Assembly: GCF_004114375.1 (NCBI RefSeq)
Contig: NZ_CP034692.1
Span: 186,001 to 250,000 of the forward strand
Direction of reading: 5' to 3'
DNA: 64,000 bases
DNA from: Halorubrum sp. BOL3-1
GTDB taxonomy: Archaea; Halobacteriota; Halobacteria; Halobacteriales; Haloferacaceae
A model generated the notes under the pieces. It saw only the letters and a program-made list of their open reading frames with translations, was not told where the DNA came from and ran no database searches. Position numbers and translations under genes: made by a program. Positions 1-64,000 of this stretch are shown piece by piece; the first letter of the stretch is position 1; every line of letters begins with the position of its first letter.

Positions 1-930
1 GGCGACGCCGGGGCGCCGCCGGAGGGCGGCACGGCCGGGAGCGGATCGGCCGACGGCGCGTCCGCCGCCTCGACCGCCTCGGGACTCGACGGACTCCGCG
101 AGCGCGTGCCCGACACCCGCCGCGAGGCCGAGGCGCTCCTCGACCGACTCGTCCGCGAGAACCGGTTCACCATCGCGGTCGTGTTCCCGCTCGTCGGGGC
201 GATCGCGCTCGTCGGCAGCGCCGAGGGGTGGGTGCCCGAGCCGTACGCCTTCCACCCGTGGTTCGTGCTGTTCGGCGTGATCGTGATGCGGTCGCCGCTC
301 GTCGTCGGGCTGCTGCCGACGGTCGACCGCCGCGCGCTCGGCTGGATCGGCGTCCTGACCGCGTACACGTACCTGATCGAGGGCGTCGGCGTGGCCACCG
401 GCTGGCCGTACGGCCAGTTCGCGTACATCGTCGACCTCGGGCCGATGCTCGCCGGCGTGCCGGTCGCGCTCCCCGTCTTCTTCATCCCGCTCGTGACGAA
501 CGCCTACCTGCTGTGTCTGCTCCTGCTCGGCCCGCGGGCGGACTCGATGTGGGTCCGGTTGGCGACGGTGATCCCGACCGTCGTCGCGATGGACGTCGTG
601 TTGGACCCCGGAGCGGTCGCGCTCGGGTTCTGGAACTTCGGCGGCGGCGCGTTCTACGGGGTCCCGCTCTCGAACTACGCCGGGTGGGTGCTGTCGGCGG
701 TCGTCGCGGTCGTCACGCTCGATCGGGCGTTCTCGGCGGCAGAGATTCGGGAGCGCCTCCGCGACTGCGAGTTCATGCTCGACGACATGGTGAGCTTCGT
801 GATCCTCTGGGGTTCGATCAACGTCTGGTTCGGAAACCTCCTGCCCGCGGCGGTCGCGGCCGCGTTCGGCGTCGGGCTGGTCCGCGCCGACCGGTTCGAC
901 GCGCGCCTGTTCACCGAGTGGCGACGGTAG
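1..930 (+). CDS. cruF: Bisanhydrobacterioruberin hydratase CruF (5' end probably outside window)
   Basis: Integral membrane enzyme of the DUF422/CruF family. In haloarchaea it hydrates the terminal double bonds of bisanhydrobacterioruberin, the last step to the red C50 carotenoid bacterioruberin. About seven hydrophobic segments are visible, with family-like stretches around YLIEGVGVATGWPYG and the DPGAVALGFW region. The frame is open back to base 1. A GTG at 106 could start a 274-residue protein, but the Ala/Gly/Ser-rich sequence before it stays in frame, so the true start may lie outside the window. In other haloarchaea cruF follows the prenyltransferase lyeJ and crtD, which cannot be checked here. 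Family assignment is confident; the start is not. Confidence 0.85.
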   Translation, partial: GDAGAPPEGGTAGSGSADGASAASTASGLDGLRERVPDTRREAEALLDRLVRENRFTIAVVFPLVGAIALVGSAEGWVPEPYAFHPWFVLFGVIVMRSPLVVGLLPTVDRRALGWIGVLTAYTYLIEGVGVATGWPYGQFAYIVDLGPMLAGVPVALPVFFIPLVTNAYLLCLLLLGPRADSMWVRLATVIPTVVAMDVVLDPGAVALGFWNFGGGAFYGVPLSNYAGWVLSAVVAVVTLDRAFSAAEIRERLRDCEFMLDDMVSFVILWGSINVWFGNLLPAAVAAAFGVGLVRADRFDARLFTEWRR

Positions 931-957
931 CGAGCGCGTCCGCTCCGCTCGGCTGCG

Positions 958-965
958 CTTATATA
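958..965 (+). promoter_or_regulatory. TATA-like box upstream of the dacZ-like gene
   Basis: CTTATATA lies between the CruF stop and the next start at 1041. It is the only A+T-rich hexamer in a very GC-rich gap. If used, transcription would begin near 990 and leave a leader of about 50 bases. Confidence 0.45.
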
Positions 966-1040
966 CTGGGACCTCCTCCGTTCGACCGTGACCGACGGCG
1001 GCATTCGCACGGGACGACGGAACCGGGAGGACAGAGGGCG

Positions 1041-1598
1041 ATGAGCGATCTCGCGATCGCGTACGACGACCACGAGCGGGTGCGCGAGGTCGTCGACCGG
1101 CTCATCTACTGCGCCGAAGGCGTCAGCGTCTCCTTCGACGGGTACGACGAGGCCCACGTGAAGGGACCGGGGCTGTACTTCGCCGTCATCGGTGACAGCG
1201 ACTACGGCGCGTACGCGGACCCGATGGGAGACAACCGCTGGCCGCGCGACGACTGTCCGTCCGTCTTCGACGAGGACGCGTTCGCGGCCGCCGCCGAGTC
1301 GGTGAGCGTCGCGCGGGACGGCGGCGTCGTCGTCGCGGTCGACGGCGAGGTCGAGACCCAGATGGTCCGGTTCCGCGACCTGGGCACCCGCGCCGAGGAG
1401 TCGGACCTCGTCGACGACGTGAGCTACGAGCCGTGGATGGGGTCGCGCCACATGAGCGCGATCGAGACCTCGGTCCGCCCCGAGGTCGTCGCGACGGTGA
1501 CGCTGAGCGAGGAGACCGGCCGTGTCAGCGTCTTCCGCGACGGCGAGGCGGACAGCACGGGGCGCGAGGCGATCGGCGGCCGCTGGCGCGTCGAGTAG
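1041..1598 (+). CDS. dacZ: DisA_N-domain protein, probable diadenylate cyclase (DacZ-like)
   Basis: A 185-residue protein made of little more than a DisA_N nucleotidyltransferase domain. The family condenses two ATP to cyclic di-AMP, an essential osmo-linked messenger in Haloferax. Visible landmarks are the DG pair at residues 101-102 (canonical DGA, here DGE) and SRHMSA at 135-140 (canonical RHRAA), followed by SEETGRVSVF at 156-165. Both motifs are variants of the bacterial consensus, which I believe is usual in haloarchaeal homologues but could not check. The ATG at 1041 is preceded by GGAGGACAGAGGG, a plausible ribosome site. A UspA gene follows 61 bases downstream. The family is well supported; cyclase activity is inferred. 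Confidence 0.72.
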   Translation: MSDLAIAYDDHERVREVVDRLIYCAEGVSVSFDGYDEAHVKGPGLYFAVIGDSDYGAYADPMGDNRWPRDDCPSVFDEDAFAAAAESVSVARDGGVVVAVDGEVETQMVRFRDLGTRAEESDLVDDVSYEPWMGSRHMSAIETSVRPEVVATVTLSEETGRVSVFRDGEADSTGREAIGGRWRVE

Positions 1599-1659
1599 CG
1601 CTCCCGGAGTCCGGTACCGAGGCCCCACGGTTAAGCCGCCGCCGAGCGAACGACGACAC

Positions 1660-2085
1660 ATGTACGACGACATCCTGGTGCCGACCGACGGGAGCGAGGC
1701 CGTGGACCGCGCGCTCGACCACGCGATCCGGCTGGCGACCGACCACGACGCGACGGTCCACGCGCTGTACGTCGTCGACCGGCGGATCGCGACCGCCAAC
1801 TCCGGCGACCTCCACGACGAGGTCGTCGACGACCTCGAGGCCCAGGGCGAGGCGGCGGTCGACGCGGTCGCGGACGTGGCCGCCGAGGCGGGTCTCGACG
1901 TCGAGACCCACATCGCGCACGGTACGCCCGACACCGAAATCGTCGCGTACGCCGACGAGACCGGTATCGACGTGATCGTGATGAGTCCGGAGGGGAAGTC
2001 CCCGCGCGAGCGGATCCGGTCGCTCGGGAGCGTCTCCGACCGCGTCGCCGACGACGCGTCGGTGCCGGTGTTCCTCATCAAGTAG
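1660..2085 (+). CDS. Universal stress protein (UspA family)
   Basis: A 141-residue single Usp domain beginning MYDDILVPTDGS and ending VPVFLIK, the usual family boundaries. These Rossmann-like proteins act as small stress or ATP-responsive regulators in the cytoplasm. The ATP-binding signature G-2x-G-9x-G(S/T) is degenerate: the stretch reads SPEGKSPRERIRSLGS, keeping the final GS but losing the paired glycines, so it may belong to the group that does not bind ATP. The start at 1660 is fixed by the family N terminus; upstream in-frame codons are arginine-rich and unlike the protein. Target or partner is unknown. Confidence 0.88.
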   Translation: MYDDILVPTDGSEAVDRALDHAIRLATDHDATVHALYVVDRRIATANSGDLHDEVVDDLEAQGEAAVDAVADVAAEAGLDVETHIAHGTPDTEIVAYADETGIDVIVMSPEGKSPRERIRSLGSVSDRVADDASVPVFLIK

Positions 2086-2164
2086 CGAACCGGTCCGCTC
2101 GTCGAGTCCCGGGACCGCCGCCTCGTCCGAGCCAATTAGGTGAATGCGGACGCGACGCGTCCCC

Positions 2165-2932
2165 ATGGAACTCACCGTGCTCGGGTCCGGCAGCGCGATG
2201 CCGGTGCCCGACCGCGCTCAGGCCGGGTACCTCCTCGACGACGGCGACCGGTCGCTGCTCGTCGACTGCGGCAGTGGCGTCCTCGGGCGACTCGCCGGAA
2301 CGGAGACCGGGTACGAGGGCGTCTCGACGGTCCTGTTGACGCACCACCACCTCGACCACGTCGCGGCGCTTCTCCCCCTCCTGAAGGCCCGCTGGCTCGC
2401 CGGCGAGGAACACCTGGAGGTCGTCGGTCCCGCGGGCACGAAGTCGCTCGTCGACGGCCTGCTCGACGTCCACGACTACCTCGACGGTCGGATCGACCTC
2501 GCGATACGGGAGGTGTCCGCGTCGCGCGACTTCACGGCGGGCGGATTCGACGTGGCCGCCCGCGAGACCCGGCACTCGACGGACGGGTTCGCCTACCGCT
2601 TCTCGCCGCCGAGTTCGGACGTGCCGCCCGGAGACGGGCCGCTCGCGCTCTCGGGCGACACCGAGGCGTTCGCCGGAATGACGCGGTTCGCGGACGGCGC
2701 CGACTGCCTCGTCCACGACTGCTCGTTCCCGGACGACGTCGACGTCTCCGGCCATCCGACGCCGACGAGCCTCGGTGAGTCGCTCGCGGGCGCGGACGTC
2801 GACGCCCTCCTGCTCTCGCACCTCTACCCGATCACCGGCGGTCGCGAGCGCGAGATGGAAGAACAGGTCCGCGAGGCGGGCTTCGACGGCGAGGTGCGGA
2901 CCGCGACTGACGGCCTCCGCGTGTCGCTGTGA
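2165..2932 (+). CDS. MBL-fold metal-dependent hydrolase, RNase Z-like
   Basis: A 255-residue metallo-beta-lactamase-fold protein. The metal-binding motif THHHLDH (H60, H62, D64, H65) is intact, as are the N-terminal LGSGSAMPVPDRAQ loop typical of the RNase Z/ElaC-like group, a central LSGDTE and a C-terminal LSHLYP carrying the later ligands. It resembles tRNase Z in layout but is shorter than a true tRNase Z, lacks an obvious exosite arm, and is better called a small RNase Z-like hydrolase. Substrate is unknown. The ATG at 2165 is chosen because conservation begins at MELTVLGSG; a GTG/ATG seven codons earlier is possible. Confidence 0.85.
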   Translation: MELTVLGSGSAMPVPDRAQAGYLLDDGDRSLLVDCGSGVLGRLAGTETGYEGVSTVLLTHHHLDHVAALLPLLKARWLAGEEHLEVVGPAGTKSLVDGLLDVHDYLDGRIDLAIREVSASRDFTAGGFDVAARETRHSTDGFAYRFSPPSSDVPPGDGPLALSGDTEAFAGMTRFADGADCLVHDCSFPDDVDVSGHPTPTSLGESLAGADVDALLLSHLYPITGGREREMEEQVREAGFDGEVRTATDGLRVSL

Positions 2933-3012
2933 CGGCGCGGTCGTAACCGATCGTCGCCCGCTGCGTTCCGCTGACGTAACCGATGTCTGTTACGTTCTCT
3001 CACGATCGACCC

Positions 3013-3021
3013 CGTTATTTA
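3013..3021 (+). promoter_or_regulatory. TATA box of moaA
   Basis: CGTTATTTAAG lies 27-35 bases before the moaA ATG. At the standard archaeal TATA-to-start distance this places transcription start at or next to the ATG, so the mRNA is probably leaderless. Confidence 0.55.
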
Positions 3022-3047
3022 AGCGGGCGTAGTCGCTCCTGTCGGGT

Positions 3048-4052
3048 ATGGCCGACCCACTCGCGGACGACTTCGGACGGGAGGTGACGGGGGTTCGGAT
3101 CTCGCTCACCGACCGGTGTAACTTCGACTGCGTCTACTGTCACAACGAGGGGTTAGGCGACACGCGCGGGCCGATGGAGCCGAGCGACGCGGAGATGAGC
3201 GCGGACGACGTGGTCCGCTTCCTCGAAGTCGTCGAGGGGTACGGCGTCGACGCGGTGAAGCTCACCGGCGGCGAGCCGATGCTCCGACAGGATCTGGAGG
3301 AGATAATCGAGCGCACGCCCGACTCGATGGAGGTGTCGATGACGACGAACGGGACCTTCCTCCCCGGGCGCGCCGAGGACCTGAAGGCCGCGGGACTCGA
3401 CCGCGTCAACGTCTCGCAGGACGCGCTCGACCCGGACGACTTCGCGGAGGTGACCAAGTCCGGCGCCTACGAGCAGGTGTTGGAGGGCGTGAAGGCCGCC
3501 GTCGACGCCGGACTCGACCCCGTGAAGCTCAACATGGTCGTGTTCACGCACACCGCGGGCTACGTCGAGGAGATGGTCGACCACGTCGCCGAAAACGAGG
3601 GGCTTCAGCTCCAGCTCATCCAGTACATGCCGGAGCTGACCGGGAAGCCCGAGTGGAACGTCGACATCGGGCGCGTCCACGACTGGCTCGCGGAGGAGGC
3701 CGACCGGGTCGAACACCGCGAGATGCACGACCGGAAGCGCTACTTCGTCGGCGAGGACAGCGACGACGCGACCGGCGGCATGGTCGAGATCGTCGACCCC
3801 GTCGAGAACGAGGAGTTCTGCGCGAACTGCGGCCGCGTCCGCGTCACCCACGAGGGCTACCTGAAGGGGTGTCTCAACCGCAACGACGACCTCCGGTCGA
3901 TGGGCGAGATGACGCGCGAGGAGATCGCGGAGACGTTCGAGGAAGTCGTCGCGAACCGCGTCCCCTACTACGGCGAGTACCTCGTTGAGAACGACGACGG
4001 CGAGTACGAGATCAACGAGGAGTATCTGGGGACGCCGAGTGTGGCGGACTGA
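3048..4052 (+). CDS. moaA: GTP 3',8-cyclase MoaA (molybdenum cofactor biosynthesis)
   Basis: A 334-residue radical-SAM enzyme that rearranges GTP to 3',8-cH2GTP, the first step of molybdopterin synthesis. The CxxxCxxC cluster motif is C24-C28-C31 ([10 protein letters not shown]), the SAM-contacting TGGEP follows, and the second C-terminal cluster is represented by FCANCGRVR and a later GC about 13 residues on. The C-terminal GG of bacterial MoaA is not present; the protein ends in a short acidic tail, as seen in archaeal members. Length matches the family. No other Mo-cofactor genes are adjacent, so it seems to be a stand-alone unit with its own promoter, followed by a T-run and a dispersed repeat. 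Confidence 0.93.
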
Positions 4053-4091
4053 GAGAGACACGGTACTGCGAGAGCCCCACGTCGACGGCTC

Positions 4092-4096
4092 TTTTT
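4092..4096 (+). terminator. Oligo-T terminator after moaA
   Basis: Five consecutive Ts in GGCTCTTTTTAAATC, 40 bases past the moaA stop, fit the simple T-tract terminators of archaea. Confidence 0.4.
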
Positions 4097-4111
4097 AAAT
4101 CGATAATTGCG

Positions 4112-4442
4112 GCGGCGCGCGCCTGCGAGCGGTCGCCATCGGCGACCGCGAAGCAGCGCCGCGCGAGGGCGTCAGTCGCCGGAGCGGAGCGGAGGCGACT
4201 GACGAGGCTGGGGAGGTGTGAGGCTTTGCGGTGCGGGGTGGGACTCGAAGGGGCAGCCGGGAGGTGGGCGCAGGCGACGGCAGGACCGCAGGAGCGAACG
4301 CAGTGAGCGACGAGGACCGCACCGAGCGTGCGCCCTCCTCCCGGCTGGGGCTTCGGTAGTTTCCGTGTCGATCGAACATTTATAAATAGGTACGTACAGC
4401 CGATCGGCTGGGGTTTCGGCGGTGTCCGTCCCAGCGTCGACC
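4112..4442 (+). repeat. Dispersed structured intergenic repeat, copy A
   Basis: First of four related copies. Stem 1 pairs GCGGTCGCC (4129-4137) with GGCGACCGC (4141-4149). Stem 2 pairs GTCAGTCGCC (4171-4180) with GGCGACTGAC (4194-4203). A conserved core from GAGGCTGGGG to GGGACTCGAAGGGGC follows (about 4204-4253). Stem 3 pairs 4254-4272 with 4329-4347, 18 of 19 positions. Two closing modules follow: GGCTGGGGCTTCGG at 4343 and GGCTGGGGTTTCGG at 4406, exactly 63 bases apart, with a TTTATAAA patch between. It fills the gap between moaA and tRNA-Arg, which converge. Long frames crossing it look like composition artefacts. Whether it is an RNA gene, a mobile element or a regulatory structure is unknown. 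Confidence 0.75.
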
Positions 4443-4508
4443 GCACGTTTCCAGGCAATAGAATCCGTAGGGGTGTCCCGAAAAGTACGAAACGAACAGT
4501 TTCCGTAC

Positions 4509-4582
4509 GGGCACAGTGGGATTCGAACCCACGACCGTCGGATTAGAAGTCCGACGCTCTATCCGGGCTGAGCTATGTGCCC
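4509..4582 (-). tRNA. tRNA-Arg (anticodon UCU)
   Basis: A 74-base cloverleaf on the minus strand. The acceptor stem GGGCACA pairs with TGTGCCC, the D-arm is GCTC/GAGC, the anticodon stem TCGGA/TCCGA encloses CTTCTAA with anticodon TCT, and the T-arm GTGGG/CCCAC holds TTCGAAT. It decodes AGA. The 3' CCA is not encoded, as is usual in haloarchaea. No intron is present. It lies alone, convergent with repeat copy A. Confidence 0.97.
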
Positions 4583-4655
4583 TCATTCGTCCCTGATCCG
4601 CTGGGTCTAAAAAACGCCCGCGGTTCGCGTCGGGAGTTACCCGAGTCGACCGCGT

Positions 4656-7472
4656 TCAGTAGCTGTGTTCAACCACGAGGTTTCCGTCCGGATCCGTGAC
4701 GGACACCGTGTCGCCGCCGTTGTTCCAGACGCCGTTCCCGCGGCCCCAGTACACCGTGTCGTCGGTGTCGTCACCGGTACCGGTGTACAGCGTGATCGTC
4801 GCGCCGGGGTCGACACTGACCCCGGAGAACGTGTAGCTGTTGTCGACCTCGTCGTCGACGACGTACCCGTCGAGGTCGACCGTCTCGTCGCCCTGATTCA
4901 CGAACGAGACGTACTCGTCTTGGACCGGGTCACCCGACGGGTCTTCGACCAGTTCGTCGACTGCGAGGTCGACGCTCGACCCGCCGTCGTCGCCGTCGTC
5001 GCCGTCACCGTAGGCGTCGAACAGGTCGAACTCGGTGTCGAAGTTGGTCGTCGTCGGGACCGTCGGGTCGCCGCCGAGGTTGTTCTCCTCGTCGGTCACC
5101 GCGCTCCCGGTCCGCAGGTCGGAGCCGAGGTCGGCGGCGAGCGAATCGAGGTTGTCGCGCGCGTCGCTCGCGTCGTCGGCGCCGGCGCCCGCGAGGATCA
5201 CCGCGCCGCCGTCGTCGCGGAAGTCCTCGATCGCGGCGACCTCGTCGCTCCCGAGCGCGTCGTCGGGCGCGGTGACGATCACCGCGCGGGCCTCCGCGAG
5301 GTCTCGGCCGAGGTCGTCGTCGAAGTCGTTCTTCCCGTCGAACTCGACCGCGAACCCTTCGAGGTAGCGCTGGAAGTACGCGGCGTCCTCGGCGGCGAGC
5401 GCGTAGTCGGCCGCGAACTGGCCGTGGCCGCCGTCGACGACGACGCTCCCCTCGCGGCCGTCCGCCGAGACGGCGTCGATCAGGTTCGCGAGGAAGACGT
5501 AGTTGCCGTAGCCGTCCGTCCCCGGGCCGTCCTCGCCGTCTTCGAAGCTCTCTTCGGCGATCGGCCCGCCGAGGAGCGCGACGTTGTTCGACTCGTCGAC
5601 GCCGACGAGCGGATCGCCGTCTTCGGACGCGACCGGGACGCGGTCGCCAGCGATGCTGCCGTCCGCGGTCGCGACCGAGGTGGCCGACGGGACGAACAGC
5701 TCGTCGACGGGATCGTCGCCGACGATCGGGGTGGCCTCCACGTCGGAGATGTCCCAGATACCGTCGCCCGCGTCTCGGGCGGCGCGTTCGAGGTCCCAGT
5801 ACTCGTCGTGGTCCGCGAGCCCGGAGTCGTACACGCGGGCCCAGCCGTCAGCGATGACGTTCTCGTTGTAGACGTCCCCGTCGGGGAGTTCGAGGAAGCC
5901 GAGCAGTCGACCGAAGTTCCCGCGGAGTCCCTCGTTCTCGTCGAACGAGAGGGTGACCGTGCTGCCGACTTCGAGCCTGTCTTTGGCGTAGTCGCTCGCC
6001 TCGTCCGCCTTCGTCTTGAGGGCGGAACCGTCGTCGATGCCCTCGTACTCCTGGAGGCGCTCGTCGGTGTCCCCTGTCTCGGGCGTGTCGATGCCGAGGA
6101 TCCGGACGGTGTCCTCGATGTCGGAGTCGAAGGCGACGTCTGCCGTGTCGCCGTCGGCGACGCTGACGATCTCGACCTCGTACTCCTCGCTCGGATCGAG
6201 GTCGAGACCGAGCCCCTCGCGGTCCGCGAACAGTTCGGGGTAGCTCTCGGTGTCGAGGTCGGTCGTCACCGGCACGAACTCGGCGCCGGTGTTGTTCTCG
6301 TCGTCGATCACCTGGTTGTCGTTGAATCGGATCTGCGAGCCGATCCCGTTCGCCAGGGCGTCGAGGTTGTCCGTCTCGTCGAAGTCGTTGTAGTCGGACT
6401 GGTCCATCAACACGATCAGCCCGCCGGCGTCGGCGAACGACGAGAGCGCGTCGATCTCGCTCCCGGTGAACGAGTCCGACGGCGACGTGACGACGATCGC
6501 GCTGGCCGGGCCGAGCAGGTCGCCTTCGAGGTCGGTCGTCGCCTCCAGCGTGTAACCGTTCTCATCGGCGTAGTCAGCGAACGAAGAGTGGCTGTCCAGC
6601 CCGTAGAACTGGTCGTGGCCCTCGTCCCAGAGGACGGTGTCCGAGTCCGCGTACTCGTCGAGAGCGTTCAACAGCACCTCCTCGTTGCCGTAGTCGCCGA
6701 ACCCGATGCCGTCCTGCGCGAACGGGAAGCCGAACGCGACCACGGGAAGGTCCTGATCGACCGCCACCAGCGGTAGCGGTTCGTCGTCGGGGTAGCCGGT
6801 GTCGTCGCCGTTCCCGTCCGCGTCGGTCGACTCCGCCGTCGACTCGGCCGCGACCGCGATCGCCTCGTCGGGGAGGTAGCCGTCCTCCGCGAGCAGGCTC
6901 GCGGTCGAGTCGAAGACGAGTTCGCCGACGAACTCGGTCGGCTCCTCGCCCGGATCGTCGCCCGGGTCCTCGATCGGCCCGTCGCCGACCCCGATCGTGA
7001 TCGCCACTTCGCCGTCGGTCGGGTCCTCGCCGGCGTCGACCTCGACGCCGACCGCGACCGCCTCACCGACCCCCAACTCGACGGTCGGATCAGGGCCGAG
7101 CGCCTCGTCGTCGACGGTCAACTCGAAGCTCGCGTCGCCGAGGGTCCCGTCGTCGACCTCCGCGAACAGGCCGAGGTCCTCGGTCCCCTGGTTGCTGACC
7201 TGGAACACCTCGCCGATCTCGTAGACCGTGTTCGAGCCGAAGCCGGTCCCGCCGCCCTCGACCTCGTCGAAGACCAAGGCGAGTTCGCCCGCGTCGTCGA
7301 CGAACGCGAACTCCTCGTCGAGCGGGGTCAGCGAAAGGAGGGAGCTGGCGTCGTCCGCGAGCGCAACGGTGGCGTCCCGCTCCGCGCTCGCCGTGTCGAA
7401 CGCGCCCGTCGCGATCGCGCCGCCGCCGGCCGCGGTCGCGCCGAGTCCGATGAGGACGCTGCGGCGTCTCAT
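4656..7472 (-). CDS. Large exported multidomain protein: DUF1102-like head, two GATase-like repeats, SNase nuclease, lamin-tail-like domain
   Basis: A 938-residue acidic secreted protein, not recognised as a named family in full. Residues 1-32 form a twin-arginine-like signal (MRRRSVLIGLG..GAF). Residues 33-165 match the haloarchaeal DUF1102-type sandwich (VSNQGTEDL). Two copies of a GATase/DUF4350-like alpha-beta unit span about 230-405 and 610-810. Between them, at about 430-575, lies a staphylococcal-nuclease domain with its catalytic and metal residues: D440 and D442 (VADGDT), R457 (VRILG), E465 (DTPET) and R522 (FGRLLG). The end (about 831-938) is lamin-tail-like. It overlaps the stop of its smaller paralogue by ATGA, so the two are translationally coupled. 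A secreted Ca-dependent nuclease is the best guess. Confidence 0.85.
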   Translation of the reverse strand: MRRRSVLIGLGATAAGGGAIATGAFDTASAERDATVALADDASSLLSLTPLDEEFAFVDDAGELALVFDEVEGGGTGFGSNTVYEIGEVFQVSNQGTEDLGLFAEVDDGTLGDASFELTVDDEALGPDPTVELGVGEAVAVGVEVDAGEDPTDGEVAITIGVGDGPIEDPGDDPGEEPTEFVGELVFDSTASLLAEDGYLPDEAIAVAAESTAESTDADGNGDDTGYPDDEPLPLVAVDQDLPVVAFGFPFAQDGIGFGDYGNEEVLLNALDEYADSDTVLWDEGHDQFYGLDSHSSFADYADENGYTLEATTDLEGDLLGPASAIVVTSPSDSFTGSEIDALSSFADAGGLIVLMDQSDYNDFDETDNLDALANGIGSQIRFNDNQVIDDENNTGAEFVPVTTDLDTESYPELFADREGLGLDLDPSEEYEVEIVSVADGDTADVAFDSDIEDTVRILGIDTPETGDTDERLQEYEGIDDGSALKTKADEASDYAKDRLEVGSTVTLSFDENEGLRGNFGRLLGFLELPDGDVYNENVIADGWARVYDSGLADHDEYWDLERAARDAGDGIWDISDVEATPIVGDDPVDELFVPSATSVATADGSIAGDRVPVASEDGDPLVGVDESNNVALLGGPIAEESFEDGEDGPGTDGYGNYVFLANLIDAVSADGREGSVVVDGGHGQFAADYALAAEDAAYFQRYLEGFAVEFDGKNDFDDDLGRDLAEARAVIVTAPDDALGSDEVAAIEDFRDDGGAVILAGAGADDASDARDNLDSLAADLGSDLRTGSAVTDEENNLGGDPTVPTTTNFDTEFDLFDAYGDGDDGDDGGSSVDLAVDELVEDPSGDPVQDEYVSFVNQGDETVDLDGYVVDDEVDNSYTFSGVSVDPGATITLYTGTGDDTDDTVYWGRGNGVWNNGGDTVSVTDPDGNLVVEHSY

Positions 7473-8758
7473 AGTTCACCCTCCGCGAGGAAGAAGTTCG
7501 GAAACTCGTCGTCGTTAAAGTTGCTCGTCCGCGGAATGAAGAAATCCCCGCCGTTGTTGTCGTTATCGACCACCTGATCGAAATTGAACCGGAACGCGGC
7601 GTCAAGGTCGTCAAGCACCGCGTTCAACGCGCCGTTCGACGTGCTGGTAAACGAGGCGGTCCCGTGGAGGAACACCGCGCCGCCGTCGTCAACGAAGTCA
7701 GCGAGCGCGGACCGCTCCGAGTCCGAGAAGCCGCCGACACTCGCGACATCGTTGTCCGAGGTCGCGACCATTACCGCGTCGGCATCGTCCAGTGCGTCGA
7801 GGAAGTCGGCGTCGATAGCCTCGACGGTGAATCCTCGTCCCTCTGCCACGGATTCGAGTTCGGAGAAGGCGTCGAGCGTCAGTTCCTGCCCGTGCGTCTC
7901 ATCGTATAGCACCGTCCCGGTCCCGTCGAGGACTGTTTGCCACGCGTTCACGATTAGCGTCCGGTTGTCGTCGACGCTGCTCGCGTCCGGCCCAAGCCCG
8001 GAACCGAACCCGACGACGTTCCCGTCGGCCGCTGCGAGCGGGATCTCGACGTCGTCAGGGTACGAGACGAACCCGTCGTCGCTCTCGGGGTTCTCGTTTT
8101 CGGCGGTCGGCTCCGCACGCACCGCAACGACGGACTCGTCGTCGAGTACCTCTCCGTCCGTGTCAGTAAGGCTCGCGGTTGAATAGAACTCGGTCTCGTC
8201 TATCGTCTCCGGCGGCTCAGGGGCCGGATCGTCGGGCTGGTCGTCCTCCTCGAAGGTCGCCTCGACGGTGATGTCGATGTCGAGTTCGTCCGTCACGTCG
8301 ACGTCGCCCGTCTCGACGTAGGTGCCGACCGGCTGCTCGGAGCCGGTCTCCAAGACGACCGCGTTGTCGGGGTCGTCGAGACCGCCGTCGCGGTCGCCCG
8401 TCGGATACAGTCGGAACTCGCCGTCGAACGCGTCGGTGTCGCTGGTCGCGGTGATCGAGACCGTCTCGGTCCCCTGGTTCGCGATCGCGAACACCTCGTC
8501 GAAGAAGAACTGCGAGTTGCGCCCGATGCCGTCGCCGTCGCCGGAGACGTCACCGAACGCGAGCGCGAGTTCGCCGTCACCGTCCGTCGTCGCGTACGCG
8601 CTCTTCGATATCAGCCCCAGATACGCGTCCTCGTCGTCCGCGAAGTTCACCGTCGCCGTCCGCTCCGCGCTCGCCGCGTCGAACGCGCCCGTGCCGATGA
8701 GTGTTATGCCGCCGATACCGCCGGCCGCCGCTCCCGTGATGAGTGTTCGTCGTCGCAT
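7469..8758 (-). CDS. Exported DUF1102-like/GATase-like protein, paralogue of the downstream nuclease protein
   Basis: A 429-residue protein with the same plan as the first 400 residues of its neighbour. It has a signal MRRRTLITGAAAGG..GAFDAASAER, a beta-sandwich with IANQGTETV, a Pro/Asp linker, then a GATase/DUF4350-like unit (LYDETHGQELTLD, VMVATSDND, DDGGAVFLHGTA). It lacks the nuclease and lamin-tail parts and ends soon after NFFLAEGEL, exactly where the larger paralogue's nuclease begins. The pair therefore looks like a tandem duplication in which one copy gained a nuclease, a second GATase-like unit and a tail. It is the first gene of the operon; an A+T-rich promoter region lies upstream. 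Function unknown; extracellular location inferred from the signal. Confidence 0.82.
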   Translation of the reverse strand: MRRRTLITGAAAGGIGGITLIGTGAFDAASAERTATVNFADDEDAYLGLISKSAYATTDGDGELALAFGDVSGDGDGIGRNSQFFFDEVFAIANQGTETVSITATSDTDAFDGEFRLYPTGDRDGGLDDPDNAVVLETGSEQPVGTYVETGDVDVTDELDIDITVEATFEEDDQPDDPAPEPPETIDETEFYSTASLTDTDGEVLDDESVVAVRAEPTAENENPESDDGFVSYPDDVEIPLAAADGNVVGFGSGLGPDASSVDDNRTLIVNAWQTVLDGTGTVLYDETHGQELTLDAFSELESVAEGRGFTVEAIDADFLDALDDADAVMVATSDNDVASVGGFSDSERSALADFVDDGGAVFLHGTASFTSTSNGALNAVLDDLDAAFRFNFDQVVDNDNNGGDFFIPRTSNFNDDEFPNFFLAEGEL

Positions 8759-8879
8759 GTATCGTTCGCGGCCGGCGTGCGTCGCCGCGGCCGTCCACGC
8801 TCTGAGAACCGGTCCCGGCGGAGGGATGAGCGCGAATGCGAGCGGATCGCTGGCACACGTCAGCCACGTTAAACGAAGC

Positions 8880-8947
8880 GGAGGGGTAGTTTATATAATT
8901 TTATACTATTTCTATTGTGTTTTGTATTCCCGTCTGTAGATATATAC
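8880..8947. promoter_or_regulatory. A+T-rich divergent promoter region
   Basis: A 68-base A+T-rich island in otherwise GC-rich DNA between divergent genes. TTTATATAATTTTATAC (8890-8906) can serve the leftward exported-protein operon, and TATATAC (8941-8947) the rightward kinase-like gene at 9029. Exact start sites cannot be fixed. Confidence 0.45.
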
Positions 8948-9028
8948 TCGGCGGCGGGGGTACCGTTCGGACGGACGGGTTCGCGCCCCAACAGCAGACC
9001 TAAGTCCGCGAGCGGAGTATCGCCGGTA

Positions 9029-9637
9029 ATGAACATCATCGGAACCGTCGGCCTTCCCGGCAGCGGGAAGGGGGAGGCGGCGGACGTGGCCGAGGCGGCC
9101 GGCATCCCCGTCGTCGTGATGGGCGACGTGATCCGCGCCGAGTGTCGCCGCCGCGGGCTGGACCCGGCGGAACACCACGGGCAGATCGCGGGCGCGCTCC
9201 GCGAGGAGGAGGGCGACGACGCCATCGCCGCGCGGACGCTCCCCCGTATTCGCGAGGCGGCGGCCGAGAGCGACCGCGACGACACCGTTCTCGTGGACGG
9301 CCTCCGCTCGACCGTCGAACTGGAGCGCTTCCGCGAGGCGTTCGGAGACGGTTTCACGCTCGTCGCGATCCGCGCACCGTTCGAGGTCCGCGCCGAGCGG
9401 CTGGGCGAGCGCGGCCGCGACGACTCCGACTCCGACCTCGAAGCGCTCCGAGAGCGCGACGACCGCGAGATCGCCCTCGGACTGGGTGAGACCCTCGAAC
9501 GGGCCGACGCCGAGATCGACAACACCGACAGCCTCGCGGCGTTCCGCGAGGCTGTCCGCGAACTCCTCGACGTCGACGCCGGAGACGCCGACGTCGACGC
9601 CGCCGAGACGCCGAACGCCGGGGGTGACGGCGCGTGA
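9029..9637 (+). CDS. UPF0200 family P-loop kinase-like protein (dephospho-CoA kinase-like)
   Basis: A 202-residue nucleotide-binding protein of the archaeal UPF0200 family, which resembles small P-loop kinases such as adenylate and dephospho-CoA kinases. The Walker A motif GLPGSGKGE is at residues 8-16. The lid-like helices carry many Arg/Asp, and VVVMGDVIR matches the family. The last 25 residues are an acidic Asp/Ala tail. Its substrate is not established. The stop overlaps the GTG of the next gene (GTGA), and the UPF0200-UPF0201 pairing is a recurrent archaeal arrangement, suggesting a shared RNA- or nucleotide-linked role. Confidence 0.85.
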   Translation: MNIIGTVGLPGSGKGEAADVAEAAGIPVVVMGDVIRAECRRRGLDPAEHHGQIAGALREEEGDDAIAARTLPRIREAAAESDRDDTVLVDGLRSTVELERFREAFGDGFTLVAIRAPFEVRAERLGERGRDDSDSDLEALRERDDREIALGLGETLERADAEIDNTDSLAAFREAVRELLDVDAGDADVDAAETPNAGGDGA

Positions 9638-10086
9638 TCTACAGCGTCGACGTCCGAATCGAGGCGCCGGTCCGCGACACGGAGGTGACCGACCGGGTCG
9701 CAGACGCGGTCGAGAACGTCTTCCCGGACGCCGAGCCGACTCACGAGGATGGGAGCCTCGTCTCCGAGACGCACAGCCTCGACGCCTTCTCCGACGTCCT
9801 CCACGAACAGGAGATCCTCGACACGGCCCGCCGCGTCTTCCGACAGAATCGCACGGAGGAGGGGTTCGCCTTCTCGTTGAAAAAGCAGGCGGCGCTCGAA
9901 GGCGTCGTCAACTTCGCGGTCGGTGAGCCGGACGAGCTGGGCGAGATCGACGTCGAGGTGCGCGTCCGCGAGCCTGACGTCGATTCGTTCATCGACTACG
10001 TCGCGCCCGAGACCGACGAGGGACGGCCGGTCGACCCCGTTCGCGAGTACGGCGACCGGTTCGATCCCGAAGACGAGGCGTACTGA
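9634..10086 (+). CDS. UPF0201 family putative RNA-binding protein
   Basis: A 150-residue archaeal protein of the UPF0201 (DUF54) family, related in fold to ribosomal-protein-like RNA binders. It begins with GTG inside the previous gene's stop (GTGA overlap), so translation is coupled. Recognisable parts are the N-terminal beta strand IYSVDVRIEAPV, the basic centre ARRVFRQNR, FSLKKQAALEGVVNFAVGE, and an acidic C terminus with DYVAPETDEGRPV. No enzymatic motif is visible. RNA binding is a family prediction. Confidence 0.85.
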   Translation: MIYSVDVRIEAPVRDTEVTDRVADAVENVFPDAEPTHEDGSLVSETHSLDAFSDVLHEQEILDTARRVFRQNRTEEGFAFSLKKQAALEGVVNFAVGEPDELGEIDVEVRVREPDVDSFIDYVAPETDEGRPVDPVREYGDRFDPEDEAY

Positions 10087-10167
10087 GGGCTCTCCGGGCG
10101 AAACGAAACAGAGAGATCGGGTGAGGACGTACCGCGACCCGAAACCGCGCAGCCGGTCTTTTCAGAC

Positions 10168-10770
10168 TCAGTCACTCAGCAGCGACGAGCCGGCGCCGCC
10201 GATCGCACCGAACGCGGCGGGATAGACGGCGCCGGCGAGGAGGACGGCCGTGACGATGTCGGGCGCCACGCTCCCGTCACCGACCGCGTACCGGAACAGG
10301 AAGGTGCCGACGAGCGCGAGCGGGAGGTATCCGGCGAGGACGAACCCCCCGGTCCGTGCCCCCCCGACGGGGGTGTCAGCGCCGCCGACCCGACCGGCGA
10401 CGACGCCGGCGACGAGCAGCAGGACCGGCGGCACGACGAACAGGAACGACGCGCCCTCGGCCTGCGTGACGAGGTTCTGCGACTGCGTGCCGCCGAACAC
10501 CGCGGGAATAACGGTATCGACGAAGTGGGCGTTGTAGAACATCCAGCCGGACACCTGCCACGCCGAGACGGGATCGCCGCCGAACAGTTCGGCGAGGAAG
10601 TTGAGTCCGGACAGTCCCTCCTCGATCCGGCCGCTCTGCGTGAGGTAGACGGTCAGGTAGCCGAGGAGGTAGGCGGCGGAGCCCGCGACAGCACCGGTGA
10701 TCGCGTCTCTGGCAACGCTCTGGTTCGAGCCTGTCGTCGCGGTCGTTCTGCTGGTCGGTGACGAGGACAT
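10168..10770 (-). CDS. Haloarchaeal multi-pass membrane protein of unknown function
   Basis: A 200-residue protein with a Ser/Thr-rich hydrophilic N terminus (about 22 residues) followed by about five hydrophobic segments. The long loop between the first two (EEGLSGLNFLAELFGG..) contains aromatic residues and probably faces outside. No family was recognised. The ATG at 10770 is chosen because the reading frame upstream becomes arginine-rich and is antisense to the next gene. It is transcribed away from the UPF0201 gene (convergent) and stands alone. Confidence 0.68.
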   Translation of the reverse strand: MSSSPTSRTTATTGSNQSVARDAITGAVAGSAAYLLGYLTVYLTQSGRIEEGLSGLNFLAELFGGDPVSAWQVSGWMFYNAHFVDTVIPAVFGGTQSQNLVTQAEGASFLFVVPPVLLLVAGVVAGRVGGADTPVGGARTGGFVLAGYLPLALVGTFLFRYAVGDGSVAPDIVTAVLLAGAVYPAAFGAIGGAGSSLLSD

Positions 10771-10880
10771 GCGCTCGGTGTCGTTTCGGACGCGATAAGT
10801 GTTTGTTGGGTCGGTTTTTACCCTCCATTCGACGGAAAACGGCGTCAAAAGTTCCTCTCGGGCCGAAGTCGGCGTGCGGA

Positions 10881-11474
10881 TCAGTCGGTGGCCGCTCGCC
10901 ACTCCGCCTGCGAGATCGTATACCGGACCTCGTCGTGGACGCTCCCGTCGGCGAACTCGAGGGTGTTCCGGAGCCGTCCCTCTCGCCGGCCGCCGAGGCG
11001 GTCGACGTACCGCTCGATCGCGCGCCGCGACGCCTCGTTGTCGGGGTGGTGGCTCACGGCGACGACGTCCAGGTCGAGGTCGTCGAACGCGACCGCCGCC
11101 AGCGCCGCGGCGCGCTCGCCGGAGTAGCCGCGGCCCCAGAACCGCTTCCGGAGCCACACGCCGAGGTTCGCGGTACGTCGGTCCCACTCGACGTCGAACC
11201 CGCCGAAGCCCGCGATCTCGCCCGCGCCGTCCTCGCCCTCGCGCGGCCGGATCACGTACGTCGCCGCCTCGCCGTCCGCGAAGCGCTCGCGGCCGCGTTC
11301 GAGGAACTCCAGCGTCTCCTTTTTCGTCTCGTGGGGGTCCCACGTGACGTACTCGGTCACCTCCTCGATGCCGGGGTCAGACGAGCAGATCCGGTAGCAC
11401 TCGTCGAGGTCGACGTTCTCGGGACCCCTCGCCTCCAACCGAAGCCGATCGGTTTCGATGGTTTCGGGGAACAC
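10881..11474 (-). CDS. GNAT-family N-acetyltransferase (RimJ/RimL-like)
   Basis: A 197-residue acyltransferase of the Acetyltransf_3 type. The start ETIETDRLRLEARG is the classic RimJ/L opening. LRKRFWGRGYSGERAAAL contains the acetyl-CoA pyrophosphate loop (xxGRGY). HHPDNEASRRAIERYVDRLGG is the conserved C-terminal strand-helix. Such enzymes acetylate protein N termini or small amines; the substrate here is unknown. The start is taken as GTG at 11474, giving MFPETIETD; no better codon lies upstream in frame. It follows the esterase gene on the same strand by 86 bases. Confidence 0.85.
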   Translation of the reverse strand: MFPETIETDRLRLEARGPENVDLDECYRICSSDPGIEEVTEYVTWDPHETKKETLEFLERGRERFADGEAATYVIRPREGEDGAGEIAGFGGFDVEWDRRTANLGVWLRKRFWGRGYSGERAAALAAVAFDDLDLDVVAVSHHPDNEASRRAIERYVDRLGGRREGRLRNTLEFADGSVHDEVRYTISQAEWRAATD

Positions 11475-11560
11475 GTCGCACGAGTCGTCACCGCACGGAA
11501 AAACGCTACCGGCGGCCCGAGACGGGGTGACACACCCGTGAGCCGCGCGAGGGGCCGCGG

Positions 11561-12541
11561 TCACGCGCCGAGCGCGTCGCCGAGGTCGTCTCCGACGCTC
11601 GCGATCGCTTCGCGGGCGCGGTCGACCTCCCGCATCGTCATGAACCCGTGAACCATCGCGGAGTAGTTCTCGTACCGGGTGGCGACGCCGTCCGCGACCA
11701 GCCGCTCCGCGTACGCCTTCCCGCCGTCCCGGAGCGGGTCGAACCCGGCGGTGACGACGGTCGCGGGCGCGACGCCCCCGAGGTCGCCGGCGTTGATCGG
11801 GTCGGCGTACGGGTTCCGGCGGTGGATCTCGTTGCGGTAGTACGACTCGGAGAACCACTCGATGTCCTCCCGCGAGAGGACGATACCGGCGTGTTCGCGG
11901 ACCGACTCCTGTTCGGGGTCGACGCCGATTCCGGGGTAGAGCAGGGCCTGGTGTGAGATCTCGGGACCGTCGCGCTCGGCCGCCATGAGCGCGGTCACGG
12001 CGGCGAGGTTCCCGCCGGCGGAGTCGCCCGCGACCGCGATTTCTCCGGTCCCGCGGAGCCGGTCCGTCGCGTCCGCGGCCCACTCGACGGCGGCGTACGC
12101 GTCCTCGACCGCGGCCGGGAACGGGTTCTCGGGTGCGAGGCGGTACTCGACGGAGAGGACCGCGCAGTCGCTCTCGCGCGTCAGGTGCCGGCAGAGCCAG
12201 TCGTGGGTCTCGACGCTCCCGAGGACGAACCCGCCGCCGTGAAAGAAGACGACGGTCGGGAACGGCGGGTCGCCCGCGGGGAGGTACAGGCGCGCGTCGA
12301 GGCGGTCGGGCTTCGCTCGGCCGCCCGTGGCGCGTCGCGCCTCGCCGTCGTCGGTCGCGGGACCGGGGACCGTCACCGACTCGGTCGCGCCGACGCTCGG
12401 CGGGTTCCGATTCTGGATCCGCGTCAGCGGTCGGGTCAGGAGCCGGAGCAGTTTCAGCCGGTAGCGTCCGTGCGGCAGCGGAATCCGCGACTGACGGGCC
12501 GCGGCCCGCTTCGCTTGGGGATCGATCTGATCGGCGCTCAC
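11561..12541 (-). CDS. Alpha/beta-hydrolase, hormone-sensitive-lipase-type esterase
   Basis: A 326-residue esterase of family IV. The oxyanion-hole motif HGGG is at 101-104, the nucleophile elbow GDSAGG at 172-177 (S174), and the acid and base are D268 (FDPLRD) and H298 (VHGF). All catalytic elements are intact. These cytoplasmic enzymes cleave short- to medium-chain carboxyl esters. The N-terminal 80 residues, with a basic stretch and an Asp/Gly/Ala linker, form the cap and vary in the family. No signal peptide is present. It is probably co-transcribed with the downstream GNAT gene. Confidence 0.9.
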   Translation of the reverse strand: MSADQIDPQAKRAAARQSRIPLPHGRYRLKLLRLLTRPLTRIQNRNPPSVGATESVTVPGPATDDGEARRATGGRAKPDRLDARLYLPAGDPPFPTVVFFHGGGFVLGSVETHDWLCRHLTRESDCAVLSVEYRLAPENPFPAAVEDAYAAVEWAADATDRLRGTGEIAVAGDSAGGNLAAVTALMAAERDGPEISHQALLYPGIGVDPEQESVREHAGIVLSREDIEWFSESYYRNEIHRRNPYADPINAGDLGGVAPATVVTAGFDPLRDGGKAYAERLVADGVATRYENYSAMVHGFMTMREVDRAREAIASVGDDLGDALGA

Positions 12542-12623
12542 GCCGCGGAAGTCGTTGTCCCGCCGACAAGACGATTGCGGCGGATCGAGGGAGCGGAGCG
12601 GACGGCCGGTCGCGGTCCTCGGC

Positions 12624-13544
12624 TCAGCCCGTCACGCCGGCCGTCCGCAGCTCCTCGCGGATCGCGTCGCGTTTTACCAGCCCGAAGCCGACGCAGATGA
12701 TCAGGAAGCCGGCGACCGTCGTTGCGGTGATCCCCTCGTCGAGGACGAGCCAGCCGACGACGGCCGCGAACACCGGGGCGACGTAGGAGACGAGGTTGAT
12801 CTCGATGGGACCGAGCCGGTCGAGCAGGTCGAAGTAGACGAGGAAGCCGATCCCGCTCGCGACGACCGAGAGGTAGCCCAAGGCGAGCAGTGACTCCGTC
12901 GTCCAGACCGCGTCGACCACGGACTCACCGAGCGCGACCGCGAGCAGGTGCGTGAGTCCGGCGCCGAGGAGCATCGACCACGCCTCCATCGTCTCGATGG
13001 CGATGTCGGCGTCGGAGGCCCGGGAGAACACGGAGCCGAGCGCGAACGAGGCGGCCGCAGCCAACACGAGCAGCTTCGAGACGGTGCCGCCGCCGGTCAG
13101 GTTCGCGGGGTCGGGGTTCGCGAGGACGACCGCGCCGACCAGCCCGATCAGCAGACCGAGGACGCCGACGGCGGTCAGCCGTTCCGCAGGGAGGAACGCG
13201 CGGGCGAAGACCGTGGTCAACACCGGCGAGAGGCTGACGATGACGGCGGCGACGGCGCTGGTCACCGCGGGGTCGCTCTCGCCGACGAACAGAAGGACGT
13301 GGTAGCCGGCGATGATGAAGACGGCGCCGGAGACGACTTCGAGCCACTGCGCCCGGCCGCGCGGAATCGGATCGTCGACCGCGTACGCCGCGTAGGCCAA
13401 CATTACGACGCCGGCCACGTCGAACCGGAACGCCGCGAACAGCACCGGCGGGAAGTACGCCAATCCCGCGTTGATCGCGACGAACGCGGACCCCCACGCG
13501 GCGGCGAGGACGAGGAAGAGCGAGAGATTTCTGAGACGGCTCAC
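12624..13544 (-). CDS. EamA-family (DMT) permease
   Basis: A 306-residue transporter with ten predicted membrane segments in two EamA repeats: LAAAWGSAFVAINAGL in the first and a second repeat from about residue 155, with PVFAAVVGWLVLDEGIT near the end. The family exports or exchanges small metabolites such as amino acids; the substrate here cannot be read from sequence. The start is GTG at 13544 (MSRLRNLSLF). The neighbour on the far side is a winged-helix regulator on the same strand, 125 bases upstream. Confidence 0.88.
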   Translation of the reverse strand: MSRLRNLSLFLVLAAAWGSAFVAINAGLAYFPPVLFAAFRFDVAGVVMLAYAAYAVDDPIPRGRAQWLEVVSGAVFIIAGYHVLLFVGESDPAVTSAVAAVIVSLSPVLTTVFARAFLPAERLTAVGVLGLLIGLVGAVVLANPDPANLTGGGTVSKLLVLAAAASFALGSVFSRASDADIAIETMEAWSMLLGAGLTHLLAVALGESVVDAVWTTESLLALGYLSVVASGIGFLVYFDLLDRLGPIEINLVSYVAPVFAAVVGWLVLDEGITATTVAGFLIICVGFGLVKRDAIREELRTAGVTG

Positions 13545-13669
13545 GTCCGCCCTCTCCCGGCGGCGAGCCAAAAGGTTCCGGAAGCGGTCGGGTTCGCTGG
13601 GTCCGCCTCGGCGGGTCCGCCCGGCGTCGGGCGCACGTCGCGCCGGTCGTCCGGAGCGGCGAACGCCCG

Positions 13670-14329
13670 TCAGCGCACCCGATATCGGTCCCCGTCGCGG
13701 GCGACGACACCGACGTCGGAGAGACGCCGGAGGGCGTCTGCGACCGTCCCCTCCCGCGCGCCGACCTCGTCCGCGACCGCCGCTGGGGTGCCGTCGGTCT
13801 CGCCCACCGCGGCGATGACGGCCGCGAAGAACCGGCTGTCGGCCTGTCCGCCTAAGCGCTCGTCGATCTCCGCGAGGGCGTCCTCGACGCGGCCTTGGAC
13901 CCACCGCTGGGCGAGGGAGAGCTCGCGGTCGAGGTCTTGGAGGCGCGCGAATTCCCGGGCGAGTTCCGCGAGGTCGCCGGTCGAGCTCGAGCCGTCCGGG
14001 GCCTCGATCGAGAGGTGGGGACACCGCTCGGACATGTCGAGGCTGTTCTTCGCCGGGTACGCGCTCTTCGCGCCGAACCCGTACGGCGAGACGCTCACCT
14101 CCAGCCGGAGGCTGCGCGCGATCCGGAAGTACTTCCGACGCTGGTCGTCCGTCGTCGACTGGACGAGACCTGCCTCCTCTAGCCTCCGCAGGTGGTCGAT
14201 CACCGCCTTCGGGCTCACGTCGAGGTACTCCGAGATCTCCGTGACGTAGCACGGCTTCGTCGAGAGGAGCCGGAGGATGCGCCGCCGGTTCTCGTTCCCG
14301 AGGAGATCGAGCAGTACCGCGGAGTCCAT
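13670..14329 (-). CDS. ArsR-like winged-helix transcriptional regulator
   Basis: A protein of about 219 residues with an N-terminal winged helix (MDSAVLLDLLGNENRRRILRLL, then VSPKAVIDHLRRLEEAGLV with the recognition helix and KYFRI wing). The middle carries a short Cys/His stretch (SERCPHL) and a helical segment. The C terminus (VADEVGAREGTVADALRRL) looks like a second helix-turn-helix. This layout is common in haloarchaeal regulators of unknown ligand. A GTG eight codons earlier (14353) is an alternative start; ATG 14329 is preferred because family similarity begins there. It is divergent from gpmI and could control it or the DMT permease. Confidence 0.82.
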   Translation of the reverse strand: MDSAVLLDLLGNENRRRILRLLSTKPCYVTEISEYLDVSPKAVIDHLRRLEEAGLVQSTTDDQRRKYFRIARSLRLEVSVSPYGFGAKSAYPAKNSLDMSERCPHLSIEAPDGSSSTGDLAELAREFARLQDLDRELSLAQRWVQGRVEDALAEIDERLGGQADSRFFAAVIAAVGETDGTPAAVADEVGAREGTVADALRRLSDVGVVARDGDRYRVR

Positions 14330-14554
14330 TAACGTGTGGTTAGCGTCGGACACGTAAAACGCTGACCTCGGGACCCGACGCCGTCCCCCGACGACGAGTC
14401 TGCGTCTCGCCGGGCGTCGTCACCGAAGGCGCGCCGCCGAGGAGTTCCGATGCGTCGTCGCAGTCGAAGGGGCGTGAGGCTCCGTCCCCGTCGAATGAGC
14501 GCGAGGCTCCGCCGCCACCGAAGGGTAGTTACTCCCTCGGCGGCACCCTCGGAT

Positions 14555-16072
14555 ATGAAAACGGCACTCGTGATCCTCGACGGCTGGGGGCTCGGCGACC
14601 ACGACCACCTGAACGCCGTGAAGGCGGCAGACACGCCGACGTTCGACGCGGCCACGGAACGCGGCGCGGACGGCCGGCTGACCGTTCACGGTCGGCGCGT
14701 GGGACTCCCCGAGGGACAGATGGGAAACTCCGAGGTCGGTCACCTCAACGTCGGCGCCGGGCGGGTCGTCAGACAGGCGTACACTCGCATCACGGACGCG
14801 CTCGCTGAGGGGTCGCTCTCGGACAACGACGCCGTCACGGCCGCGCTCGATCACGCGGCCGAGACCGGCGGCCGCGTCCACTTCATGGGGCTGGTCTCCG
14901 ACGGCGGGGTCCACTCCGACGTCGAACACCTGCTCGCGCTGATCGACGCCGCCGCCGACGCGGGGGTGCCGGCGACCTCCCACGCGTTCACCGACGGCCG
15001 CGACACGGCCCCCGAGATAGCCGACGGGTTCCTCGCGGACGTGACCGCGAAGGCCGACGAGCGCGGGACCGGCCGCGTCGCGACTGTGACGGGTCGGTAC
15101 CACGCGATGGACCGCGACGAGAACTGGGAGCGAACGAAGAAGACGTACGACGCGATCGTCGAGCGCGAGGCGCCACACGAGGCCGAGACGGCGGTCGCGG
15201 CCGCCAGAGAGGCGCACGCCCGCGGCGAGACCGACGAGTTCGTCGAGCCGACGCTCGTCGCGGGCGAGCCGGCGCTCGCGGACGGCGACGCCGCCGTCTT
15301 CATCAACTTCCGGGCGGACCGCGCCCGCCAGCTGGTTCGAATGCTGACCGACACGCGGCCCGCGTGGGACGTCGATCTCGACCAGCCCGAGATCCGCCTG
15401 ACGACGATGACCGAGTACGACGAGACGTTCGAGTTCCCGGTCGCGTTCCCGCCCGATATCCCGGCCAACACGGTCGGCGAGGTCGTCGCCGACGCCGACG
15501 GGACCCAGCTGCGGATCGCGGAGTCGGAGAAGTACCCCCACGTCACCTACTTCCTCAACGGCGGCCGCGAGGTGGAGTTCCCCGGTGAGATCCGGACGAT
15601 CGTCGAGAGCCCGGACGTTCCGACCTACGACCAGCAGCCGGAGATGTCGGCGGCGGCGGTGACCGACGAGGCCGTCGAGACGATCGCCTCGGACGACCCC
15701 GACCTGCTCGTTCTGAACTACGCGAACCCGGACATGGTGGGCCACACCGGCGACTTCGACGCCGCCGTCGAGGCCGTCGAAGCCGTGGACGAACAGCTCG
15801 ACCGACTGCTCTCCGCGGTGGCCGACGCGGGCGGCCACGCGGTCGTCACCGCCGACCACGGGAACGCCGACGACATGGGCACTCCCGAGGACCCACACAC
15901 CGCTCACACGTTCAACCCCGTCCCGCTCGTCTACCTCTCGCCCGAGGGCGACGACGGCGGTCACGCGATCCGCGAGGACGGGTCGCTCTGTGACATCGCG
16001 CCGACGCTGCTCGACCTCATGGCTCTCGACCGCCCCGGCGAGATGACCGGCGAGGGCCTGCTCGTCGAGTGA
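14555..16072 (+). CDS. gpmI: 2,3-bisphosphoglycerate-independent phosphoglycerate mutase
   Basis: A 505-residue enzyme of the alkaline-phosphatase superfamily that interconverts 3- and 2-phosphoglycerate. The first metal motif LVILDGWGLG opens the protein, the phosphorylated serine is S59 in GQMGNSEVGH, and the late metal ligands are in DMVGHTGDF and TADHGNADDM. This is the bacterial-type iPGM (about 510 residues), not the archaeal apgM form, as is usual in haloarchaea. The ATG at 14555 starts exactly at the conserved N terminus. A separate transcription unit divergent from the winged-helix regulator. Confidence 0.95.
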   Translation: MKTALVILDGWGLGDHDHLNAVKAADTPTFDAATERGADGRLTVHGRRVGLPEGQMGNSEVGHLNVGAGRVVRQAYTRITDALAEGSLSDNDAVTAALDHAAETGGRVHFMGLVSDGGVHSDVEHLLALIDAAADAGVPATSHAFTDGRDTAPEIADGFLADVTAKADERGTGRVATVTGRYHAMDRDENWERTKKTYDAIVEREAPHEAETAVAAAREAHARGETDEFVEPTLVAGEPALADGDAAVFINFRADRARQLVRMLTDTRPAWDVDLDQPEIRLTTMTEYDETFEFPVAFPPDIPANTVGEVVADADGTQLRIAESEKYPHVTYFLNGGREVEFPGEIRTIVESPDVPTYDQQPEMSAAAVTDEAVETIASDDPDLLVLNYANPDMVGHTGDFDAAVEAVEAVDEQLDRLLSAVADAGGHAVVTADHGNADDMGTPEDPHTAHTFNPVPLVYLSPEGDDGGHAIREDGSLCDIAPTLLDLMALDRPGEMTGEGLLVE

Positions 16073-16122
16073 CCGCGAAATAAACGATGAACTCCGGATC
16101 GATTTCTGCTCGTTTCACGCCG

Positions 16123-16130
16123 TTTTAAGA
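16123..16130 (+). promoter_or_regulatory. TATA-like box of the thiolase gene
   Basis: TTTTAAGA lies 24-31 bases before the ATG at 16154, the spacing expected for a leaderless haloarchaeal transcript. Confidence 0.45.
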
Positions 16131-16153
16131 CGCCCTCGGACCTGTGATCGTTC

Positions 16154-17296
16154 ATGACAGACGAGACCACGCCAGTTATCGCGGCCGCCTACCGGACGCC
16201 GCAGGGGAAAGACGGCGGCGTCTACACCGACGTCCGCAGCGAGGACCTCTCGACGACGCTCATCGACCACGCGCTCGCGGAGACGGGACTGACGAGCGAC
16301 CAGGTCGACGACCTGATGTGGGGCGTCGCGCAGCAGCGCACCGAACAGGACAACAACGTCGCGCGCGTCATCGCGCTGCTCTCCGAGTTGGGCGAGTCGG
16401 TGCCCGCGACCTCGATCAACCGCTGGTGCGCCTCCTCGATGCAGGCGGTCATCTCGGCGTCGGACGCGATCGCGGCGGGTAACCGCGACTGTATCATCGC
16501 TGGCGGCGTCGAGAACATGAGCCGCGTGCCGATGGACGGCGACTCCTACGAACACCTCCACCCCGAGCTGTCTGAGCGGTACAACATCTTCCAGCTCCAG
16601 ATGGGGATGACCGCGGAGAAGGTGGCCGAGGAGTACGACGTGAGCCGCGAGGCGCAAGACGAGTACGCCGCCCGGAGCCACCAGCGCGCTGCCGAGGCGA
16701 CCGAGTCCGGCCGGTTCGACGACGAGATCGTTCCCGTCGAGACCGACGAGGGCCTCGTCGAGGAGGACGAGGGGATCCGCTCGGATACGACCGCCGAGAA
16801 GCTCGCGGACTTGCCGCCCGCGTTCACGGGCAGCGGCACCGTGACCGCCGGGAACTCCTCGCAGATCTCCGACGGCGCGTCGCTGACGGTCGTGACGAGC
16901 AAGGCGTTCGCGGAGGACCACGGACTCGACGTACTCGCGGAGGTCGGGACGAACGCGGTCGCCGGCGTCGACCCCACCGTGATGGGGATCGGCCCGGTGC
17001 CCGCGACCCGCGGCCTCCTCGACCGAGCGGGAACCGACATCGACGACTACGACTTGGTCGAACTGAACGAGGCGTTCGCCTCTCAGTGCGAGTACGCGCG
17101 CCGCGAGCTCGGGATCGACGAGGAAATCTACAACGTCAACGGCGGCGCCATCGCGATCGGCCATCCGCTCGGCGCCTCCGGCGCGCGGCTCCCCGTCACT
17201 CTGATCCACGAGATGCAGAAGCGCGACGCCGAGCGCGGCCTCGCGACGCTCTGCGTCGGCTTCGGGCAGGGCGCCGCGATCGAGTTCCTGCGGTAA
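16154..17296 (+). CDS. Thiolase family acetyl-CoA C-acyltransferase
   Basis: A 380-residue thiolase that cleaves or forms 3-ketoacyl-CoA. All three catalytic motifs are present: nucleophilic C92 in NRWCASSMQ, the His in [14 protein letters not shown] (about 336), and the second Cys in LCVGFGQG (about 366). [10 protein letters not shown] is also intact. Haloarchaea use such enzymes in fatty-acid breakdown and in supplying acetoacetyl-CoA for polyhydroxyalkanoate or mevalonate. No pathway partner is adjacent, so the direction is undecided. The protein ends shortly before repeat copy B. Confidence 0.92.
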
Positions 17297-17324
17297 ACGA
17301 CGCGACCGACATCTTTTCACTCGC

Positions 17325-17715
17325 GGTGGCGCGTGCCTCCGAGGCCGCATCGCGGCCGAGGAGCACGCGCGAGGGAGTTGGCCGCGACGAGGGCGACCGG
17401 AGGGAGCCCGACGGACGCGGCCGACGAGGCTGTGGAGGCGTGAGGCGCTGTGCGGAGCTGTGCGGGGCGGGACTCGAAGGGGCAGCCGCGAGGCGGGCGC
17501 AGGCGACGTAAGCACCGCAACGAGGGAGCGAACGGAGTGAGCGACCGAGTGAGGAGCGCAGCGAGCGTGCGCCCGCCTCGCGGCTGGGGCTTCGGCAGTG
17601 TCCGTGTCGCTCAGCGATTGATAAGTGAAAACGTACGGCCGAGCGGCTGGGGCTTCGGCGGTCGTGTCCTCGGAAGCGGTCGCGTCGTAGTAAGTGGCTG
17701 GGACTTCGGCAGACC
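17325..17715 (+). repeat. Dispersed structured intergenic repeat, copy B (longest)
   Basis: Outer stem GCGCGTGC (17329-17336) pairs with GCACGCGC (17363-17370), enclosing GGCCGC (17343-17348) with GCGGCC (17352-17357). A second stem uses GGCCGCG/CGCGGCC. The conserved core runs through GGGACTCGAAGGGGC (about 17469-17483). Stem 3, 17483-17501 with 17568-17586, is a perfect 19-bp inverted repeat. Three closing modules follow: GGCTGGGGCTTCGG at 17582, again at 17645 (63 bases on), and GGCTGGGACTTCGG at 17696. The copy fills the gap between the convergent thiolase and thiL genes. Compared with copy A, paired bases differ on both sides of the stems so that pairing is kept. Confidence 0.78.
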
Positions 17716-17740
17716 CGGTTACGGCGTCGATCTTCTCGAC

Positions 17741-18655
17741 CTACTCGTCGCCGTGCGTATAGCCGCGGTCTGAGAGAGGCTCGCCGTCGGCCGTGACGCG
17801 CGGCCCCGCCTCCTCCCCGTCTTCCTCGACCACCCTCCCGATCCGCGTCAGACCGGCCGGACACGCCTTCCGAACGCTCTCCACCTCGGGCTCCGGCACC
17901 GCACACAGTAGCTCGAAGTCCTCCCCGAAGTGCGCCGCCATCTCGAACCGCTCCGCGTCGTCCGCAGCAACCTCCTCGACCGCGGGCTGGACCGGGATCG
18001 CCTCCCGCTCAAGCTCGATCCCGGCCCCACTCGCCTCGGCCAACTGGTGACACGACCGCGCGAGCCCGTCCGAGGAGTCCATCATCGCGGTCGCGACCCC
18101 CGCCAGCGCCAGCCCGTCCGCCACGCGCGGCGCGAACCGGAACAGCTCGTTGGCGCGCTCGACCGCCTCGTCGGTGCCCCGCTCGAACAGCCGCAGCGCC
18201 GCGGCGGATCGCCCCCACTCGCCGGTGACGCAGAGCGCGTCGCCGGGTTCGGCGCCGTCGCGGTGGACCGCCCCCGCGTCGGTGACCTCTCCGATCGCGG
18301 TCGTCGCGGTCGTGAACTCGACGTGTTCGTCGAGGTCGCCGCCGACGTACTGGGCGTCGACCGCCTCGCAGACGTCGACGGCGCCGGTGATGAACCGGTC
18401 GAGTTCGTCCGGGTCGAACGCCTCGTCGGCGTAGACGGCGACCGCCGCGCTCGCGCTCGCGCCCGTCGCCGCCACGTCCGAGAGCGACGCGCCGACCGCG
18501 CGCCAGCCCGCGGTGTACCGGGTCGTGCCGGGCGGGAAGTCGGTCCGCTCGTGGAGCATGTCCGTCGTGATGACCGTCCCGTCGACGACGGCGCCGTCGT
18601 CGCCGGCGTGCGGGAGGTCGGCCGCGATGGCTCGGAGGGCGTCGCGCTCGTTCAC
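17741..18655 (-). CDS. thiL: Thiamine-monophosphate kinase
   Basis: A 304-residue ThiL that phosphorylates thiamine monophosphate to the active diphosphate. PurM-like fold: HAGDDGAVVDGTVITTDMLHE carries the N-terminal metal-binding Asp pair, then GASLSDVAATGA, VGGDLDEH, CVTGEWGRS, AMMDSSDGLARS and AAHFGEDFELL follow in family order. Length is near the family norm (310-330). The ATG at 18655 begins the conserved MNERDALRAI. It is a single gene, convergent with the thiolase across repeat copy B. Confidence 0.92.
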   Translation of the reverse strand: MNERDALRAIAADLPHAGDDGAVVDGTVITTDMLHERTDFPPGTTRYTAGWRAVGASLSDVAATGASASAAVAVYADEAFDPDELDRFITGAVDVCEAVDAQYVGGDLDEHVEFTTATTAIGEVTDAGAVHRDGAEPGDALCVTGEWGRSAAALRLFERGTDEAVERANELFRFAPRVADGLALAGVATAMMDSSDGLARSCHQLAEASGAGIELEREAIPVQPAVEEVAADDAERFEMAAHFGEDFELLCAVPEPEVESVRKACPAGLTRIGRVVEEDGEEAGPRVTADGEPLSDRGYTHGDE

Positions 18656-18938
18656 TACCTGGCACTCCGCGCGGCGAGGTCAATAATCGATCGGTCCGTG
18701 CCACCGTCGCCGCCCACGCCTCGAGGCCCGCCGGATTCGACGGTAGCATGACGTGTGTTGTCATGAAACATTTAATCGAGTAAAACAACATAACGAATAT
18801 TATCATTATCAATCATTATGTTTATTACCATCCTCCGGATTGTACCGGTCGCAATGGCAGTACTCGTACACGGACACGGAACGGCTCGACGCACAGACTC
18901 GATCACCAGACGACCGCCACAACCGCCCACACGACCCG
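18656..18938. other. Upstream region of the aceA cluster, A+T-rich
   Basis: After the thiL start the sequence turns A+T-rich from about 18765 to 18835 (ATTTAATCGAG, ATTATCATTATCAATC), followed by GC-rich DNA. TTTAAT and similar patches could serve as promoter for the genes starting at 18939-19450. A 44-codon frame beginning ATGTTTATTACC at about 18817 has a hydrophobic start but no other support. Confidence 0.4.
18747..18765. promoter_or_regulatory. Perfect inverted repeat, candidate operator
   Basis: CATGAC and GTCATG flank a 7-base spacer just upstream of the A+T-rich promoter region between thiL and the aceA cluster. The 6-bp arms are perfect. A similar ATGACA..TGTCAT element occurs at 24500-24516. 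Binding by a dimeric regulator is a guess. Confidence 0.35.
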
Positions 18939-19265
18939 ATGACGACACCTGACGAGACCAACGACGACACGACCCGACGCACCGACCGCACGACTGACCG
19001 GACCGATCACACGACCGACCGGACCGAACCGATCACTTCTCCGTCGCAGATCCCCGGCCGCACCCCGCTCACCGAGGAGGCGGGTGCGCCGATCGTCCCG
19101 ACGGTCGGGACGCGTCGACAGATGCGACCGACCTCACCCGGGTCGTCACCCCGGACCGACACGCGCTCGTCGACGCGCCCGCCGACGGACGGCGAGCGCG
19201 ACGCCCCGCTCGTCCCCGACCTGCGTCCCGCCTCGCGGACGCGGACGAACGAGGGGTCGCGATGA
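18939..19265 (+). CDS. Hypothetical 108-residue protein upstream of aceA (uncertain)
   Basis: An open frame of 108 residues, very rich in Thr, Arg, Asp and Pro, with a repetitive start (several TDRTD-like units). No family is recognised and no membrane segment or catalytic motif is visible. Its only support is context: its stop overlaps the next small frame by ATGA, and that frame in turn overlaps the isocitrate lyase start by ATGA. Low-complexity composition and a competing antisense frame argue against coding. Treat as a candidate leader gene or a non-coding leader. Confidence 0.3.
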
Positions 19266-19453
19266 CGGCGGCCCCGACGCGCCGCCGCAACCACTCGGAC
19301 GACAAGGGTTCGTTCCGCCGCGCCGTCCCGATGGCGGGGACCGGCGACGGCCCGCGACCGGACCCCACTACGTTCGCGTCCGCCGCTCGCCGCGCTACCG
19401 GCGAGTGCCGCGCCGCGTCGAACCGCACCGCAGACGACGCTCCACACCGATGA
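19262..19453 (+). CDS. Hypothetical 63-residue protein overlapping the aceA start (uncertain)
   Basis: A 63-codon frame starting ATGACGGCG inside the stop of the preceding small frame and ending TGA inside the ATG of aceA (ATGA at both ends). It is basic (many Arg, few acids in the first half), unlike typical haloarchaeal proteins. It is not recognised. If real, it would couple aceA translation to an upstream leader; if not, the two overlaps are coincidence. Confidence 0.28.
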
Positions 19454-20493
19454 ATCCCAACGAACTCGACGACGACGTCTTCGACAGAGATATCGACAAC
19501 CCGGCCGGCCGAAAGCTCCGCGAGCTGTTCGACGAGCAGGAGTACACGTTCGCGCCCGGGATCTACCACGCGCTCGACGCCCGCCTCGCGGAGATGGCGG
19601 GTCTCGACGCCGCCTACATGAGCGGTTACTCGACCGTCCTCGGCCAGTTCGGCTTCCCGGACCTGGAGATGGTCACGATGAGCGAGATGGTCGAGAACGC
19701 CAAGCGCATGGTCGAGGCGACGAACCTCCCGGTCATCGCGGACTGCGACACCGGCTACGGCGGGACCCACAACGTCAGACGCGCCGTCCGCGAGTACGAG
19801 AAGGCAGGCGTCGCGGCGGTCCACATCGAGGACCAGACCTCACCGAAGCGCTGCGGCCACATCGCCGGCAAGCAGATCGTCTCCCGCGAGGCGGCACGCT
19901 CGCGCTTCGAGGCGGCCGTCGACGCGAAACAGAGCGAGGACACGGTCATCATCGCCCGGACCGACGCCTACGGCTCCGCCAACGGCGACTGGGAGGAACA
20001 CCTGGAACGCGGGCGGATCTACGCCGACGCCGGCGTCGACCTCGTCTGGCCCGAGATGCCCGACCCGTCCCGCGAGGACGCGGTCGAGTACGCCGAGACG
20101 ATCCACGAGACCCACCCCGACCTGGACCTCGCCTTCAACTACTCCTCCTCGTTCGAGTGGGGTGCCGAGGAGGACCCGCTCACCTTCGAGGAGCTGGGCG
20201 AGTTGGGCTACCAGTACATCTTCATCACGCTGTACGGGCTTCACTCGGGGGCCCACGCCGCCTACGAGGACTTCGCGAACATCGCCGAAAAGGACGAGGA
20301 GGCGCAGTTCGACCTCGAGGAGCGGTACATCGGCCACGAGACCGAGAGCCACCACGAGCTCTCCTTCGTCCCGCGGTACCAGGACATCGAGGCCGAGTTC
20401 GACGCCGAGGCCCGCAAGCGACAGGAGGAGTCGGCCGGGTTCACCGAGGACGAGAACGGCCCGATCACGGCCGAAAGCACCGACGACGACTGA
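19450..20493 (+). CDS. aceA: Isocitrate lyase
   Basis: A 347-residue enzyme of the isocitrate lyase/PEP mutase superfamily, splitting isocitrate to succinate and glyoxylate in the glyoxylate cycle. The active-site loop SPKRCGH holds C135. Also visible are ADCDTGYGG (metal-binding Asp), HIEDQ, ARTDAYG and the substrate loop [10 protein letters not shown]. It is of the short haloarchaeal form. Malate synthase is not adjacent, unlike in Haloferax. The C-terminal tail is acidic (TAESTDDD). The start is the ATG at 19450, where the conserved [13 protein letters not shown] begins. Confidence 0.93.
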
Positions 20494-20562
20494 TTAGCTG
20501 GTCGAACGGCAGCGCGCTCCGGCGGAGTCGGTCCGCCGCGCCGACATTCGGCTCGGGTCCAA

Positions 20563-20567
20563 TTTTT
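20563..20567 (+). terminator. Oligo-T terminator after aceA
   Basis: CCAATTTTTACTCGG lies 70 bases beyond the aceA stop and just before the convergent CoA-transferase pseudogene; five Ts fit an archaeal terminator for the plus strand. Confidence 0.4.
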
Positions 20568-20580
20568 ACTCGGCTCCGCG

Positions 20581-21804
20581 CTACTCCCGAATCGCCCCGC
20601 ATCCCCGCAGTCCGTCGATGTCACCGTCGCCGTAGCCGTACTCGCGCAACACCGACTCCGTGTGTTCCCCGAGCGCGGGCGGGTGGCGGCGGACGCTCGT
20701 CGGCGTCCGCGAGAAGTGCGTCGGCGACCCCGGGAACCGAACCGTGCCCGCGGTCGGATGTTCCGCCTCGGAGAGCATGCCGCGCGCCTCGGTCTGCGGG
20801 TCGTCGAACACCTCGCTCACGTTGCGGACGCGGCTGGGAGGCACGTCGTGTTCCTCCAGCGTCGCCTCCGCCGTCGTCATCGCCGCGAACGTCTCCTCTA
20901 GCTCGCGGTCGAGCGCCTCGCACAGCGGCGGCCAGAACCGGTCGGACGAGCAGACGACGACGTAGTCGTCCGCCGTCTCGAACGCCCGGTAGGGGACGAT
21001 TTTCGGGTGTTTACTCCCCATTCGACCCGGCGGCTCGCCGCTCGCGAAGTGGTTCGTCGGCATGTAGCTGGTCCAGGCCGCCTGGCCGTCGAGGAGGCTC
21101 ACGTCGATCTTCTGGCCGCGGTCGTCCCCGAGTTTGCGTTCGAGCAGCGCCGCGAGGATCGCCTGCGTCGCGTACATCCAGGCGTCGACGTCCGCGAGCG
21201 CGACCCCGATCCGGACCGGCGGGCCGTCGTCGGCGCCCGTGAACGACATGAACCCGCCGCGGGCCTACATCGTGATGTCGTAGGCGGACCTGTCGCGGTC
21301 CGGTCCCCACTCGCCGTAGCCGGAGATGGCACAGTAGACGAGTCCCGGGTTCTCGTCGACGAGGTCGCCGTAGTCGAGTTTCCACTCCCCGGTCTTGCCG
21401 ACGCGGAAGTTCTCGACGAGCACGTCGGCCTCGGGCGCGACCTCGCGGACGACCGCCCGGCCCGCCTCGGTCGTGAGATCCAGCCGGATCGAGCGCTTGT
21501 TGCGGTTGACGCTGACGTAGTAGGGGCTCGCTGCGCCGTCGCCGCTCTCGTCGTCGTCTCCACCTGCGCTCCCGTCCCTGCTGAACGCCGGCGGGACCCA
21601 CGTCTGCGTCTGGTCGCCCCGCCCGGGGCGTTCGGCCTTGATCACCTCGGCGCCGAGGTCACCCAGTTGCGTGGTACGGAACGGGCCGACGAGCACGCGA
21701 GAGAGGTCCAGCACGGTGAGTCCGTCGAGCTGGCCGGCGTCGCTCTCGGGGTCGCGCCCCTCACCGACCGCGCGGTCGACGTCGCCCGAAAAAGGACTGT
21801 CCAC
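20581..21804 (-). pseudogene. Family III CoA-transferase (CaiB/BaiF) interrupted by one in-frame amber codon
   Basis: The 408-codon frame encodes a full family III CoA-transferase. It opens with LDGLTVLDLSRVLVGPF, continues through LGAEVIKAERP, SVNRNKRSIRLDL, DVLVENFRVG and CAISGYGEWGP, then hits TAG at 21265-21267 within YDITM-stop-ARGGFMSFTG. The same frame continues with the part expected to hold the catalytic Asp (VRIGVALADVDAW) and the C-terminal domain (KIDVSLLDGQAAW, FETADDYVVV). CAG to TAG, one transition, would explain it. Each half alone lacks essential parts, so the gene is inactive unless the codon is read through. It faces aceA convergently. Confidence 0.85.
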
Positions 21805-22303
21805 TCAGGCCCGAAGAGAGGGAGAGGTACTCGTCGGTTCGGCTTCGTTTAAATCCGTAGTAATTGATAGTTCTGTACCCCCAATCGCTCAGTACAGAGC
21901 AAACAGAAACCGCCCTCTCTCAGTTTTCCACAGCTTTCTCTTGACGCACCGCTGCTATCATCGCTATAGTTCCGATGAAAAGAATGGCAATTATGATTGT
22001 ATCTGTAGCAAGATCAAACCTCGCGACTACAGCCCCGCCGGTAGCGGAAAAAATACAAATAGTGCCACACCAATTTGTCGCTTAATTAAACTCACAATCG
22101 TATTACACGCTTCTACTGGACAAGTCTCTTCGGGTGTTCAGTTCGCAGTCGCGATCAACCGGGTGTTTCAGACGAAAAAGAATATCTGAAGAGTAGTTGG
22201 GTAACTGCGGATACCTCTGGGTCGTGGCCGGAGGACCGGTGCGAAGAACTCCCAGAGAGTCGGTGCCGTCGGTTCAGACCGGGAAAGAGAGGTACTGGTC
22301 GAT
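21805..22303. other. Low-GC intergenic region with a broken small gene
   Basis: From about 21845 to 22200 the base composition falls well below the surroundings. Apart from the frameshifted fragment annotated separately (21920-22095), I see no intact gene. Poly-A/T patches and a TTTAAAT near 21849 may hold the promoter of the CoA-transferase. The change in composition suggests recent acquisition. Confidence 0.5.
21920..22095 (-). pseudogene. Frameshifted small membrane-protein gene
   Basis: Reading leftward from GTG at 22095, the frame gives VSLIKRQIGVALFVFF and then runs into a stop. Adding one T in the six-T run just after restores a second half with a clear membrane segment (ATGGAVVARFD, TIIIAILFIGTIAMIAAV) and a charged end RQEKAVEN, followed by TGA at 21920-21922. 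The joined product of about 58 residues looks like a one- or two-helix haloarchaeal membrane protein of unknown function. A single-base loss in a homopolymer could also be a sequencing error. The true start could lie further upstream. Confidence 0.5.
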
Positions 22304-22468
22304 TCAGGCGGGGAGGGTGTCGATACCGTCGATCTCGACGTACCCGTAGTCGCAGTCGGGACAGCGCCACTTTGTCTTCTCTCCGAGATGGAGCGTCATC
22401 GCCGCGGTCCGGTAGAACGAACGGGTCCCGCCGCACGCGGGACAGTCCACGTCCTTTTGTAACGTCAT
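22304..22468 (-). CDS. Zinc beta-ribbon microprotein, 54 residues
   Basis: A 54-residue protein starting MTLQKDVDCPACGG and containing two CxxC knuckles, CPAC (residues 9-12) and CPDC (36-39), with a basic/aromatic segment between (TRSFYRT, KTKWR) and an acidic end GIDTLPA. This is a typical haloarchaeal zinc-ribbon microprotein; such proteins are widespread and mostly of unknown role, some affecting biofilm or stress. It is too short to be caught by usual length cut-offs. It is transcribed leftward toward the low-GC patch, starting 82 bases from the stop of the Gate-domain gene. Confidence 0.8.
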   Translation of the reverse strand: MTLQKDVDCPACGGTRSFYRTAAMTLHLGEKTKWRCPDCDYGYVEIDGIDTLPA

Positions 22469-22549
22469 GTGCGCCGATCGACCGGGGGCGGTGTTGAACC
22501 TACTGATCCGGGCGTCGCGGTCCGCGGTCGGCCGCTCTGAACGCCGGTC

Positions 22550-23545
22550 TCACCACACCGGCGCGAGCAGCAGCGCGACTGTCGCGGCGATGAAGACGAG
22601 CTTCAACGCGGTGTTGACGACGATCACCGTCGTGCCGAACGACGCGCCCCAGATCCCGTACTGGAAGGGTATCGAGCGCCGGAACGTGGAGACGGCGAAC
22701 GAGAGAATTCCGCCGATGAGCAGCGACGCGACCGCGGTCCGGACGGTGAAGATTCCCGCGTCGGTCTCGGCCAGCGTCACCGCCCCGGCGGTCGTGTCGA
22801 GCGTGTAGACCGCGATGACCGGGACCGCGGCCCCCGGTAGCCCGAGTACGCCCGTGATCGGCTCCGCGACGCTCGTCAACGCCGCCACGTCGTACGTGGA
22901 GACGAGCCAGATCACGGCGGTGTAGACGACCGCGAGCCGCGGCACGATCCGCCGGAGGGTCCCCCACGACTTCTCGGCGGCGTCGCGGACGCGCTCGCGG
23001 GCGGTCCGGTCGTCGGCGTCCGGGCCGGTCGCCTCGACGTCGTCGAGCGCGGCGCGGTCGACGTTCGACTCCGAGAGCAAGAGACCGCCCGCGAGGACGC
23101 CGGTGACGGTGATCGCGAGCGCGATTCCGGCCCGCGCCGAGACGTAGACGACGCCGGTGGTGACGCCGAGGATCGGGATCAACACCGGAACGTAGTAGGT
23201 GAACACGTGCTGGACGAACCCGAAGAACGTGTTGATGACGACGGCGACGAGCGTCGCGCGGTCGTCGAGGAAGCCGGACTCGCGGTACTCCGCGAGCGTG
23301 GCGTAGCCCGCCGTCGTCGACGCCGCGGTCGTGAGGATCGCCGTGCCGACCTCGTCCGGGAGGTTCGCCGGACGCGTGAGCCACCCCGCGACCCCGGCGA
23401 CGTACCGGATCAGCCCGAACGCGACGGCGACGTTGGCGGCGAAGACGCCGGCGGCGATGAACGCCGCGATGCGAGTCAGCCGCGGGGCCACGTCCACGAG
23501 CAGGGCGACGAGTTCGGCGGCGACCGATTGCACGGTCGCACCCAC
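22550..23545 (-). CDS. Nucleoside-recognition (Gate) domain membrane protein
   Basis: A 331-residue integral membrane protein with about eight hydrophobic segments and two Gate-like halves, related to archaeal COG3366-type proteins. Recognisable stretches are PDEVGTAILTTAASTTAGYATLAEY, VINTFFGFVQHVFTYYVPVL and the second half with ITGVLGLPGAAVPVI. A charged cytoplasmic loop rich in Asp/Arg lies near residues 165-190. Homologues are annotated as nucleoside-recognition or spore-maturation-like transporters; the substrate is unknown. The start is GTG at 23545. Its promoter region faces the beta-propeller gene. Confidence 0.83.
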   Translation of the reverse strand: MGATVQSVAAELVALLVDVAPRLTRIAAFIAAGVFAANVAVAFGLIRYVAGVAGWLTRPANLPDEVGTAILTTAASTTAGYATLAEYRESGFLDDRATLVAVVINTFFGFVQHVFTYYVPVLIPILGVTTGVVYVSARAGIALAITVTGVLAGGLLLSESNVDRAALDDVEATGPDADDRTARERVRDAAEKSWGTLRRIVPRLAVVYTAVIWLVSTYDVAALTSVAEPITGVLGLPGAAVPVIAVYTLDTTAGAVTLAETDAGIFTVRTAVASLLIGGILSFAVSTFRRSIPFQYGIWGASFGTTVIVVNTALKLVFIAATVALLLAPVW

Positions 23546-23586
23546 GCGGTCCCGAACCTAATGCGCGTCGGAACGGCGCGCGAGGC

Positions 23587-23593
23587 TTTTTAT
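23587..23593 (+). promoter_or_regulatory. TATA-like box of the beta-propeller gene
   Basis: TTTTTAT lies 24-30 bases before the ATG at 23617, fitting a leaderless transcript and favouring that ATG over the in-frame GTG at 23602. Confidence 0.45.
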
Positions 23594-23616
23594 CCCCGCC
23601 GGTGAATCCACAGGCG

Positions 23617-24495
23617 ATGGCTCCCGCCGAGGACGACATCTCGATCGACGAAAAGCGCGTGTACGCGGGCAGCGCCGGCCGGACCGACGCCTACGTCGCG
23701 ACCGGAACGGGGATCGTCCGCGTCTCGCTGTCGGCCGACAAGATCGGCGCGTTCGACATGGTCGCCCGCGACCCCGCCCGCGACGTCGCCGTCCTCGCGC
23801 GCGAGTCGGGACCGGACCTCGTCGCCGCCGCGACGTCGGACGGACTCGCGGTCGCGGCCGTCGGTGACGACCCAGCGTTCGAGTCGGTCGACGACGACCC
23901 CGCCGTCGCGGTCTGCGCGGCGGGCGGTGGTAGCGGATCGCTTCTCGTCGCGCGCGAGGACGACGGGACCGAGCGCGTCGCGGTCGACGGCGGTCTGGCG
24001 TTCGACTCGACACGGCTCGGATCGGTCGCGGACCCGCGGGCGGTCGACGGTCCGCTCGTCGCGGCCGCGGACGGCGTGTACCGGGTCGTCGACAGCGGGA
24101 TCGAGGATGTCGGTCTCGACGACGCCCGCGACGTTGCCGGGTCCGGGATGCCCTTGGCGGCGACCGGATCTGGACTCTACTGGCTCGGCAACGGCTGGAT
24201 GACGGTTCGAGAGGGAGACGCGGAGGCGGTCGCGACGGACGGCGACGGCCACGCCACGGCGGTCGTCGACGGCGACCTGCTCGTTCACGACGGCGGCTCA
24301 GAGTGGGGAGAGGAAACGTGGTCGGCCAGCAACCTCCCGGTCGATGAGGAGGCGGTCGCGCTCGGATACGGTGCCGGGGTCGCCGTCGTTGTCACCGGGG
24401 CGGGAACGCTCTGTGTCGACGCGGGCGACGGCTGGCGACATCAGGTGGTCGGGGCCCGGGACGTCGCGGGCGTCGCGCTCGCCGTCGTCGAATGA
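23617..24495 (+). CDS. HVO_0234-family beta-propeller protein
   Basis: A 292-residue soluble protein made of repeated beta-strand units, as in the haloarchaeal HVO_0234 family. Repeated patterns such as YVATGTGIVRVSL, VAAATSDGLAVA, LVAAADGVYRV and AATGSGLYWLG suggest blades with a G-x-G/Y-R core. It opens with ISIDEKRVYAG. No enzymatic site or signal peptide is visible; it may be a binding platform. The TATA spacing supports ATG 23617. Upstream is the divergent Gate-domain gene. Confidence 0.82.
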   Translation: MAPAEDDISIDEKRVYAGSAGRTDAYVATGTGIVRVSLSADKIGAFDMVARDPARDVAVLARESGPDLVAAATSDGLAVAAVGDDPAFESVDDDPAVAVCAAGGGSGSLLVAREDDGTERVAVDGGLAFDSTRLGSVADPRAVDGPLVAAADGVYRVVDSGIEDVGLDDARDVAGSGMPLAATGSGLYWLGNGWMTVREGDAEAVATDGDGHATAVVDGDLLVHDGGSEWGEETWSASNLPVDEEAVALGYGAGVAVVVTGAGTLCVDAGDGWRHQVVGARDVAGVALAVVE

Positions 24496-24499
24496 TTCG

Positions 24500-24516
24500 A
24501 TGACATTGCGTGTCAT
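24500..24516. promoter_or_regulatory. Inverted repeat ATGACA-TTGCG-TGTCAT
   Basis: A perfect 6-bp inverted repeat with a 5-base spacer, five bases past the propeller stop and followed by AAAAACA. It resembles the element at 18747-18765 in arm sequence. It may be an operator or a weak hairpin terminator. Confidence 0.3.
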
Positions 24517-24728
24517 AAAAACACATACAGTCGATCTACTGCGGTACAAACCGGGTGTTGAAATGTTGAAATAGCTATCGTTATGAAAGCCGATGCGAGA
24601 TAGAGAGGGTCCATACAGCACAAGGAATACGTGACTGTCTCAAGCGAGATTCGTCTTATAACAGGCAATATCTTGGTATCTGACAGTTGTATACAAGTTT
24701 CCAAACAGTTACCGAAAAATTCTACTAC

Positions 24729-25265
24729 TCAGTCATTGAGTGAGCGCTCGTATAGCGTTCCAGTGAGAATACCAGCCGGAAAAGCCATCCACGACGAGAC
24801 AAGAAACGCAACAAAAACGATACCCACAGAACCGATAACGGAGCCGACAAGGGGACCGCCGGTGGCCACGGCGTAGACCGAACCGGAAACGGCCCCCAGC
24901 ACGCCAGCGACGAGGTAGGCTAACCCCATCGCCACTAGGCCACCAATCGCACCCCCATAGCGCTGTGACGGCGGGACGACTCGCCACGCTGTAATCCCGC
25001 TGACGAACAACAGTGGGGCAACGACGGCAGAGAGAGTGATAGCACCGGACAGGAGTTCTACCGCAGGTAAGGCAAAGAATGACACCGGCAAATCGCCACC
25101 CGAGCCCATCCCAAACAGCAGAAACGTAACTGCGACGATGAGATAGTAGAAGACCGTAACCCCGACTGCCGTAACTGCCATTACGTACCCCGCTCCGACA
25201 TCACGGTCTCCACCACGTGGGAGTCGGTTGAGACGGTTGAAGGGGGAAACCGCGAGTCGAGACAT
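24729..25265 (-). CDS. Membrane protein of unknown function, low GC
   Basis: A 178-residue protein with about five hydrophobic segments: VMAVTAVGVTVFYYLIVAV, a second around AVELLSGAITLSAVVAPLLF, then YGGAIGGLVAMGLAYLVAGVLG, VIGSVGIVFVAFLVSSW and a short C-terminal one. Only weakly acidic, it ends LYERSLND. No family was recognised. Codons and base composition are less GC-rich than the neighbours, as are the 230 bases on each side, suggesting transfer. The ATG at 25265 is preferred over one three codons earlier. Confidence 0.65.
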   Translation of the reverse strand: MSRLAVSPFNRLNRLPRGGDRDVGAGYVMAVTAVGVTVFYYLIVAVTFLLFGMGSGGDLPVSFFALPAVELLSGAITLSAVVAPLLFVSGITAWRVVPPSQRYGGAIGGLVAMGLAYLVAGVLGAVSGSVYAVATGGPLVGSVIGSVGIVFVAFLVSSWMAFPAGILTGTLYERSLND

Positions 25266-25499
25266 GGGGCCCATACAAGCACTTCAGATTCGAATTAGTT
25301 AATGTTTGATTGCCTCGACGCAGGCCGTAATATAAAACCTACACGATATATATTACAAAATTGGTAACTGGGGAGTCTGCGAGATTCGCGCGTTTTATTT
25401 TGTACGCGATTATTGACAGGGATTGGATACACAGACCGTGCGAAGCTTTCTATGACACGCTCCGACATGTAGGCCGAACCGGTGGTAAGCACCGTCGGA
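25266..25499. other. A+T-rich non-coding stretch
   Basis: Very A+T-rich between 25290 and 25400 (TAATATAAAACC, TATATATTAC). No convincing gene on either strand. It probably holds the promoter of the leftward membrane-protein gene and borders repeat copy C. Confidence 0.4.
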
Positions 25500-25830
25500 G
25501 TCCCGACCGCGAGGCGATACGTAGCTGTCTCTTATAGATCGCCGATCGACACGGACACCGCCGAAGCCCCAGCCGCGAGGCGGGCGCACGCTCGCTGCGT
25601 TCGCTCCCGCGGTGCTTGCCTCGCCTGCGCCCGCCTCGCGGCTGCCCCTTCGAACCCCGCCCCGCACAGCCCCGCACCTCACGCCTTCCCAGCCTCGTCG
25701 CTGGCGGCCGTCGCTTCGCTCGGCCGCCGGCGACAGCGTGGCGCGACGCGCCACGGGCAGCCGGACGTAGTCCGGCGACCTCGCGCGTGCTCCTCGCGCC
25801 CTACGGGGCGCTCGGAGGCACGCGCCACCG
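25500..25830 (-). repeat. Dispersed structured intergenic repeat, copy C (minus strand)
   Basis: Same family as copies A, B and D, reversed. Read on the minus strand: outer stem GCGCGTGC (25825-25818) with GCACGCGC (25790-25783), enclosing GCGCCC (25811-25806) with GGGCGC (25801-25796). An enlarged second region with several own hairpins follows, then the conserved core with GGGGTTCGAAGGGGC. Stem 3, a perfect 19-bp inverted repeat (25644-25626 with 25588-25570), has a loop of only 37 bases. One clear closing module GGCTGGGGCTTCGG (25574-25561) is followed by a degenerate second one. It lies between two leftward genes. Confidence 0.76.
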
Positions 25831-25878
25831 ACTCGCTTGCTTATAGATACGAGACATCGATCCCGCCTCAAGATCCCC

Positions 25879-26829
25879 CTACGCGCTCGGCAGGTCTATC
25901 TCTTCGCCGTCGGCGTAGACGGTCGGGTTCCGGACGATCCCGTCGAGGTGGAGCGGCGCGTCGGTCTCGCCGCCGATCCCGGCGTTGTCACCGATCGCGA
26001 CGTGGACCGTGCCGCTCGCCTTCTCGTCTAGGAGGACCGAGCCGACCAGTTCGTCGACGCCGACGTTGGTCCCGATTCCGAGCTCCGCGAGGTTGTACGC
26101 GGCGTCACCTACCTCGTCGGCGGCGGCCTCAACGTCCGCGCGGATCTCGTCGTCGGAGATCGACGTGACGAACCCGTCCTCGACCTCGAAGGCGAGTTCC
26201 CGACCCTCGCCGAGCAGGCCGTGGGGCATCATCGTCCCGTCGACGACGTAGGTACCGGTCGCGGTCTCGGGCGCGACGAACACCTCGCCCGCGGGCAGGT
26301 TCGAGAAGTCGCCCGGCTCGCGGACCATCCCGGTGTCGGCCAGCCACTCGCGGTCACCGATCCCGAATGTGATGTCGGTGCCGGCGGGCGCGGTGACCCG
26401 GATCTCGTCCGCGTCGCCGATCTGCCCGAGCACATCGTCACAGCCGGCCTCGATGGCGGCGTAGTCGGCGTCAAGGCCGGTCGTGAACACGTCCTCGGTG
26501 ATCCCCGGAAGCGTCGCGCCGCGCGCGCCGGCGTCGCAGGCGGCGCCGCGGGCGCGGGTGTGGCTCAGGCTCTTCGTCGTCGGCGCGAGGAAGACGTCGG
26601 CCTCGGCCATCGCGGCCGCGACCGGTGCCGGCGGCTCGGTGCCGTGCTGCTCGGCCGGCGGGTACCGCAGGATCGTCGCGTCCTCCGTGACGGCGCTCGC
26701 GGCCGCGTAGAGGGCCTCGCCGATCGGTTCGCGCACGTCGTCGGTGACGACGACGAACGACTCGTCGGGAGCGACGTTCAGGCACTGTTCGATCGCGGTC
26801 GCCGCAGCCTCGGAGAGGTCGGCTGCCAT
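25879..26829 (-). CDS. M29-like aminopeptidase (leucyl aminopeptidase/AmpT-type) homologue
   Basis: A 316-residue cytoplasmic protein resembling the archaeal aminopeptidase group related to M29. Conserved segments are NVAPDESFVVVTDD near the N terminus, FLAPTTKSLSHT, RVTAPAGTDITFGIG, GDFSNLPAGEVFVAPETATG (the metal-site Glu region), DGTMMPHG, ELGIGTN and EKASGTVHVAIGDN, which contains the His/Asp ligands. The order matches the family though it is about 50 residues shorter than bacterial AmpS. The start is taken at ATG 26829; an ATG 13 codons earlier gives a poorly conserved extension. Confidence 0.83.
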   Translation of the reverse strand: MAADLSEAAATAIEQCLNVAPDESFVVVTDDVREPIGEALYAAASAVTEDATILRYPPAEQHGTEPPAPVAAAMAEADVFLAPTTKSLSHTRARGAACDAGARGATLPGITEDVFTTGLDADYAAIEAGCDDVLGQIGDADEIRVTAPAGTDITFGIGDREWLADTGMVREPGDFSNLPAGEVFVAPETATGTYVVDGTMMPHGLLGEGRELAFEVEDGFVTSISDDEIRADVEAAADEVGDAAYNLAELGIGTNVGVDELVGSVLLDEKASGTVHVAIGDNAGIGGETDAPLHLDGIVRNPTVYADGEEIDLPSA

Positions 26830-27013
26830 ACCCACGCCTCCGAACGGCCGGGCGTTAGGACTTGTCATCGGTGTATTTACTCTATTCCGTAACCGGATTA
26901 TTTACGTCCGGTGCCGATCGCCGTCGAATTAACCGACTGATTACTCGTGCGGTAGTTAATTTCATTTTGCTTGTCTCAAAAAGATTATCCGACTCCCCCC
27001 GCGACGACCAGCC

Positions 27014-28081
27014 ATGCTACGCGTGGGCGTCAACGGCTACGGCACGATCGGGAAACGGGTCGCGGACGCCGTGGCGGCCCAGCCCGACATGGGGCTCGTC
27101 GGCGTGACCAAGGCCTCGCCGGACTACGGCGTCGAGGCGGCGACCCGCCGCGGCTACGACCTGTACGCGGCGGTCGACGACCGCGCCAACGACTTCGCGG
27201 CCGCCGGAGTGGACCTCGTCGGAACGCTCGGTGACCTGCTCGGCGCCGTCGACGTGATCGTTGACTGCGCGCCGTCCGGCGTCGGTGAGCGTAACGCCTC
27301 CGTCTACGAGGCGCACGACACGCCGGCGGTGTTCCAGGGCGGTGAGGACGCCTCCGTCGCCGAGGCCTCCTTCAACGCTCGCGGGGCGTTCGAGGCCGCT
27401 CGCGGCGCCGAGACGGTCCGCGTCGTCTCCTGTAACACGACCGCGCTCTCGCGGCTGCTCGCCCCCCTCGACGAGACGTATGGGATCGAGAAGGCGCGCG
27501 TCACCCTCGTGCGCCGGGGCGGCGACCCGAGCGAGACCGACCGCGGCCCGATAAACGATATCGTCCCCGACCCGGCGACGGTCCCCTCTCACCACGGTCC
27601 GGACGTGAACGAGGTCCTCCCGGACGTCACCGTCGACACCGCGGCGCTGAGGGCGCCGGTCACGGGGATGCACACCCACAGCGTCAACGTCACGCTGGAG
27701 ACCGAACCCGACTCGAACGAGGTCCGCGACCTGCTCGCCGGCGAGAGCCGCATCTTCCTCGTTCCCGCGGCCGCGGGCATCGACGGCGCCGGCGCACTGA
27801 AGGAGTACGCGGCCGACGCGGGGCGCCCCCGCGGCGACCTCTGGGAGAACTGCGTCTGGGAGGAGTCGGTAAGCGTCGCTGGACGAGACCTGTACCTGTT
27901 TCAGAACGTCCACCAGGAGGCCGACGTCGTCCCCGAGAACGTCGACGCGATCCGCGCGATGGCGACCGACGTCGACGCGGCCGAATCGATCGAGCGGACG
28001 AACGAGACGCTCGGCGTGGGTCTCGACAGCCGACTCGGGGACGGCGAACTGACGCAGGCGGAACTCACGGCTGACGACTGA
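27014..28081 (+). CDS. gap: Type II glyceraldehyde-3-phosphate dehydrogenase (archaeal, phosphorylating)
   Basis: A 355-residue archaeal-type GAPDH. It opens with the Rossmann motif [14 protein letters not shown] and has catalytic C140 in [11 protein letters not shown], then [28 protein letters not shown] and the family-typical [10 protein letters not shown]. It interconverts glyceraldehyde-3-phosphate and 1,3-bisphosphoglycerate, usually with NADP(H) in archaea; in haloarchaea the type II enzyme is linked mainly to gluconeogenesis, with a bacterial-type GAPDH for glycolysis. The last 20 residues are an acidic tail. It is a single gene with a short A-rich promoter region (CAAAAAGATTATCC). Confidence 0.93.
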
Positions 28082-28118
28082 CGGTCGCGGTCGGCTCGCG
28101 AGAGGCCGAAACCGACGG

Positions 28119-28295
28119 TCACTCGCTCGGCCGCGTCACGAGGAACGTCCGCCCGCCGCGACGTTCGAGGTGGACCTCGCTGCCGTCGACGCGGTTCGCG
28201 CGAGCCCGGTCCGGGAGGCGGTCGGTTCGACACTCGGTGACGTCCACGCGCGTCGGCGTCGCGTACCGCGGTCGGTCGACGGTGACTGCGCTCAT
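28119..28295 (-). CDS. Small hypothetical haloarchaeal protein, 58 residues
   Basis: A 58-residue protein starting MSAVTVDRPRYATPTRVDV and ending GRTFLVTRPSE. It is balanced in charge (Arg/Asp/Glu rich), without membrane segment, signal or cysteine pair. The strand pattern at the C terminus (SEVHLERRGGRTFLVTR) looks like a small beta-hairpin. No family is recognised. It sits first in line after the GAPDH stop on the opposite strand. Coding is supported by GC-rich third positions and a clean ATG. Confidence 0.6.
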   Translation of the reverse strand: MSAVTVDRPRYATPTRVDVTECRTDRLPDRARANRVDGSEVHLERRGGRTFLVTRPSE

Positions 28296-28444
28296 ACTTC
28301 CCAATCGGGTCGGAACGCCCCTATAACCGAGCCATCCGCGGAGTGAAAGTGAAAGTGGACGCCCTCGGGCGCTGACGGGAGATTCGGAACTCGACCGCAG
28401 TCGAACGCTGGTTCGGCTCGTCCTCCCGGCGCGACCGCGGCTCG

Positions 28445-28744
28445 CTATCGGCGGAGACCGGTCGCCTCGTCGTCCTCGACGAACCGGACCGTGAAGTAGT
28501 CGTAGCCGCCGTAAGCGGCGTCGAGCGCACCCATCCACCAGTTCCACCGCTCGACCAGCGAGGAGCCGTCCGGGGCGTCGTCCATGTGTCCGATCACCCC
28601 GGTCACGGTCAGTCCGTGGCCGCGGTCGCTGGAGGGCCGTCCGGAGTCGACGAGGTCGCGGGCCGCTCGCGAGACGGCGCGCCGCTCGGCCTCGGTCCCG
28701 TCGAACTCGTCTTCGAGAGCGCGTTCCAGGCGCTGTCTGTCCAT
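28445..28744 (-). CDS. Hypothetical haloarchaeal protein, 99 residues
   Basis: A 99-residue acidic protein beginning MDRQRLERALEDEFDG with a predicted helix-rich first half (ERRAVSRAARDLVDSG) and a tryptophan-rich second half (VERWNWWMGALDAAYGGYDYFTVRFV). The latter looks like a conserved domain signature, but I do not know a named family. It is soluble with no metal-binding pattern. It is in a leftward series with the membrane protein and the P-type ATPase upstream, with separate promoter-sized gaps. Confidence 0.65.
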   Translation of the reverse strand: MDRQRLERALEDEFDGTEAERRAVSRAARDLVDSGRPSSDRGHGLTVTGVIGHMDDAPDGSSLVERWNWWMGALDAAYGGYDYFTVRFVEDDEATGLRR

Positions 28745-28813
28745 GCTCGTACTACGGGGCCCAAGTATATGAGTCGCGTGATAGGGGGTGTCACGTCCGG
28801 TGCCGTCGCGGGT

Positions 28814-29848
28814 TCACAGCCGTGCAGCGAGGGCGAGGAACAGCAGCGAAAACGGCGCCGTGAGCAGCGCCAGCGCCAGGCCGGCGGCTCCCTCGCCGCC
28901 CGCGACGGCCATCGCGAGGCCGAACACGAGCGAGAAGGATCCGAGGACGGCGAGAGTGACCCGCTCGGGGACGCTGGCGCGGTTCGGTCCGTCGCTCTCC
29001 GCCAACACCGTGTCGAGCGCCGACTCGACCGCGTCCGCCTTTTCCGATGGCACGAACAGCCACGGCGTCGACCGGTACCACGCGTTCCCGCGGTAGGCGA
29101 GCAGGAACACGGTCAGCCAGGGGAGATCGATCCGGCGGGTCCGGACCACCGCCGTGAGGTCGTCCGTGCGAGTTCGGTCCTGCGCAAGGTACGTCCGCTC
29201 GACGGACGGCTCCGCGGGGTCTATCCGGACGGTCGTGCCCTCGGACTGCGCGACTGCCGGAACGAGCCACACGACCCACAGCAGCGGCCAGAGCGCCGAG
29301 AGAGACTCGGCCGGGACCACGAAAATCGGGACGAGGGCAGCCCCGAGTCCGGCGAGCGTCCATCCGGGTCGCAGCGAGCGAAGGCCGGCACGGAGTCGGC
29401 CGAGCGACCACTCGCCGACCGTCGACTCCCGGTACCACACGTACAGGTACGGGACCGTGGTCACCCCGAGCACGAGGGCGAACCCGACCGCGACGGCCAC
29501 CGCGCCGAGTCCGACGTTCGGGAGGTCGATCTCACCCGCCACGAGGCCGCTGACGACCGTGGCGGCGACCGCGCCGACCAAGACCGCGATCGCACCGAGG
29601 ACGCCGGTCAGGGCACCGGTCCCAAGCGAGCGGAGCCGCTCGTGGCTGACCGGTCCCCACTCGACGGAGTCGACTTCGACGCTCTCGCCGTCCGTCGCGG
29701 TCCGCTCCGACTCAGGGTCGGTCCCGGGGACCCCGTCGACCTCGGCAGCGTGGGGTCCGTCGGGGTCCGCGACACCGGATTCGCAGGCGTCGGCGGCGCG
29801 GTCGACCACTTCGACCGCGTCGTCGGTCGTTCGACTCTCGGAGGGCAT
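28814..29848 (-). CDS. Haloarchaeal membrane protein with acidic N-terminal domain
   Basis: A 344-residue protein. Residues 1-70 are a disordered acidic region (Asp/Glu/Ser/Thr). Two hydrophobic segments follow (LGAIAVLVGAVAATVVSGLV, ALVLGVTTVPYLYVWY), then another pair around residues 165-195. A soluble stretch (TTVRIDPAEPSVERTYLAQDR to STPWLFVPSEKADAVESAL) resembles the PH-like folded loop seen in some membrane proteins. Two C-terminal segments complete it. Function unknown. The ATG at 29848 is chosen over one three codons upstream. A transcript from here may be separate from the ATPase gene, with 43 bases to its stop. Confidence 0.72.
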   Translation of the reverse strand: MPSESRTTDDAVEVVDRAADACESGVADPDGPHAAEVDGVPGTDPESERTATDGESVEVDSVEWGPVSHERLRSLGTGALTGVLGAIAVLVGAVAATVVSGLVAGEIDLPNVGLGAVAVAVGFALVLGVTTVPYLYVWYRESTVGEWSLGRLRAGLRSLRPGWTLAGLGAALVPIFVVPAESLSALWPLLWVVWLVPAVAQSEGTTVRIDPAEPSVERTYLAQDRTRTDDLTAVVRTRRIDLPWLTVFLLAYRGNAWYRSTPWLFVPSEKADAVESALDTVLAESDGPNRASVPERVTLAVLGSFSLVFGLAMAVAGGEGAAGLALALLTAPFSLLFLALAARL

Positions 29849-29891
29849 ACGCCTCAACTATCGGCATTTCAATATAAAATGCGGGGGCGGC

Positions 29892-32330
29892 TCAGTCGGC
29901 CGAGGCGTCTCGCTCCGGCGGCTCCGCGGGTTCGACCTTGCCGAGCCGAAGCGCGTTCCCGGTGACGCCGAGGCTCATCCCCATGTCCCCGACGACCACG
30001 GCCATCGCGACGCTCACGTAGCCGAGGGGCGCGCCGGCGGCCAAGACCGCCTTCACGGCGAGCGAGGCACCGATGTTCCGACGGATCGTGTCGCCCGCCC
30101 GCGCCGAGAGGTCGATCACGTACGGGAGCCGCGTCAGGTCGTCGGCCATCAACGCCACGTCGGCGGTCTCGATGGCGGTGTCGGTGCCGGCGGCGCCCAT
30201 CGCGATCCCGACGCTCGCGGCCGCGAGCGCGGGCACGTCGTTGATTCCGTCGCCGATCATCGCGACTCCGCCCTCGGTCTCGGCGCCGATCTCGCGGACC
30301 GCCGCGACCTTCTCGTCGGGGAGCAGCTCCGCGCGGACCTCGTCGACGCCGACGCGCTCGCCTATCGCCCGGGCGGTCCGCTCGTTGTCGCCGGTGAGCA
30401 TCGCGACGCGCTCGATGCCGAGGTCGTGGAGGCGGTCGACGACCCACGCCGCCTCGGGGCGGACGGTGTCCGCGACCGCGATGACGCCCTCCAGCTCCGT
30501 TTCGGTCCCCACGAGGACGACGGTCTTCCCTTCGGCCTGAAGCCGCGGGACCGTCTCGCTCGCCAGGTCGAGGTACTGCCCGTGGTCGCAGGGTTCGGGG
30601 TCGGGCGTCTCCGGGGCGGCTCCCGCCGACTCGGGTCGTTCCGCGCCCCGAACCACGCCGCCGTCGGACCGGACGTGCGCGTGGCTCAGATCGAAGCCGA
30701 GGTCCGCGAACAGCGAGGGCTTGCCGGCGTAGTGGGTCTCGCCGTCGAGGTCGGCGCGGACGCCCTCGCCGGTCAGCGCCTCGAAGTCGGCGACCTCGGT
30801 CGGGTCGGTCGCGGACTCGTCGTCCGACTCGGAGCCGCGCGCGACGATCGCCTCCGCGACCGGGTGTTCGCTCCGCTGCTCGATGGCGGTCGCGCACGCG
30901 AGGATGTCGGCGGCGTCGCGGTCACCGAGGGGAACGACGTCGGTCACGGACAGCTCGCCGCGGGTGAGCGTCCCGGTCTTGTCGAGCGCGACGGCGTCGA
31001 TGTCGCCCGCGGCCTCCAGGTGTTCGCCGCCCTTGATCAGGACGCCGTTGCGGGCGGCGGCGGTCACGCCGGAGACGACGCTAACGGGGGTGGAGATGAC
31101 GAACGCGCAGGGGCACGCGATCACGAGCAGGGTGAGTCCGCGGACGAACCACGTCTCGGCGCCCCCGCCGACGAGGACCGGGCCGAGCGCGGCGGTGGCT
31201 ATCGCGCCGACCACGACGACGGGTGTGTAGACGCCCGCGAACCGGTCGACGAACCGCTCGGCACGCGTCTCCTCGCCGTTGGCGGCCTCGACGAGCTCGA
31301 CGACCTTCGAGATCGTCGACTCCTCGGCGGGCGCCGTCGCCTCCACTTCGAGGTAGCCGGCCTCGTTGATCGAGCCGGCGTACACCTCGTCGCCGGGGGC
31401 CTTCTCCGCGGGCACGGACTCGCCGGTGATCGGTGACTCGTCGACCGCGCCGGACCCCTCACGGACGACGCCGTCGAGTGGGACGCGCTCGCCCGGACGC
31501 ACCGTCAGCCGCTCGCCCGTCGCGACGCTGCCGACGGGCACCGTCTCCTCGTCGCCGTCGCGGATCACGACCGCCTCGTCGGGCGAAAGCTCCATCAGCT
31601 CGCGCAGGGACGTGCGCGCTCTGTCGATGGAGTACCGCTCCAGCAGCTCCGCGACCGAGAACAGCACCGCTAGCGTCGCCGCCTCGAACGGGAGGTCGAC
31701 GAGCAGCGCGGCGACGACGCCGACGCTCATCAGCAGGTCGATGTCGAGGCTCAGCCTCCGCAGCGAGTAGACCCCGTTCCGGAGGATCGGCGGGCCGGCG
31801 ACGCCGACCGCGAGCAGGTACGCGACGGACGCGCCGGTGACGGCCCACGGGCCGAGGAAGCCGACGCCGCCGACCGTCGCGAGCGTCGGATCCAGTCCGG
31901 GGAGCAGCCACTCCAAGACGAGTCCGACCGCGAGGAAGACGCCGCCGACCGCGGTCGCGACCGCCCGTCGACTCGTGAACAGGTCGTCGGCGACGCCGTC
32001 CGACTCCGCGTCCGCGACCGCGTAGCCGGCGCCCTCGACGGCGGCCGTCAGTCGCTCGACGTCCAGCCGGTCGGGGTCGTAGGTGACCACGACGACGCCC
32101 GTAGTGGGGCGCGTGTCGACCGAGAGGACCCCGTCGCGGTCGAGCGCGTTCTCGACTTTCCCGGCGCAGGACGCGCAGTCCATGTCCGGCACCGCGAGCC
32201 GGAGTTCCGTCCCCTCGGAGTGGCCGGTACCGTCGGGACGGTCGGTACCGTCGGGACGGTCGGTATTGTCGGGGAGTCCGTCGTCTGACGGCCCCTCGCC
32301 GGGACCGGCCGGCTCGCGTGAGTCGCTCAT
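29892..32330 (-). CDS. Heavy-metal P1B-type ATPase, probably Zn2+/Cd2+ exporter
   Basis: An 812-residue metal-pumping ATPase. After a repetitive linker (residues 20-42), a heavy-metal-associated domain carries MDCASC (C52, C55). The transmembrane metal site is CPC in VIACPCAF (about 403-405), the phosphorylated Asp lies in DKTGT (about 449), SEHPVAEAI is the ATP-binding HP motif, and MIGDGINDVPALAAA closes the catalytic part. The final helix has VVVGDMGMSLGV with the Asp characteristic of the P1B-2 (Zn/Cd/Pb) group, and the CPC context lacks copper-type Asn/Tyr signatures, so Zn/Cd export is more likely than Cu. No regulator gene is adjacent. Confidence 0.92.
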   Translation of the reverse strand: MSDSREPAGPGEGPSDDGLPDNTDRPDGTDRPDGTGHSEGTELRLAVPDMDCASCAGKVENALDRDGVLSVDTRPTTGVVVVTYDPDRLDVERLTAAVEGAGYAVADAESDGVADDLFTSRRAVATAVGGVFLAVGLVLEWLLPGLDPTLATVGGVGFLGPWAVTGASVAYLLAVGVAGPPILRNGVYSLRRLSLDIDLLMSVGVVAALLVDLPFEAATLAVLFSVAELLERYSIDRARTSLRELMELSPDEAVVIRDGDEETVPVGSVATGERLTVRPGERVPLDGVVREGSGAVDESPITGESVPAEKAPGDEVYAGSINEAGYLEVEATAPAEESTISKVVELVEAANGEETRAERFVDRFAGVYTPVVVVGAIATAALGPVLVGGGAETWFVRGLTLLVIACPCAFVISTPVSVVSGVTAAARNGVLIKGGEHLEAAGDIDAVALDKTGTLTRGELSVTDVVPLGDRDAADILACATAIEQRSEHPVAEAIVARGSESDDESATDPTEVADFEALTGEGVRADLDGETHYAGKPSLFADLGFDLSHAHVRSDGGVVRGAERPESAGAAPETPDPEPCDHGQYLDLASETVPRLQAEGKTVVLVGTETELEGVIAVADTVRPEAAWVVDRLHDLGIERVAMLTGDNERTARAIGERVGVDEVRAELLPDEKVAAVREIGAETEGGVAMIGDGINDVPALAAASVGIAMGAAGTDTAIETADVALMADDLTRLPYVIDLSARAGDTIRRNIGASLAVKAVLAAGAPLGYVSVAMAVVVGDMGMSLGVTGNALRLGKVEPAEPPERDASAD
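32226..32279 (-). repeat. 18-bp tandem direct repeat in the ATPase linker
   Basis: The unit GGTACCGTCGGGACGGTC occurs twice (32226-32243, 32244-32261) and once degenerate (32262-32279). In the protein it gives repeated DRPDGT units before the metal-binding domain. Copy number probably varies by slippage. Confidence 0.8.
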
Positions 32331-32466
32331 TACATGACCCTAGCTGCCGCATCGTTATTAATTCAGCTACCATTTTCTGCCGCACATTTGGAAGAGATTA
32401 TTAAATGTTTATAATATTATAATAAATTGTCGGCGGATATTTATCCGCGCGTCGGCTACCGCGTGT

Positions 32467-32829
32467 ATGACAGACTGGCGCGCCGTCGGCTACGGATTCG
32501 TCGTGATGCTGATCGCCGGGGTGTTGGCGACGGGCGTTCCGGTGGTGGGCCACGCGGCGGCCGGACTCGTCGGCGGGTTCGTCGCCGGCTACTTGACCGG
32601 CGGCGGACCGCTCTCCGGGTTCTGGCACGGGCTGCTCGCAGGGTCGGTGAGCGGCGTGGTCGTCACGCTCCTGCTCGCGGCGTTCGGCGGCCTCGTCGGC
32701 CTGGTCGGGAGTCCCCTCGGGAGCCTGCTCGGCGGCGCTGGCGTGTTGGTCGTCGGCCTGTTCCTCACGTTCCTGTTCGCGATCGATTCGGCGCTCGCGG
32801 GCGCCATCGGCGGCGTTCTCGGGGAGTAA
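32467..32829 (+). CDS. DUF5518-like small membrane protein
   Basis: A 120-residue protein with four hydrophobic segments: YGFVVMLIAGVLATGVPVVG, AAAGLVGGFVAGYLTGGG, SVSGVVVTLLLAAFGGLVG and VLVVGLFLTFLFAID. Glycine-rich, with almost no charges between helices. It resembles the haloarchaeal DUF5518 family, whose role is unknown. The first codons are MTDWRAVGYG, following an A+T-rich promoter region (TATTTATCC about 25 bases upstream), so the mRNA is probably leaderless. It is divergent from the ATPase. Confidence 0.75.
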   Translation: MTDWRAVGYGFVVMLIAGVLATGVPVVGHAAAGLVGGFVAGYLTGGGPLSGFWHGLLAGSVSGVVVTLLLAAFGGLVGLVGSPLGSLLGGAGVLVVGLFLTFLFAIDSALAGAIGGVLGE

Positions 32830-32849
32830 TCGGGCTCGCCCCGTAGTCG

Positions 32850-32995
32850 GCGCGCGCCTCCGAGCGGTCGCCTTGGCGGCCGCGAGGAGCGCCGCGCGAG
32901 GGACGCCGCTCGCGCTCCGCGCTCGCGGCGAGGCTGGGGAGCCGTGAGGTGCGGCGCGGGGCTGTTCCGGCTGGGGCTTCGGTGGTCGTATCGAT
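32850..32995 (+). repeat. Dispersed structured intergenic repeat, copy D (shortened)
   Basis: The shortest copy, about 146 bases. Stem 1 is GCGGTCGCC (32864-32872) with GGCGGCCGC (32875-32883), nine pairs including one G-T, which forms a G-U wobble only in RNA or a weak DNA pair. A second stem uses CGCCGC/GCGGCG. The core GAGGCTGGGGAG, CGTGAGGTGCGG follows, but the CTCGAAGGGGC part and both arms of stem 3 are absent, and the core joins directly to one closing module, GGCTGGGGCTTCGG at 32969-32982. It lies between the convergent DUF5518 and peroxiredoxin genes. Confidence 0.7.
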
Positions 32996-33070
32996 CGGCA
33001 AGGCATCGAACCCGTCAGAAAATCGAAATCCGGGTATCGCTTGGCCGTGAATATCTCGTATCTCTCCGTC

Positions 33071-33544
33071 TCAAGCGCTCTCGACCGCGTCCAGCACCGC
33101 CTCGTAGTCCGGCTCGTTCGTCGGGTCGTCCGCGACCCAGTCGTAGACGACCTCGCCGTCGTCGTCAGTCACGAACACCGCTCGGTTGGCGACCCCGTGG
33201 AGACCGAGGTCGGCGATGTCGATCCCGAGGCCGTACGCCCGGATCGCGTCGCCGGCCATGTCGCTCACGAGGTCGAACTCGATCCCGTGTTCCTCGCGGA
33301 ACGCGCCGAGCGAGAACGGCGAGTCGGCGCTGACCCCGAACAGGGTCGCGCCGGCGTCCGCGAACGCGTCGGCACGCCTCTGAAACGCGATCATCTCGTT
33401 CGTACACGGCGGCGTGAACGCGCCGGGGAAGAACGCGAGCACGACCGGGCCGTCGCCGAGGGCGTCGCTGAGATCGAACGGTTCGTGGTGGCTCGTGCCG
33501 ACCGTCGCGGTGAACGCCGGTGCGATGTCGCCTGTGGATACCAT
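33071..33544 (-). CDS. Peroxiredoxin (AhpC/TSA family)
   Basis: A 157-residue thiol peroxidase. The active-site motif PGAFTPPC places the peroxidatic cysteine at C47, with the conserved Pro and Thr before it. The second cysteine of typical BCP/AhpE-like partners is not obvious, so it is probably a one-cysteine or AhpE-like enzyme recycled by a small thiol. Cytoplasmic. The ATG at 33544 matches the family start (VSTGDIAPAFTA). Transcribed leftward; the next gene upstream on the same strand is tsr3, 79 bases away. Confidence 0.92.
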   Translation of the reverse strand: MVSTGDIAPAFTATVGTSHHEPFDLSDALGDGPVVLAFFPGAFTPPCTNEMIAFQRRADAFADAGATLFGVSADSPFSLGAFREEHGIEFDLVSDMAGDAIRAYGLGIDIADLGLHGVANRAVFVTDDDGEVVYDWVADDPTNEPDYEAVLDAVESA

Positions 33545-33623
33545 TAGGTGATCGAACGTTTGATTCGGGCAAAAGGCCTGTCTCACCCCGTCCGGTGTTC
33601 GCGGAGCGTTCCGAGTCGGCGGG

Positions 33624-34127
33624 CTACTCCCGGTCGAGGTACTCCTGCTGGACCGCGACGACCTCGGAGGAGTCCTCGCAATCGGCGTACCGCCGGAGCG
33701 GCTCGGCGTTGAGTTCGAGGAACGTCTCCCCCCAGGTGAACTTCGACAGGATTCGCTCCGCGTGGTCGCGCTCGTCGAGAACGATCAGCGCGGCCGCGAA
33801 CGCCTCGACCGTCGTGAGCTTCATCGGCCGCCCGAAGTTCACGGGGTTGGCGGCGACGAGGTACGGGAGCGCGCGGTGCTCGCCGGGAAGCGAGAACGTC
33901 TTCTCGCCGGCCGACTCCCACGAGCAGTCGAGCGCGACGAGGGCGTTCTCACGGGCCCGGTCGGCGTCCGCGGGCGAGAGCGCGCGCTCGGCGTGGGGGT
34001 TGAGGACGATCCCGTAGGGCGTGGCGCGGTCCGAGCGGTGAAGCTCCGTGAGGTCGAACCGCGCGAGCTTCCGGGCCGTACACTTGTCGGGGTCGTCGTC
34101 GCCCTCGTACCGGACGTGAAGGTCCAC
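33624..34127 (-). CDS. tsr3: 16S/18S rRNA aminocarboxypropyltransferase Tsr3
   Basis: A 167-residue protein of the DUF367/RLI-associated Tsr3 family, which transfers the 3-amino-3-carboxypropyl group of SAM to the hypermodified pseudouridine-derived base of small-subunit rRNA. Recognisable segments are [13 protein letters not shown] at the start, [42 protein letters not shown] (SAM site) and [10 protein letters not shown]. Length is typical. The start is GTG at 34127. A minus-strand TTATATCC about 21-29 bases further upstream fits a leaderless transcript, supporting this start. Confidence 0.92.
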
Positions 34128-34570
34128 GAGTACGCCATCGGACGAATCGGATATAAGACGTACGAACGGAGCCGGCGAAAAATCGGGTGGAGCCGTCGTC
34201 CGCGCCCGCTCACGGAGCGCGAGTCTGTGTCACGATCCGGTCGCGTTCGTCGTCTCCCGACGGGACGCGCGTCCGCGTCCCGATCGGGTTCGATTCGCCT
34301 TCAGTCGGTTGGTCGTTCATCGCGGGCGTCGGTCGGTCGTCGTCACTGATAATTGCTGGGCTAAAACAATCAGTATTCGTCGTATCTCCTAAGAGATACG
34401 CAAAATTCTGCGAATTATACCGTCGAACGCATACCTATTATCTGTTATTACCGTTGAACGACAGATTCGATAGCTCCCGACCGTCCACGCCGGTCTCGAC
34501 CGCACCCCCGATACCGTCAAACCGACCCGGTACCGGCGGGGTTTTTGCTCGTCGCGGCGCAGGTGATAAC
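34128..34570. other. 443-base intergenic region between tsr3 and cofE
   Basis: A divergent promoter region. The first 30 bases hold the tsr3 TATA (GGATATAAG on the plus strand). About 34340-34470 is A+T-rich and contains two palindromes: CGTATCTC/GAGATACG (34381-34400) and AATTC-TGC-GAATT (34404-34416). No gene was seen; one frame running into cofE has no conserved residues before its ATG. Confidence 0.5.
34381..34400. promoter_or_regulatory. 20-base inverted repeat, candidate operator upstream of cofE
   Basis: CGTATCTC and GAGATACG are perfect 8-bp arms around CTAA, followed four bases later by the shorter palindrome AATTC-TGC-GAATT. Both sit in the A+T-rich part of the region about 170-190 bases before cofE. 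A regulator site is inferred from symmetry only. Confidence 0.4.
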
Positions 34571-35326
34571 ATGGAACTGTTCGCGGTTCCGGACCTCCCG
34601 GAGATCCGGGAGGGAGACGACCTAGCGGCCATGATCGACGAGCGCGTCGACATCCGCGCAGACGACGTAGTCGTCGTCGCCAGCACCGTCGTCTCGAAGG
34701 CCGAGGGGCGCGTCTTCGACCTCGACGACTTCCCGGTCAGCCCCCGAGCGAACGAGGTCGCCGACTGTCTCGCGGAGATCGCGGGGGAGGAGAAGGACCC
34801 CCGCTTCGCGCAGGCCGTCATCGAGGAGTCGACGGAGCTGATCATGGACGCCCCGTTCCTCCTCACCGCGACGCGCTTCGGCCACATCGGCGTCAACGCC
34901 GGGATCGACCGGTCGAACGTTCCCGACGGCGACCTGCTGCTGCTCCCGGAGCGCCCCTCCGAGAGCGCGGCGCGAATCCGCGAGGGCCTGCCGGCCGACC
35001 GCGTCGTCGTCAGCGACACCTGCGGGCGCCCGTTCCGCCACGGCCAGCGCGGCGTCGCAATCGGCTGGGCGGGGATGCCCGCCAGCCGCGACTGGCGGGG
35101 CGAGCGCGACCGCGACGGCCGCGAGATGGGCGTCACCGTCCAGAACGTGATCGACGAGTTAGCGTCTGCGGCCAACCTCGTCGCCGGCGAGGGCGACGGG
35201 GGGACCCCGGTCGTCGTCGTCCGCGACTGGACCTTTGGCGACCACGAGGGATCGGACAACCACTTCCGCGAGGTCGACGGCGACTTCATCCGACAGGCCC
35301 TACGAGAGTGGAGCTTCGAAGCGTAA
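34571..35326 (+). CDS. cofE: Coenzyme F420-0:L-glutamate ligase
   Basis: A 251-residue CofE that adds glutamates to F420-0, forming F420-2. It begins MELFAVPDLPEIREGDDLA and includes VVVASTVVSKAEGRV, ESTELIMDAPFLL, GHIGVNAGIDRSNVP (GTP/substrate loop), VSDTCGRPFRHGQRGVAIGWAG and a C-terminal REVDGDFIRQAL. All family landmarks are present. The gene ends 9 bases before the F420-dependent reductase gene, so the two form an operon: cofactor maturation plus a user enzyme. Confidence 0.95.
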   Translation: MELFAVPDLPEIREGDDLAAMIDERVDIRADDVVVVASTVVSKAEGRVFDLDDFPVSPRANEVADCLAEIAGEEKDPRFAQAVIEESTELIMDAPFLLTATRFGHIGVNAGIDRSNVPDGDLLLLPERPSESAARIREGLPADRVVVSDTCGRPFRHGQRGVAIGWAGMPASRDWRGERDRDGREMGVTVQNVIDELASAANLVAGEGDGGTPVVVVRDWTFGDHEGSDNHFREVDGDFIRQALREWSFEA

Positions 35327-35335
35327 TCACCAACA

Positions 35336-36319
35336 ATGCTCGGCATCGAACTCACCCCCGAACACGAGCTGTCCCGCCTCGTCGACCTCGGCGTCCGCGC
35401 CGAGGACGCCGGCTACGACGCCGTCTACTCGACGTGTCACTACAACAACCGCGACCCGTGGGCGTTCCTCTCGCGGCTCGCGGCCGCCACGGACTCGGTC
35501 CGGCTCGGCCCCGGCGTTGCCAACCCCTACGAGACCCATCCCGTGACGCTCGCCTCGAAGGTCGCGACCCTCGACGAGCTCTCCGAGGGTCGGGCCGTCT
35601 TCGGACTCGGCCCGGGCGACCCCTCGACGCTCCGGAACCTCGGACTCGAAGACGAACGCGGACTCCGCCCCGTGTTGGAGGCGTTCAAAACGGCCCAGAA
35701 GCTGTGGGCCGGCGAGCGCGTCGACCACGAGGGCGCCTTCGACGCCGCCGACGCGGGGCTCAACTACGAGCCGCCGCAGGGCGCGTCGATTCCGGTCCAC
35801 ATCGGCGGCGAGGGCCCGCACATGTGCCGGATGGCCGCGAAACACGCCGACGGACTGCTGTTCAACGGCTCGCACCCGAAGGACCTCGCGTGGGCCCGCG
35901 AACAGGTCGACGCCGGACTCGACGACCGACCCGATCGCCGGGGCGAGTTCGACCTGATCGCCTACGCTGCGGTGTCGATCGACGAGGACGAGACCGCCGC
36001 CCGCGAGGCCGCCCGCCCGCCGGTCGCGTTCATCGCCGCGGGCGCGGCTCCGCCCGTTTTGAAACGCCACGGGATCGACCCCGACGCGGCCGACGAGATC
36101 GGTGACCGCGTCTCCGCCGGCGAGTTCTCCGCGGCCTTCGAGCGCGTGACGCCCGCGATGGTCGACGCGTTCTGTATTGCGGGTACCCCCGAGACCGTCC
36201 GCGAGCGCGCCGTCGCCGTCGCGGAGCACGCCGACGGGCTCGTCGTCGGCTCGCCGCTCGGTCCCGACTTAGAGACCGCCGTCGACCTCGCGGCCGAGGC
36301 GGTCGACGGGGTCTTCTGA
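35336..36319 (+). CDS. mer: F420-dependent methylenetetrahydromethanopterin reductase-like (Mer) LLM oxidoreductase
   Basis: A 327-residue luciferase-like TIM barrel of the F420-dependent LLM class, closest to Mer. Segments are GIELTPEHELSRLVDLGVRAEDAGYDAV with typical opening, LGPGVANPYETHPV (the bulge motif), ELSEGRAVFGLGPGDPSTL, and VHIGGEGPHMCRMAAKHADGLLFNG. Methanogens use Mer in methanogenesis; in haloarchaea, which lack it, Mer homologues are thought to serve folate-linked one-carbon metabolism. Co-location with cofE supports F420 use. The substrate is inferred, not shown. Confidence 0.87.
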   Translation: MLGIELTPEHELSRLVDLGVRAEDAGYDAVYSTCHYNNRDPWAFLSRLAAATDSVRLGPGVANPYETHPVTLASKVATLDELSEGRAVFGLGPGDPSTLRNLGLEDERGLRPVLEAFKTAQKLWAGERVDHEGAFDAADAGLNYEPPQGASIPVHIGGEGPHMCRMAAKHADGLLFNGSHPKDLAWAREQVDAGLDDRPDRRGEFDLIAYAAVSIDEDETAAREAARPPVAFIAAGAAPPVLKRHGIDPDAADEIGDRVSAGEFSAAFERVTPAMVDAFCIAGTPETVRERAVAVAEHADGLVVGSPLGPDLETAVDLAAEAVDGVF

Positions 36320-36445
36320 GGCGCCTCGCGGGACGCCGTCTCGGCTCTCCGGACATCGAAGCGGATTTTCGTCGCGTAAGAATCGGGAATCGCCGGTGAT
36401 AATGACGCCGGGAGGTTCATAACCCGCTCTCGTCGAGGTCCGAAC

Positions 36446-38182
36446 ATGTCCACGACACGACAGCGCCGCTCTGGGGTACGCGGACGGTACGAGGCCCTAC
36501 TCTGGCGGACGATGGACGCGCTCGGGGTCACGGATTCGATAGAGCGAAAGGTTGTCACCGCCGTCGGAATCCAGTTTCTCGTCACCGTCGGCATCTTTCT
36601 CACCCCGTTTCTGGTCTCCGGAACCGCCGCGTACGCGGTCTCCGGCGCCCTGTTTCTCGGCGCCGTCGTCGCAATCTACAACACCCTCCTCGTCGTCCGG
36701 CGCGACTTCGCCGCCCCGATCCGGGCGCTTGAGCGCGAGGCGGAGGCGATCGCCGCGGGGGAGATAGACGGCGGAGACTGGGGCGGCGGGGCGGACGCGC
36801 TCGATCCGACCCAGCCCGACGAGGTCGGAAGCCTCGTCGGCGCGTTCGGTGAGGTCCACGGCTACCTCACCACCGTCTCCGCGCAGGCGGAGGCGCTCGC
36901 GGCACAGGAGTTCGACGACCCGGCGCTCGACGAGGAGGTCCCAGGCTCCTTCGGCGCGTCGCTCGACGAGATGGCCGACAACCTCGCCGCGTACACCACC
37001 GAGCTGGAGGCGCTCGTCGAGGCCTTCAGCGACGCCGCGGAGCGCGCGCAGGGCGGCGACCTGACGGCGACGATCGACGACGACGCGCTGGCGACCGACG
37101 AGCGGCGGTACGCCGAGTTGGTCGGCAACTACAACCGGCTCGTCGCGACGCTGGGCGAGACGATCGGTGACGTCGGGGCGTTCACCGCCGACGTGGCCGG
37201 GGCCGCGGACGACGTACGCGCGAGCATGGACGAGGTCGACGACGCGAGCGGCGAGGTCGCCGGCTCGGTCCAAGAGATCTCCGACGGCGCGGCCGAACAG
37301 ACCGACGAGCTGGAGGCGATCGCCGGCGAGATGAACACGCTGTCGGCGACGGTCGAGGAGATCGCGGCGAGCGCGGACGACGCGGCCGAGACCGCGCGTG
37401 ACGCGGCCGAGCGCGGTCGGTCCGGGCGAGAGGAGGCCGTCGAGGCGATCGCGGAGCTGGAGACGCTGGAGGCCCGGATCGGGGAGACCGCGAGCGCGGT
37501 CACCGACCTCGCGGAGCGGGTCGGAGAGATCGACGAGATCGCGACCGTGATCGACGAGGTCGCGGAGGAGACCAACCTGCTCGCCCTGAACGCCTCGATC
37601 GAGGCGGCGCGCGCCGACGGCTCCGGCGACGGGTTCGCGGTCGTCGCGGACGAGGTGAAGTCGCTCGCGGAGGAGACTCGCGAGTCCGCGGCAGAGATCT
37701 CCGGGCGTATCGAGGAGGTCCAGGAGGCGTCCGCGGAGACCGCAGCCGACGCCGAGGCGATGGAGACGCAGGTCGCGGAGGGCGTCGAAACGATCGAGTC
37801 GACGCTACGGGAGTTCGAGGGCGTCGTCGAGGACGTGACGACCGTCGACGAGACCGTCCAAGAGATAAGCGACGCGACGGACGACCAGGCCCGCACGACT
37901 CAGGAGGTCGTCGACATGGTCGACGGCGTCGCCTCGGTGAGCGGACAGACCGCGACCGAGGCCGGGACCGTCGCGGCCGCGGCCGAGGAGCAGACCGCGA
38001 CCGTCTCCGGGGTGACCGAGCGGATTCACGCGCTGTCGGACCAGTCCGACGAGCTGCTGGCGCGGCTCACGGAGTTCGAGGTGCCGGACGGAGCGACCGG
38101 GACCGCGGTCGGCGGTCCGGAGGACGCAGGCCCGGCGACCGGCACCGAAGTGCGGTCGGTCACCGGTGCCGACGACGACTGA
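36446..38182 (+). CDS. Halobacterial transducer-like protein (methyl-accepting, HAMP, no external sensor)
   Basis: A 578-residue chemotaxis-type transducer. Two membrane helices (about 36-58 and 62-84) are separated by only a few residues, so no extracellular domain exists. HAMP-like sequence follows (86-150) and a second HAMP-like/coiled-coil stretch to about 250. The long signalling coiled coil has the family hairpin tip near residues 365-410 ([21 protein letters not shown], split by the conserved NLLALNAS). The C terminus is Gly/Thr/Asp-rich. It presumably couples to CheA/CheW; signal input must be in the membrane or cytoplasm, or through a partner protein as in sensory-rhodopsin transducers. 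Confidence 0.88.
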
Positions 38183-38219
38183 GAGAGGGACCGGTCCGTC
38201 GAAGGTGGGACCGATTCCG

Positions 38220-38459
38220 CTACTCCGAGCGACCGCGACCGCCGAGCGAGGGGAGGGTCACGCCGATCTCTCCGAGCAACGCGCCGGCCGCCGCGTATCC
38301 CAACACGGAGACGGCGCCGATGAGGAGCGCCTGTCCGACGACGACGAGCAGCGCCGACAGCGGGTCGCCCGCGCCGAGGATCAGGTCGTTCAGGAAGATG
38401 CCGACGAACCGGCCGACATCCCCGACCAGCCGAGAGACGAAGTCGATGAGCGCCATCAT
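38220..38459 (-). CDS. Small haloarchaeal membrane protein, 79 residues
   Basis: A 79-residue protein. After MMALIDFVSRL, an amphipathic segment, two hydrophobic helices follow (FVGIFLNDLILGAGDPLSALLVVVG is the longer part, then GAVSVLGYAAAGALLG), ending in a short polar tail GGRGRSE. No named family is recognised. Two adjacent ATG codons at 38459 and 38456 are both possible. It converges with the transducer gene and precedes the DoxX-like gene on the same strand by 63 bases. Confidence 0.6.
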   Translation of the reverse strand: MMALIDFVSRLVGDVGRFVGIFLNDLILGAGDPLSALLVVVGQALLIGAVSVLGYAAAGALLGEIGVTLPSLGGRGRSE

Positions 38460-38522
38460 GGGTCGCGGTTCGGTCGGGGGGCACTTGGGTGTTGAGTTCG
38501 CGGCGGGACCCCGCTCCACCGG

Positions 38523-38969
38523 CTACGCCGCGTCCGGTTCCGTCTCGGACGTCAGCGTCTCGTCCGAGCGCGCGTACCGCAGCGCCCAGCCGATCAGCAC
38601 CCCCTGAAACGGGAGACGGATCCACGCCGCCAGCCGGGCCGGACCGACGAGCCGGTCCAGGACGCGGTCGTCCAAGACGCCGCTCCGGGCGAGGTGGACG
38701 TTGGCCGGGAACACGGCGACGAGCAGGGCGACGATCCCCCACGCCGACGGGCGTCGGGTCCGCCGCAGCGCGACGCCGACTCCCAAAGCGATCTCGGCGG
38801 CCCCCGACAGGTACACGAGTCCGACCGGTCGGGGGAACGCCGGTGGGATCGCCTCCGCGAAGCGCTTCGGGGCGAGGAAGTGCGCGATCCCGGCGACGAC
38901 GTACGTCGCGCCCATCAGCGGCGCGAGCGATCGGCCGGGGTCGTCAGACTCGGTCTCGTCGTCGGTCAT
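38523..38969 (-). CDS. DoxX-family membrane protein
   Basis: A 148-residue protein with four membrane helices in the DoxX pattern: ATYVVAGIAHFLAPKRF, GLVYLSGAAEIALGVGVAL, GIVALLVAVFPANVHLA, and a last one near LPFQGVLIGWALRYA. The PANVHLA and AHFLAPKRF motifs are typical of the DoxX-like group. Family members join thiosulfate or quinone redox complexes or are of unknown role. The start is the ATG at 38969 giving an acidic MTDDETESDD head. It is divergent from the site-2-type protease. Confidence 0.83.
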   Translation of the reverse strand: MTDDETESDDPGRSLAPLMGATYVVAGIAHFLAPKRFAEAIPPAFPRPVGLVYLSGAAEIALGVGVALRRTRRPSAWGIVALLVAVFPANVHLARSGVLDDRVLDRLVGPARLAAWIRLPFQGVLIGWALRYARSDETLTSETEPDAA

Positions 38970-39060
38970 ACCTCGCCACACGATCGGGAGGCGTATCAGT
39001 CCTCGCCGCGGGTTCCCGGAACCGAACCCCTTAGGGACGGCCGAACCCAATGCGTCGGTA

Positions 39061-40962
39061 ATGAATACGTTGTTCTGGGTGCTTACGGGGGCCCTCGCGT
39101 ACTCCGCGGTCGCGATGTGGCTGCGGAACGAGGGGGTTCTCCCGGACGCAATCAGGGTCTCCGGCCCGGTGTTGACCCTCCGGACCCTCCGCGGGCGCGC
39201 CTTCCTCGACCGGCTCGCGGCGCCGAAGCGGCTCTGGCGCGCGGTCGCCAACCTCGGTCTCGGGGGGGCGCTCGTGGCGATGGTGGGGTCGTTCGCGCTC
39301 ATCCTCTCGTCGGCGATGTCGGCGTTCTCGAACGCGCAGCCCTCGGCGATCCAGCAGCCGCAGAACTTCCTCATCATCCCGGGCGTCAACGACTTTCTCC
39401 CGCTGTCGGTCGCGCCCGAGATCGTCGCGGGACTCGGGGCCGCGATGGTGATCCACGAGGGCGCACACGGACTCCTCTGTCGTGTCGAGGGCATCGACAT
39501 CGAGTCGATGGGGCTCGTCTTCTTCGCGCTGCTCCCCGTGGGCGCGTTCGTCGAACCCGACGAGGAGGCGACGCAGACGGTTTCCCGCGGCGCCCGTGCC
39601 CGGATGTTCGCGGCGGGCGTCACCGCGAACACGGTGCTCACGGTCGTCGTCTTCGCGCTCCTGTTCGGTCCCGTCGTCGGCGCCATCTCGCCCGCGGCGG
39701 GCTACGCGGTCGGTGAGGTGAACCCCGGCTCCCCGGCGGCCGCGGCCGACCTCTCGCAGGGCGATCGGATCGTCGAGGTCGCGGGGACCCCGATCGAGAC
39801 GAGCGAGGAGTTCGACGCGGCGACCGCCGGCGCCGGCGACTCGGTCGCGCTCACCGTCGACGACGGCGACGCTCGCGAGACGCTGACGGTCGATCGCGAG
39901 CTACAGGTCGTCGGCTCCGCCGGCGGTAACGCCCTCGGAGTGACGGTCGAGGAGTCGCCGGTGACGATCGCGGCCGTGAACGGGGAGCGCGTCGCGACCG
40001 AGTCGGGATTCTTCGACGCGGTCGGCGGCGAGGAGCGCGCGACGCTGACGGTGACCGGCAACGCGAGCGTCCTCGAACCGGTCCGCGACGCCCCCGGCGC
40101 CGAGAACGCGTCGGGCGTCGAGCCGGGCGGAGGCGAGGCCGCCGTCACCGTCCCGGACGTCCCCGTCGGCGCCTACGTCGTCGGCGTTCAGGAGGGCGGT
40201 CCGCTCCACGACGAGGGCGCGGAACTCGGTCAGCCGCTGACGGTCGTCTCGGTCGACGGCGAGCGCGTCGTCGACAACGGGGCGCTCTCCGCGGTCCTCG
40301 GTGACCGCGAGCCGGGCGAGACCGTCCCCGTTGCCGTCTACGACGCCGACGGCGAGCGCGAGACCTACGACGTCGAACTCGACCCGCACCCGAACCGCGA
40401 CGGCGGGTTCATCGGGGTCAGCGTCTTCCCCGGTACGAGCGGGCTCGCACTCGACGATGTCGGCGTCACGGAGTACCCCGCGGGCGCGTACCTCGAACTG
40501 CTCGGCGGCGAGGGCGGGGAGGGCGCGGGCGACGGACTCGCCCTCGGCGGGGTCACCGACTCGCCGCTCGGCCTCGTGTTCGTCGCGCTCATCCTCCCGC
40601 TCGGCAGCCTGTTCGGGCTTCCGTTCAACTTCGCGGGGTTCACCGGCGACCTGACAAACTTCTTCGTCGTCGAGGGACCCCTCGCGGCGCTCGGCGGCGG
40701 GACCTTCCTGCTCGCGAACCTCCTCTTCTGGTCGGGGTGGATCAACATCCAGCTGGCGCTTTTCAACTGCCTGCCGGCGTTCCCGCTCGACGGCGGCCGC
40801 ATCCTACGGATGGTCGCTGAGGCGGCGGTCAGCCGGACCCCGGTGAGCGACCGTCACGCCGCGGTGCGGACGATCACGGTCTCGTCCGGACTGGTCATGT
40901 TGGCCGGGCTGATCGCGATGATCTTCGGCAACCAGATCCTCACCGCGCTCGGACTGATCTGA
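39061..40962 (+). CDS. Site-2-type metalloprotease (M50) with PDZ domains
   Basis: A 633-residue intramembrane zinc protease. The catalytic motif HEGAH (H132, E133, H136) lies in a membrane helix, and the third ligand is in NCLPAFPLDGGR (about 569-580). Between them is a large insert of 300-plus residues holding PDZ-like units (VNPGSPAAAADLSQGDRIVEV, VQEGGPLHDEGAELGQPL). About seven to eight membrane helices occur. Such enzymes cut transmembrane proteins, often anti-sigma or signal-peptide remnants. The ATG at 39061 starts the first helix. No substrate gene is adjacent. Confidence 0.9.
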   Translation: MNTLFWVLTGALAYSAVAMWLRNEGVLPDAIRVSGPVLTLRTLRGRAFLDRLAAPKRLWRAVANLGLGGALVAMVGSFALILSSAMSAFSNAQPSAIQQPQNFLIIPGVNDFLPLSVAPEIVAGLGAAMVIHEGAHGLLCRVEGIDIESMGLVFFALLPVGAFVEPDEEATQTVSRGARARMFAAGVTANTVLTVVVFALLFGPVVGAISPAAGYAVGEVNPGSPAAAADLSQGDRIVEVAGTPIETSEEFDAATAGAGDSVALTVDDGDARETLTVDRELQVVGSAGGNALGVTVEESPVTIAAVNGERVATESGFFDAVGGEERATLTVTGNASVLEPVRDAPGAENASGVEPGGGEAAVTVPDVPVGAYVVGVQEGGPLHDEGAELGQPLTVVSVDGERVVDNGALSAVLGDREPGETVPVAVYDADGERETYDVELDPHPNRDGGFIGVSVFPGTSGLALDDVGVTEYPAGAYLELLGGEGGEGAGDGLALGGVTDSPLGLVFVALILPLGSLFGLPFNFAGFTGDLTNFFVVEGPLAALGGGTFLLANLLFWSGWINIQLALFNCLPAFPLDGGRILRMVAEAAVSRTPVSDRHAAVRTITVSSGLVMLAGLIAMIFGNQILTALGLI

Positions 40963-41025
40963 GGCGGTGGTTGCGGTCGAGCTTCGAGTGAAAACGGGCT
41001 TCCCCGGCGGGCGCGACGCGCCGAT

Positions 41026-41568
41026 ATGGCTCATCCACGGTCCGTCGAAATCCGTCCCTACGACCGCGAACGCGACGCAGCCGGGCTGTACGAGTCGAAA
41101 CTCGCCTTCGAGCGCGGTCTCGGTGAAAACACCGGCAGCGACGAGAAGGCGGCCACCTACGAGGGGAAGCTCACCGACGCCTACCGCGAGCGGTGGCTCG
41201 ACTGGGTCGACCGGTGCGTCGACGACGACCCCCGGTGTGTGACGGTCGCGGTCGACGGAAACGCCGGCGGCGAGCGCGGAGGCGGCGACGCGCTCGTCGG
41301 CTACGCCTTCGTCCTCCCCGAGCGACTGGCCATGGTCTGGGACGCGGCGGTCCTGAACGAGCTCTACGTCGCGCCCGCGTATCGCGGGACCGGCGTCGCG
41401 GACGACCTGATCGACGCGGCGCTCGCACTCGCGGCCGACCAGGACCTCCCACTCGACCGGCTGGTCCTCGACGTCGACCCGGCGAACGGGCGCGCGAAGA
41501 CCTTCTACGAGCGCCACGGCTTCGAATCGTGGGGCGAGATGGTCGCGCGGCCGCTGGACGACGCCTGA
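41026..41568 (+). CDS. GNAT-family N-acetyltransferase
   Basis: A 180-residue acyltransferase. The acetyl-CoA-binding motif is ELYVAPAYRGTGVADDLIDAAL (the core being RGTGVA), preceded by the VGYAFVLPE strand and followed by LDVDPANGRAKTFYERHGFE. N-terminal residues VEIRPYDRERDAAGL are standard. Substrate unknown. It follows the M50 protease by 63 bases on the same strand but with a gap sufficient for its own promoter. Confidence 0.87.
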   Translation: MAHPRSVEIRPYDRERDAAGLYESKLAFERGLGENTGSDEKAATYEGKLTDAYRERWLDWVDRCVDDDPRCVTVAVDGNAGGERGGGDALVGYAFVLPERLAMVWDAAVLNELYVAPAYRGTGVADDLIDAALALAADQDLPLDRLVLDVDPANGRAKTFYERHGFESWGEMVARPLDDA

Positions 41569-41672
41569 GTCGTCGGTCGCTCTCCGGATCGACCCGGCGG
41601 AGTCCGTTTCGGGTTCCGAAATCGGTTCCGGGTTCCGAAGCTACAATTGCGTCCGCGCGCTTTCGACGAGCC

Positions 41673-42662
41673 GTGATCCAGATCGGTATCGTCGGCTGCG
41701 GCGTGATCGGAAACCGCCTCGCCGGCGCGATAGACGACCACGACCGGTACGAACTCGCGGCCGCCTGCGACCTCGACGCCGACCGTGCGGCGTCGCTCGC
41801 GGCCGATTACGGCACCGAGCGCACCGCGACGACGACCGACCACGAGACGCTCGTCGGGACGGACGGTCTCGACGCCGTCTACGTGGGCGTCCCGCCGCTC
41901 GCGCACCGCGAAGTGGTCGCGGACGCGCTCGCGGCCGACAGGCACGTGATCTGTGAGAAGCCGATCGCGGCCGACGCGGAGACGGGCCGAGAGCTCGTCG
42001 ACCTCGCCGCGGAGACGGACCGCGTCACGGCCGTGAACCTCCCGTTCCGCTACACGCCGGGGTTCGTTCGGCTGCGGGAGCTGGTCGCCGCCGGCGCGGT
42101 CGGTGATCCCCGTCGAGTCGAGCTTCGGTTCCGGTTCCCCGAGTGGCCCCGCGAGTGGCAGGACGTGGCGTGGCTGGAGTCGCGCGAGCAGGGCGGCCCG
42201 CTGCGCGAGGTCGGGACGCACTTCCTGTTCGGCGTTCAGGAGCTGTTCGGTCCCGTCGAGTCCGTTTCCGCGGACGTCGGCTACTCTGGACCGAACGCCT
42301 ACGAGGACGACGTCGTCGGCACCTTCCGAGCCGACGGCGTCCGCGGGACGATCGACCTGCTGTGCGACCACGAGGGCGACGAGGAAAACGTCATCACGGT
42401 CGTCGGCGACGAGGCGTCGCTGTCGCTGACCGAGTGGTACCGGCTCGTTCGGAACCGCGGCCGCGAGGACGAGACGACGCTGGTCGACGAGCGCGGCGAC
42501 ACCGTGAGCGACCTCCTGACGGAGTTCGCGGACGCGGCCGACGGCGACGGCGGCGACCTCGTCTCGTTCGCGGAAGCGACCCGCGTTCAGGAGGTGCTCG
42601 ACGCGATCCACGCCTCCGAGGGCGACCGCGTTCGTCCGGGAGCAGACGGCGACGGGACATAA
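41673..42662 (+). CDS. Gfo/Idh/MocA-family NAD(P)-dependent oxidoreductase
   Basis: A 329-residue dehydrogenase. The nucleotide-binding loop GIVGCGVIGNRLAG is near residue 5, the conserved CEKPIAAD carries the catalytic Lys (about 95), and the C-terminal domain has GGPLREVGTHFLF with the His of the active site. These enzymes oxidise sugars, inositols or related compounds; the substrate cannot be inferred. The start is GTG at 41673 (VIQIGIVG). A separate unit upstream of a UspA gene by 69 bases. Confidence 0.88.
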   Translation: MIQIGIVGCGVIGNRLAGAIDDHDRYELAAACDLDADRAASLAADYGTERTATTTDHETLVGTDGLDAVYVGVPPLAHREVVADALAADRHVICEKPIAADAETGRELVDLAAETDRVTAVNLPFRYTPGFVRLRELVAAGAVGDPRRVELRFRFPEWPREWQDVAWLESREQGGPLREVGTHFLFGVQELFGPVESVSADVGYSGPNAYEDDVVGTFRADGVRGTIDLLCDHEGDEENVITVVGDEASLSLTEWYRLVRNRGREDETTLVDERGDTVSDLLTEFADAADGDGGDLVSFAEATRVQEVLDAIHASEGDRVRPGADGDGT

Positions 42663-42731
42663 GCCGGCCGCGGACTCGCGAGACGGGAACGCCCGACAGG
42701 AATTATGTGTCTCTCGGACCGATCGCCGCAC

Positions 42732-43157
42732 ATGAGCTACCTCGTTGCGACCGACGGGTCGACGGAGAGCGACGAAGCCGTCCGGTACGCGGCGCGGCAG
42801 GCGGTCGCGTTCTACGAGACGCTCGAAATCGCTCACGTGTTGACACCCGACTCGGAGCTGGTCGACGGGACGATCGTCCTCCCGGGCGAGGACGCCGCGG
42901 TCGAGGCCGGCGAAGGCGTCTTGGAGAGCGCCCGGTCGATCGCGGAAGAGGCTATCGACGACGAGTCGATCGACGTGGAAACCCAACTGCTCACCGGGCG
43001 CCCCGCCGACGCGATCACCGAGTACGCGGCCGAGGAGCCGGTCGACGCGATCTACGTCGGCCACCGCGGGCTGAGCGAGGAGCGCGAGCAGGTGGTCGGC
43101 AGCGTCGCGAAGAGCGTCGTCGACAAGGCCGACGTGCCCGTGACGGTGATCCGGTAG
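42732..43157 (+). CDS. Universal stress protein (UspA family)
   Basis: A 141-residue Usp domain. It begins MSYLVATDGSTESDEA and contains the canonical ATP-binding signature GHRG-9x-GS (GHRGLSEEREQVVGS), so ATP binding is likely, unlike the degenerate copy at 1660. It ends KADVPVTVIR. The ATG at 42732 is the family start. It sits between an oxidoreductase and a sulfurtransferase but shows no overlap with them. Confidence 0.92.
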   Translation: MSYLVATDGSTESDEAVRYAARQAVAFYETLEIAHVLTPDSELVDGTIVLPGEDAAVEAGEGVLESARSIAEEAIDDESIDVETQLLTGRPADAITEYAAEEPVDAIYVGHRGLSEEREQVVGSVAKSVVDKADVPVTVIR

Positions 43158-43296
43158 CTGTCAGCCGACACGGACGAACAGGCGCCCGCAACGCAGCGGT
43201 TTTCGCCGTTTTCAGTCCGATTGTCGGTCGTCACAGGCGCCGGAAAGAACCGCCATTATCGGACTTTCAAAGCGGCGTTAGGTCCTATGCCCGGTG

Positions 43297-44169
43297 ATGT
43301 CTGAAGACGTACTCGTCACGGCAGACTGGGTAGAAGAGCGCCTCGACACCTTTCAGGAAGACGACTCCGACCACCGGTTAGTCGAGATCAACAACCCGAC
43401 CGTCACCGACGAGTCGGAGTACACGCCCTATGAGGAGGGCCACATCCCCGGCGCGCTCGACTTCGAGTGGGACGCGGTGTTCACCGACGAGACCGAGCGC
43501 GACATCGTCTCGAAGGAGGACTTCGCGGCGCGAAACGGCGAGGGAGGGATCGACGCCGACACGACGGTCGTCGTGTACGGCGGCGGCCGCGTCCCGAACT
43601 GGTTCGCGCTGTTCGGCTACTGGATCTACAAGTACTACGGTCACGACGACATCCGCGTGATCGACGGCGGGAAGGGATACTGGGTCGGCAACGACTATCC
43701 GCTCTCGACCGAGGAGCCCGACTTCACGCCGCGCGAGTACGAGGCCCGCGGTCCCTTCGAGAGCGTCCGCGCCTACAAGGACGACATCGATAAGGCGATC
43801 GAGGAGGGGATCCCGATGGTCGACGTGCGCTCCCCCGAGGAGTTCTCCGGCGAGGTCATCGCCCCCGAGGGACTCAACGAGACCGCCCAGCGCGGCGGCC
43901 ACATCCCCGGCGCGAGCAGCGTCCCGATCGGGACCACACTGAACGACGACGGCACGTTCAAGAGCGCCGAGGAGCTGACGGAGCTATACGGTGACGCCGG
44001 CGTCGACGGCGACGAGTCGACGATCACCTACTGCCGCGTCGGCGAGCGCTCGTCGATCGAGTGGTTCCTCCTGCACGAGCTGCTCGACTACGACGACGTC
44101 CGCAACTACGACGGCTCGTGGACCGAGTGGGGCAACCTCGTCGGCGCGCCGATCGAGACGGGCGAGTAG
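43297..44169 (+). CDS. Thiosulfate sulfurtransferase (two-rhodanese type)
   Basis: A 290-residue sulfurtransferase with two rhodanese domains. The N-terminal inactive one has HIPGALDFEWDAVF and VVVYGGGRVPNWF (no catalytic cysteine); the C-terminal one has VDVRSPEEFSGE, GGHIPGASSVP and the active-site loop YCRVGERSS with the Cys at about residue 246. It transfers sulfane sulfur from thiosulfate or mercaptopyruvate to cyanide or thiols. The length and the position of Cys fit the TST group. ATG 43297 is preferred to the GTG one codon before. Confidence 0.92.
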   Translation: MSEDVLVTADWVEERLDTFQEDDSDHRLVEINNPTVTDESEYTPYEEGHIPGALDFEWDAVFTDETERDIVSKEDFAARNGEGGIDADTTVVVYGGGRVPNWFALFGYWIYKYYGHDDIRVIDGGKGYWVGNDYPLSTEEPDFTPREYEARGPFESVRAYKDDIDKAIEEGIPMVDVRSPEEFSGEVIAPEGLNETAQRGGHIPGASSVPIGTTLNDDGTFKSAEELTELYGDAGVDGDESTITYCRVGERSSIEWFLLHELLDYDDVRNYDGSWTEWGNLVGAPIETGE

Positions 44170-44578
44170 GCGACGCGACGCGGCGGCGCAGGCAACCCGT
44201 TCTGCGCGTTCGAGACCGGTAACGTCGAAGCGCGCGCCGCCCGCCTCGCTCTCGGTGACTCGGACGTTGCCGCCGTGCGCGTCGGCGGTCTTCCTGACGA
44301 TCGCGAGCCCGAAACCGGTCCCCTCCTCGCTGCCGTTCGGCGATCGGGACGCCGAGCGGCTCGCGACGAAGGTGACCGTTTAAGTTCGGACCGACCGACG
44401 TTGCGACCACCAGTCGCGGGACGACGCCGACGGAGCCCTCGCTCCGGTCGGTCGGGTCCCGCCTCCAGACCATGTCACCCCACGCGTCCCCCCCGACTCG
44501 CGGCGGCCCCGTCCGGGCCGCCACCGACGGTCGCACCGCCCCGAGCGAGCGCTCTATCGGTCCGGACCGAGGCGACCG
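44170..44578. other. 409-base non-coding region with a kinase relic
   Basis: Besides the relic annotated at 44215-44334, the region holds TTTAAG near 44380 and a GC-rich stretch with a 36-codon frame (44472-44581) whose stop overlaps the next start by ATGA. No independent support for that frame. Confidence 0.4.
44215..44334 (-). pseudogene. Relic of a histidine kinase ATPase domain
   Basis: Minus-strand translation reads GSEEGTGFGLAIVRKTADAH, then GGNVRVTES and GGARFDVTG. These are the G-boxes and final strands of a HATPase_c domain as in haloarchaeal sensor kinases. Upstream of GSEEG no N/G1-box or histidine box is found, and downstream the frame runs into antisense of the sulfurtransferase gene. 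Only about 40 residues of the kinase remain, so the gene was deleted around its end. It implies a larger sensor gene once stood here. Confidence 0.72.
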
Positions 44579-46051
44579 ATGAGCCGAGGTCCCGACCGGC
44601 GGCCGGTCGAGCGCCGGCTCCACGGCGACCCGCCGATCGTCGACGCGGAGGCGGCGGCCGCCGCGCTCGACGCCGACGCGACGGTGCTCATCAGCGGCTT
44701 CGGCAGCGTCGGCTACCCGAAGGCGATCCCGCTCGCGCTGGCGTCCGACTCCCGCGACCTATCGCTTACGCTCGTCGCCAGCGGAAAGGTCGGCGACGAG
44801 ATCGACGTCGATCTCGTCGGCTCCGGACAGGTCGAGCGACGCTTCTCTTACCAGTCGTCGCGGGTCGCCCGCGAGAAGACGGACGCCCGCGAGATCGCGT
44901 TCAGTGACCGCAACGCCTCCTCCATCGGCGACGAGGTCCAGTACGGCGGGCTCGTCGACCCCGATGTCGCCGTCGTTGAGGCGGTCGCGGTCGGCGAGGA
45001 CTGGTTCGTCCCCTCCACGTCGCTCGGACAGGTGCCCGCGTTCGTCGAGGCCGCGGACGCGCTATACGTCGAGCTGAACCGCCACCAGCCGCTCGAGCTA
45101 CAGGCGCTCCACGACGTGTACCGGCCCGACGCGCCGCCGGACCGGGGGCCCGTTCCGCTCTCTTCCCCCGGCGACCGAATCGGGACCGCACACGTCGAGT
45201 TCGACCCCGAGAAGCTTACAGGCGTCGTCGAGACGGAGACACCCGACTCGACGTACACGTTTCGGGACCCGACCGACGACGACCTCGCGATCGCCGCCCA
45301 CCTCGGATCCTTCCTCCGCGAGGAGCTGGAGCGCTCGTCAGTCTTCGACGAGGCGGTCCACCTCCAGTTCGGCGTCGGCTCGCTCGGTAACGCCCTGATG
45401 GGCGAGCTGCAGGCGCTCGACTTCGGCGACCGCGAGGTGGTCTACTTCGGCGAGCTCATCCAGGACGGCCTCTTCGACATGCTCGACGCCGGGGAGCTGG
45501 AGGCCGCGAGCGCCACGTCGCTCGCACTCACCGACGAGGGTCAAGAGCGCCTCTTCGAGGACGTCGAGCGCTACGCCGAGGACGTGGTGCTCCGACCGGC
45601 CGACGTCTCCAACCACCCGGGGCTCATCGACCAGTTCGGCGTGATCGGCGTGAACAGCGCCATCGAGTTCGACCTCTACGGCAATGTCAACTCCACGCAC
45701 GTCCACGGCGAGCGTATGATAAACGGCGTCGGCGGCTCGGCCGACTTCAATCGGAACTCCCTGATCACCGTCTGCGCGCTCCCCTCGGCGCTGAACGACG
45801 GCACGGTCTCGCGGATCGTCCCGCAGACGTTCCACGTCGACCACACCGAACACGATGTCGATGTCTTCGTCACCGAGCAGGGCGCCGCCGACGTGCGCGG
45901 CCTGTCACCGGTCGAGCGCGCCGAGCTGATCGTCGAGCGGTGCGCACATCCCGAGTTCGCGCCGAAACTGCGCTCGTACCTCGACGACGTCCGTGAGCGC
46001 CAGTATCACATCCCGCAGGACGTCGAGCGCGCGGCAGAGTGGTTCGAATAG
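44579..46051 (+). CDS. Acetyl-CoA hydrolase/CoA-transferase (class I, AarC-like)
   Basis: A 490-residue class I CoA-transferase of the acetyl-CoA hydrolase/4-hydroxybutyrate or succinyl-CoA:acetate transferase type. Key stretches are ISGFGSVGYPKAIPLAL, LQFGVGSLGNALMGEL, NSAIEFDLYGNVNSTHVHG (containing the likely catalytic Glu), INGVGGSADFNRNS and a C-terminal VTEQGAADVRGLSP. It moves CoA between acids without ATP. The substrate pair is unknown, but the position at the edge of the acid-catabolism cluster suggests activation or release of a carboxylate there. The ATG is at 44579. Confidence 0.86.
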   Translation: MSRGPDRRPVERRLHGDPPIVDAEAAAAALDADATVLISGFGSVGYPKAIPLALASDSRDLSLTLVASGKVGDEIDVDLVGSGQVERRFSYQSSRVAREKTDAREIAFSDRNASSIGDEVQYGGLVDPDVAVVEAVAVGEDWFVPSTSLGQVPAFVEAADALYVELNRHQPLELQALHDVYRPDAPPDRGPVPLSSPGDRIGTAHVEFDPEKLTGVVETETPDSTYTFRDPTDDDLAIAAHLGSFLREELERSSVFDEAVHLQFGVGSLGNALMGELQALDFGDREVVYFGELIQDGLFDMLDAGELEAASATSLALTDEGQERLFEDVERYAEDVVLRPADVSNHPGLIDQFGVIGVNSAIEFDLYGNVNSTHVHGERMINGVGGSADFNRNSLITVCALPSALNDGTVSRIVPQTFHVDHTEHDVDVFVTEQGAADVRGLSPVERAELIVERCAHPEFAPKLRSYLDDVRERQYHIPQDVERAAEWFE

Positions 46052-46093
46052 AATCCGAAAAGCGTTCGAGCGAGGGATACGTCGCCTGCGGCC

Positions 46094-46327
46094 TCACAGC
46101 AGTTCGAGGAAGATCAGCAGCCACCAGACGTAGCCGGCGGTGAGCCCGAACGCGGTGAGCAGTTCGAGCGCGCCGACGTACTTCTGGCCGTGGGCCCGGC
46201 GGAACGCCTGTACCTTCTCCACCCGGTTCCAGGCCGGCATCAGCGGCTCGGGGATGATTTCACCGAGACCGCCCGCCTGTTGCATGGACTCCTCGGCGAC
46301 CGCCTCGGGAGCGGAATCGTCGCTCAT
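46094..46327 (-). CDS. Small single-helix protein coupled to the TRAP permease
   Basis: A 77-residue protein. The first 60 residues are soluble (MSDDSAPEAVAEESM.., VEKVQAFRRAHGQKYVGALEL) and one or two C-terminal helices follow (LTAFGLTAGYVWWLLIFLELL). Its ATG overlaps the permease stop by ATGA, so translation is coupled. It probably is an accessory subunit of the TAXI-TRAP transporter, like the small DctQ-type or unnamed third genes next to fused permeases; it is much shorter than DctQ. Not otherwise recognised. Confidence 0.72.
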   Translation of the reverse strand: MSDDSAPEAVAEESMQQAGGLGEIIPEPLMPAWNRVEKVQAFRRAHGQKYVGALELLTAFGLTAGYVWWLLIFLELL

Positions 46328-48315
46328 TGGCTCGCCCCCCTCCCGAACGGGAGCTTGAGCCCGCGGATCATCACCTTCTCCGCCACGAAGACGGCGGCGA
46401 AGGCGGCGATCCCGGCGATCTTCGCGAGGTCGCTCGGGTACGCCATGATGAGGACGCCGAGCGTCGCGAGCAGGGCCCGCGCGCCGACCTTCCGCCCGGG
46501 GCGCATCTTGAACGGGTAGTTCAGCCCGTAGATGATAGTTACCGCACCGAGCAGCACGAGCAGCCCAACGTACAGTGTGTTGAGTCCGGGATCCATCGAT
46601 ATCAGAGCGGGATTGTAGACGAACGCGACCGGGAGGACGAACAGCGGCGCCGCGATCCGGATTGCGGCCCCGCAGGTCCGCCAGAAGTTCGCCTCTGCGA
46701 TCCCGGCCGCGATCACCGCCGCGGTCGCCACCGGGGGCGTGATCCCCGCGAGGATAGCCGCGTAGAACATGGTGTAGTGGGCCGTGATGGGCGCGACGTT
46801 GAAGTCGGAAACGAAGGTCGGAACGATGAGGATGGCCACGATGACGTACGCGGCGACCGTCGGCATGCCGACGCCCATCAGGATGGCGACGACCATCCCG
46901 AGCAGCACCGCGAACAGCAGCACGCCGCCCGAGATGTTGATGAGCAGCAGCGCGATCTTCGCCGGGATCCCGGTCGTGCTGAAGAGGTTCACGACGCCGC
47001 TGATGACGACCAGGATGATCGCGATCGGCGCCAGGATGATGGCGCCGCGGCGGATCCCGTGGACGGTGTTTTTCACCTGCGTGACGAGCTCTCCGATCGG
47101 ACTGGTACCCGAGTTGTCCACGACCCGCTGGAGCGGCGGCATGAGGACCCCCGTGACCATCATCGCGACCACCGTGTACAGTGCCGACGTCATCACCGTG
47201 TACTGGGCGACTCCGAGCAGGTAGATGAGTATCCCGAACGGGACGCCGAAGCGGAGCGCCTCAAACACCTTCTTTTCCGTCGAGAGCTCGTCGTCGAAGA
47301 ACTCGGAGAACTCCATGTCCTGGCTGCTGGAGTCGGAGATGGCGAGGTAGTGGACCCCGATGGAGATGGCCACGACCAGGATCGCGGCCGGCGTGAGGCC
47401 GGCGACGACGATGTCTAGGTACGGGACACCGAGGTACGACGCCATCACGAACGCGGATGCCCCCATCACGGGCGGGAGCACCTGCCCGGAGGTGGACGCG
47501 ACCGCCTCGATGCCGGCCGCGCGGTGGCCCGACATCCCGGCCTCCTGCATCGTCGGGATGGTGAACGAGCCCGTCATTGCCGCGTTGGCGGTGTACGAGC
47601 CGTTGATCGAGCCGATGACCGCCGAGGATAGCACGGCGGTCTGGGCGATCCCCGACTCGATGTACTTCGCGGCCACGATGGCGACCCGGAGGATGAGGTC
47701 GAACGCGCCGTACGCGAACAACAGTCCGGCGTACAGCAGGAACGGCGCGATCCACGAGGCCGTGATCTGCGTGAGGCTCCCGTAGAACCCGTACAGGTCG
47801 GTGACCGTCGCCTGCAGCAGCGTCGCCTGTTGCATCCCCGCGTGACCCAACACTCCCGGCACGAGGTTCCCGTACATCGCGTACCCGAACACGGCGAAGA
47901 TGAGCCCGAGGAACACGTTCCCGAACTCTCGCCACGTGAGGTACATCAGCGAGAGGATGACGAGCCGCGCGAGCATGTACTCGTGTTCGAGCGCGTATCC
48001 CTGCCGCTGGAGGTACACGTCTTGGAAGTTCACCGCGAAGAACGCCGAGGCGGTCATCAGTGCCAGCGACGCGGGGATCAACACGGCGCCGTCGATCCAG
48101 TCGCCGTCCGCGATGGCGAGCCGCGTCTCGTTGAGCGCGTATACGGTCATGATGCCGCCGACGAACGCGGTGGCGTACCGCACCTGCGAGATAGCCTGGG
48201 TCTGGGCCCAGTAGAGCACCCCGGCCCAGAACAGCAGCGCCGCCGCCGTGACCGTGACGTTGAGCCCCCGCAGCAGTCCGGATTCGGGCTCCGCCGAGGC
48301 CGTGTCCGTGCTCAT
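46324..48315 (-). CDS. TRAP transporter fused permease (TAXI type, DctQM-like)
   Basis: A 663-residue membrane protein with about 17-19 helices. The N-terminal part corresponds to DctQ, and the remainder to DctM with the family pattern GSINGSYTANAAMTGSFTIP, GQVLPPVMGASAFVMA, LLGMVVAILMGVGMPTVAAYV and GITPPVATAAVIAAGIA. It imports an organic acid, driven by ion gradient, with the TAXI-family binding protein encoded upstream at 48472-49587. The pairing with a TAXI binder and fused permease is standard for archaea. Substrate is unknown; neighbours suggest a sugar or hydroxy acid. Confidence 0.93.
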   Translation of the reverse strand: MSTDTASAEPESGLLRGLNVTVTAAALLFWAGVLYWAQTQAISQVRYATAFVGGIMTVYALNETRLAIADGDWIDGAVLIPASLALMTASAFFAVNFQDVYLQRQGYALEHEYMLARLVILSLMYLTWREFGNVFLGLIFAVFGYAMYGNLVPGVLGHAGMQQATLLQATVTDLYGFYGSLTQITASWIAPFLLYAGLLFAYGAFDLILRVAIVAAKYIESGIAQTAVLSSAVIGSINGSYTANAAMTGSFTIPTMQEAGMSGHRAAGIEAVASTSGQVLPPVMGASAFVMASYLGVPYLDIVVAGLTPAAILVVAISIGVHYLAISDSSSQDMEFSEFFDDELSTEKKVFEALRFGVPFGILIYLLGVAQYTVMTSALYTVVAMMVTGVLMPPLQRVVDNSGTSPIGELVTQVKNTVHGIRRGAIILAPIAIILVVISGVVNLFSTTGIPAKIALLLINISGGVLLFAVLLGMVVAILMGVGMPTVAAYVIVAILIVPTFVSDFNVAPITAHYTMFYAAILAGITPPVATAAVIAAGIAEANFWRTCGAAIRIAAPLFVLPVAFVYNPALISMDPGLNTLYVGLLVLLGAVTIIYGLNYPFKMRPGRKVGARALLATLGVLIMAYPSDLAKIAGIAAFAAVFVAEKVMIRGLKLPFGRGASQ

Positions 48316-48471
48316 TGGCGCCAGCGTACGTTAGGCGGGGTGTTCGTCCGACGGGGCGTGGTTAGTCGTGTCATAGTTGATGTCTAGAATGTCGGTTGCG
48401 TGTTCGGTGATTTTAAATTACTGATCGGTTCGTCCTCGAAGAGCGGGGAGGAAAGCCCGGTTACCGGTCGA

Positions 48472-49587
48472 TCAAGCGCCCTCGCCTTCGGTCAGGCTGT
48501 CGTCCCACGCATCGTTGTCCTGGTAGTACTGGACTGCGCCGGGATGGACCGGAATGCGCTCCTGCGCGTAGCCGAGCATCTCCGGCGTAGACCCGAAGTC
48601 GTTGAACTGCGCTTCGCCCTCGTTAACCGTATCATTGTGTTCGTCGACGACGCGACACAGCTCGTAGACGGCGTCCGCGTTGGCTTCGGGGTTGAACGTG
48701 TAGAGCACTTGGAGATCCCAGGAGAACACCTCGTCGGTGCCGATGTCTTGGGGCATTTCCCACTCGCTGTACGGGGTTCGGGTCGTGCCCGCGCCCGAGA
48801 ACGACTCGGCGGACTCGATGAGTGCGTCCGTCGGCTCGACGTAGTGGAGATCGAGGCGCGAGGCCATCTCCTGGACGAATCCGGTGTACCGGACGCCCGG
48901 TGTTCCGTACGCGATACTGGCGTCGATAGTGCCCTCCTCCATCGCGCCGGGGGCGTCACCGACGCCCATGTTCTGGATGTTCATCTGTTCGTACACGTCC
49001 GCGGTCGGCCCCTGAGACAGGACGTCGAGGGTCGTCGCCCGCGTCGAATAGCCCGGCTCGGCCGGGTAGACGTTCGCGCCGGCGAGGTCGTCGAACGTCT
49101 CGATGCCCGTGCCGTCGCGAGCGATGAAGTAAATGCTGTACGGGAACGCCGAGAACCCGTACTGCGGGATGCGTTCGACCGGCTGGTCGGAGAACGCGCC
49201 CGTCTCGTCTATCGCCTTGTTCAGCGAGTTGTTGTCGGTGATGCCGGCGTTGAACTGGTTGTTGGCCATCCGCCGGATCGTTCCGATGTATCCCGGACTC
49301 TCGATCGTCGAGTAGCTCAGGGTGTCGCTCTCTTCGCTCACCGCGCGCTCGACGGCGAGGCCGACGTCTTGGGTCCCGCCGGCCGACGTCCCCACGCGCA
49401 GCGAGAGCTCTTCGCTTCCGCCGTCGTCGCCGTCGGACCCGTCCGAGCCGTCAGATCCGTCCGACCCGTCGGACCCGTCCGAGCCGTCCGACCCGTCCCC
49501 ACCGCCGCTACAGCCGGCGAGTCCGGTGATTCCTACTGCGCCGGTACCGTACAAGAACTTGCGTCGATTAACTGAGTTATTTTCCAT
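48472..49587 (-). CDS. TAXI-family TRAP substrate-binding lipoprotein
   Basis: A 371-residue exported binding protein. The signal has a twin-arginine start (NRRKFLYGTGAVGITGL) and lipobox LAGC, so it is probably Tat-exported and lipid-anchored. Mature part: a Gly/Ser/Asp linker, then LRVGTSAGGTQDVGLAVERAV and features of the TAXI group (GITDNNSLNKAIDETGAF, IQNMGVGDAPGAMEEGTIDASIAYG). It captures a carboxylate for the permease. The gene begins at ATG 49587, not the upstream in-frame ATG at 49602. Permease follows after about 155 bases. Confidence 0.92.
   Translation of the reverse strand: MENNSVNRRKFLYGTGAVGITGLAGCSGGGDGSDGSDGSDGSDGSDGSDGSDGDDGGSEELSLRVGTSAGGTQDVGLAVERAVSEESDTLSYSTIESPGYIGTIRRMANNQFNAGITDNNSLNKAIDETGAFSDQPVERIPQYGFSAFPYSIYFIARDGTGIETFDDLAGANVYPAEPGYSTRATTLDVLSQGPTADVYEQMNIQNMGVGDAPGAMEEGTIDASIAYGTPGVRYTGFVQEMASRLDLHYVEPTDALIESAESFSGAGTTRTPYSEWEMPQDIGTDEVFSWDLQVLYTFNPEANADAVYELCRVVDEHNDTVNEGEAQFNDFGSTPEMLGYAQERIPVHPGAVQYYQDNDAWDDSLTEGEGA
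49433..49499 (-). repeat. Tandem 9-bp repeats encoding a (GSD)n linker
   Basis: About seven 9-base units of the type CCGTCCGAC/GTCGGACCC code for the GSD-repeat linker between lipobox and binding domain. Minor third-base differences between units. Length variation between strains is likely; the linker tethers the binding protein away from the membrane. Confidence 0.8.
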
Positions 49588-49699
49588 GCTCAACCGTGAC
49601 ATTACGGTCTATAATTAACAATGTATCCGTTTGTTTCAGTTTAATCCGAGGGAATACTCTCTTTCGTGACACTCGTCAAACACGTCACGTGTGGCGGTC

Positions 49700-50128
49700 T
49701 CACTCCTCGAGGATCACCGTCACGGGGCGGTCGGCCGCGAGCAACACCGACTGGGTCGTGCTCCCGAACAGCATCTTGCCGGTCGGGCTTCGGCGCCGCC
49801 CGCTCATGGTGATGCCGTCGATGTCGAGCTCCGCGGCGACTTCGACGATCGTCTCGGCGGGGTCGCCGTGTTCGCGCCGCCTAGACGTCTCGACGCCGGC
49901 CTCGGCCAGCCGTTCCTCGACGGCGTCGACGCTGTCGGGGTAGTTCTCCTCGTTCCACACGTCCTCGGAGTCGACGCGCCCGCCCTCGCCGCTGACCTCG
50001 AACCCCTCGTAGACGTTGAGGATCACCGCCTCGACCTCGGCGGCAGCGTTCGGCAGCGAGGCGACGGCGTCCGCCGCGGCCAGTACGTGCTCGGAGTCCC
50101 CGCCGACGGGGAACAGTACGCGGTACAT
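49700..50128 (-). CDS. Universal stress protein (UspA), TRAP-associated
   Basis: A 142-residue Usp domain beginning MYRVLFPVGGDSEHVLAAA and ending VTVILEE. The nucleotide-loop stretch SGRRRSPTGKMLFGS is close to the canonical G-2x-G-9x-GS but with arginine replacing the second glycine region. Its position just upstream of the TAXI binding-protein gene, same strand, parallels TeaD-like Usp proteins that modulate TRAP transport. A regulator of the transporter is therefore a reasonable inference. The promoter of the binding-protein gene is in the 112-base gap between. Confidence 0.88.
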   Translation of the reverse strand: MYRVLFPVGGDSEHVLAAADAVASLPNAAAEVEAVILNVYEGFEVSGEGGRVDSEDVWNEENYPDSVDAVEERLAEAGVETSRRREHGDPAETIVEVAAELDIDGITMSGRRRSPTGKMLFGSTTQSVLLAADRPVTVILEE

Positions 50129-50221
50129 GCCAGCACCTAACTGAGCAGCGGATAATAAAGATGCCTGCCGGTGTCCCGAAGCGCGTGCCGTCGTCGCTGC
50201 CGCCGATCCGACCGCCCTCCC

Positions 50222-51043
50222 CTACCGCGTCACCGGCGCGTCGACGGTCCCGATCGACTCGACGACTGCCCGCACCTCGTCGCCGGGATCGATCGGCGCC
50301 GCGCCGGGCGTCCCCGTGCTGAACAGGTCGCCGGGCTCCAGCGTCATCACGTCGGAGTGGAACGAGACGATCTCGGCCGGCGGGAACAGCATGTTCCGGA
50401 CCTCGTTTTCCGCGCGCACCTCGCCGTTGACCTCGGTCCGCACCGAGAGCGGCTCTAGGTCGAGCCGCCCCTCCGGCACCGCGAGCGCGGCGCCGGGGAC
50501 GAGGAACGTGTCGTAGCTCTTCGCCCGCGTGAGAAAGCGCGGGTTCCGTTGGAGCACGTCCTCGGCCGTCATATCGATCACGGGGAGGTAGCCCGCCACC
50601 ACGTTCCCCACGTCGGCCTCGTCGACGTTCCGGCACGTCCGGCCCATCACGACCGCCAGCTCCGCCTCGGCGGTCACCCGCTCGCTCTGTGACTCCGGCG
50701 GCAGTCGGATCGGGCCGCCGGGACCCGTCAGGACCGACGACGGCTTCGTGAAGCTCGCCGGCTCTTCGGGGCGCTGCTCGTCGAGGTCGCCGGCGTGCTC
50801 CTCGTAGTTCAGCCCGATCCCCCACAGCTTCCCGAACGACGCCAGCGGCGCGCCGAAGGACACGTCTTCCGTCGGGACGGGGTCGGCGGTCGCGTCGGCG
50901 ACGTCTCCCAGATCGCCCGCGGCAGCCCGTGGAAGCGCGTTTCGGACGCTTTTTAGGTCCGGTTCGACGGCACCCAGCGGGACGTATCTCCCGTCGTCGC
51001 CGAGCAGCGGGTCGCCGGTCGCCGTGCGCGCGAGATACTTCAT
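50222..51043 (-). CDS. Fumarylacetoacetate hydrolase-family protein
   Basis: A 273-residue FAH-superfamily hydrolase. Landmarks are GIGLNYEEHAGD, FTKPSSVLTGPGGPI, VTAEAELAVVMGR (metal-site Glu), VVAGYLPVIDMTAEDVLQRN, YDTFLVPGAAL and FSTGTPGAAPIDPGDEVR. Members split C-C bonds of 2,4-diketo acids or decarboxylate oxaloacetate. Next to the SDR and enolase-type genes the best-fitting role is hydrolysis of a 2,4-diketo-3-deoxy sugar acid to pyruvate plus a hydroxy acid. Translation of this gene may be coupled to the cupin gene through two tiny frames in the tandem repeat at 51041-51087. Confidence 0.88.
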   Translation of the reverse strand: MKYLARTATGDPLLGDDGRYVPLGAVEPDLKSVRNALPRAAAGDLGDVADATADPVPTEDVSFGAPLASFGKLWGIGLNYEEHAGDLDEQRPEEPASFTKPSSVLTGPGGPIRLPPESQSERVTAEAELAVVMGRTCRNVDEADVGNVVAGYLPVIDMTAEDVLQRNPRFLTRAKSYDTFLVPGAALAVPEGRLDLEPLSVRTEVNGEVRAENEVRNMLFPPAEIVSFHSDVMTLEPGDLFSTGTPGAAPIDPGDEVRAVVESIGTVDAPVTR

Positions 51044-51087
51044 CGCGCGTTCGCTCCGTTCGTCGTCATCGCGCGTTCGCTCCGTTC
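51041..51087 (-). repeat. 21-bp tandem direct repeat spanning the FAH start codon
   Basis: CATCGCGCGTTCGCTCCGTTC occurs at 51041-51061 and 51067-51087, 26 bases apart. On the minus strand each copy ends in ATG. This creates a 7-codon frame, then a 9-codon frame, each ending in TGA that overlaps the next ATG, and the last ATG is the start of the FAH-family gene. Confidence 0.85.
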
Positions 51088-51091
51088 ATGG

Positions 51092-51439
51092 TCACTCCTT
51101 GCGGTCCGTCCAGAAGTCGAACGAGCGTCCGGGCGCGAACACGTCTAGGCCGACCGCGCGCTCGTCGCCGGTGTTCTCCACGCGGTGGGTCTCGTCGGAC
51201 TCCAGGAGGACGGAGTCGTTCTTTTGCAGGGTGACCTCGTCCTCCTCAGTCGCGACCGTGAGCTCGCCCTCCAGACAGAGGCACACCTGCTCGTTCTCGT
51301 GGTCGTGCATCGGCGAACTGTGGCCCGGCGGCTTCTCGAACCACTCGAAGGAGAACCGGTCGCTGCCCGCCATCGACACGCGCCGCCAGCCCTTATCCGG
51401 CTCGTACGTCTCCGCCTCGTCGAACGCGACCGGCTTCAT
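51092..51439 (-). CDS. Cupin-domain protein
   Basis: A 115-residue single-domain cupin. Metal-binding motif one is GHSSPMHDHENEQVCLCLEGE (His, His, Glu ligands visible) and motif two is DETHRVENTGDE (His). Its ATG overlaps the SDR stop (ATGA). Such small cupins act as isomerases, lactonases or sugar-acid-binding proteins; here it could be an isomerase or lactonase of the acid-sugar pathway, or a sensor. Length and N-terminal EAETYEPDKGWRRVSM fit haloarchaeal homologues in similar clusters. Confidence 0.86.
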   Translation of the reverse strand: MKPVAFDEAETYEPDKGWRRVSMAGSDRFSFEWFEKPPGHSSPMHDHENEQVCLCLEGELTVATEEDEVTLQKNDSVLLESDETHRVENTGDERAVGLDVFAPGRSFDFWTDRKE

Positions 51440-52224
51440 AGGTTCGACCCCGTCGCGCCCCCGTCGATCGGCAGCGCGGTTCCGTTTATATACGCCGACT
51501 TCGGCGACGAGAGGAAGGCGACGGTGTTGCCGAGCTCCATCGGGTCGCCGATGCGCTTGAGCGGGTTCGTCGCCCAGTCGTCGAGCCCCTCCTCGTAGGA
51601 GTCGTAGTCGCCGCGCTCGACGGCGGCCTCGACGAGGTCGCGGATCCGGCTCGTCTCGTGGGGGCCGGGGAGGACGGCGTTCGCGCGGATCTCCGGGGCG
51701 AACTCCTTCGAGAGCGTCTTCTCGAGCCCGATGACGCCCATCCGGACGGAGTTCGATAACACGAGGCTGTCGATGGCCTCCTTCACGCTCCGGGAGGTGA
51801 TGTTGACGATGGTGCCGCCGTCCCCCTCCGTGAGGTGGGGGTACGACTCCCGCGCCAGCCGGACAACGCTCATGACGAGCAGGTCGTAGGCGTGCTGCCA
51901 CTCCTCGTCGTCGGTGTCGAGGAAAGAGCCGGACGGCGGCCCGCCGGCGCTCGTCACGAGGTGGTCGATCCCGCCGAACTCGTCAACGGTCGCCTCCACG
52001 AGCGCCGCGACTTCGTCGGCGTCGGTGAGGTCGGCGGGCTGCGCGACGACCTCGCCCGTCCCGACCGCGTCGACCTCCTCTTTCGCGGCCGCCAGTCGGT
52101 CCTCGTCGCGGCCGTTGATGACGACGTCCGCGCCCTCTCGGGCCAGCGCCTTCGCCGATGCCTTGCCGAGTCCGCTGGACGACGCGGTGACGAGGGCCGC
52201 GTTCCCGTCGATCTGTAGGTCCAT
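51436..52224 (-). CDS. Atypical SDR-family oxidoreductase (classical YxxxK missing)
   Basis: A 262-residue SDR. The coenzyme-binding motif is TASSSGLGKASAKAL and the NADP(H)/NAD-selecting strand NGRDEDRL. The signature NxAG appears as TSAGGPP, and IVNITSRSVKE carries the catalytic Ser. Where YxxxK is expected the sequence reads VLSNSVRMGV, so both Tyr and Lys are replaced. This matches a known SDR subgroup lacking the canonical tetrad, whose activity is unclear. It ends with the typical GGATGSN. Translation is coupled to the cupin by ATGA. It may oxidise a keto-deoxy acid, or only bind it. Confidence 0.86.
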   Translation of the reverse strand: MDLQIDGNAALVTASSSGLGKASAKALAREGADVVINGRDEDRLAAAKEEVDAVGTGEVVAQPADLTDADEVAALVEATVDEFGGIDHLVTSAGGPPSGSFLDTDDEEWQHAYDLLVMSVVRLARESYPHLTEGDGGTIVNITSRSVKEAIDSLVLSNSVRMGVIGLEKTLSKEFAPEIRANAVLPGPHETSRIRDLVEAAVERGDYDSYEEGLDDWATNPLKRIGDPMELGNTVAFLSSPKSAYINGTALPIDGGATGSNL

Positions 52225-52286
52225 GTCTCACTCATCCTGAGTACGGCGTGAAAACGTTTGCCTACAGGCAAGCGGACGGACCGATT

Positions 52287-53606
52287 TCACGGGCCGATGT
52301 CGTCCATCGATTCTCCCCGGAATTCCGCCTCACCGTCGTCGAACCCGACCGTCTCGCGGCCGACCACGCTCGCCGCCTCGGGAAGGTCGTTGACCACGGC
52401 GTCGGAGACGCGGAGTTCCCCGAGGTCCTGCGTGTTCCGGATCCAGACGATCCGGACGGTATCGGGGTCGTACCCCCCGAGCGCCGCCAGCGCGGTCCGG
52501 AGCGCGAACTCGTCGTCCGGCGCCACCACGGGGAGCTTCGACTTCGAGAGCGACCCGCTGGTGAGCGCGTTCGCGTACGTCTTCTTCAGGTCGAGCCCGT
52601 CGATCGCGGCCCGCCGAGTGAGGTCGGCGAGCCCGATCCCGTTGCCGTTCCCCTTGGTCGCCGCCGTGAGTCCCCGCACGTATATGAGGTCGATGTCGGG
52701 GGTCTCCGGGTCGGGCGCGTTGAGGACGCGGTAGCGACCGATCACGTTCGTGTCCATCCCGGCGCCCGAGATCTCCTTGCCGATCTCGTCGACCACGAGC
52801 AGATCGACGTCTTCGACCGGAAGCGTCGGCATCTCCTCGTACGCGCGCTCCAGCAGCTCCGGCTCGCGGTCGAGGAACGACCCCGCGGGGACGGCCTCCA
52901 GGTGACCGATCTCCTCCTCGAAGTTCTCGACGAGCGCTATCCCGCCGACCATGGGGGTCTCCCGCTCGATGACGTCGAGGGCGGCCGTCAACGTCTCGAC
53001 GTACCCCTCGGCGATCGCCGCCGAGTGGAACGACTTCGCGCCGCGCTGCTTGCCGAGCCCGACGACGGTCATCTTCGCGAGCCCGCTCTCGATCGGCCCG
53101 GTAAAGTTAGTGTGGGCCTTCACCCGGTTCACCACGAGGACGGCGTCGGCTGCGAGCGCCCCCTCCGAGAAATACACCGGGAGGTCGACGTCGCCCACCG
53201 AGACCGTCGCTAGCTCCACGGCCGCCATGCGCGCGTCGATCGGCGCGTCGACCGTCTCCTCCGTGACCCCGAGGGCTTCGAGCACCTCGCGCTGTCCCTC
53301 CGGGGTCGCGCCGCCGTGGCTCCCCATCGCCGGCACCACCACAGGGTCGAAGCCGCGCTCGGCGATCCGGTCGACGACCGCCGCCGCGACCTCATCGATC
53401 CGGTCGATCCCGCGGCTGCCGACCCCGACGGCCACGGTCGCGCCGGCGGGAAGGTCGTCGAGGTCAAGCCCGTCGAGCGCCTCGCGGGCCGCCCCGACGG
53501 GGTCGTCGAGGCGTTCCGTCCGCGGCTCGTACCGCACCCGCGCGAACCCCGGGAGCGGCTGCGGGTCGATGAGGTGATCGACGTCGGATCGCTCGGGAAG
53601 CTCCAT
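52287..53606 (-). CDS. LarA-like (DUF2088) lactate racemase family protein
   Basis: A 439-residue protein of the LarA/DUF2088 family. Conserved segments are AVGVGSRGIDRIDEV, VPAMGSHGGATPEGQ (corresponding to the THRPMT loop of LarA, with differing residues), VVNRVKAHTNFTGPIESGLAK (Lys/His region near the Ni-pincer site), and VVDEIGKEISGAGMDTNVIG. LarA racemises lactate with a nickel-pincer nucleotide; other members act on malate, sugar acids or unknown 2-hydroxy acids. Because LarB/LarC/LarE genes are not nearby, the cofactor must come from elsewhere or be absent. It leads the leftward operon. Confidence 0.82.
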   Translation of the reverse strand: MELPERSDVDHLIDPQPLPGFARVRYEPRTERLDDPVGAAREALDGLDLDDLPAGATVAVGVGSRGIDRIDEVAAAVVDRIAERGFDPVVVPAMGSHGGATPEGQREVLEALGVTEETVDAPIDARMAAVELATVSVGDVDLPVYFSEGALAADAVLVVNRVKAHTNFTGPIESGLAKMTVVGLGKQRGAKSFHSAAIAEGYVETLTAALDVIERETPMVGGIALVENFEEEIGHLEAVPAGSFLDREPELLERAYEEMPTLPVEDVDLLVVDEIGKEISGAGMDTNVIGRYRVLNAPDPETPDIDLIYVRGLTAATKGNGNGIGLADLTRRAAIDGLDLKKTYANALTSGSLSKSKLPVVAPDDEFALRTALAALGGYDPDTVRIVWIRNTQDLGELRVSDAVVNDLPEAASVVGRETVGFDDGEAEFRGESMDDIGP

Positions 53607-53735
53607 GTGTGCTCCCTCGCGGCGCCGATACAAAAGCTGTCGGTGGCCAGCGGGGGAGTCACCGACCGCGACGGCGCGGCCGAGAACCTTGCCGATACAG
53701 CGGGCTACTTGTACCCATGTGACGCCGCTACACGC
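53607..53735. promoter_or_regulatory. Divergent promoter region of the sugar-acid cluster
   Basis: 129 bases between the LarA-like gene and the first enolase-superfamily gene. They are the only control region for both arms of the cluster, so a regulator site is expected here; no clear palindrome or TATA box stands out. Confidence 0.4.
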
Positions 53736-54845
53736 ATGGAGATTACCGATGTCGAGTCGTTCCCGATCAAGCTGCCGCTGGAGTCGCCCGTCTCCTTCTC
53801 CAACCGCACGCTCACCTACCGGGACCACGCGATTACGTACGTCCGGACCGACACCGGCCACGAGGGGGTCGGCTACTCGCTGGGGTACGAGGGGGCCGGC
53901 CTCATCGCCGATGCGGTCGAGTCGATGCTCGAACCGCTGCTCGTCGGCGAGGACCCCCGCGACACCGAGCGCCTGTGGCACGAGATGTACGACGGGAACG
54001 TCCAGATCGGCCGCACTGGCCTTTTTTTGCGCGCCATCTCGACGGTCGACATCGCGCTCTGGGACGTGAAGGCGAAGGCCGCCGACATGCCGCTCCACAA
54101 GCTGCTCGGCGGCCACTCCGAGTCGGTGCCGTCGTACGCCAGCGGCGGCTACTACCGCGACGACAAGGGTCACGACGCGCTCCGCGGCGAGATGCGACGC
54201 TACCTCGACGAGGGCCACGACGTCGTGAAAATGAAGGTCGGTCGCCTGTCCGCCGCGGAGGAGGCCGAGCGAGTCGCCGCGGTGCGCGACGAGATCGGCG
54301 ACGAGCGCACCCTGCTTCTCGACGCCAACGGCGTCTGGGGGTCCACCACCGAGGCGCTCCGCAACTGCCGGGCGTTCGAGCCCTACGACCCGTACTTCAT
54401 CGAGGAGCCCGTGATGATCGACCGCGTCGACACGATGGCCGAGGTGAACGACGGGATCGACTACCCCGTCGCCACCGGCGAACTGGAGGGGACCCGGCAC
54501 AACTTCGCGCGGCTCGCCGACACGGGCGCGGCGACGATCCTCCAGCCCGACGTCACCGTCTGCGGCGGGATCACGGAGTGGCTGAAGATCGCCAACCACG
54601 CCTCCGCGTACGACGTCCCCATCGCCCCCCACTACAACTGGAACCTCCACGCCTCCCTCCTCGGCGCCATCGAGAACGGCCTCTGGGTGGAGTACTTCTA
54701 CCGCGACATGGACGTGAAGGCGTTCGACGATGTCGTCGCCGACCCCGTCAAGCCCGGCGACGACGGTATGATAGAACTCCCCGATCGCCCCGGCCACGGC
54801 GTGCCGCTGGACAAGGACGCGTTAGATACATTTGCGGACCGATGA
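53736..54845 (+). CDS. Mandelate racemase/muconate lactonizing-type enzyme (enolase superfamily)
   Basis: A 369-residue enzyme of the MR subgroup. Metal ligands and bases are visible: KMKVGR (KxK base), LLLDANGVW (Asp ligand), YFIEEPV (Glu), TGELEGTRHNF (Glu), and PHYNWNLHASL with the His base of the second half. It abstracts the alpha proton of a carboxylate and, for most sugar acids, dehydrates it to a 2-keto-3-deoxy acid. Residues beyond the catalytic set cannot define the substrate. Its stop overlaps the next gene's ATG by ATGA. The start is ATG 53736. Confidence 0.9.
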   Translation: MEITDVESFPIKLPLESPVSFSNRTLTYRDHAITYVRTDTGHEGVGYSLGYEGAGLIADAVESMLEPLLVGEDPRDTERLWHEMYDGNVQIGRTGLFLRAISTVDIALWDVKAKAADMPLHKLLGGHSESVPSYASGGYYRDDKGHDALRGEMRRYLDEGHDVVKMKVGRLSAAEEAERVAAVRDEIGDERTLLLDANGVWGSTTEALRNCRAFEPYDPYFIEEPVMIDRVDTMAEVNDGIDYPVATGELEGTRHNFARLADTGAATILQPDVTVCGGITEWLKIANHASAYDVPIAPHYNWNLHASLLGAIENGLWVEYFYRDMDVKAFDDVVADPVKPGDDGMIELPDRPGHGVPLDKDALDTFADR

Positions 54846-56059
54846 GAGACTACTCAGACCAGATCGACACCCGTGACCCGGACCGAGACGTAGCGATCAC
54901 CGGCCTCGACGCCTGCGTCGTCGAGGGGAACTTCGAGTGGAACCTGATCAAAGTGGAGACCGACGCCGGCGTCACCGGGATCGGCGAGGCGTACCGCGGC
55001 GGCGGCGTCCCGGAGCTCGTCGAGTACGCGAACCGGTTCCTCGTCGGCGAGAACCCGCTCGACGTCGAGCGGCTCGTGCGCTACATCTTCCAGGAGATGT
55101 CGGGCCACGGCGGCACGACCGGGAAGGTCGTCACCGCGGCCTCCGGCATCGAGATCGCGCTCTTGGACGCCGCCGGGCAGATCCTCGGGCTCCCCGTCTA
55201 CCAGCTGCTCGGCTCGAAGTACCGCGACGAGGTCCGGCTCTACTGCGACTGCCACGCCGGCGAGGCGTACGCGGTGGAGGACGGCGCGACCGCCTACGCC
55301 GACGCCGAGGCGTACTCCCCCGAGGCGTACGCCGCCGAGGCCGCGCGCGTCACCGACATGGGCTTCGAGGCGCTGAAGTTCGACCTCGACCTCCCGGCCG
55401 ACAACGAGAACGACCCGTACAACGGGCGCCTGACGAACGCGGCGATCCGAGAGAAGCGGGAGATCGTCGCGGCCGTGCGCGACGAGATCGGGTACGACGT
55501 CGACCTCGCGTTCGACTGCCACTGGGACTACTCCGTCGAGAGCGCGAAGCGGCTCGCTCACGAGTTAGAGGAGTTCGACCTGATGTGGTTGGAGGACCTG
55601 ATCCCGCCGGAGAACATGGCGGCCCAGAAGGAGGTGACGAGGGCGACCCGGACCCCGGTCGCGACCGGCGAGAACCGCTTCCGCGTGTTCGAGCTGTCGG
55701 GCCTCATCTACGAGCACGGCGTCGACGTCGTCACTCCCGATCCGGCGACGGTCGGCGGCCTCACGGAGACGATGCGCATCGCCGACCGCGCCGAGGAGAA
55801 CTACGTGCCGATGTCGCCGCACAACGTCTGTAGCCCGGTCGGGACGATGGCCTGCGTCCACCTCGGCGCGGCCACCCCGAACTTCGACCTGCTGGAGTAC
55901 CACGCGCTGGGGGTCGACTGGTGGGACGACCTGTTGGCACGCGAGGAGCCGCTGATCGAGGACGGCCGCATCGCGGTGCCGGAGGCGCCCGGACTCGGCA
56001 TCGAGCTCGACACGGACGTCGTCGAGGAGCACCTCCTCGACGGGACGACCGGGTTCTGA
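54842..56059 (+). CDS. Enolase-superfamily sugar-acid dehydratase
   Basis: A 405-residue second enolase-superfamily member, different from its partner. Active-site segments are LKFDLDLPADN (KxD rather than KxK), DLAFDCHWDYSVESA (Asp ligand with His beside it), LMWLEDLIPPENM (Glu), TGENRFRVF (Glu) and SPHNVCSPVGTMA (His). The pattern FDCHW..WLEDLIPPEN with SPHN resembles haloarchaeal xylonate/gluconate-type dehydratases. Together with the overlapping partner it suggests either two substrates or two isomers. ATGA coupling ensures joint expression. Confidence 0.9.
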   Translation: MRDYSDQIDTRDPDRDVAITGLDACVVEGNFEWNLIKVETDAGVTGIGEAYRGGGVPELVEYANRFLVGENPLDVERLVRYIFQEMSGHGGTTGKVVTAASGIEIALLDAAGQILGLPVYQLLGSKYRDEVRLYCDCHAGEAYAVEDGATAYADAEAYSPEAYAAEAARVTDMGFEALKFDLDLPADNENDPYNGRLTNAAIREKREIVAAVRDEIGYDVDLAFDCHWDYSVESAKRLAHELEEFDLMWLEDLIPPENMAAQKEVTRATRTPVATGENRFRVFELSGLIYEHGVDVVTPDPATVGGLTETMRIADRAEENYVPMSPHNVCSPVGTMACVHLGAATPNFDLLEYHALGVDWWDDLLAREEPLIEDGRIAVPEAPGLGIELDTDVVEEHLLDGTTGF

Positions 56060-56128
56060 GGAGCGAGCCGCCCTCTCGCCGGCGAACGGCTCGACGACGA
56101 CTGTCGGCGCAGGACGGCAATGTCACGG

Positions 56129-56136
56129 TTATTTAT
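56129..56136 (+). promoter_or_regulatory. TATA box of the acyl-CoA dehydrogenase gene
   Basis: TTATTTAT lies 23-30 bases before ATG 56159, which supports that ATG (giving MLDYFDMEST) over an in-frame ATG at 56120 upstream of the box, and predicts a leaderless mRNA. Confidence 0.5.
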
Positions 56137-56158
56137 CCGTCCATCCGTACGATCTGGT

Positions 56159-57319
56159 ATGCTCGATTACTTCGACATGGAGTCGACGCTTTCAGAGGAG
56201 GAGCGCCTGCTCGTCGACTCCGCTAGGTCATTCATCGACGGGGAGGTCGATGACATGGGCGAACACTGGATCGACGGCACGTTCCCCACGGAACTCATCC
56301 CGAAGATGGGCGATATGGGATTCTACGCGCCGAACCTCGAGGGGTACGGCCTGCCGGGCGTCAGCGAGCGGGCGTACGGTCTGCTGATGCGCGAGCTTGA
56401 GGCGTGCGACTCCGGGCTCCGCTCGATGGCGAGCGTGCAGGGCGCGCTGGTGATGTACCCGATCCACGCGTTCGGCAGCGACGCACAGAAGGAGGAGTGG
56501 CTGCCGAGGCTCGGCACGGGCGAGGCGGTCGGCTGCTTCGGGCTCACGGAGCCGGAACACGGGTCGAACCCCTCCGCGATGGAGACGATGGCCGAGCCCG
56601 ACGGCGACGAGTACGTCCTCAGCGGCTCGAAGACGTGGATCACGAACTCTCCCATCGCCGACGTCGCGGTCGTGTGGGCGAAAGACCACGGCGAAGAGGG
56701 GACGCCGGTCCGCGGGTTCCTCGTCGAGACGGACCGCGACGGGGTCACGACGAACAAGATCGACGAGAAACTCAGCCTGCGGGCGTCGATCACGGGCGAG
56801 ATCAGCCTCCAGAACGTTCGCGTCCCCGCCGAGAACCGACTCCCCGACGTCTCGGGGATGAAGGGGCCGCTGTCGTGTCTGACCCAGGCCCGCTACGGCA
56901 TCGCGTGGGGCGCGGTCGGGGCGGCGGCGGACTGCTTCGAGGTCGCCCGCGACTACGCCACCGACCGCGAGCAGTTCGGAAAGCCGATCGGCGGCTTCCA
57001 GATGCAGCAACGGAAGCTCGCGGAGATGGCGACGCAGATCACGCTCGCGCAGCTGCTCGCGCACCGCCTCGCGGACCTCAAGGAGGCGGGCGAGATGCGG
57101 CCGCAACACGTCTCAATGGCCAAGCGCAACAACGTCCGCACCGCTCGCGACCAGTCTCGGATCGCCCGCGAGATGCTCGGCGGCAACGGGATCACGGCCG
57201 ACTACTCGCCGATGCGACACATGGCGAACATGGAGACGGTGTACACCTACGAGGGCACCCACGACATCCACACGCTGATCCTCGGCGAGGACCTCACCGG
57301 GATACAGGCGTATCAGTAG
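56159..57319 (+). CDS. Glutaryl-CoA dehydrogenase-like acyl-CoA dehydrogenase
   Basis: A 386-residue flavoprotein of the acyl-CoA dehydrogenase family. FAD-contact segments are FGLTEPEHGSNPS and WITNSPIADVAVVWA; ARDYATDREQFGKPIGGFQ and the catalytic base in TYEGTHDIHTLILG (Glu) match the glutaryl-CoA dehydrogenase group, which includes Glu at that position. It oxidises and possibly decarboxylates a short acyl-CoA. Presence beside the sugar-acid genes and the CoA-transferase may indicate a dicarboxylate side branch. No electron-transfer flavoprotein genes are in the window. Confidence 0.9.
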   Translation: MLDYFDMESTLSEEERLLVDSARSFIDGEVDDMGEHWIDGTFPTELIPKMGDMGFYAPNLEGYGLPGVSERAYGLLMRELEACDSGLRSMASVQGALVMYPIHAFGSDAQKEEWLPRLGTGEAVGCFGLTEPEHGSNPSAMETMAEPDGDEYVLSGSKTWITNSPIADVAVVWAKDHGEEGTPVRGFLVETDRDGVTTNKIDEKLSLRASITGEISLQNVRVPAENRLPDVSGMKGPLSCLTQARYGIAWGAVGAAADCFEVARDYATDREQFGKPIGGFQMQQRKLAEMATQITLAQLLAHRLADLKEAGEMRPQHVSMAKRNNVRTARDQSRIAREMLGGNGITADYSPMRHMANMETVYTYEGTHDIHTLILGEDLTGIQAYQ

Positions 57320-57353
57320 CGCTCCGCACCGCTCTCTCCCCCTCGACGACGCC

Positions 57354-58313
57354 TCAGGCCACCTGATTCCGCAGCCCCTCGTACGCGCCGGTCTCCGCGA
57401 CCCATTCGAGGTTCTCGACGAGGATGTCGGCGCGTCGCTCCCAGTACCGCGGCGTGTGGCCCGCGACGTGGGGGGTCAAAAAGACGTTCTCGAACCCCCA
57501 CAGGTCGTGGTCGCTCGGCAGCGGCTCCGGGTCGGTGACGTCGAGGGCGGCGCCGTGGAGCTCGTTCGACCGCAGCGCGTCCACGAGCGCCGGCGTGTCG
57601 ATCACGCCGCCGCGCGCGACGTTCACCACGATCGCATCGGTCGGGAGCGCGTCGAGCTCGGCCTCGCCGATCAGCCCTGCGGTCGTCTCCGTCAGCGGAC
57701 ACACGAGGACGAGTACGTCCGTCCCCGGCAGAGCGTCCGCGAGGTCGCCGTACCCGATCACCTCGTCGGTCGGGCCACCCTTCGAGACGGTGTGGCGGAC
57801 CCCGACCGTGTCGACGTCGAACCCCCCGAACCGCTCGACGACGGTCTCGCCGATGGCGCCGAGGCCGACGACGGTCACGGTGCTGCCGGCGAGCTCGGTG
57901 AACGACTGGAACCGGCGCCACTCCCGGCGTCGCTGGCGGCGGCGCCCCTCGTCGAGCCGCCGCGCGAACGTCAGCACCCAGCCGAGCACGTGTTCGGCGA
58001 CGTTCGGCCCGTGGACGCCCGACGCGTTCGTCACCGCGACGCCGCGCTCGGCCAGCGCGTCCAGCGGCAGGTGGTCGACCCCCGCGCTGTTACACGCGAA
58101 CAGCCGCAGGTTTTCGGCGGTCGCGACCTCGTCGGCGTCGACGCGCTTCCCGGCGACGACGGTCGCCTCTCGAAGGTAGCGGTCGTGTTCGTCGGGCGTC
58201 GCCGCGAGGCGCACCTCGCGGTCAGAGAGGCGCCGGTCGAGTATCTCCGCGTAGTCGGCCGCCGGGATCCCGTGCGCGTCGTGGTCGAGCACCGCGATGT
58301 CGATGGTGGACAT
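57354..58313 (-). CDS. D-2-hydroxyacid dehydrogenase
   Basis: A 319-residue NAD(P)-dependent dehydrogenase of the D-isomer-specific family. The nucleotide loop VVGLGAIGETVVERFGGF lies after the hinge, and catalytic residues are Arg in VNVARGGVIDT, Glu in VTDPEPLPSD and His in LTPHVAGHTPRYWERR. It interconverts a 2-keto acid and D-2-hydroxy acid such as D-lactate or glyoxylate/glycolate. This fits the lactate or glycolate released by the proposed pathway. The start is ATG 58313; an upstream ATG at 58340 would add nine residues. Confidence 0.91.
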   Translation of the reverse strand: MSTIDIAVLDHDAHGIPAADYAEILDRRLSDREVRLAATPDEHDRYLREATVVAGKRVDADEVATAENLRLFACNSAGVDHLPLDALAERGVAVTNASGVHGPNVAEHVLGWVLTFARRLDEGRRRQRRREWRRFQSFTELAGSTVTVVGLGAIGETVVERFGGFDVDTVGVRHTVSKGGPTDEVIGYGDLADALPGTDVLVLVCPLTETTAGLIGEAELDALPTDAIVVNVARGGVIDTPALVDALRSNELHGAALDVTDPEPLPSDHDLWGFENVFLTPHVAGHTPRYWERRADILVENLEWVAETGAYEGLRNQVA

Positions 58314-58379
58314 AGTCGATGCGTCGCGGTCGGCCGACAAAGCTCTCGGGGTGGCGGTAGTCGAAGGGGGGGAGCTGCC

Positions 58380-59630
58380 CTACTCCCCCATCCGGATCGG
58401 CGGCGACGCGCTCATCAGGAGGAGGCAGACGACTCCGACGCCTCCGCCGAGGAGCCCGGTACCGACGCCGACCGCACGGACCGCCGTCTCGAACCCGAGC
58501 GGGCCGGTCGCGACCGCGACGGCGACGCCCATGAACACGGGTGTCGCCGTCGCCGCCGCGCGCCCGCTCCCCTCGCCGAGGCTGACGAGCCCGCCGCGCA
58601 GGTCCGCGGGCGGGAGCGTCGTGATGACGCTCCGGTAGATGGAGAGCACGAGCCCGAACCCCGCCCCCATGAAGACGACGCCGGCGGCAGCGACCGCGAG
58701 CGACGGGGCGAGGAAAATGAGCGCGAGCCCGGCCCCCATCGACAGGTTCGTGGCGACAAGCGGATAGAGTCGGTCGGCGAAGACGTCGGCGATCCGGCCG
58801 GCCTGCGTCGCCGCGAGCGCGTACGTGAGGCTCGCGAGCGCCGCGAGCACCCCCGCCTCCGCCGGCGTGTAGCCGAGCACGTTCACGACGAGGATCGAGT
58901 TGTACGTGAGGAAGCCGAACCACGCGACGTTCGCGCTCCCCCGCGCGACGACCATAGTCCATGCCCGGCGGTGCGCGACGAGTGCGCGCATCTCGCCGAG
59001 CCGCTCTCGGACCCCGGCCGCCGACCCCTCGTCGTCCACCTCGTCGAGCGGCTCCTCGAAGTAGACGTAGACGACCGCCGCGATCGGGAATGCGACGGCG
59101 TACAGGAGGAACGGATACTGCCACGCTATCCCGACGAGGACGCCCGCGGCCAGGGGGAACACCGTCTGCGAGAGCCCCGAGCCGGTGAATCGGAGCCCCT
59201 GTGCGGTCGCCTCCTTCGTCCCCGCGTACAGGTCGCCGAGGCTAGTGATGATGATCGGCGTGAGTGCGGCGAAGCCGATCCCCTGGAGCGCGCGCAGGGC
59301 GAGCGCCGCGGCGAAGGTGGAGACGAAGGCGATGGCGGTGCCGGTGACCCCGAACCAGACGAGCCCGAAGAGCAGTACCGGGCGCCGTCCGTACCGGTCG
59401 GCGACCACGCCCGCGACCGGGATGACGACGATTGAGGGCGCGGTGAACGCCGACATCATGAGCCCGATGTTCGCTGTCGACGTGCCCAGCGGCTCGACGA
59501 GCGAGCCGAGCACCGGCGAGAGGAGCGCGGTGCCGAGCGGCGGGAGCACGTTGACGAGCAACAGCAGCTGGAAGGGCTGCTCCCGGACGATCTCCGAGTC
59601 GGCTCCCGCAATCGACGAGGGCGATACCAC
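58380..59630 (-). CDS. MFS transporter
   Basis: A 416-residue major facilitator with 12 membrane helices. The signature between helices 2 and 3 is GVVADRYGRRPVLLFG, and RLQGIGF-like LRALQGIGFAALTP is at helix 4. The hydrophilic central loop (EEPLDEVDDEGSAAGVRERLGEM) splits two six-helix halves. Substrate unknown; its place at the end of the cluster suggests uptake or export of the same acid class as the TRAP system. The start is GTG at 59630. Confidence 0.9.
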   Translation of the reverse strand: MVSPSSIAGADSEIVREQPFQLLLLVNVLPPLGTALLSPVLGSLVEPLGTSTANIGLMMSAFTAPSIVVIPVAGVVADRYGRRPVLLFGLVWFGVTGTAIAFVSTFAAALALRALQGIGFAALTPIIITSLGDLYAGTKEATAQGLRFTGSGLSQTVFPLAAGVLVGIAWQYPFLLYAVAFPIAAVVYVYFEEPLDEVDDEGSAAGVRERLGEMRALVAHRRAWTMVVARGSANVAWFGFLTYNSILVVNVLGYTPAEAGVLAALASLTYALAATQAGRIADVFADRLYPLVATNLSMGAGLALIFLAPSLAVAAAGVVFMGAGFGLVLSIYRSVITTLPPADLRGGLVSLGEGSGRAAATATPVFMGVAVAVATGPLGFETAVRAVGVGTGLLGGGVGVVCLLLMSASPPIRMGE

Positions 59631-59698
59631 GCCCGGCCGCAGGCGGTCGCCCGGATTAAAACTACGTGTTGGGGCAGCCCGCCACGGACCGCGCTCTG

Positions 59699-59794
59699 TC
59701 AGGCGGTCTTCATTTCCAGTTCGAGCTCGGGGATCTGTCGCTCGTGGTCTTGCCAGTCGGTCGAGACGCGGGCGTATAGCGCGACACGAGTCGT
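59699..59794 (-). pseudogene. N-terminal relic of a serine recombinase (resolvase type)
   Basis: Minus-strand translation gives TRVALYARVSTDWQDHERQI, the start of serine resolvases/invertases with the catalytic Ser in YARVST, then PELELEMKTA and stop. The expected start Met is replaced (ACG where ATG would be). Only about 31 residues remain of a usual 180-200-plus. No recombinase C-terminal domain is found nearby, so it is a deletion relic of an inserted element. Confidence 0.75.
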
Positions 59795-59870
59795 ACTTCC
59801 TGTTTTAACCGGTTTAGTGTATAAAGTAATGATATGTTGAATAGATCGTCTTAACTTAAGGAAGAAGTGA

Positions 59871-60005
59871 TCCGTATTTCAGATTCCTACGGCCGAAAAC
59901 GACCGTCTCAGCGATTGTACTGAGTGGATTGACTTGGGTTTTGTGGAGCGAGAGCGGACATCCAAAGAGATAATTCTAAAGCGTATTCGACACCACCTCG
60001 CATGA
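59871..60005 (+). mobile_element. N-terminal relic of an IS6-family (haloarchaeal ISH type) transposase
   Basis: A 44-codon stretch bounded by stop codons encodes PTAENDRLSDCTEWIDLGF followed by VERERTSKEIILKRIRHHLA. This matches the opening of haloarchaeal IS6-type transposases (typically NDRLSG..LEFVERERTP..HLAGLSLSN). There it stops at TGA, so the DDE core is missing. The original ATG is not visible. Terminal inverted repeats could not be placed. Marks a former insertion. Confidence 0.72.
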
Positions 60006-60094
60006 TTATCACTTTCGAATACAGTTATTTTTCTTGAGGGTTTGGGGTGTCGAGCGGGGGGATGTCGAAGTCCTCACCGCGGACTCCCGCTCCG

Positions 60095-61996
60095 CTAGTC
60101 GTCCAGCGAGGCGACCGCGGTCCGTTCGGCGCCGATCCGGCGGTCGAGGAAGTCGTCGAGCAGCTCCAGCGACCGGATCTTCTGGTCGATGTCGCCGGAG
60201 CCGTGGCCCTCCTCGCCCAGCTCCTCGTACTCGTAGTCGACGCCCGCCTCGAAGCCGGCGTCGTCGAGCGCGTCCCGAAGGATTCTGGCCTGTGAAACGG
60301 GTACCCGCGGGTCGTTGACGCCGTGGACGATCAGGAGGTGGGCGTCGATGTTCTCAACGTAGTTGACCGGACTCCGCTCGCGGTATATCGCCTCGTTGTC
60401 GTCGGGCTCGCCGAGGTTCTTCACCATGAGTTCCGTCCGGAAATGGGGCATGGTGTTCTCGTACATGTCGAACAGGTCGCTCACGCCAACCCACGCGACC
60501 CCGGCGTCGTACAGGTCCGGGTATTGGACCATCTGCCAGTTCGCGGAGTAGCCGCCGTAGGACCCGCCGTAGACGGCGACGCGGTCCTCGTCGAGCCAGT
60601 CGTACTCGTCGAGGACGTACTCGGCGCCGGTCGCCACGTCGCCCTGTTCGGCGCCGCCCCAGTCGTCGTACAGCTCCTCGACGAACTCGCGGCCGCGCCC
60701 GATCGACCCGCGGTAGTTCACCTGTAGCACGGAGAAGCCGCGCGAGAGGAGGTACTGGACGCGGTAATTGAACTGCTGGCGGTCCTGCCAGCGCGGGCCG
60801 CCGTGGGGGTTGACGATCAGCGGCGAGGGGCGTCGGCCCGAGTCGAACAGCAGCCCCTCTATCTCGAACATCTCGGAGGAGCCGTGGTCGACTGCCCGCG
60901 CGGGGGTCTCCGGTACCCCGTCGGACTCGAAGGCCACGACCTCGGGGTCGACGAAGTCGTCGGGGTCGAACGGACCGTACTCCGCCTCGAAGACGGTCTC
61001 CGTCGCGCCCGACCCGAGGTCGTACCCGACCAGTTCCGGGCGGCGGCTCGACGTGGTCCGGTACGTCAGGTATCGGCCGTCGGAGAGCGGCCGGTCGGTG
61101 GAGATCTGTGCGACGCCGTCACCGAACGCGAGTTCGCGCGCCTCGCCCGTCTCGACGTCGTAGACCGCCGGCACCACCGTCGTCCCCTTCGTCCGGTTGA
61201 CGGCGAACCGGTCGCCGTCGGCGAGGAAGCCGTCCGCCGACTCCTCGAACGCGTCGCCGCCGAACCACGTCACCGGAGCGTCCTCGACGCCGTCGGAGAG
61301 GTCGATCACGCCGCTGCGGCTCAGGTCGGTCGCGTTGTCGTTGACGAGCAGGCGGTCACCGCCGGGCGCCCAGTCGACCGGCATCGCCTCGGCGCCGACC
61401 TCACCGGTCTCGAGGTTCCGCGCGTTCGACCCGTCGGCGTCGGCCACGTACACGTCCGCGTTCTCGTAGGTGTCCGTCTCGTTGGTCGCGTACGCGATCC
61501 GGTCGCCGTCGGGCGAGAGCTCTCCGGCCGCGACCGCGCGGTCGTAGTCGGTGAGCTTCGTCGTCTCGCCCGAGGTGACGCCGTGGCGGTAGAGGTTCAT
61601 CTGCCCGTCGCGGCTGGAGCCGAGCAGGAGCGTCTCGCCGTCCTCGCTCACGTCGTGGAGCCGGAGCTGGCCGTCCATCTCGACGACCGATTCGCTCTCG
61701 CCGCCGATCGACATCGCCCAGATGTCGTGCTGCTCGTCGCCGTCCTCGTCTCGGTGGTAAAACAGCCGGGAGCCGTCGGGGTCCCACTCGAAGCCGGCGC
61801 GGACCGACCGAGGGACATCGCCGTCGCTCAGCCGGTCGAGCGAGCCGTCCTCGGGGTCAAGCAGGTGGAGCTCGTTGCGCCCGGTCACGTCGTAATAGAG
61901 GGCGACCGTCTCGCCGTCCGGCGACACGCGGGGACTGGAGAACGTCGGGAGCTTCGCGAGCTCGCGAAGCACGTCGGATTCTGTGGTCTCTGACAT
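60095..61996 (-). CDS. Prolyl oligopeptidase-family serine peptidase (S9, acylaminoacyl-peptidase type)
   Basis: A 633-residue enzyme with an N-terminal beta-propeller (residues about 20-380, repeats such as RVSPDGETVALY, FEWDPDGSRLFY, GELSPDGDRIAYA) and a C-terminal alpha/beta-hydrolase. The catalytic triad is Ser in GGSYGGYSA, Asp in GVNDPRVP and His in EEGHGSGD. It cleaves short or N-acylated peptides; the propeller filters by size. Intracellular, as no signal is visible. The start is ATG 61996. It is separated from the relics by 89 bases. Confidence 0.93.
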   Translation of the reverse strand: MSETTESDVLRELAKLPTFSSPRVSPDGETVALYYDVTGRNELHLLDPEDGSLDRLSDGDVPRSVRAGFEWDPDGSRLFYHRDEDGDEQHDIWAMSIGGESESVVEMDGQLRLHDVSEDGETLLLGSSRDGQMNLYRHGVTSGETTKLTDYDRAVAAGELSPDGDRIAYATNETDTYENADVYVADADGSNARNLETGEVGAEAMPVDWAPGGDRLLVNDNATDLSRSGVIDLSDGVEDAPVTWFGGDAFEESADGFLADGDRFAVNRTKGTTVVPAVYDVETGEARELAFGDGVAQISTDRPLSDGRYLTYRTTSSRRPELVGYDLGSGATETVFEAEYGPFDPDDFVDPEVVAFESDGVPETPARAVDHGSSEMFEIEGLLFDSGRRPSPLIVNPHGGPRWQDRQQFNYRVQYLLSRGFSVLQVNYRGSIGRGREFVEELYDDWGGAEQGDVATGAEYVLDEYDWLDEDRVAVYGGSYGGYSANWQMVQYPDLYDAGVAWVGVSDLFDMYENTMPHFRTELMVKNLGEPDDNEAIYRERSPVNYVENIDAHLLIVHGVNDPRVPVSQARILRDALDDAGFEAGVDYEYEELGEEGHGSGDIDQKIRSLELLDDFLDRRIGAERTAVASLDD

Positions 61997-62107
61997 CCGA
62001 ATAAAACGGGCGTCGGAATTGTCTTGAACGTTTCCCGAGGATCCGTCGGCGGCGAGCCGACGACCGTCGACAGACCCTTGTTCGGACGCACCGAACCTCA
62101 CGACGAG

Positions 62108-63619
62108 ATGGGTTCGCCGGACGGCGCTCCGCTTCCGACTGCGCCGGACCGGGACGCGGTCCGCGCCGCGACAGAGTCGGGGTCGCCGGGCACCGTCGTC
62201 TGGCACCGCAAGGACCTGCGGATCGCGGACAACCCGGCGCTCGCGGCGGCCGCGGCGGAGTCGGACCGCCTGCTGCCGCTGTTCGTCTTCGACCCGGCCT
62301 TCTACGACGAGCGCGGGATCGCCTGCGACGCCCGAATCGAGTTCCTCCACGACTGCCTGCGCGACCTCGACGGGCAGTACCGCGACGTCGGCGGCGCGGG
62401 GCTGACGTACGCCCACGGCGACCCGCTCGACGCCCTCGGCCGGTTCGTCGACGCCGGGTGGAACGTCGTCGCGGCCGCGAGCGCGACCGGTCGGTACGGC
62501 CGGCGACGAGACGAGCGCGCCCGCGAGCGACTCGGCGTCGAGTTCGTCTCGGGCGACGGTCTCGTCCGCGACGCGGACCGCCCCCGAGACGGCTGGAGCG
62601 ACCGCGTCGAGTCGTGGCTCGCGGACGACCCGTTCGACTGGGACCCTCGGTCGGTCGAGATCGAGCGCGTCGGGACGGGGACCGATCCCGGCCGCGTGAG
62701 CGACGCCTACGGCATCGACCCGACGAAGACGAGCGTCCCGACCGGCGGACGCGGCCCGGCGCGGGAGAAGCTCCGCGCGTTCACGGAACGGATCGCAGAC
62801 TACCCGGGGTCGATCTCCTCGCCGGTCGACGCGCGGGAGGGGACGAGCGGGCTCTCGCCGTACCTGCGGTTCGGCTGTCTGTCGGTTCGAGAGGTCCACC
62901 GACGCGTCGACGAGCGCGCGCCCGACGGCCGCGGGAAGTCCATGTTCGTCTCCCGACTGTTCTGGAACCGCCACTACACACAGAAGCTGCTCGACTGGCC
63001 GGGGTGGCTCGACCGGGCGGTGAACCCGGTGTACGAGGGGTTCAACCGCGACCGCCACGACCCCGACCTCGTCGCGGCGTGGAAGCGCGGCGAGACCGGA
63101 TTCCCGATGGTCGACGCAAGCATGCGGTGTCTGCGGGAGACGGGGTGGCTGAACTTCCGAATGCGGGCGCTGTGCGCGAGCTGCTACTTCCAGATCCTCC
63201 AGCAGCCGTGGCGGATCGGGGCCGACCACTTCTACGAACACCTGATCGACGGCGACGCCGCGATCAACTACACCCAGTGGCAGTCGCAGTGCGGCCTTGT
63301 CGGTCGCCCGGGACTACGATTGTACGACCCCCGCAAGCAGGTTCGCGATCAGGACCCCGAGGGCAAGTTCGTCACGCGGTGGGTTCCCGAACTCGACCCG
63401 CTCCCCGCCGCACACCTCGACGCCCCCGAGAAGGCGCCGCTTGCGGTCCAAGAGGAGTCGGGCGTCCGGATCGGTGAGGCGTACCCGTATCCCGTCGTCG
63501 ACTACGAGGCGGCCCGCAGCGAGTTCCGCGGGCGCTACGGGGCCGACCACGGCGACCCGCCGGGGTCGAGCGCGGGCGGCGGCGGGTCGTCGCAGACCGG
63601 CCTCGGCGATTTCGAGTGA
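62108..63619 (+). CDS. phr: Photolyase/cryptochrome-family protein, probable deoxyribodipyrimidine photolyase
   Basis: A 503-residue flavoprotein. The N-terminal domain starts with VVWHRKDLRIADNPAL, the C-terminal FAD domain includes GTSGLSPYLRFGCLSVREV, WNRHYTQKLLDWP, KRGETGFPMVDASMRCLRETGW and YTQWQSQCGLVG. The family repairs UV pyrimidine dimers using blue light, important for sun-exposed halophiles. The active-site WQSQCG region differs from classical bacterial class I enzymes (usually a WQW pattern) and fits a haloarchaeal branch. Whether it repairs CPD, 6-4 products or acts as sensor is not decided by sequence alone. Confidence 0.88.
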   Translation: MGSPDGAPLPTAPDRDAVRAATESGSPGTVVWHRKDLRIADNPALAAAAAESDRLLPLFVFDPAFYDERGIACDARIEFLHDCLRDLDGQYRDVGGAGLTYAHGDPLDALGRFVDAGWNVVAAASATGRYGRRRDERARERLGVEFVSGDGLVRDADRPRDGWSDRVESWLADDPFDWDPRSVEIERVGTGTDPGRVSDAYGIDPTKTSVPTGGRGPAREKLRAFTERIADYPGSISSPVDAREGTSGLSPYLRFGCLSVREVHRRVDERAPDGRGKSMFVSRLFWNRHYTQKLLDWPGWLDRAVNPVYEGFNRDRHDPDLVAAWKRGETGFPMVDASMRCLRETGWLNFRMRALCASCYFQILQQPWRIGADHFYEHLIDGDAAINYTQWQSQCGLVGRPGLRLYDPRKQVRDQDPEGKFVTRWVPELDPLPAAHLDAPEKAPLAVQEESGVRIGEAYPYPVVDYEAARSEFRGRYGADHGDPPGSSAGGGGSSQTGLGDFE

Positions 63620-63703
63620 GCCGCCGAACCTGGTCGTCGCGGACCGGTCCGGATCCGTCCGCTCGTGGAAAGGTTCATACGGTCGTGTGTCGTATTGTAT
63701 TAC

Positions 63704-63937
63704 ATGAGCCAGAACGTCGGAGTGACGGACAAGCGAGTCAGAACCGCGGTCGGTGCGGTGGCCGGAACCGCCTCGCTAGCAACCCTCGCGGGCACCGGCC
63801 CCCTTCCCGCCCTCGCGGCCCCGGTGCTGGGCGTCGTCGCGCTCGCGATGCTCGCGACCGCCGCGACCGGTACCTGCGGGCTCTACGCGCTGATCGGTGT
63901 CGACACCTGCTCGGTCGACGCCGGCGGGTCGCGCTGA
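63704..63937 (+). CDS. DUF2892-type (YgaP-like) small membrane protein
   Basis: A 77-residue protein with two hydrophobic helices: AVGAVAGTASLATLAG and VLGVVALAMLATAATGTCGLYALIG. It resembles the YgaP_TM/DUF2892 domain found alone or fused to rhodanese domains; the conserved TGTCGLYALIGVDTC pattern with two cysteines is the family signature. In rhodanese-linked members it anchors sulfur transfer. A TATA-like TATTGTATTA is just upstream. The ATG at 63704 is chosen over 63665. Confidence 0.86.
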   Translation: MSQNVGVTDKRVRTAVGAVAGTASLATLAGTGPLPALAAPVLGVVALAMLATAATGTCGLYALIGVDTCSVDAGGSR

Positions 63938-63978
63938 TCGACGCCGGCGAATAGTGCGAATGTCGGTGGTACGGGCCG

Positions 63979-64000
63979 TCAGTAGCTCTTCTCGGTCGAT
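63979..64000 (-). CDS. Possible 3' end of a leftward gene cut by the window edge
   Basis: The minus strand reads STEKSY then stop (TGA at 63979-63981). The frame continues out of the window. There is too little sequence to tell a gene from chance. Confidence 0.25.

Follow-up and report, generated by a model that had tools for sequence, protein, structure and literature searches.

A dispersed chromosomal element of haloarchaea with a conserved, strand-specific fold and a core shared with plasmids

Structured RNAs that are tied to mobile elements, such as HEARO and the TnpB-type guide RNAs, sometimes occur in many stand-alone copies, and bacterial genomes harbor the REP/BIME sequences, which form families of many dispersed intergenic palindromic copies and belong with RAYT. 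The closest described counterparts in haloarchaea are the PATEs, palindrome-associated transposable elements of Haloquadratum walsbyi, which the parts of the report drawn on here describe as non-coding, palindrome-rich and heterogeneous repeats that are too short to code, have neither terminal repeats nor target duplications, and take up smaller palindromic repeats (SMR-A) in their palindromes (Dyall-Smith et al. 2011, PMC3119063). The element that we describe below has all of these properties. A literature search for a named haloarchaeal repeat or RNA with its layout returned nothing relevant but the PATE paper, and a search of the window against Rfam gave a single tRNA at curated cut-offs and no relevant match at relaxed thresholds. 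This is in agreement with the first-pass annotation, which knew of no named haloarchaeal RNA or element of this kind. We are thus dealing with a high-copy, order-wide structured element that is absent from the family libraries searched and for which no describing paper was found.

The window is the whole 64-kb stretch of DNA that was analysed (G000:C3:186001-250000), and it belongs to a Halorubrum genome of 3.67 Mb in four contigs. The first-pass annotation had claimed four copies of the element in it, and all of them are present, three on the + strand (A, B and D) and one on the - strand (C; Table 1). The innermost stem sequences are as claimed for A to D, including the G·T wobble in D, and so is the 19-bp stem, with all 19 pairs formed in B and C and 18/19 in A. 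Other details had to be revised. Where A and B differ at two inner pairs, both had been taken as compensatory; this holds for one of them (C-G to G-C), but at the other A has its T·T mismatch. Of the four copies, D has kept the 5' domain and lacks the entire 3' core. The "closing GGCTGGGGCTTCGG" exists, but it is actually the 3' strand of a stem, CGAAG/CTTCG, that spans a GGG/GGG internal loop. Copies A and B have additional tail copies 3' of the core.

Table 1. Coordinates of the element copies in the window and examples of the related plasmid region.
Feature	Coordinates	Strand	Remarks
Copy A, 5' domain and 3' core	4111..4356	+	R1 match G000:C3:190240-190354, 114 bits
Copy A, 3' core: CGAAG/CTTCG closing stem, GGG/GGG loop, P4, tandem-GA P5	4240..4356	+	P4 18/19 paired
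Copy A, tail with TTTATAA and second GGCTGGGGTTTCGG	4357..4442	+	Comparable tail unit common to many copies
Copy B, 5' domain, J motif GAGGCTGTGGAGGCGTGAGG, 3' core	17325..17595	+	RNA fold z -8.2
Copy B, 5' domain: P1 = GCGCGTGC/GCACGCGC, then P2 hairpin, P3	within 17325..17595	+	
Copy B, 3' core: perfect 19-bp P4, tandem-GA P5	17469..17595	+	R1 match 114.7 bits
Copy B, tail: 2 more GGCTGGG(G/A)CTTCGG units	17596..17715	+	
Copy C, 5' domain and core, P5 apex shortened	25561..25829	-	R1 match 69.9 bits
Copy C, foreign palindrome pair inside P3	25729..25781, boundaries approximate	-	
Copy D, 5' domain and J motif; 3' core deleted, remnant GGCTGGGGCTTCGG alone	32849..32982	+	
Plasmid region, example	L385:3501-4059		
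Plasmid region, example	L390:868-1425	-	
Plasmid region, example	L418:3001-3397 = pNRC200 315197-315593		

The number of copies was another matter. With copy B as query, BLAST gave 40 scoring sites, none of them outside the 3.37-Mb contig C3, and R1, a covariance model of the 3' core with 118 positions that was built from 47 cores, gave 87 matches at E<=0.001 in the same genome (R1 E-values being rough), about 70 of them strong and again all on C3. Hence, what had been described as a four-copy element has about 70 copies on the chromosome according to BLAST and the covariance model, and the original observation is confirmed as real, if understated.

The element is about 300 bases long, non-coding and intergenic. 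Its 5' end, at GGTGGCGCG, is preceded by (T)GC, with G and C at positions -2 and -1 in 95% of cases, and AT-rich DNA, frequently TTTATAA, lies 8-18 bp upstream. We considered TTTATAA as a promoter of the element itself and rejected this, because it is centred near -14 rather than -27 from the element's first base. The 5' domain consists of P1, a clamp in which GCGCGYGC is paired with GCRCGCGC, followed by the hairpins P2 and P3, and a conserved G-rich joint, GAGGCTGGGGAGGCGTGAGG, stands between this domain and the 3' core. The core begins with a closing stem (CGAAG/CTTCG, 4-5 bp) and a GGG/GGG internal loop that is invariant (47/47 and 46/47 cores), and continues with P4, a long stem whose sequence is free, followed by YAAGCACCGCA / GAGGAGCGCAGCG, a quasi-symmetric motif that is near-invariant, and by P5, which is made of 2-bp steps parted by tandem G·A mismatches and carries a short cap. 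Since CTTCG covaries with CGAAG as a stem, a reading of GCTTCGG as a UUCG tetraloop was dismissed. The sequence GGTGGCGCGTGCCTG in the element has what we take to be a resemblance to the 5' end of human 7SL; an SRP RNA or Alu-like origin was nevertheless discarded, as Rfam gave no SRP match and the pairing differs.

The two strands of the core motif are nearly alike (RAGSASCGCA), for example at 17505-17564 of the window, and this quasi-two-fold symmetry could reflect a site for a dimeric protein or a means of RNA dimerisation. The tandem G·A helix is unusual, and it occurs together with the invariant G-tract loop in cells whose potassium is molar, a condition under which these G-tracts could fold into a G-quadruplex. 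After the core, many Halorubrum copies continue into a tail that contains TTTATAA and additional GGCTGGGGCTTCGG units, and in 75 of 177 copies a second unit lies within 90 bases. Some elements also have flanking tandem arrays, in which short units of about 25-60 bp each contain TTATAAA or TTTATAA and may or may not include GGCTGGGGCTTCGG, as seen in the flanks of L014 and L016 and at loci L058, L063, L068 and L077 of G034.

The first-pass annotation had further proposed that the fold is under selection. Four palindromic copies alone are insufficient to establish this, because an appearance of compensation can arise from palindrome repair or from the exchange of entire hairpins, and stems are indeed swapped among the copies. 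In the alignment of 47 cores, 91.7% of cells are paired, and 281 cells are double-changed as compared to 77 in shuffles. Among 112 later R1 matches in named genomes, 93.6% of cells are paired and 695 are double-changed versus 176 in the shuffled set, though this alignment was fitted to R1 and may include loci of genomes that were used for training, such that it is not fully independent. None of 500 shuffles reached the observed covariation in either alignment, so that the strong covariation that had been anticipated is seen on later sequences as well, and sliding the partner columns of the 112-match alignment by 1-3 positions lowered pairing to 28-46%. The closing pair takes four forms across genera (CG/CG, CA/TG, GG/CC and GA/TC). 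The G·A loops of P5 are conserved in 40-45 of the 47 cores, and the pairs between them vary freely (AT 22 / GC 22, or CG/TA/GC). For the 5' domain, the partners in P1 are T with A in 62 informative copies, T·G in 8 and C with G in 24; the arms of P3 pair at 9.2 of 10 positions versus 7.3 when shuffled between copies, and the difference is smaller for P2 (5.3 vs 4.7 of 6). In some orthologs, P2, P3 or the P5 apex has been swapped for unrelated palindromes, which implies that none of the stems is required at all loci.

At well-aligned pairs, G·U was counted 125 times and A·C 28 times, an excess that identifies the + strand as the one that folds. Palindrome repair is an unlikely cause of the pairing, since the G·A loops are kept between changing pairs and G·U prevails over A·C; decay would not predict nearly invariant mismatches of this kind either. 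The same two observations, near-invariant mismatches between covarying pairs and the wobble asymmetry, bear out the proposal of selection for a fold, and this fold is conserved and specific to the + strand as written. In our reading, the folded strand is more likely to be RNA than single-stranded DNA (ssDNA), a form with which the fold would be compatible too.

Copies had also been expected in related genomes, where they were to be sought with a covariance model, and both BLAST and R1 found them there. By BLAST, the element occurs in all 34 congeners of the relatives sample. R1 at E<=1e-7 detected it in 85 of 146 genomes of the order (up to 25 matches counted per genome), which represent 36 of 56 genera, and in a sample of 100 genomes from the phylum there were matches in 13 of the 15 haloarchaeal genomes and none in genomes outside the order. 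Named hosts include Halorubrum, Haloparvum, Halobaculum, Halonotius, Haloglomus and Haloarcula. The other three contigs of the Halorubrum genome (294 kb) carry no copy, the probability of this by chance being 0.002 at 72 copies, and all copies in three further multi-contig genomes (G016, G019 and G140) are on contig 1, among the matches listed. On plasmids the full element is a rarity, with 6 weak records out of 72,556, and it was absent from the phages searched. Two long stretches of the chromosome are free of the element, at about 846-1042 kb and 2.86-3.31 Mb of G000:C3, and the former is rich in TnpB genes and resembles a genomic island.

Among genomes with one to four core matches, several of the single cores are located on plasmids, where they end a conserved non-coding region. 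A search with this region retrieved 157-160 haloarchaeal plasmid records (PLSDB). The region is structured, about 450-560 bp long and non-coding, and its 3' end is the core, the best-conserved portion of the chromosomal element, which is recognisable in most of 35 checked loci. At all 35 of these loci, which carry a gene for an OB-fold protein, that gene adjoins the region divergently. Double changes were found in 15 of 74 predicted pairs of the region, including GC/UA/CG at one pair, and an Rfam search with it gave no match. The protein, which annotations list as DNA-binding or as an OB-fold protein, has about 290-400 amino acids and a weak C-terminal OB-fold match. Its gene is present in 88 of the 146 genomes of the order, but the protein was not found in the Halorubrum genome at E<=1e-15. 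Hence, the chromosomal family is independent of this protein, which for the same reason was rejected as a universal partner of the element. Several of these plasmids are typed "MPF_T". This typing, together with an Ssb-like gene that adjoins a strand-specifically folded stretch, brings to mind the leading regions of conjugative plasmids in bacteria, which we regard as a lead only. The plasmid region may be a new large plasmid RNA, or else a region resembling a single-strand origin or promoter.

With respect to the age of the copies, the locus of copy C (downstream of the gene beside it) is occupied in 19 of 30 Halorubrum species, and that of copy B in 12 of 30, mainly close relatives; some of the empty orthologous sites are clear internal deletions. 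The best pair of full copies within the genome is 89.4% identical, with a median of 75%. Orthologs are not more alike than paralogs even though the neighbouring genes are 90-93% identical, and thus the interiors of the element turn over fast under a constraint on shape, which may occur through stem exchange among copies or through fast compensated change. For the orthologs of locus C (L110-L139), the divergence is above what would be expected from the roughly 90% identity of the neighbouring genes, and the shape is constant. Small paired-hairpin modules, for example GTCGCCGGCGGC..GCCGCCGGC with GAGGCGCG..CGCGCCTC, are recurrently inserted at identical sites inside the element, and a second type of module has the layout TTCGA-hairpin-TCATCACGA-hairpin-GACGACA. 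Such modules are present at 25729-25781 (-) of the window and at L010, L004, L007, L084, L119, L123 and L078, span different species as well as one other family, and resemble SMR-A repeats or double-hairpin elements.

The first-pass annotation had named identity with a MITE or IS end as a finding that would speak against a structured RNA, and no match to either was found. Comparison of the first 14 bases with the reverse-complemented 3' flank gave no terminal inverted repeat (best mean match 5.7/14), and no k-mer of 4-8 bases was repeated across the element above shuffled controls, a fixed 3' end being assumed, so that there is no sign of a target-site duplication. A DDE-type MITE was rejected for lack of both features. 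None of the copies examined is a gene-bearing, autonomous version.

The explanation that we favor, and to which we give about an even chance, is that of a dispersed, chromosome-resident non-coding family whose + strand acts in single-stranded, folded form, and this form would most probably be an RNA with a length of about 270-330 nt. A haloarchaeal protein that binds nucleic acids would recognise its core as a handle, and this core also ends the larger structured region beside the OB-fold gene on plasmids. The chromosomal copies would have spread long ago and would now be inherited vertically, with stems that turn over under a constraint on shape, and they would represent a domesticated or parasitic descendant of a larger RNA. 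What speaks against this explanation is that there is no promoter at the usual distance from the start of the element, that P2, P3 and the P5 apex have been swapped in some orthologs, that the fold would suit ssDNA too, and that the plasmid OB-fold protein, not found in the Halorubrum genome, cannot be the general partner. Its strongest rival, in our opinion an unlikely one, is a non-autonomous mobile element that is copied as folded ssDNA, like PATEs and REPs, and moved in trans by an HUH (Y1) transposase, with the fold being kept because the transposase reads it. A strand-specific fold is in line with such an element, as are the absence of terminal inverted repeats and target duplications and the conserved TGC at the 5' junction with AT-rich DNA 8-18 bp upstream, and foreign palindromes insert into its palindromes in the way that the source on PATEs reports for SMR-A (PMC3119063). 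However, Y1 is absent from 7 of 29 congeners in which copy numbers are still high, and an element lies near only 1 of 60 TnpA/TnpB loci, which is why an IS200/IS605 partner is not supported. Mobility of this kind is also at odds with the lack of the element in the TnpB-rich stretch at 0.85-1.04 Mb, with its near absence in full form from plasmids and phages, and with the divergence of the copies, no two of which are more than 90% identical or have an identical tract of more than 53 bp in common within the genome.

An improbable alternative is a landmark in double-stranded DNA, either a cruciform or a protein-binding site, that serves the organisation, replication or segregation of the chromosome. 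The long palindromes and the confinement to the chromosome, in the Halorubrum genome and, among the matches listed, in the other multi-contig genomes, would agree with this, but selection acts on one strand, as seen from the G·A mismatches and the excess of G·U over A·C, the succession of strands from copy to copy is random (35 runs, against an expected 36.8), and the largest copy-free gap on the chromosome measures 450 kb (P by chance 0.002). The exchange of whole stems between loci and the fact that orthologs are no more alike than paralogs could be taken to mean that this is a dead repeat with no current function, in which template switching and hairpin exchange, and not selection, keep the arms complementary. 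We hold this to be quite improbable, since palindrome repair would erase the G·A mismatches, and yet these are almost invariant across families; the wobble asymmetry and the near-invariant unpaired motifs, kept across about 10 families, argue against it as well. Finally, an intergenic location and a stable fold would suit a cis-acting mRNA element, be it a riboswitch, a terminator or a 3'-end stabiliser of neighbouring genes, but this is very improbable and largely refuted by orientation, as all four flanking-gene arrangements occur (17, 10, 9 and 9; gene calls approximate) and none is preferred.

Returning to the favored explanation of a folded family that is probably RNA, the core of this family links the chromosomal repeats to a conserved two-part module, an OB-fold gene and a large folded region, on about 160 haloarchaeal plasmids. 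It is possible, though we put this forward tentatively, that the two belong to a new order-wide RNA class with two forms, a large plasmid RNA with an OB-fold protein dedicated to it and a multicopy chromosomal form that shares only the 3' core. If this were true, dozens of chromosomal loci per genome would produce or mimic the handle of the plasmid ribonucleoprotein, as effectors, decoys or domesticated descendants. One plasmid with the module is pNRC200, from the model organism Halobacterium salinarum NRC-1, in which its expression and function are directly testable; the region there lies in the gap at 315,085-315,786 that separates the OB-fold gene VNG_RS11940 from the tnpB gene.

Among the known systems, PATEs differ from the element in that their palindromes match IS605 ends and that they have strain-specific insertions, whereas no IS605 association was found for the element and its copies are old and diverged (one genome per species compared); the element also has an internal core that covaries and contains tandem G·A helices, and none appears for PATEs in the parts of their description drawn on here (PMC3119063). 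REPs are 20-40 bp long and GTAG/CGTC-tagged, whereas the element has about 300 bp and several domains, and RAYT is a Y1 transposase, an enzyme missing from 7 of 29 congeners that are full of element copies. From HEARO and the TnpB-type guide RNAs, the element is set apart by its proximity to only 1 of 60 TnpB/TnpA loci and the absence of an Rfam match. Its plasmid relative resembles GOLLD, ROOL and OLE, large ornate RNAs (cryo-EM, PMC12286853), in being a large structured non-coding region, but this region is without an Rfam match, adjoins an OB-fold gene, and has a chromosomal form that is multicopy.
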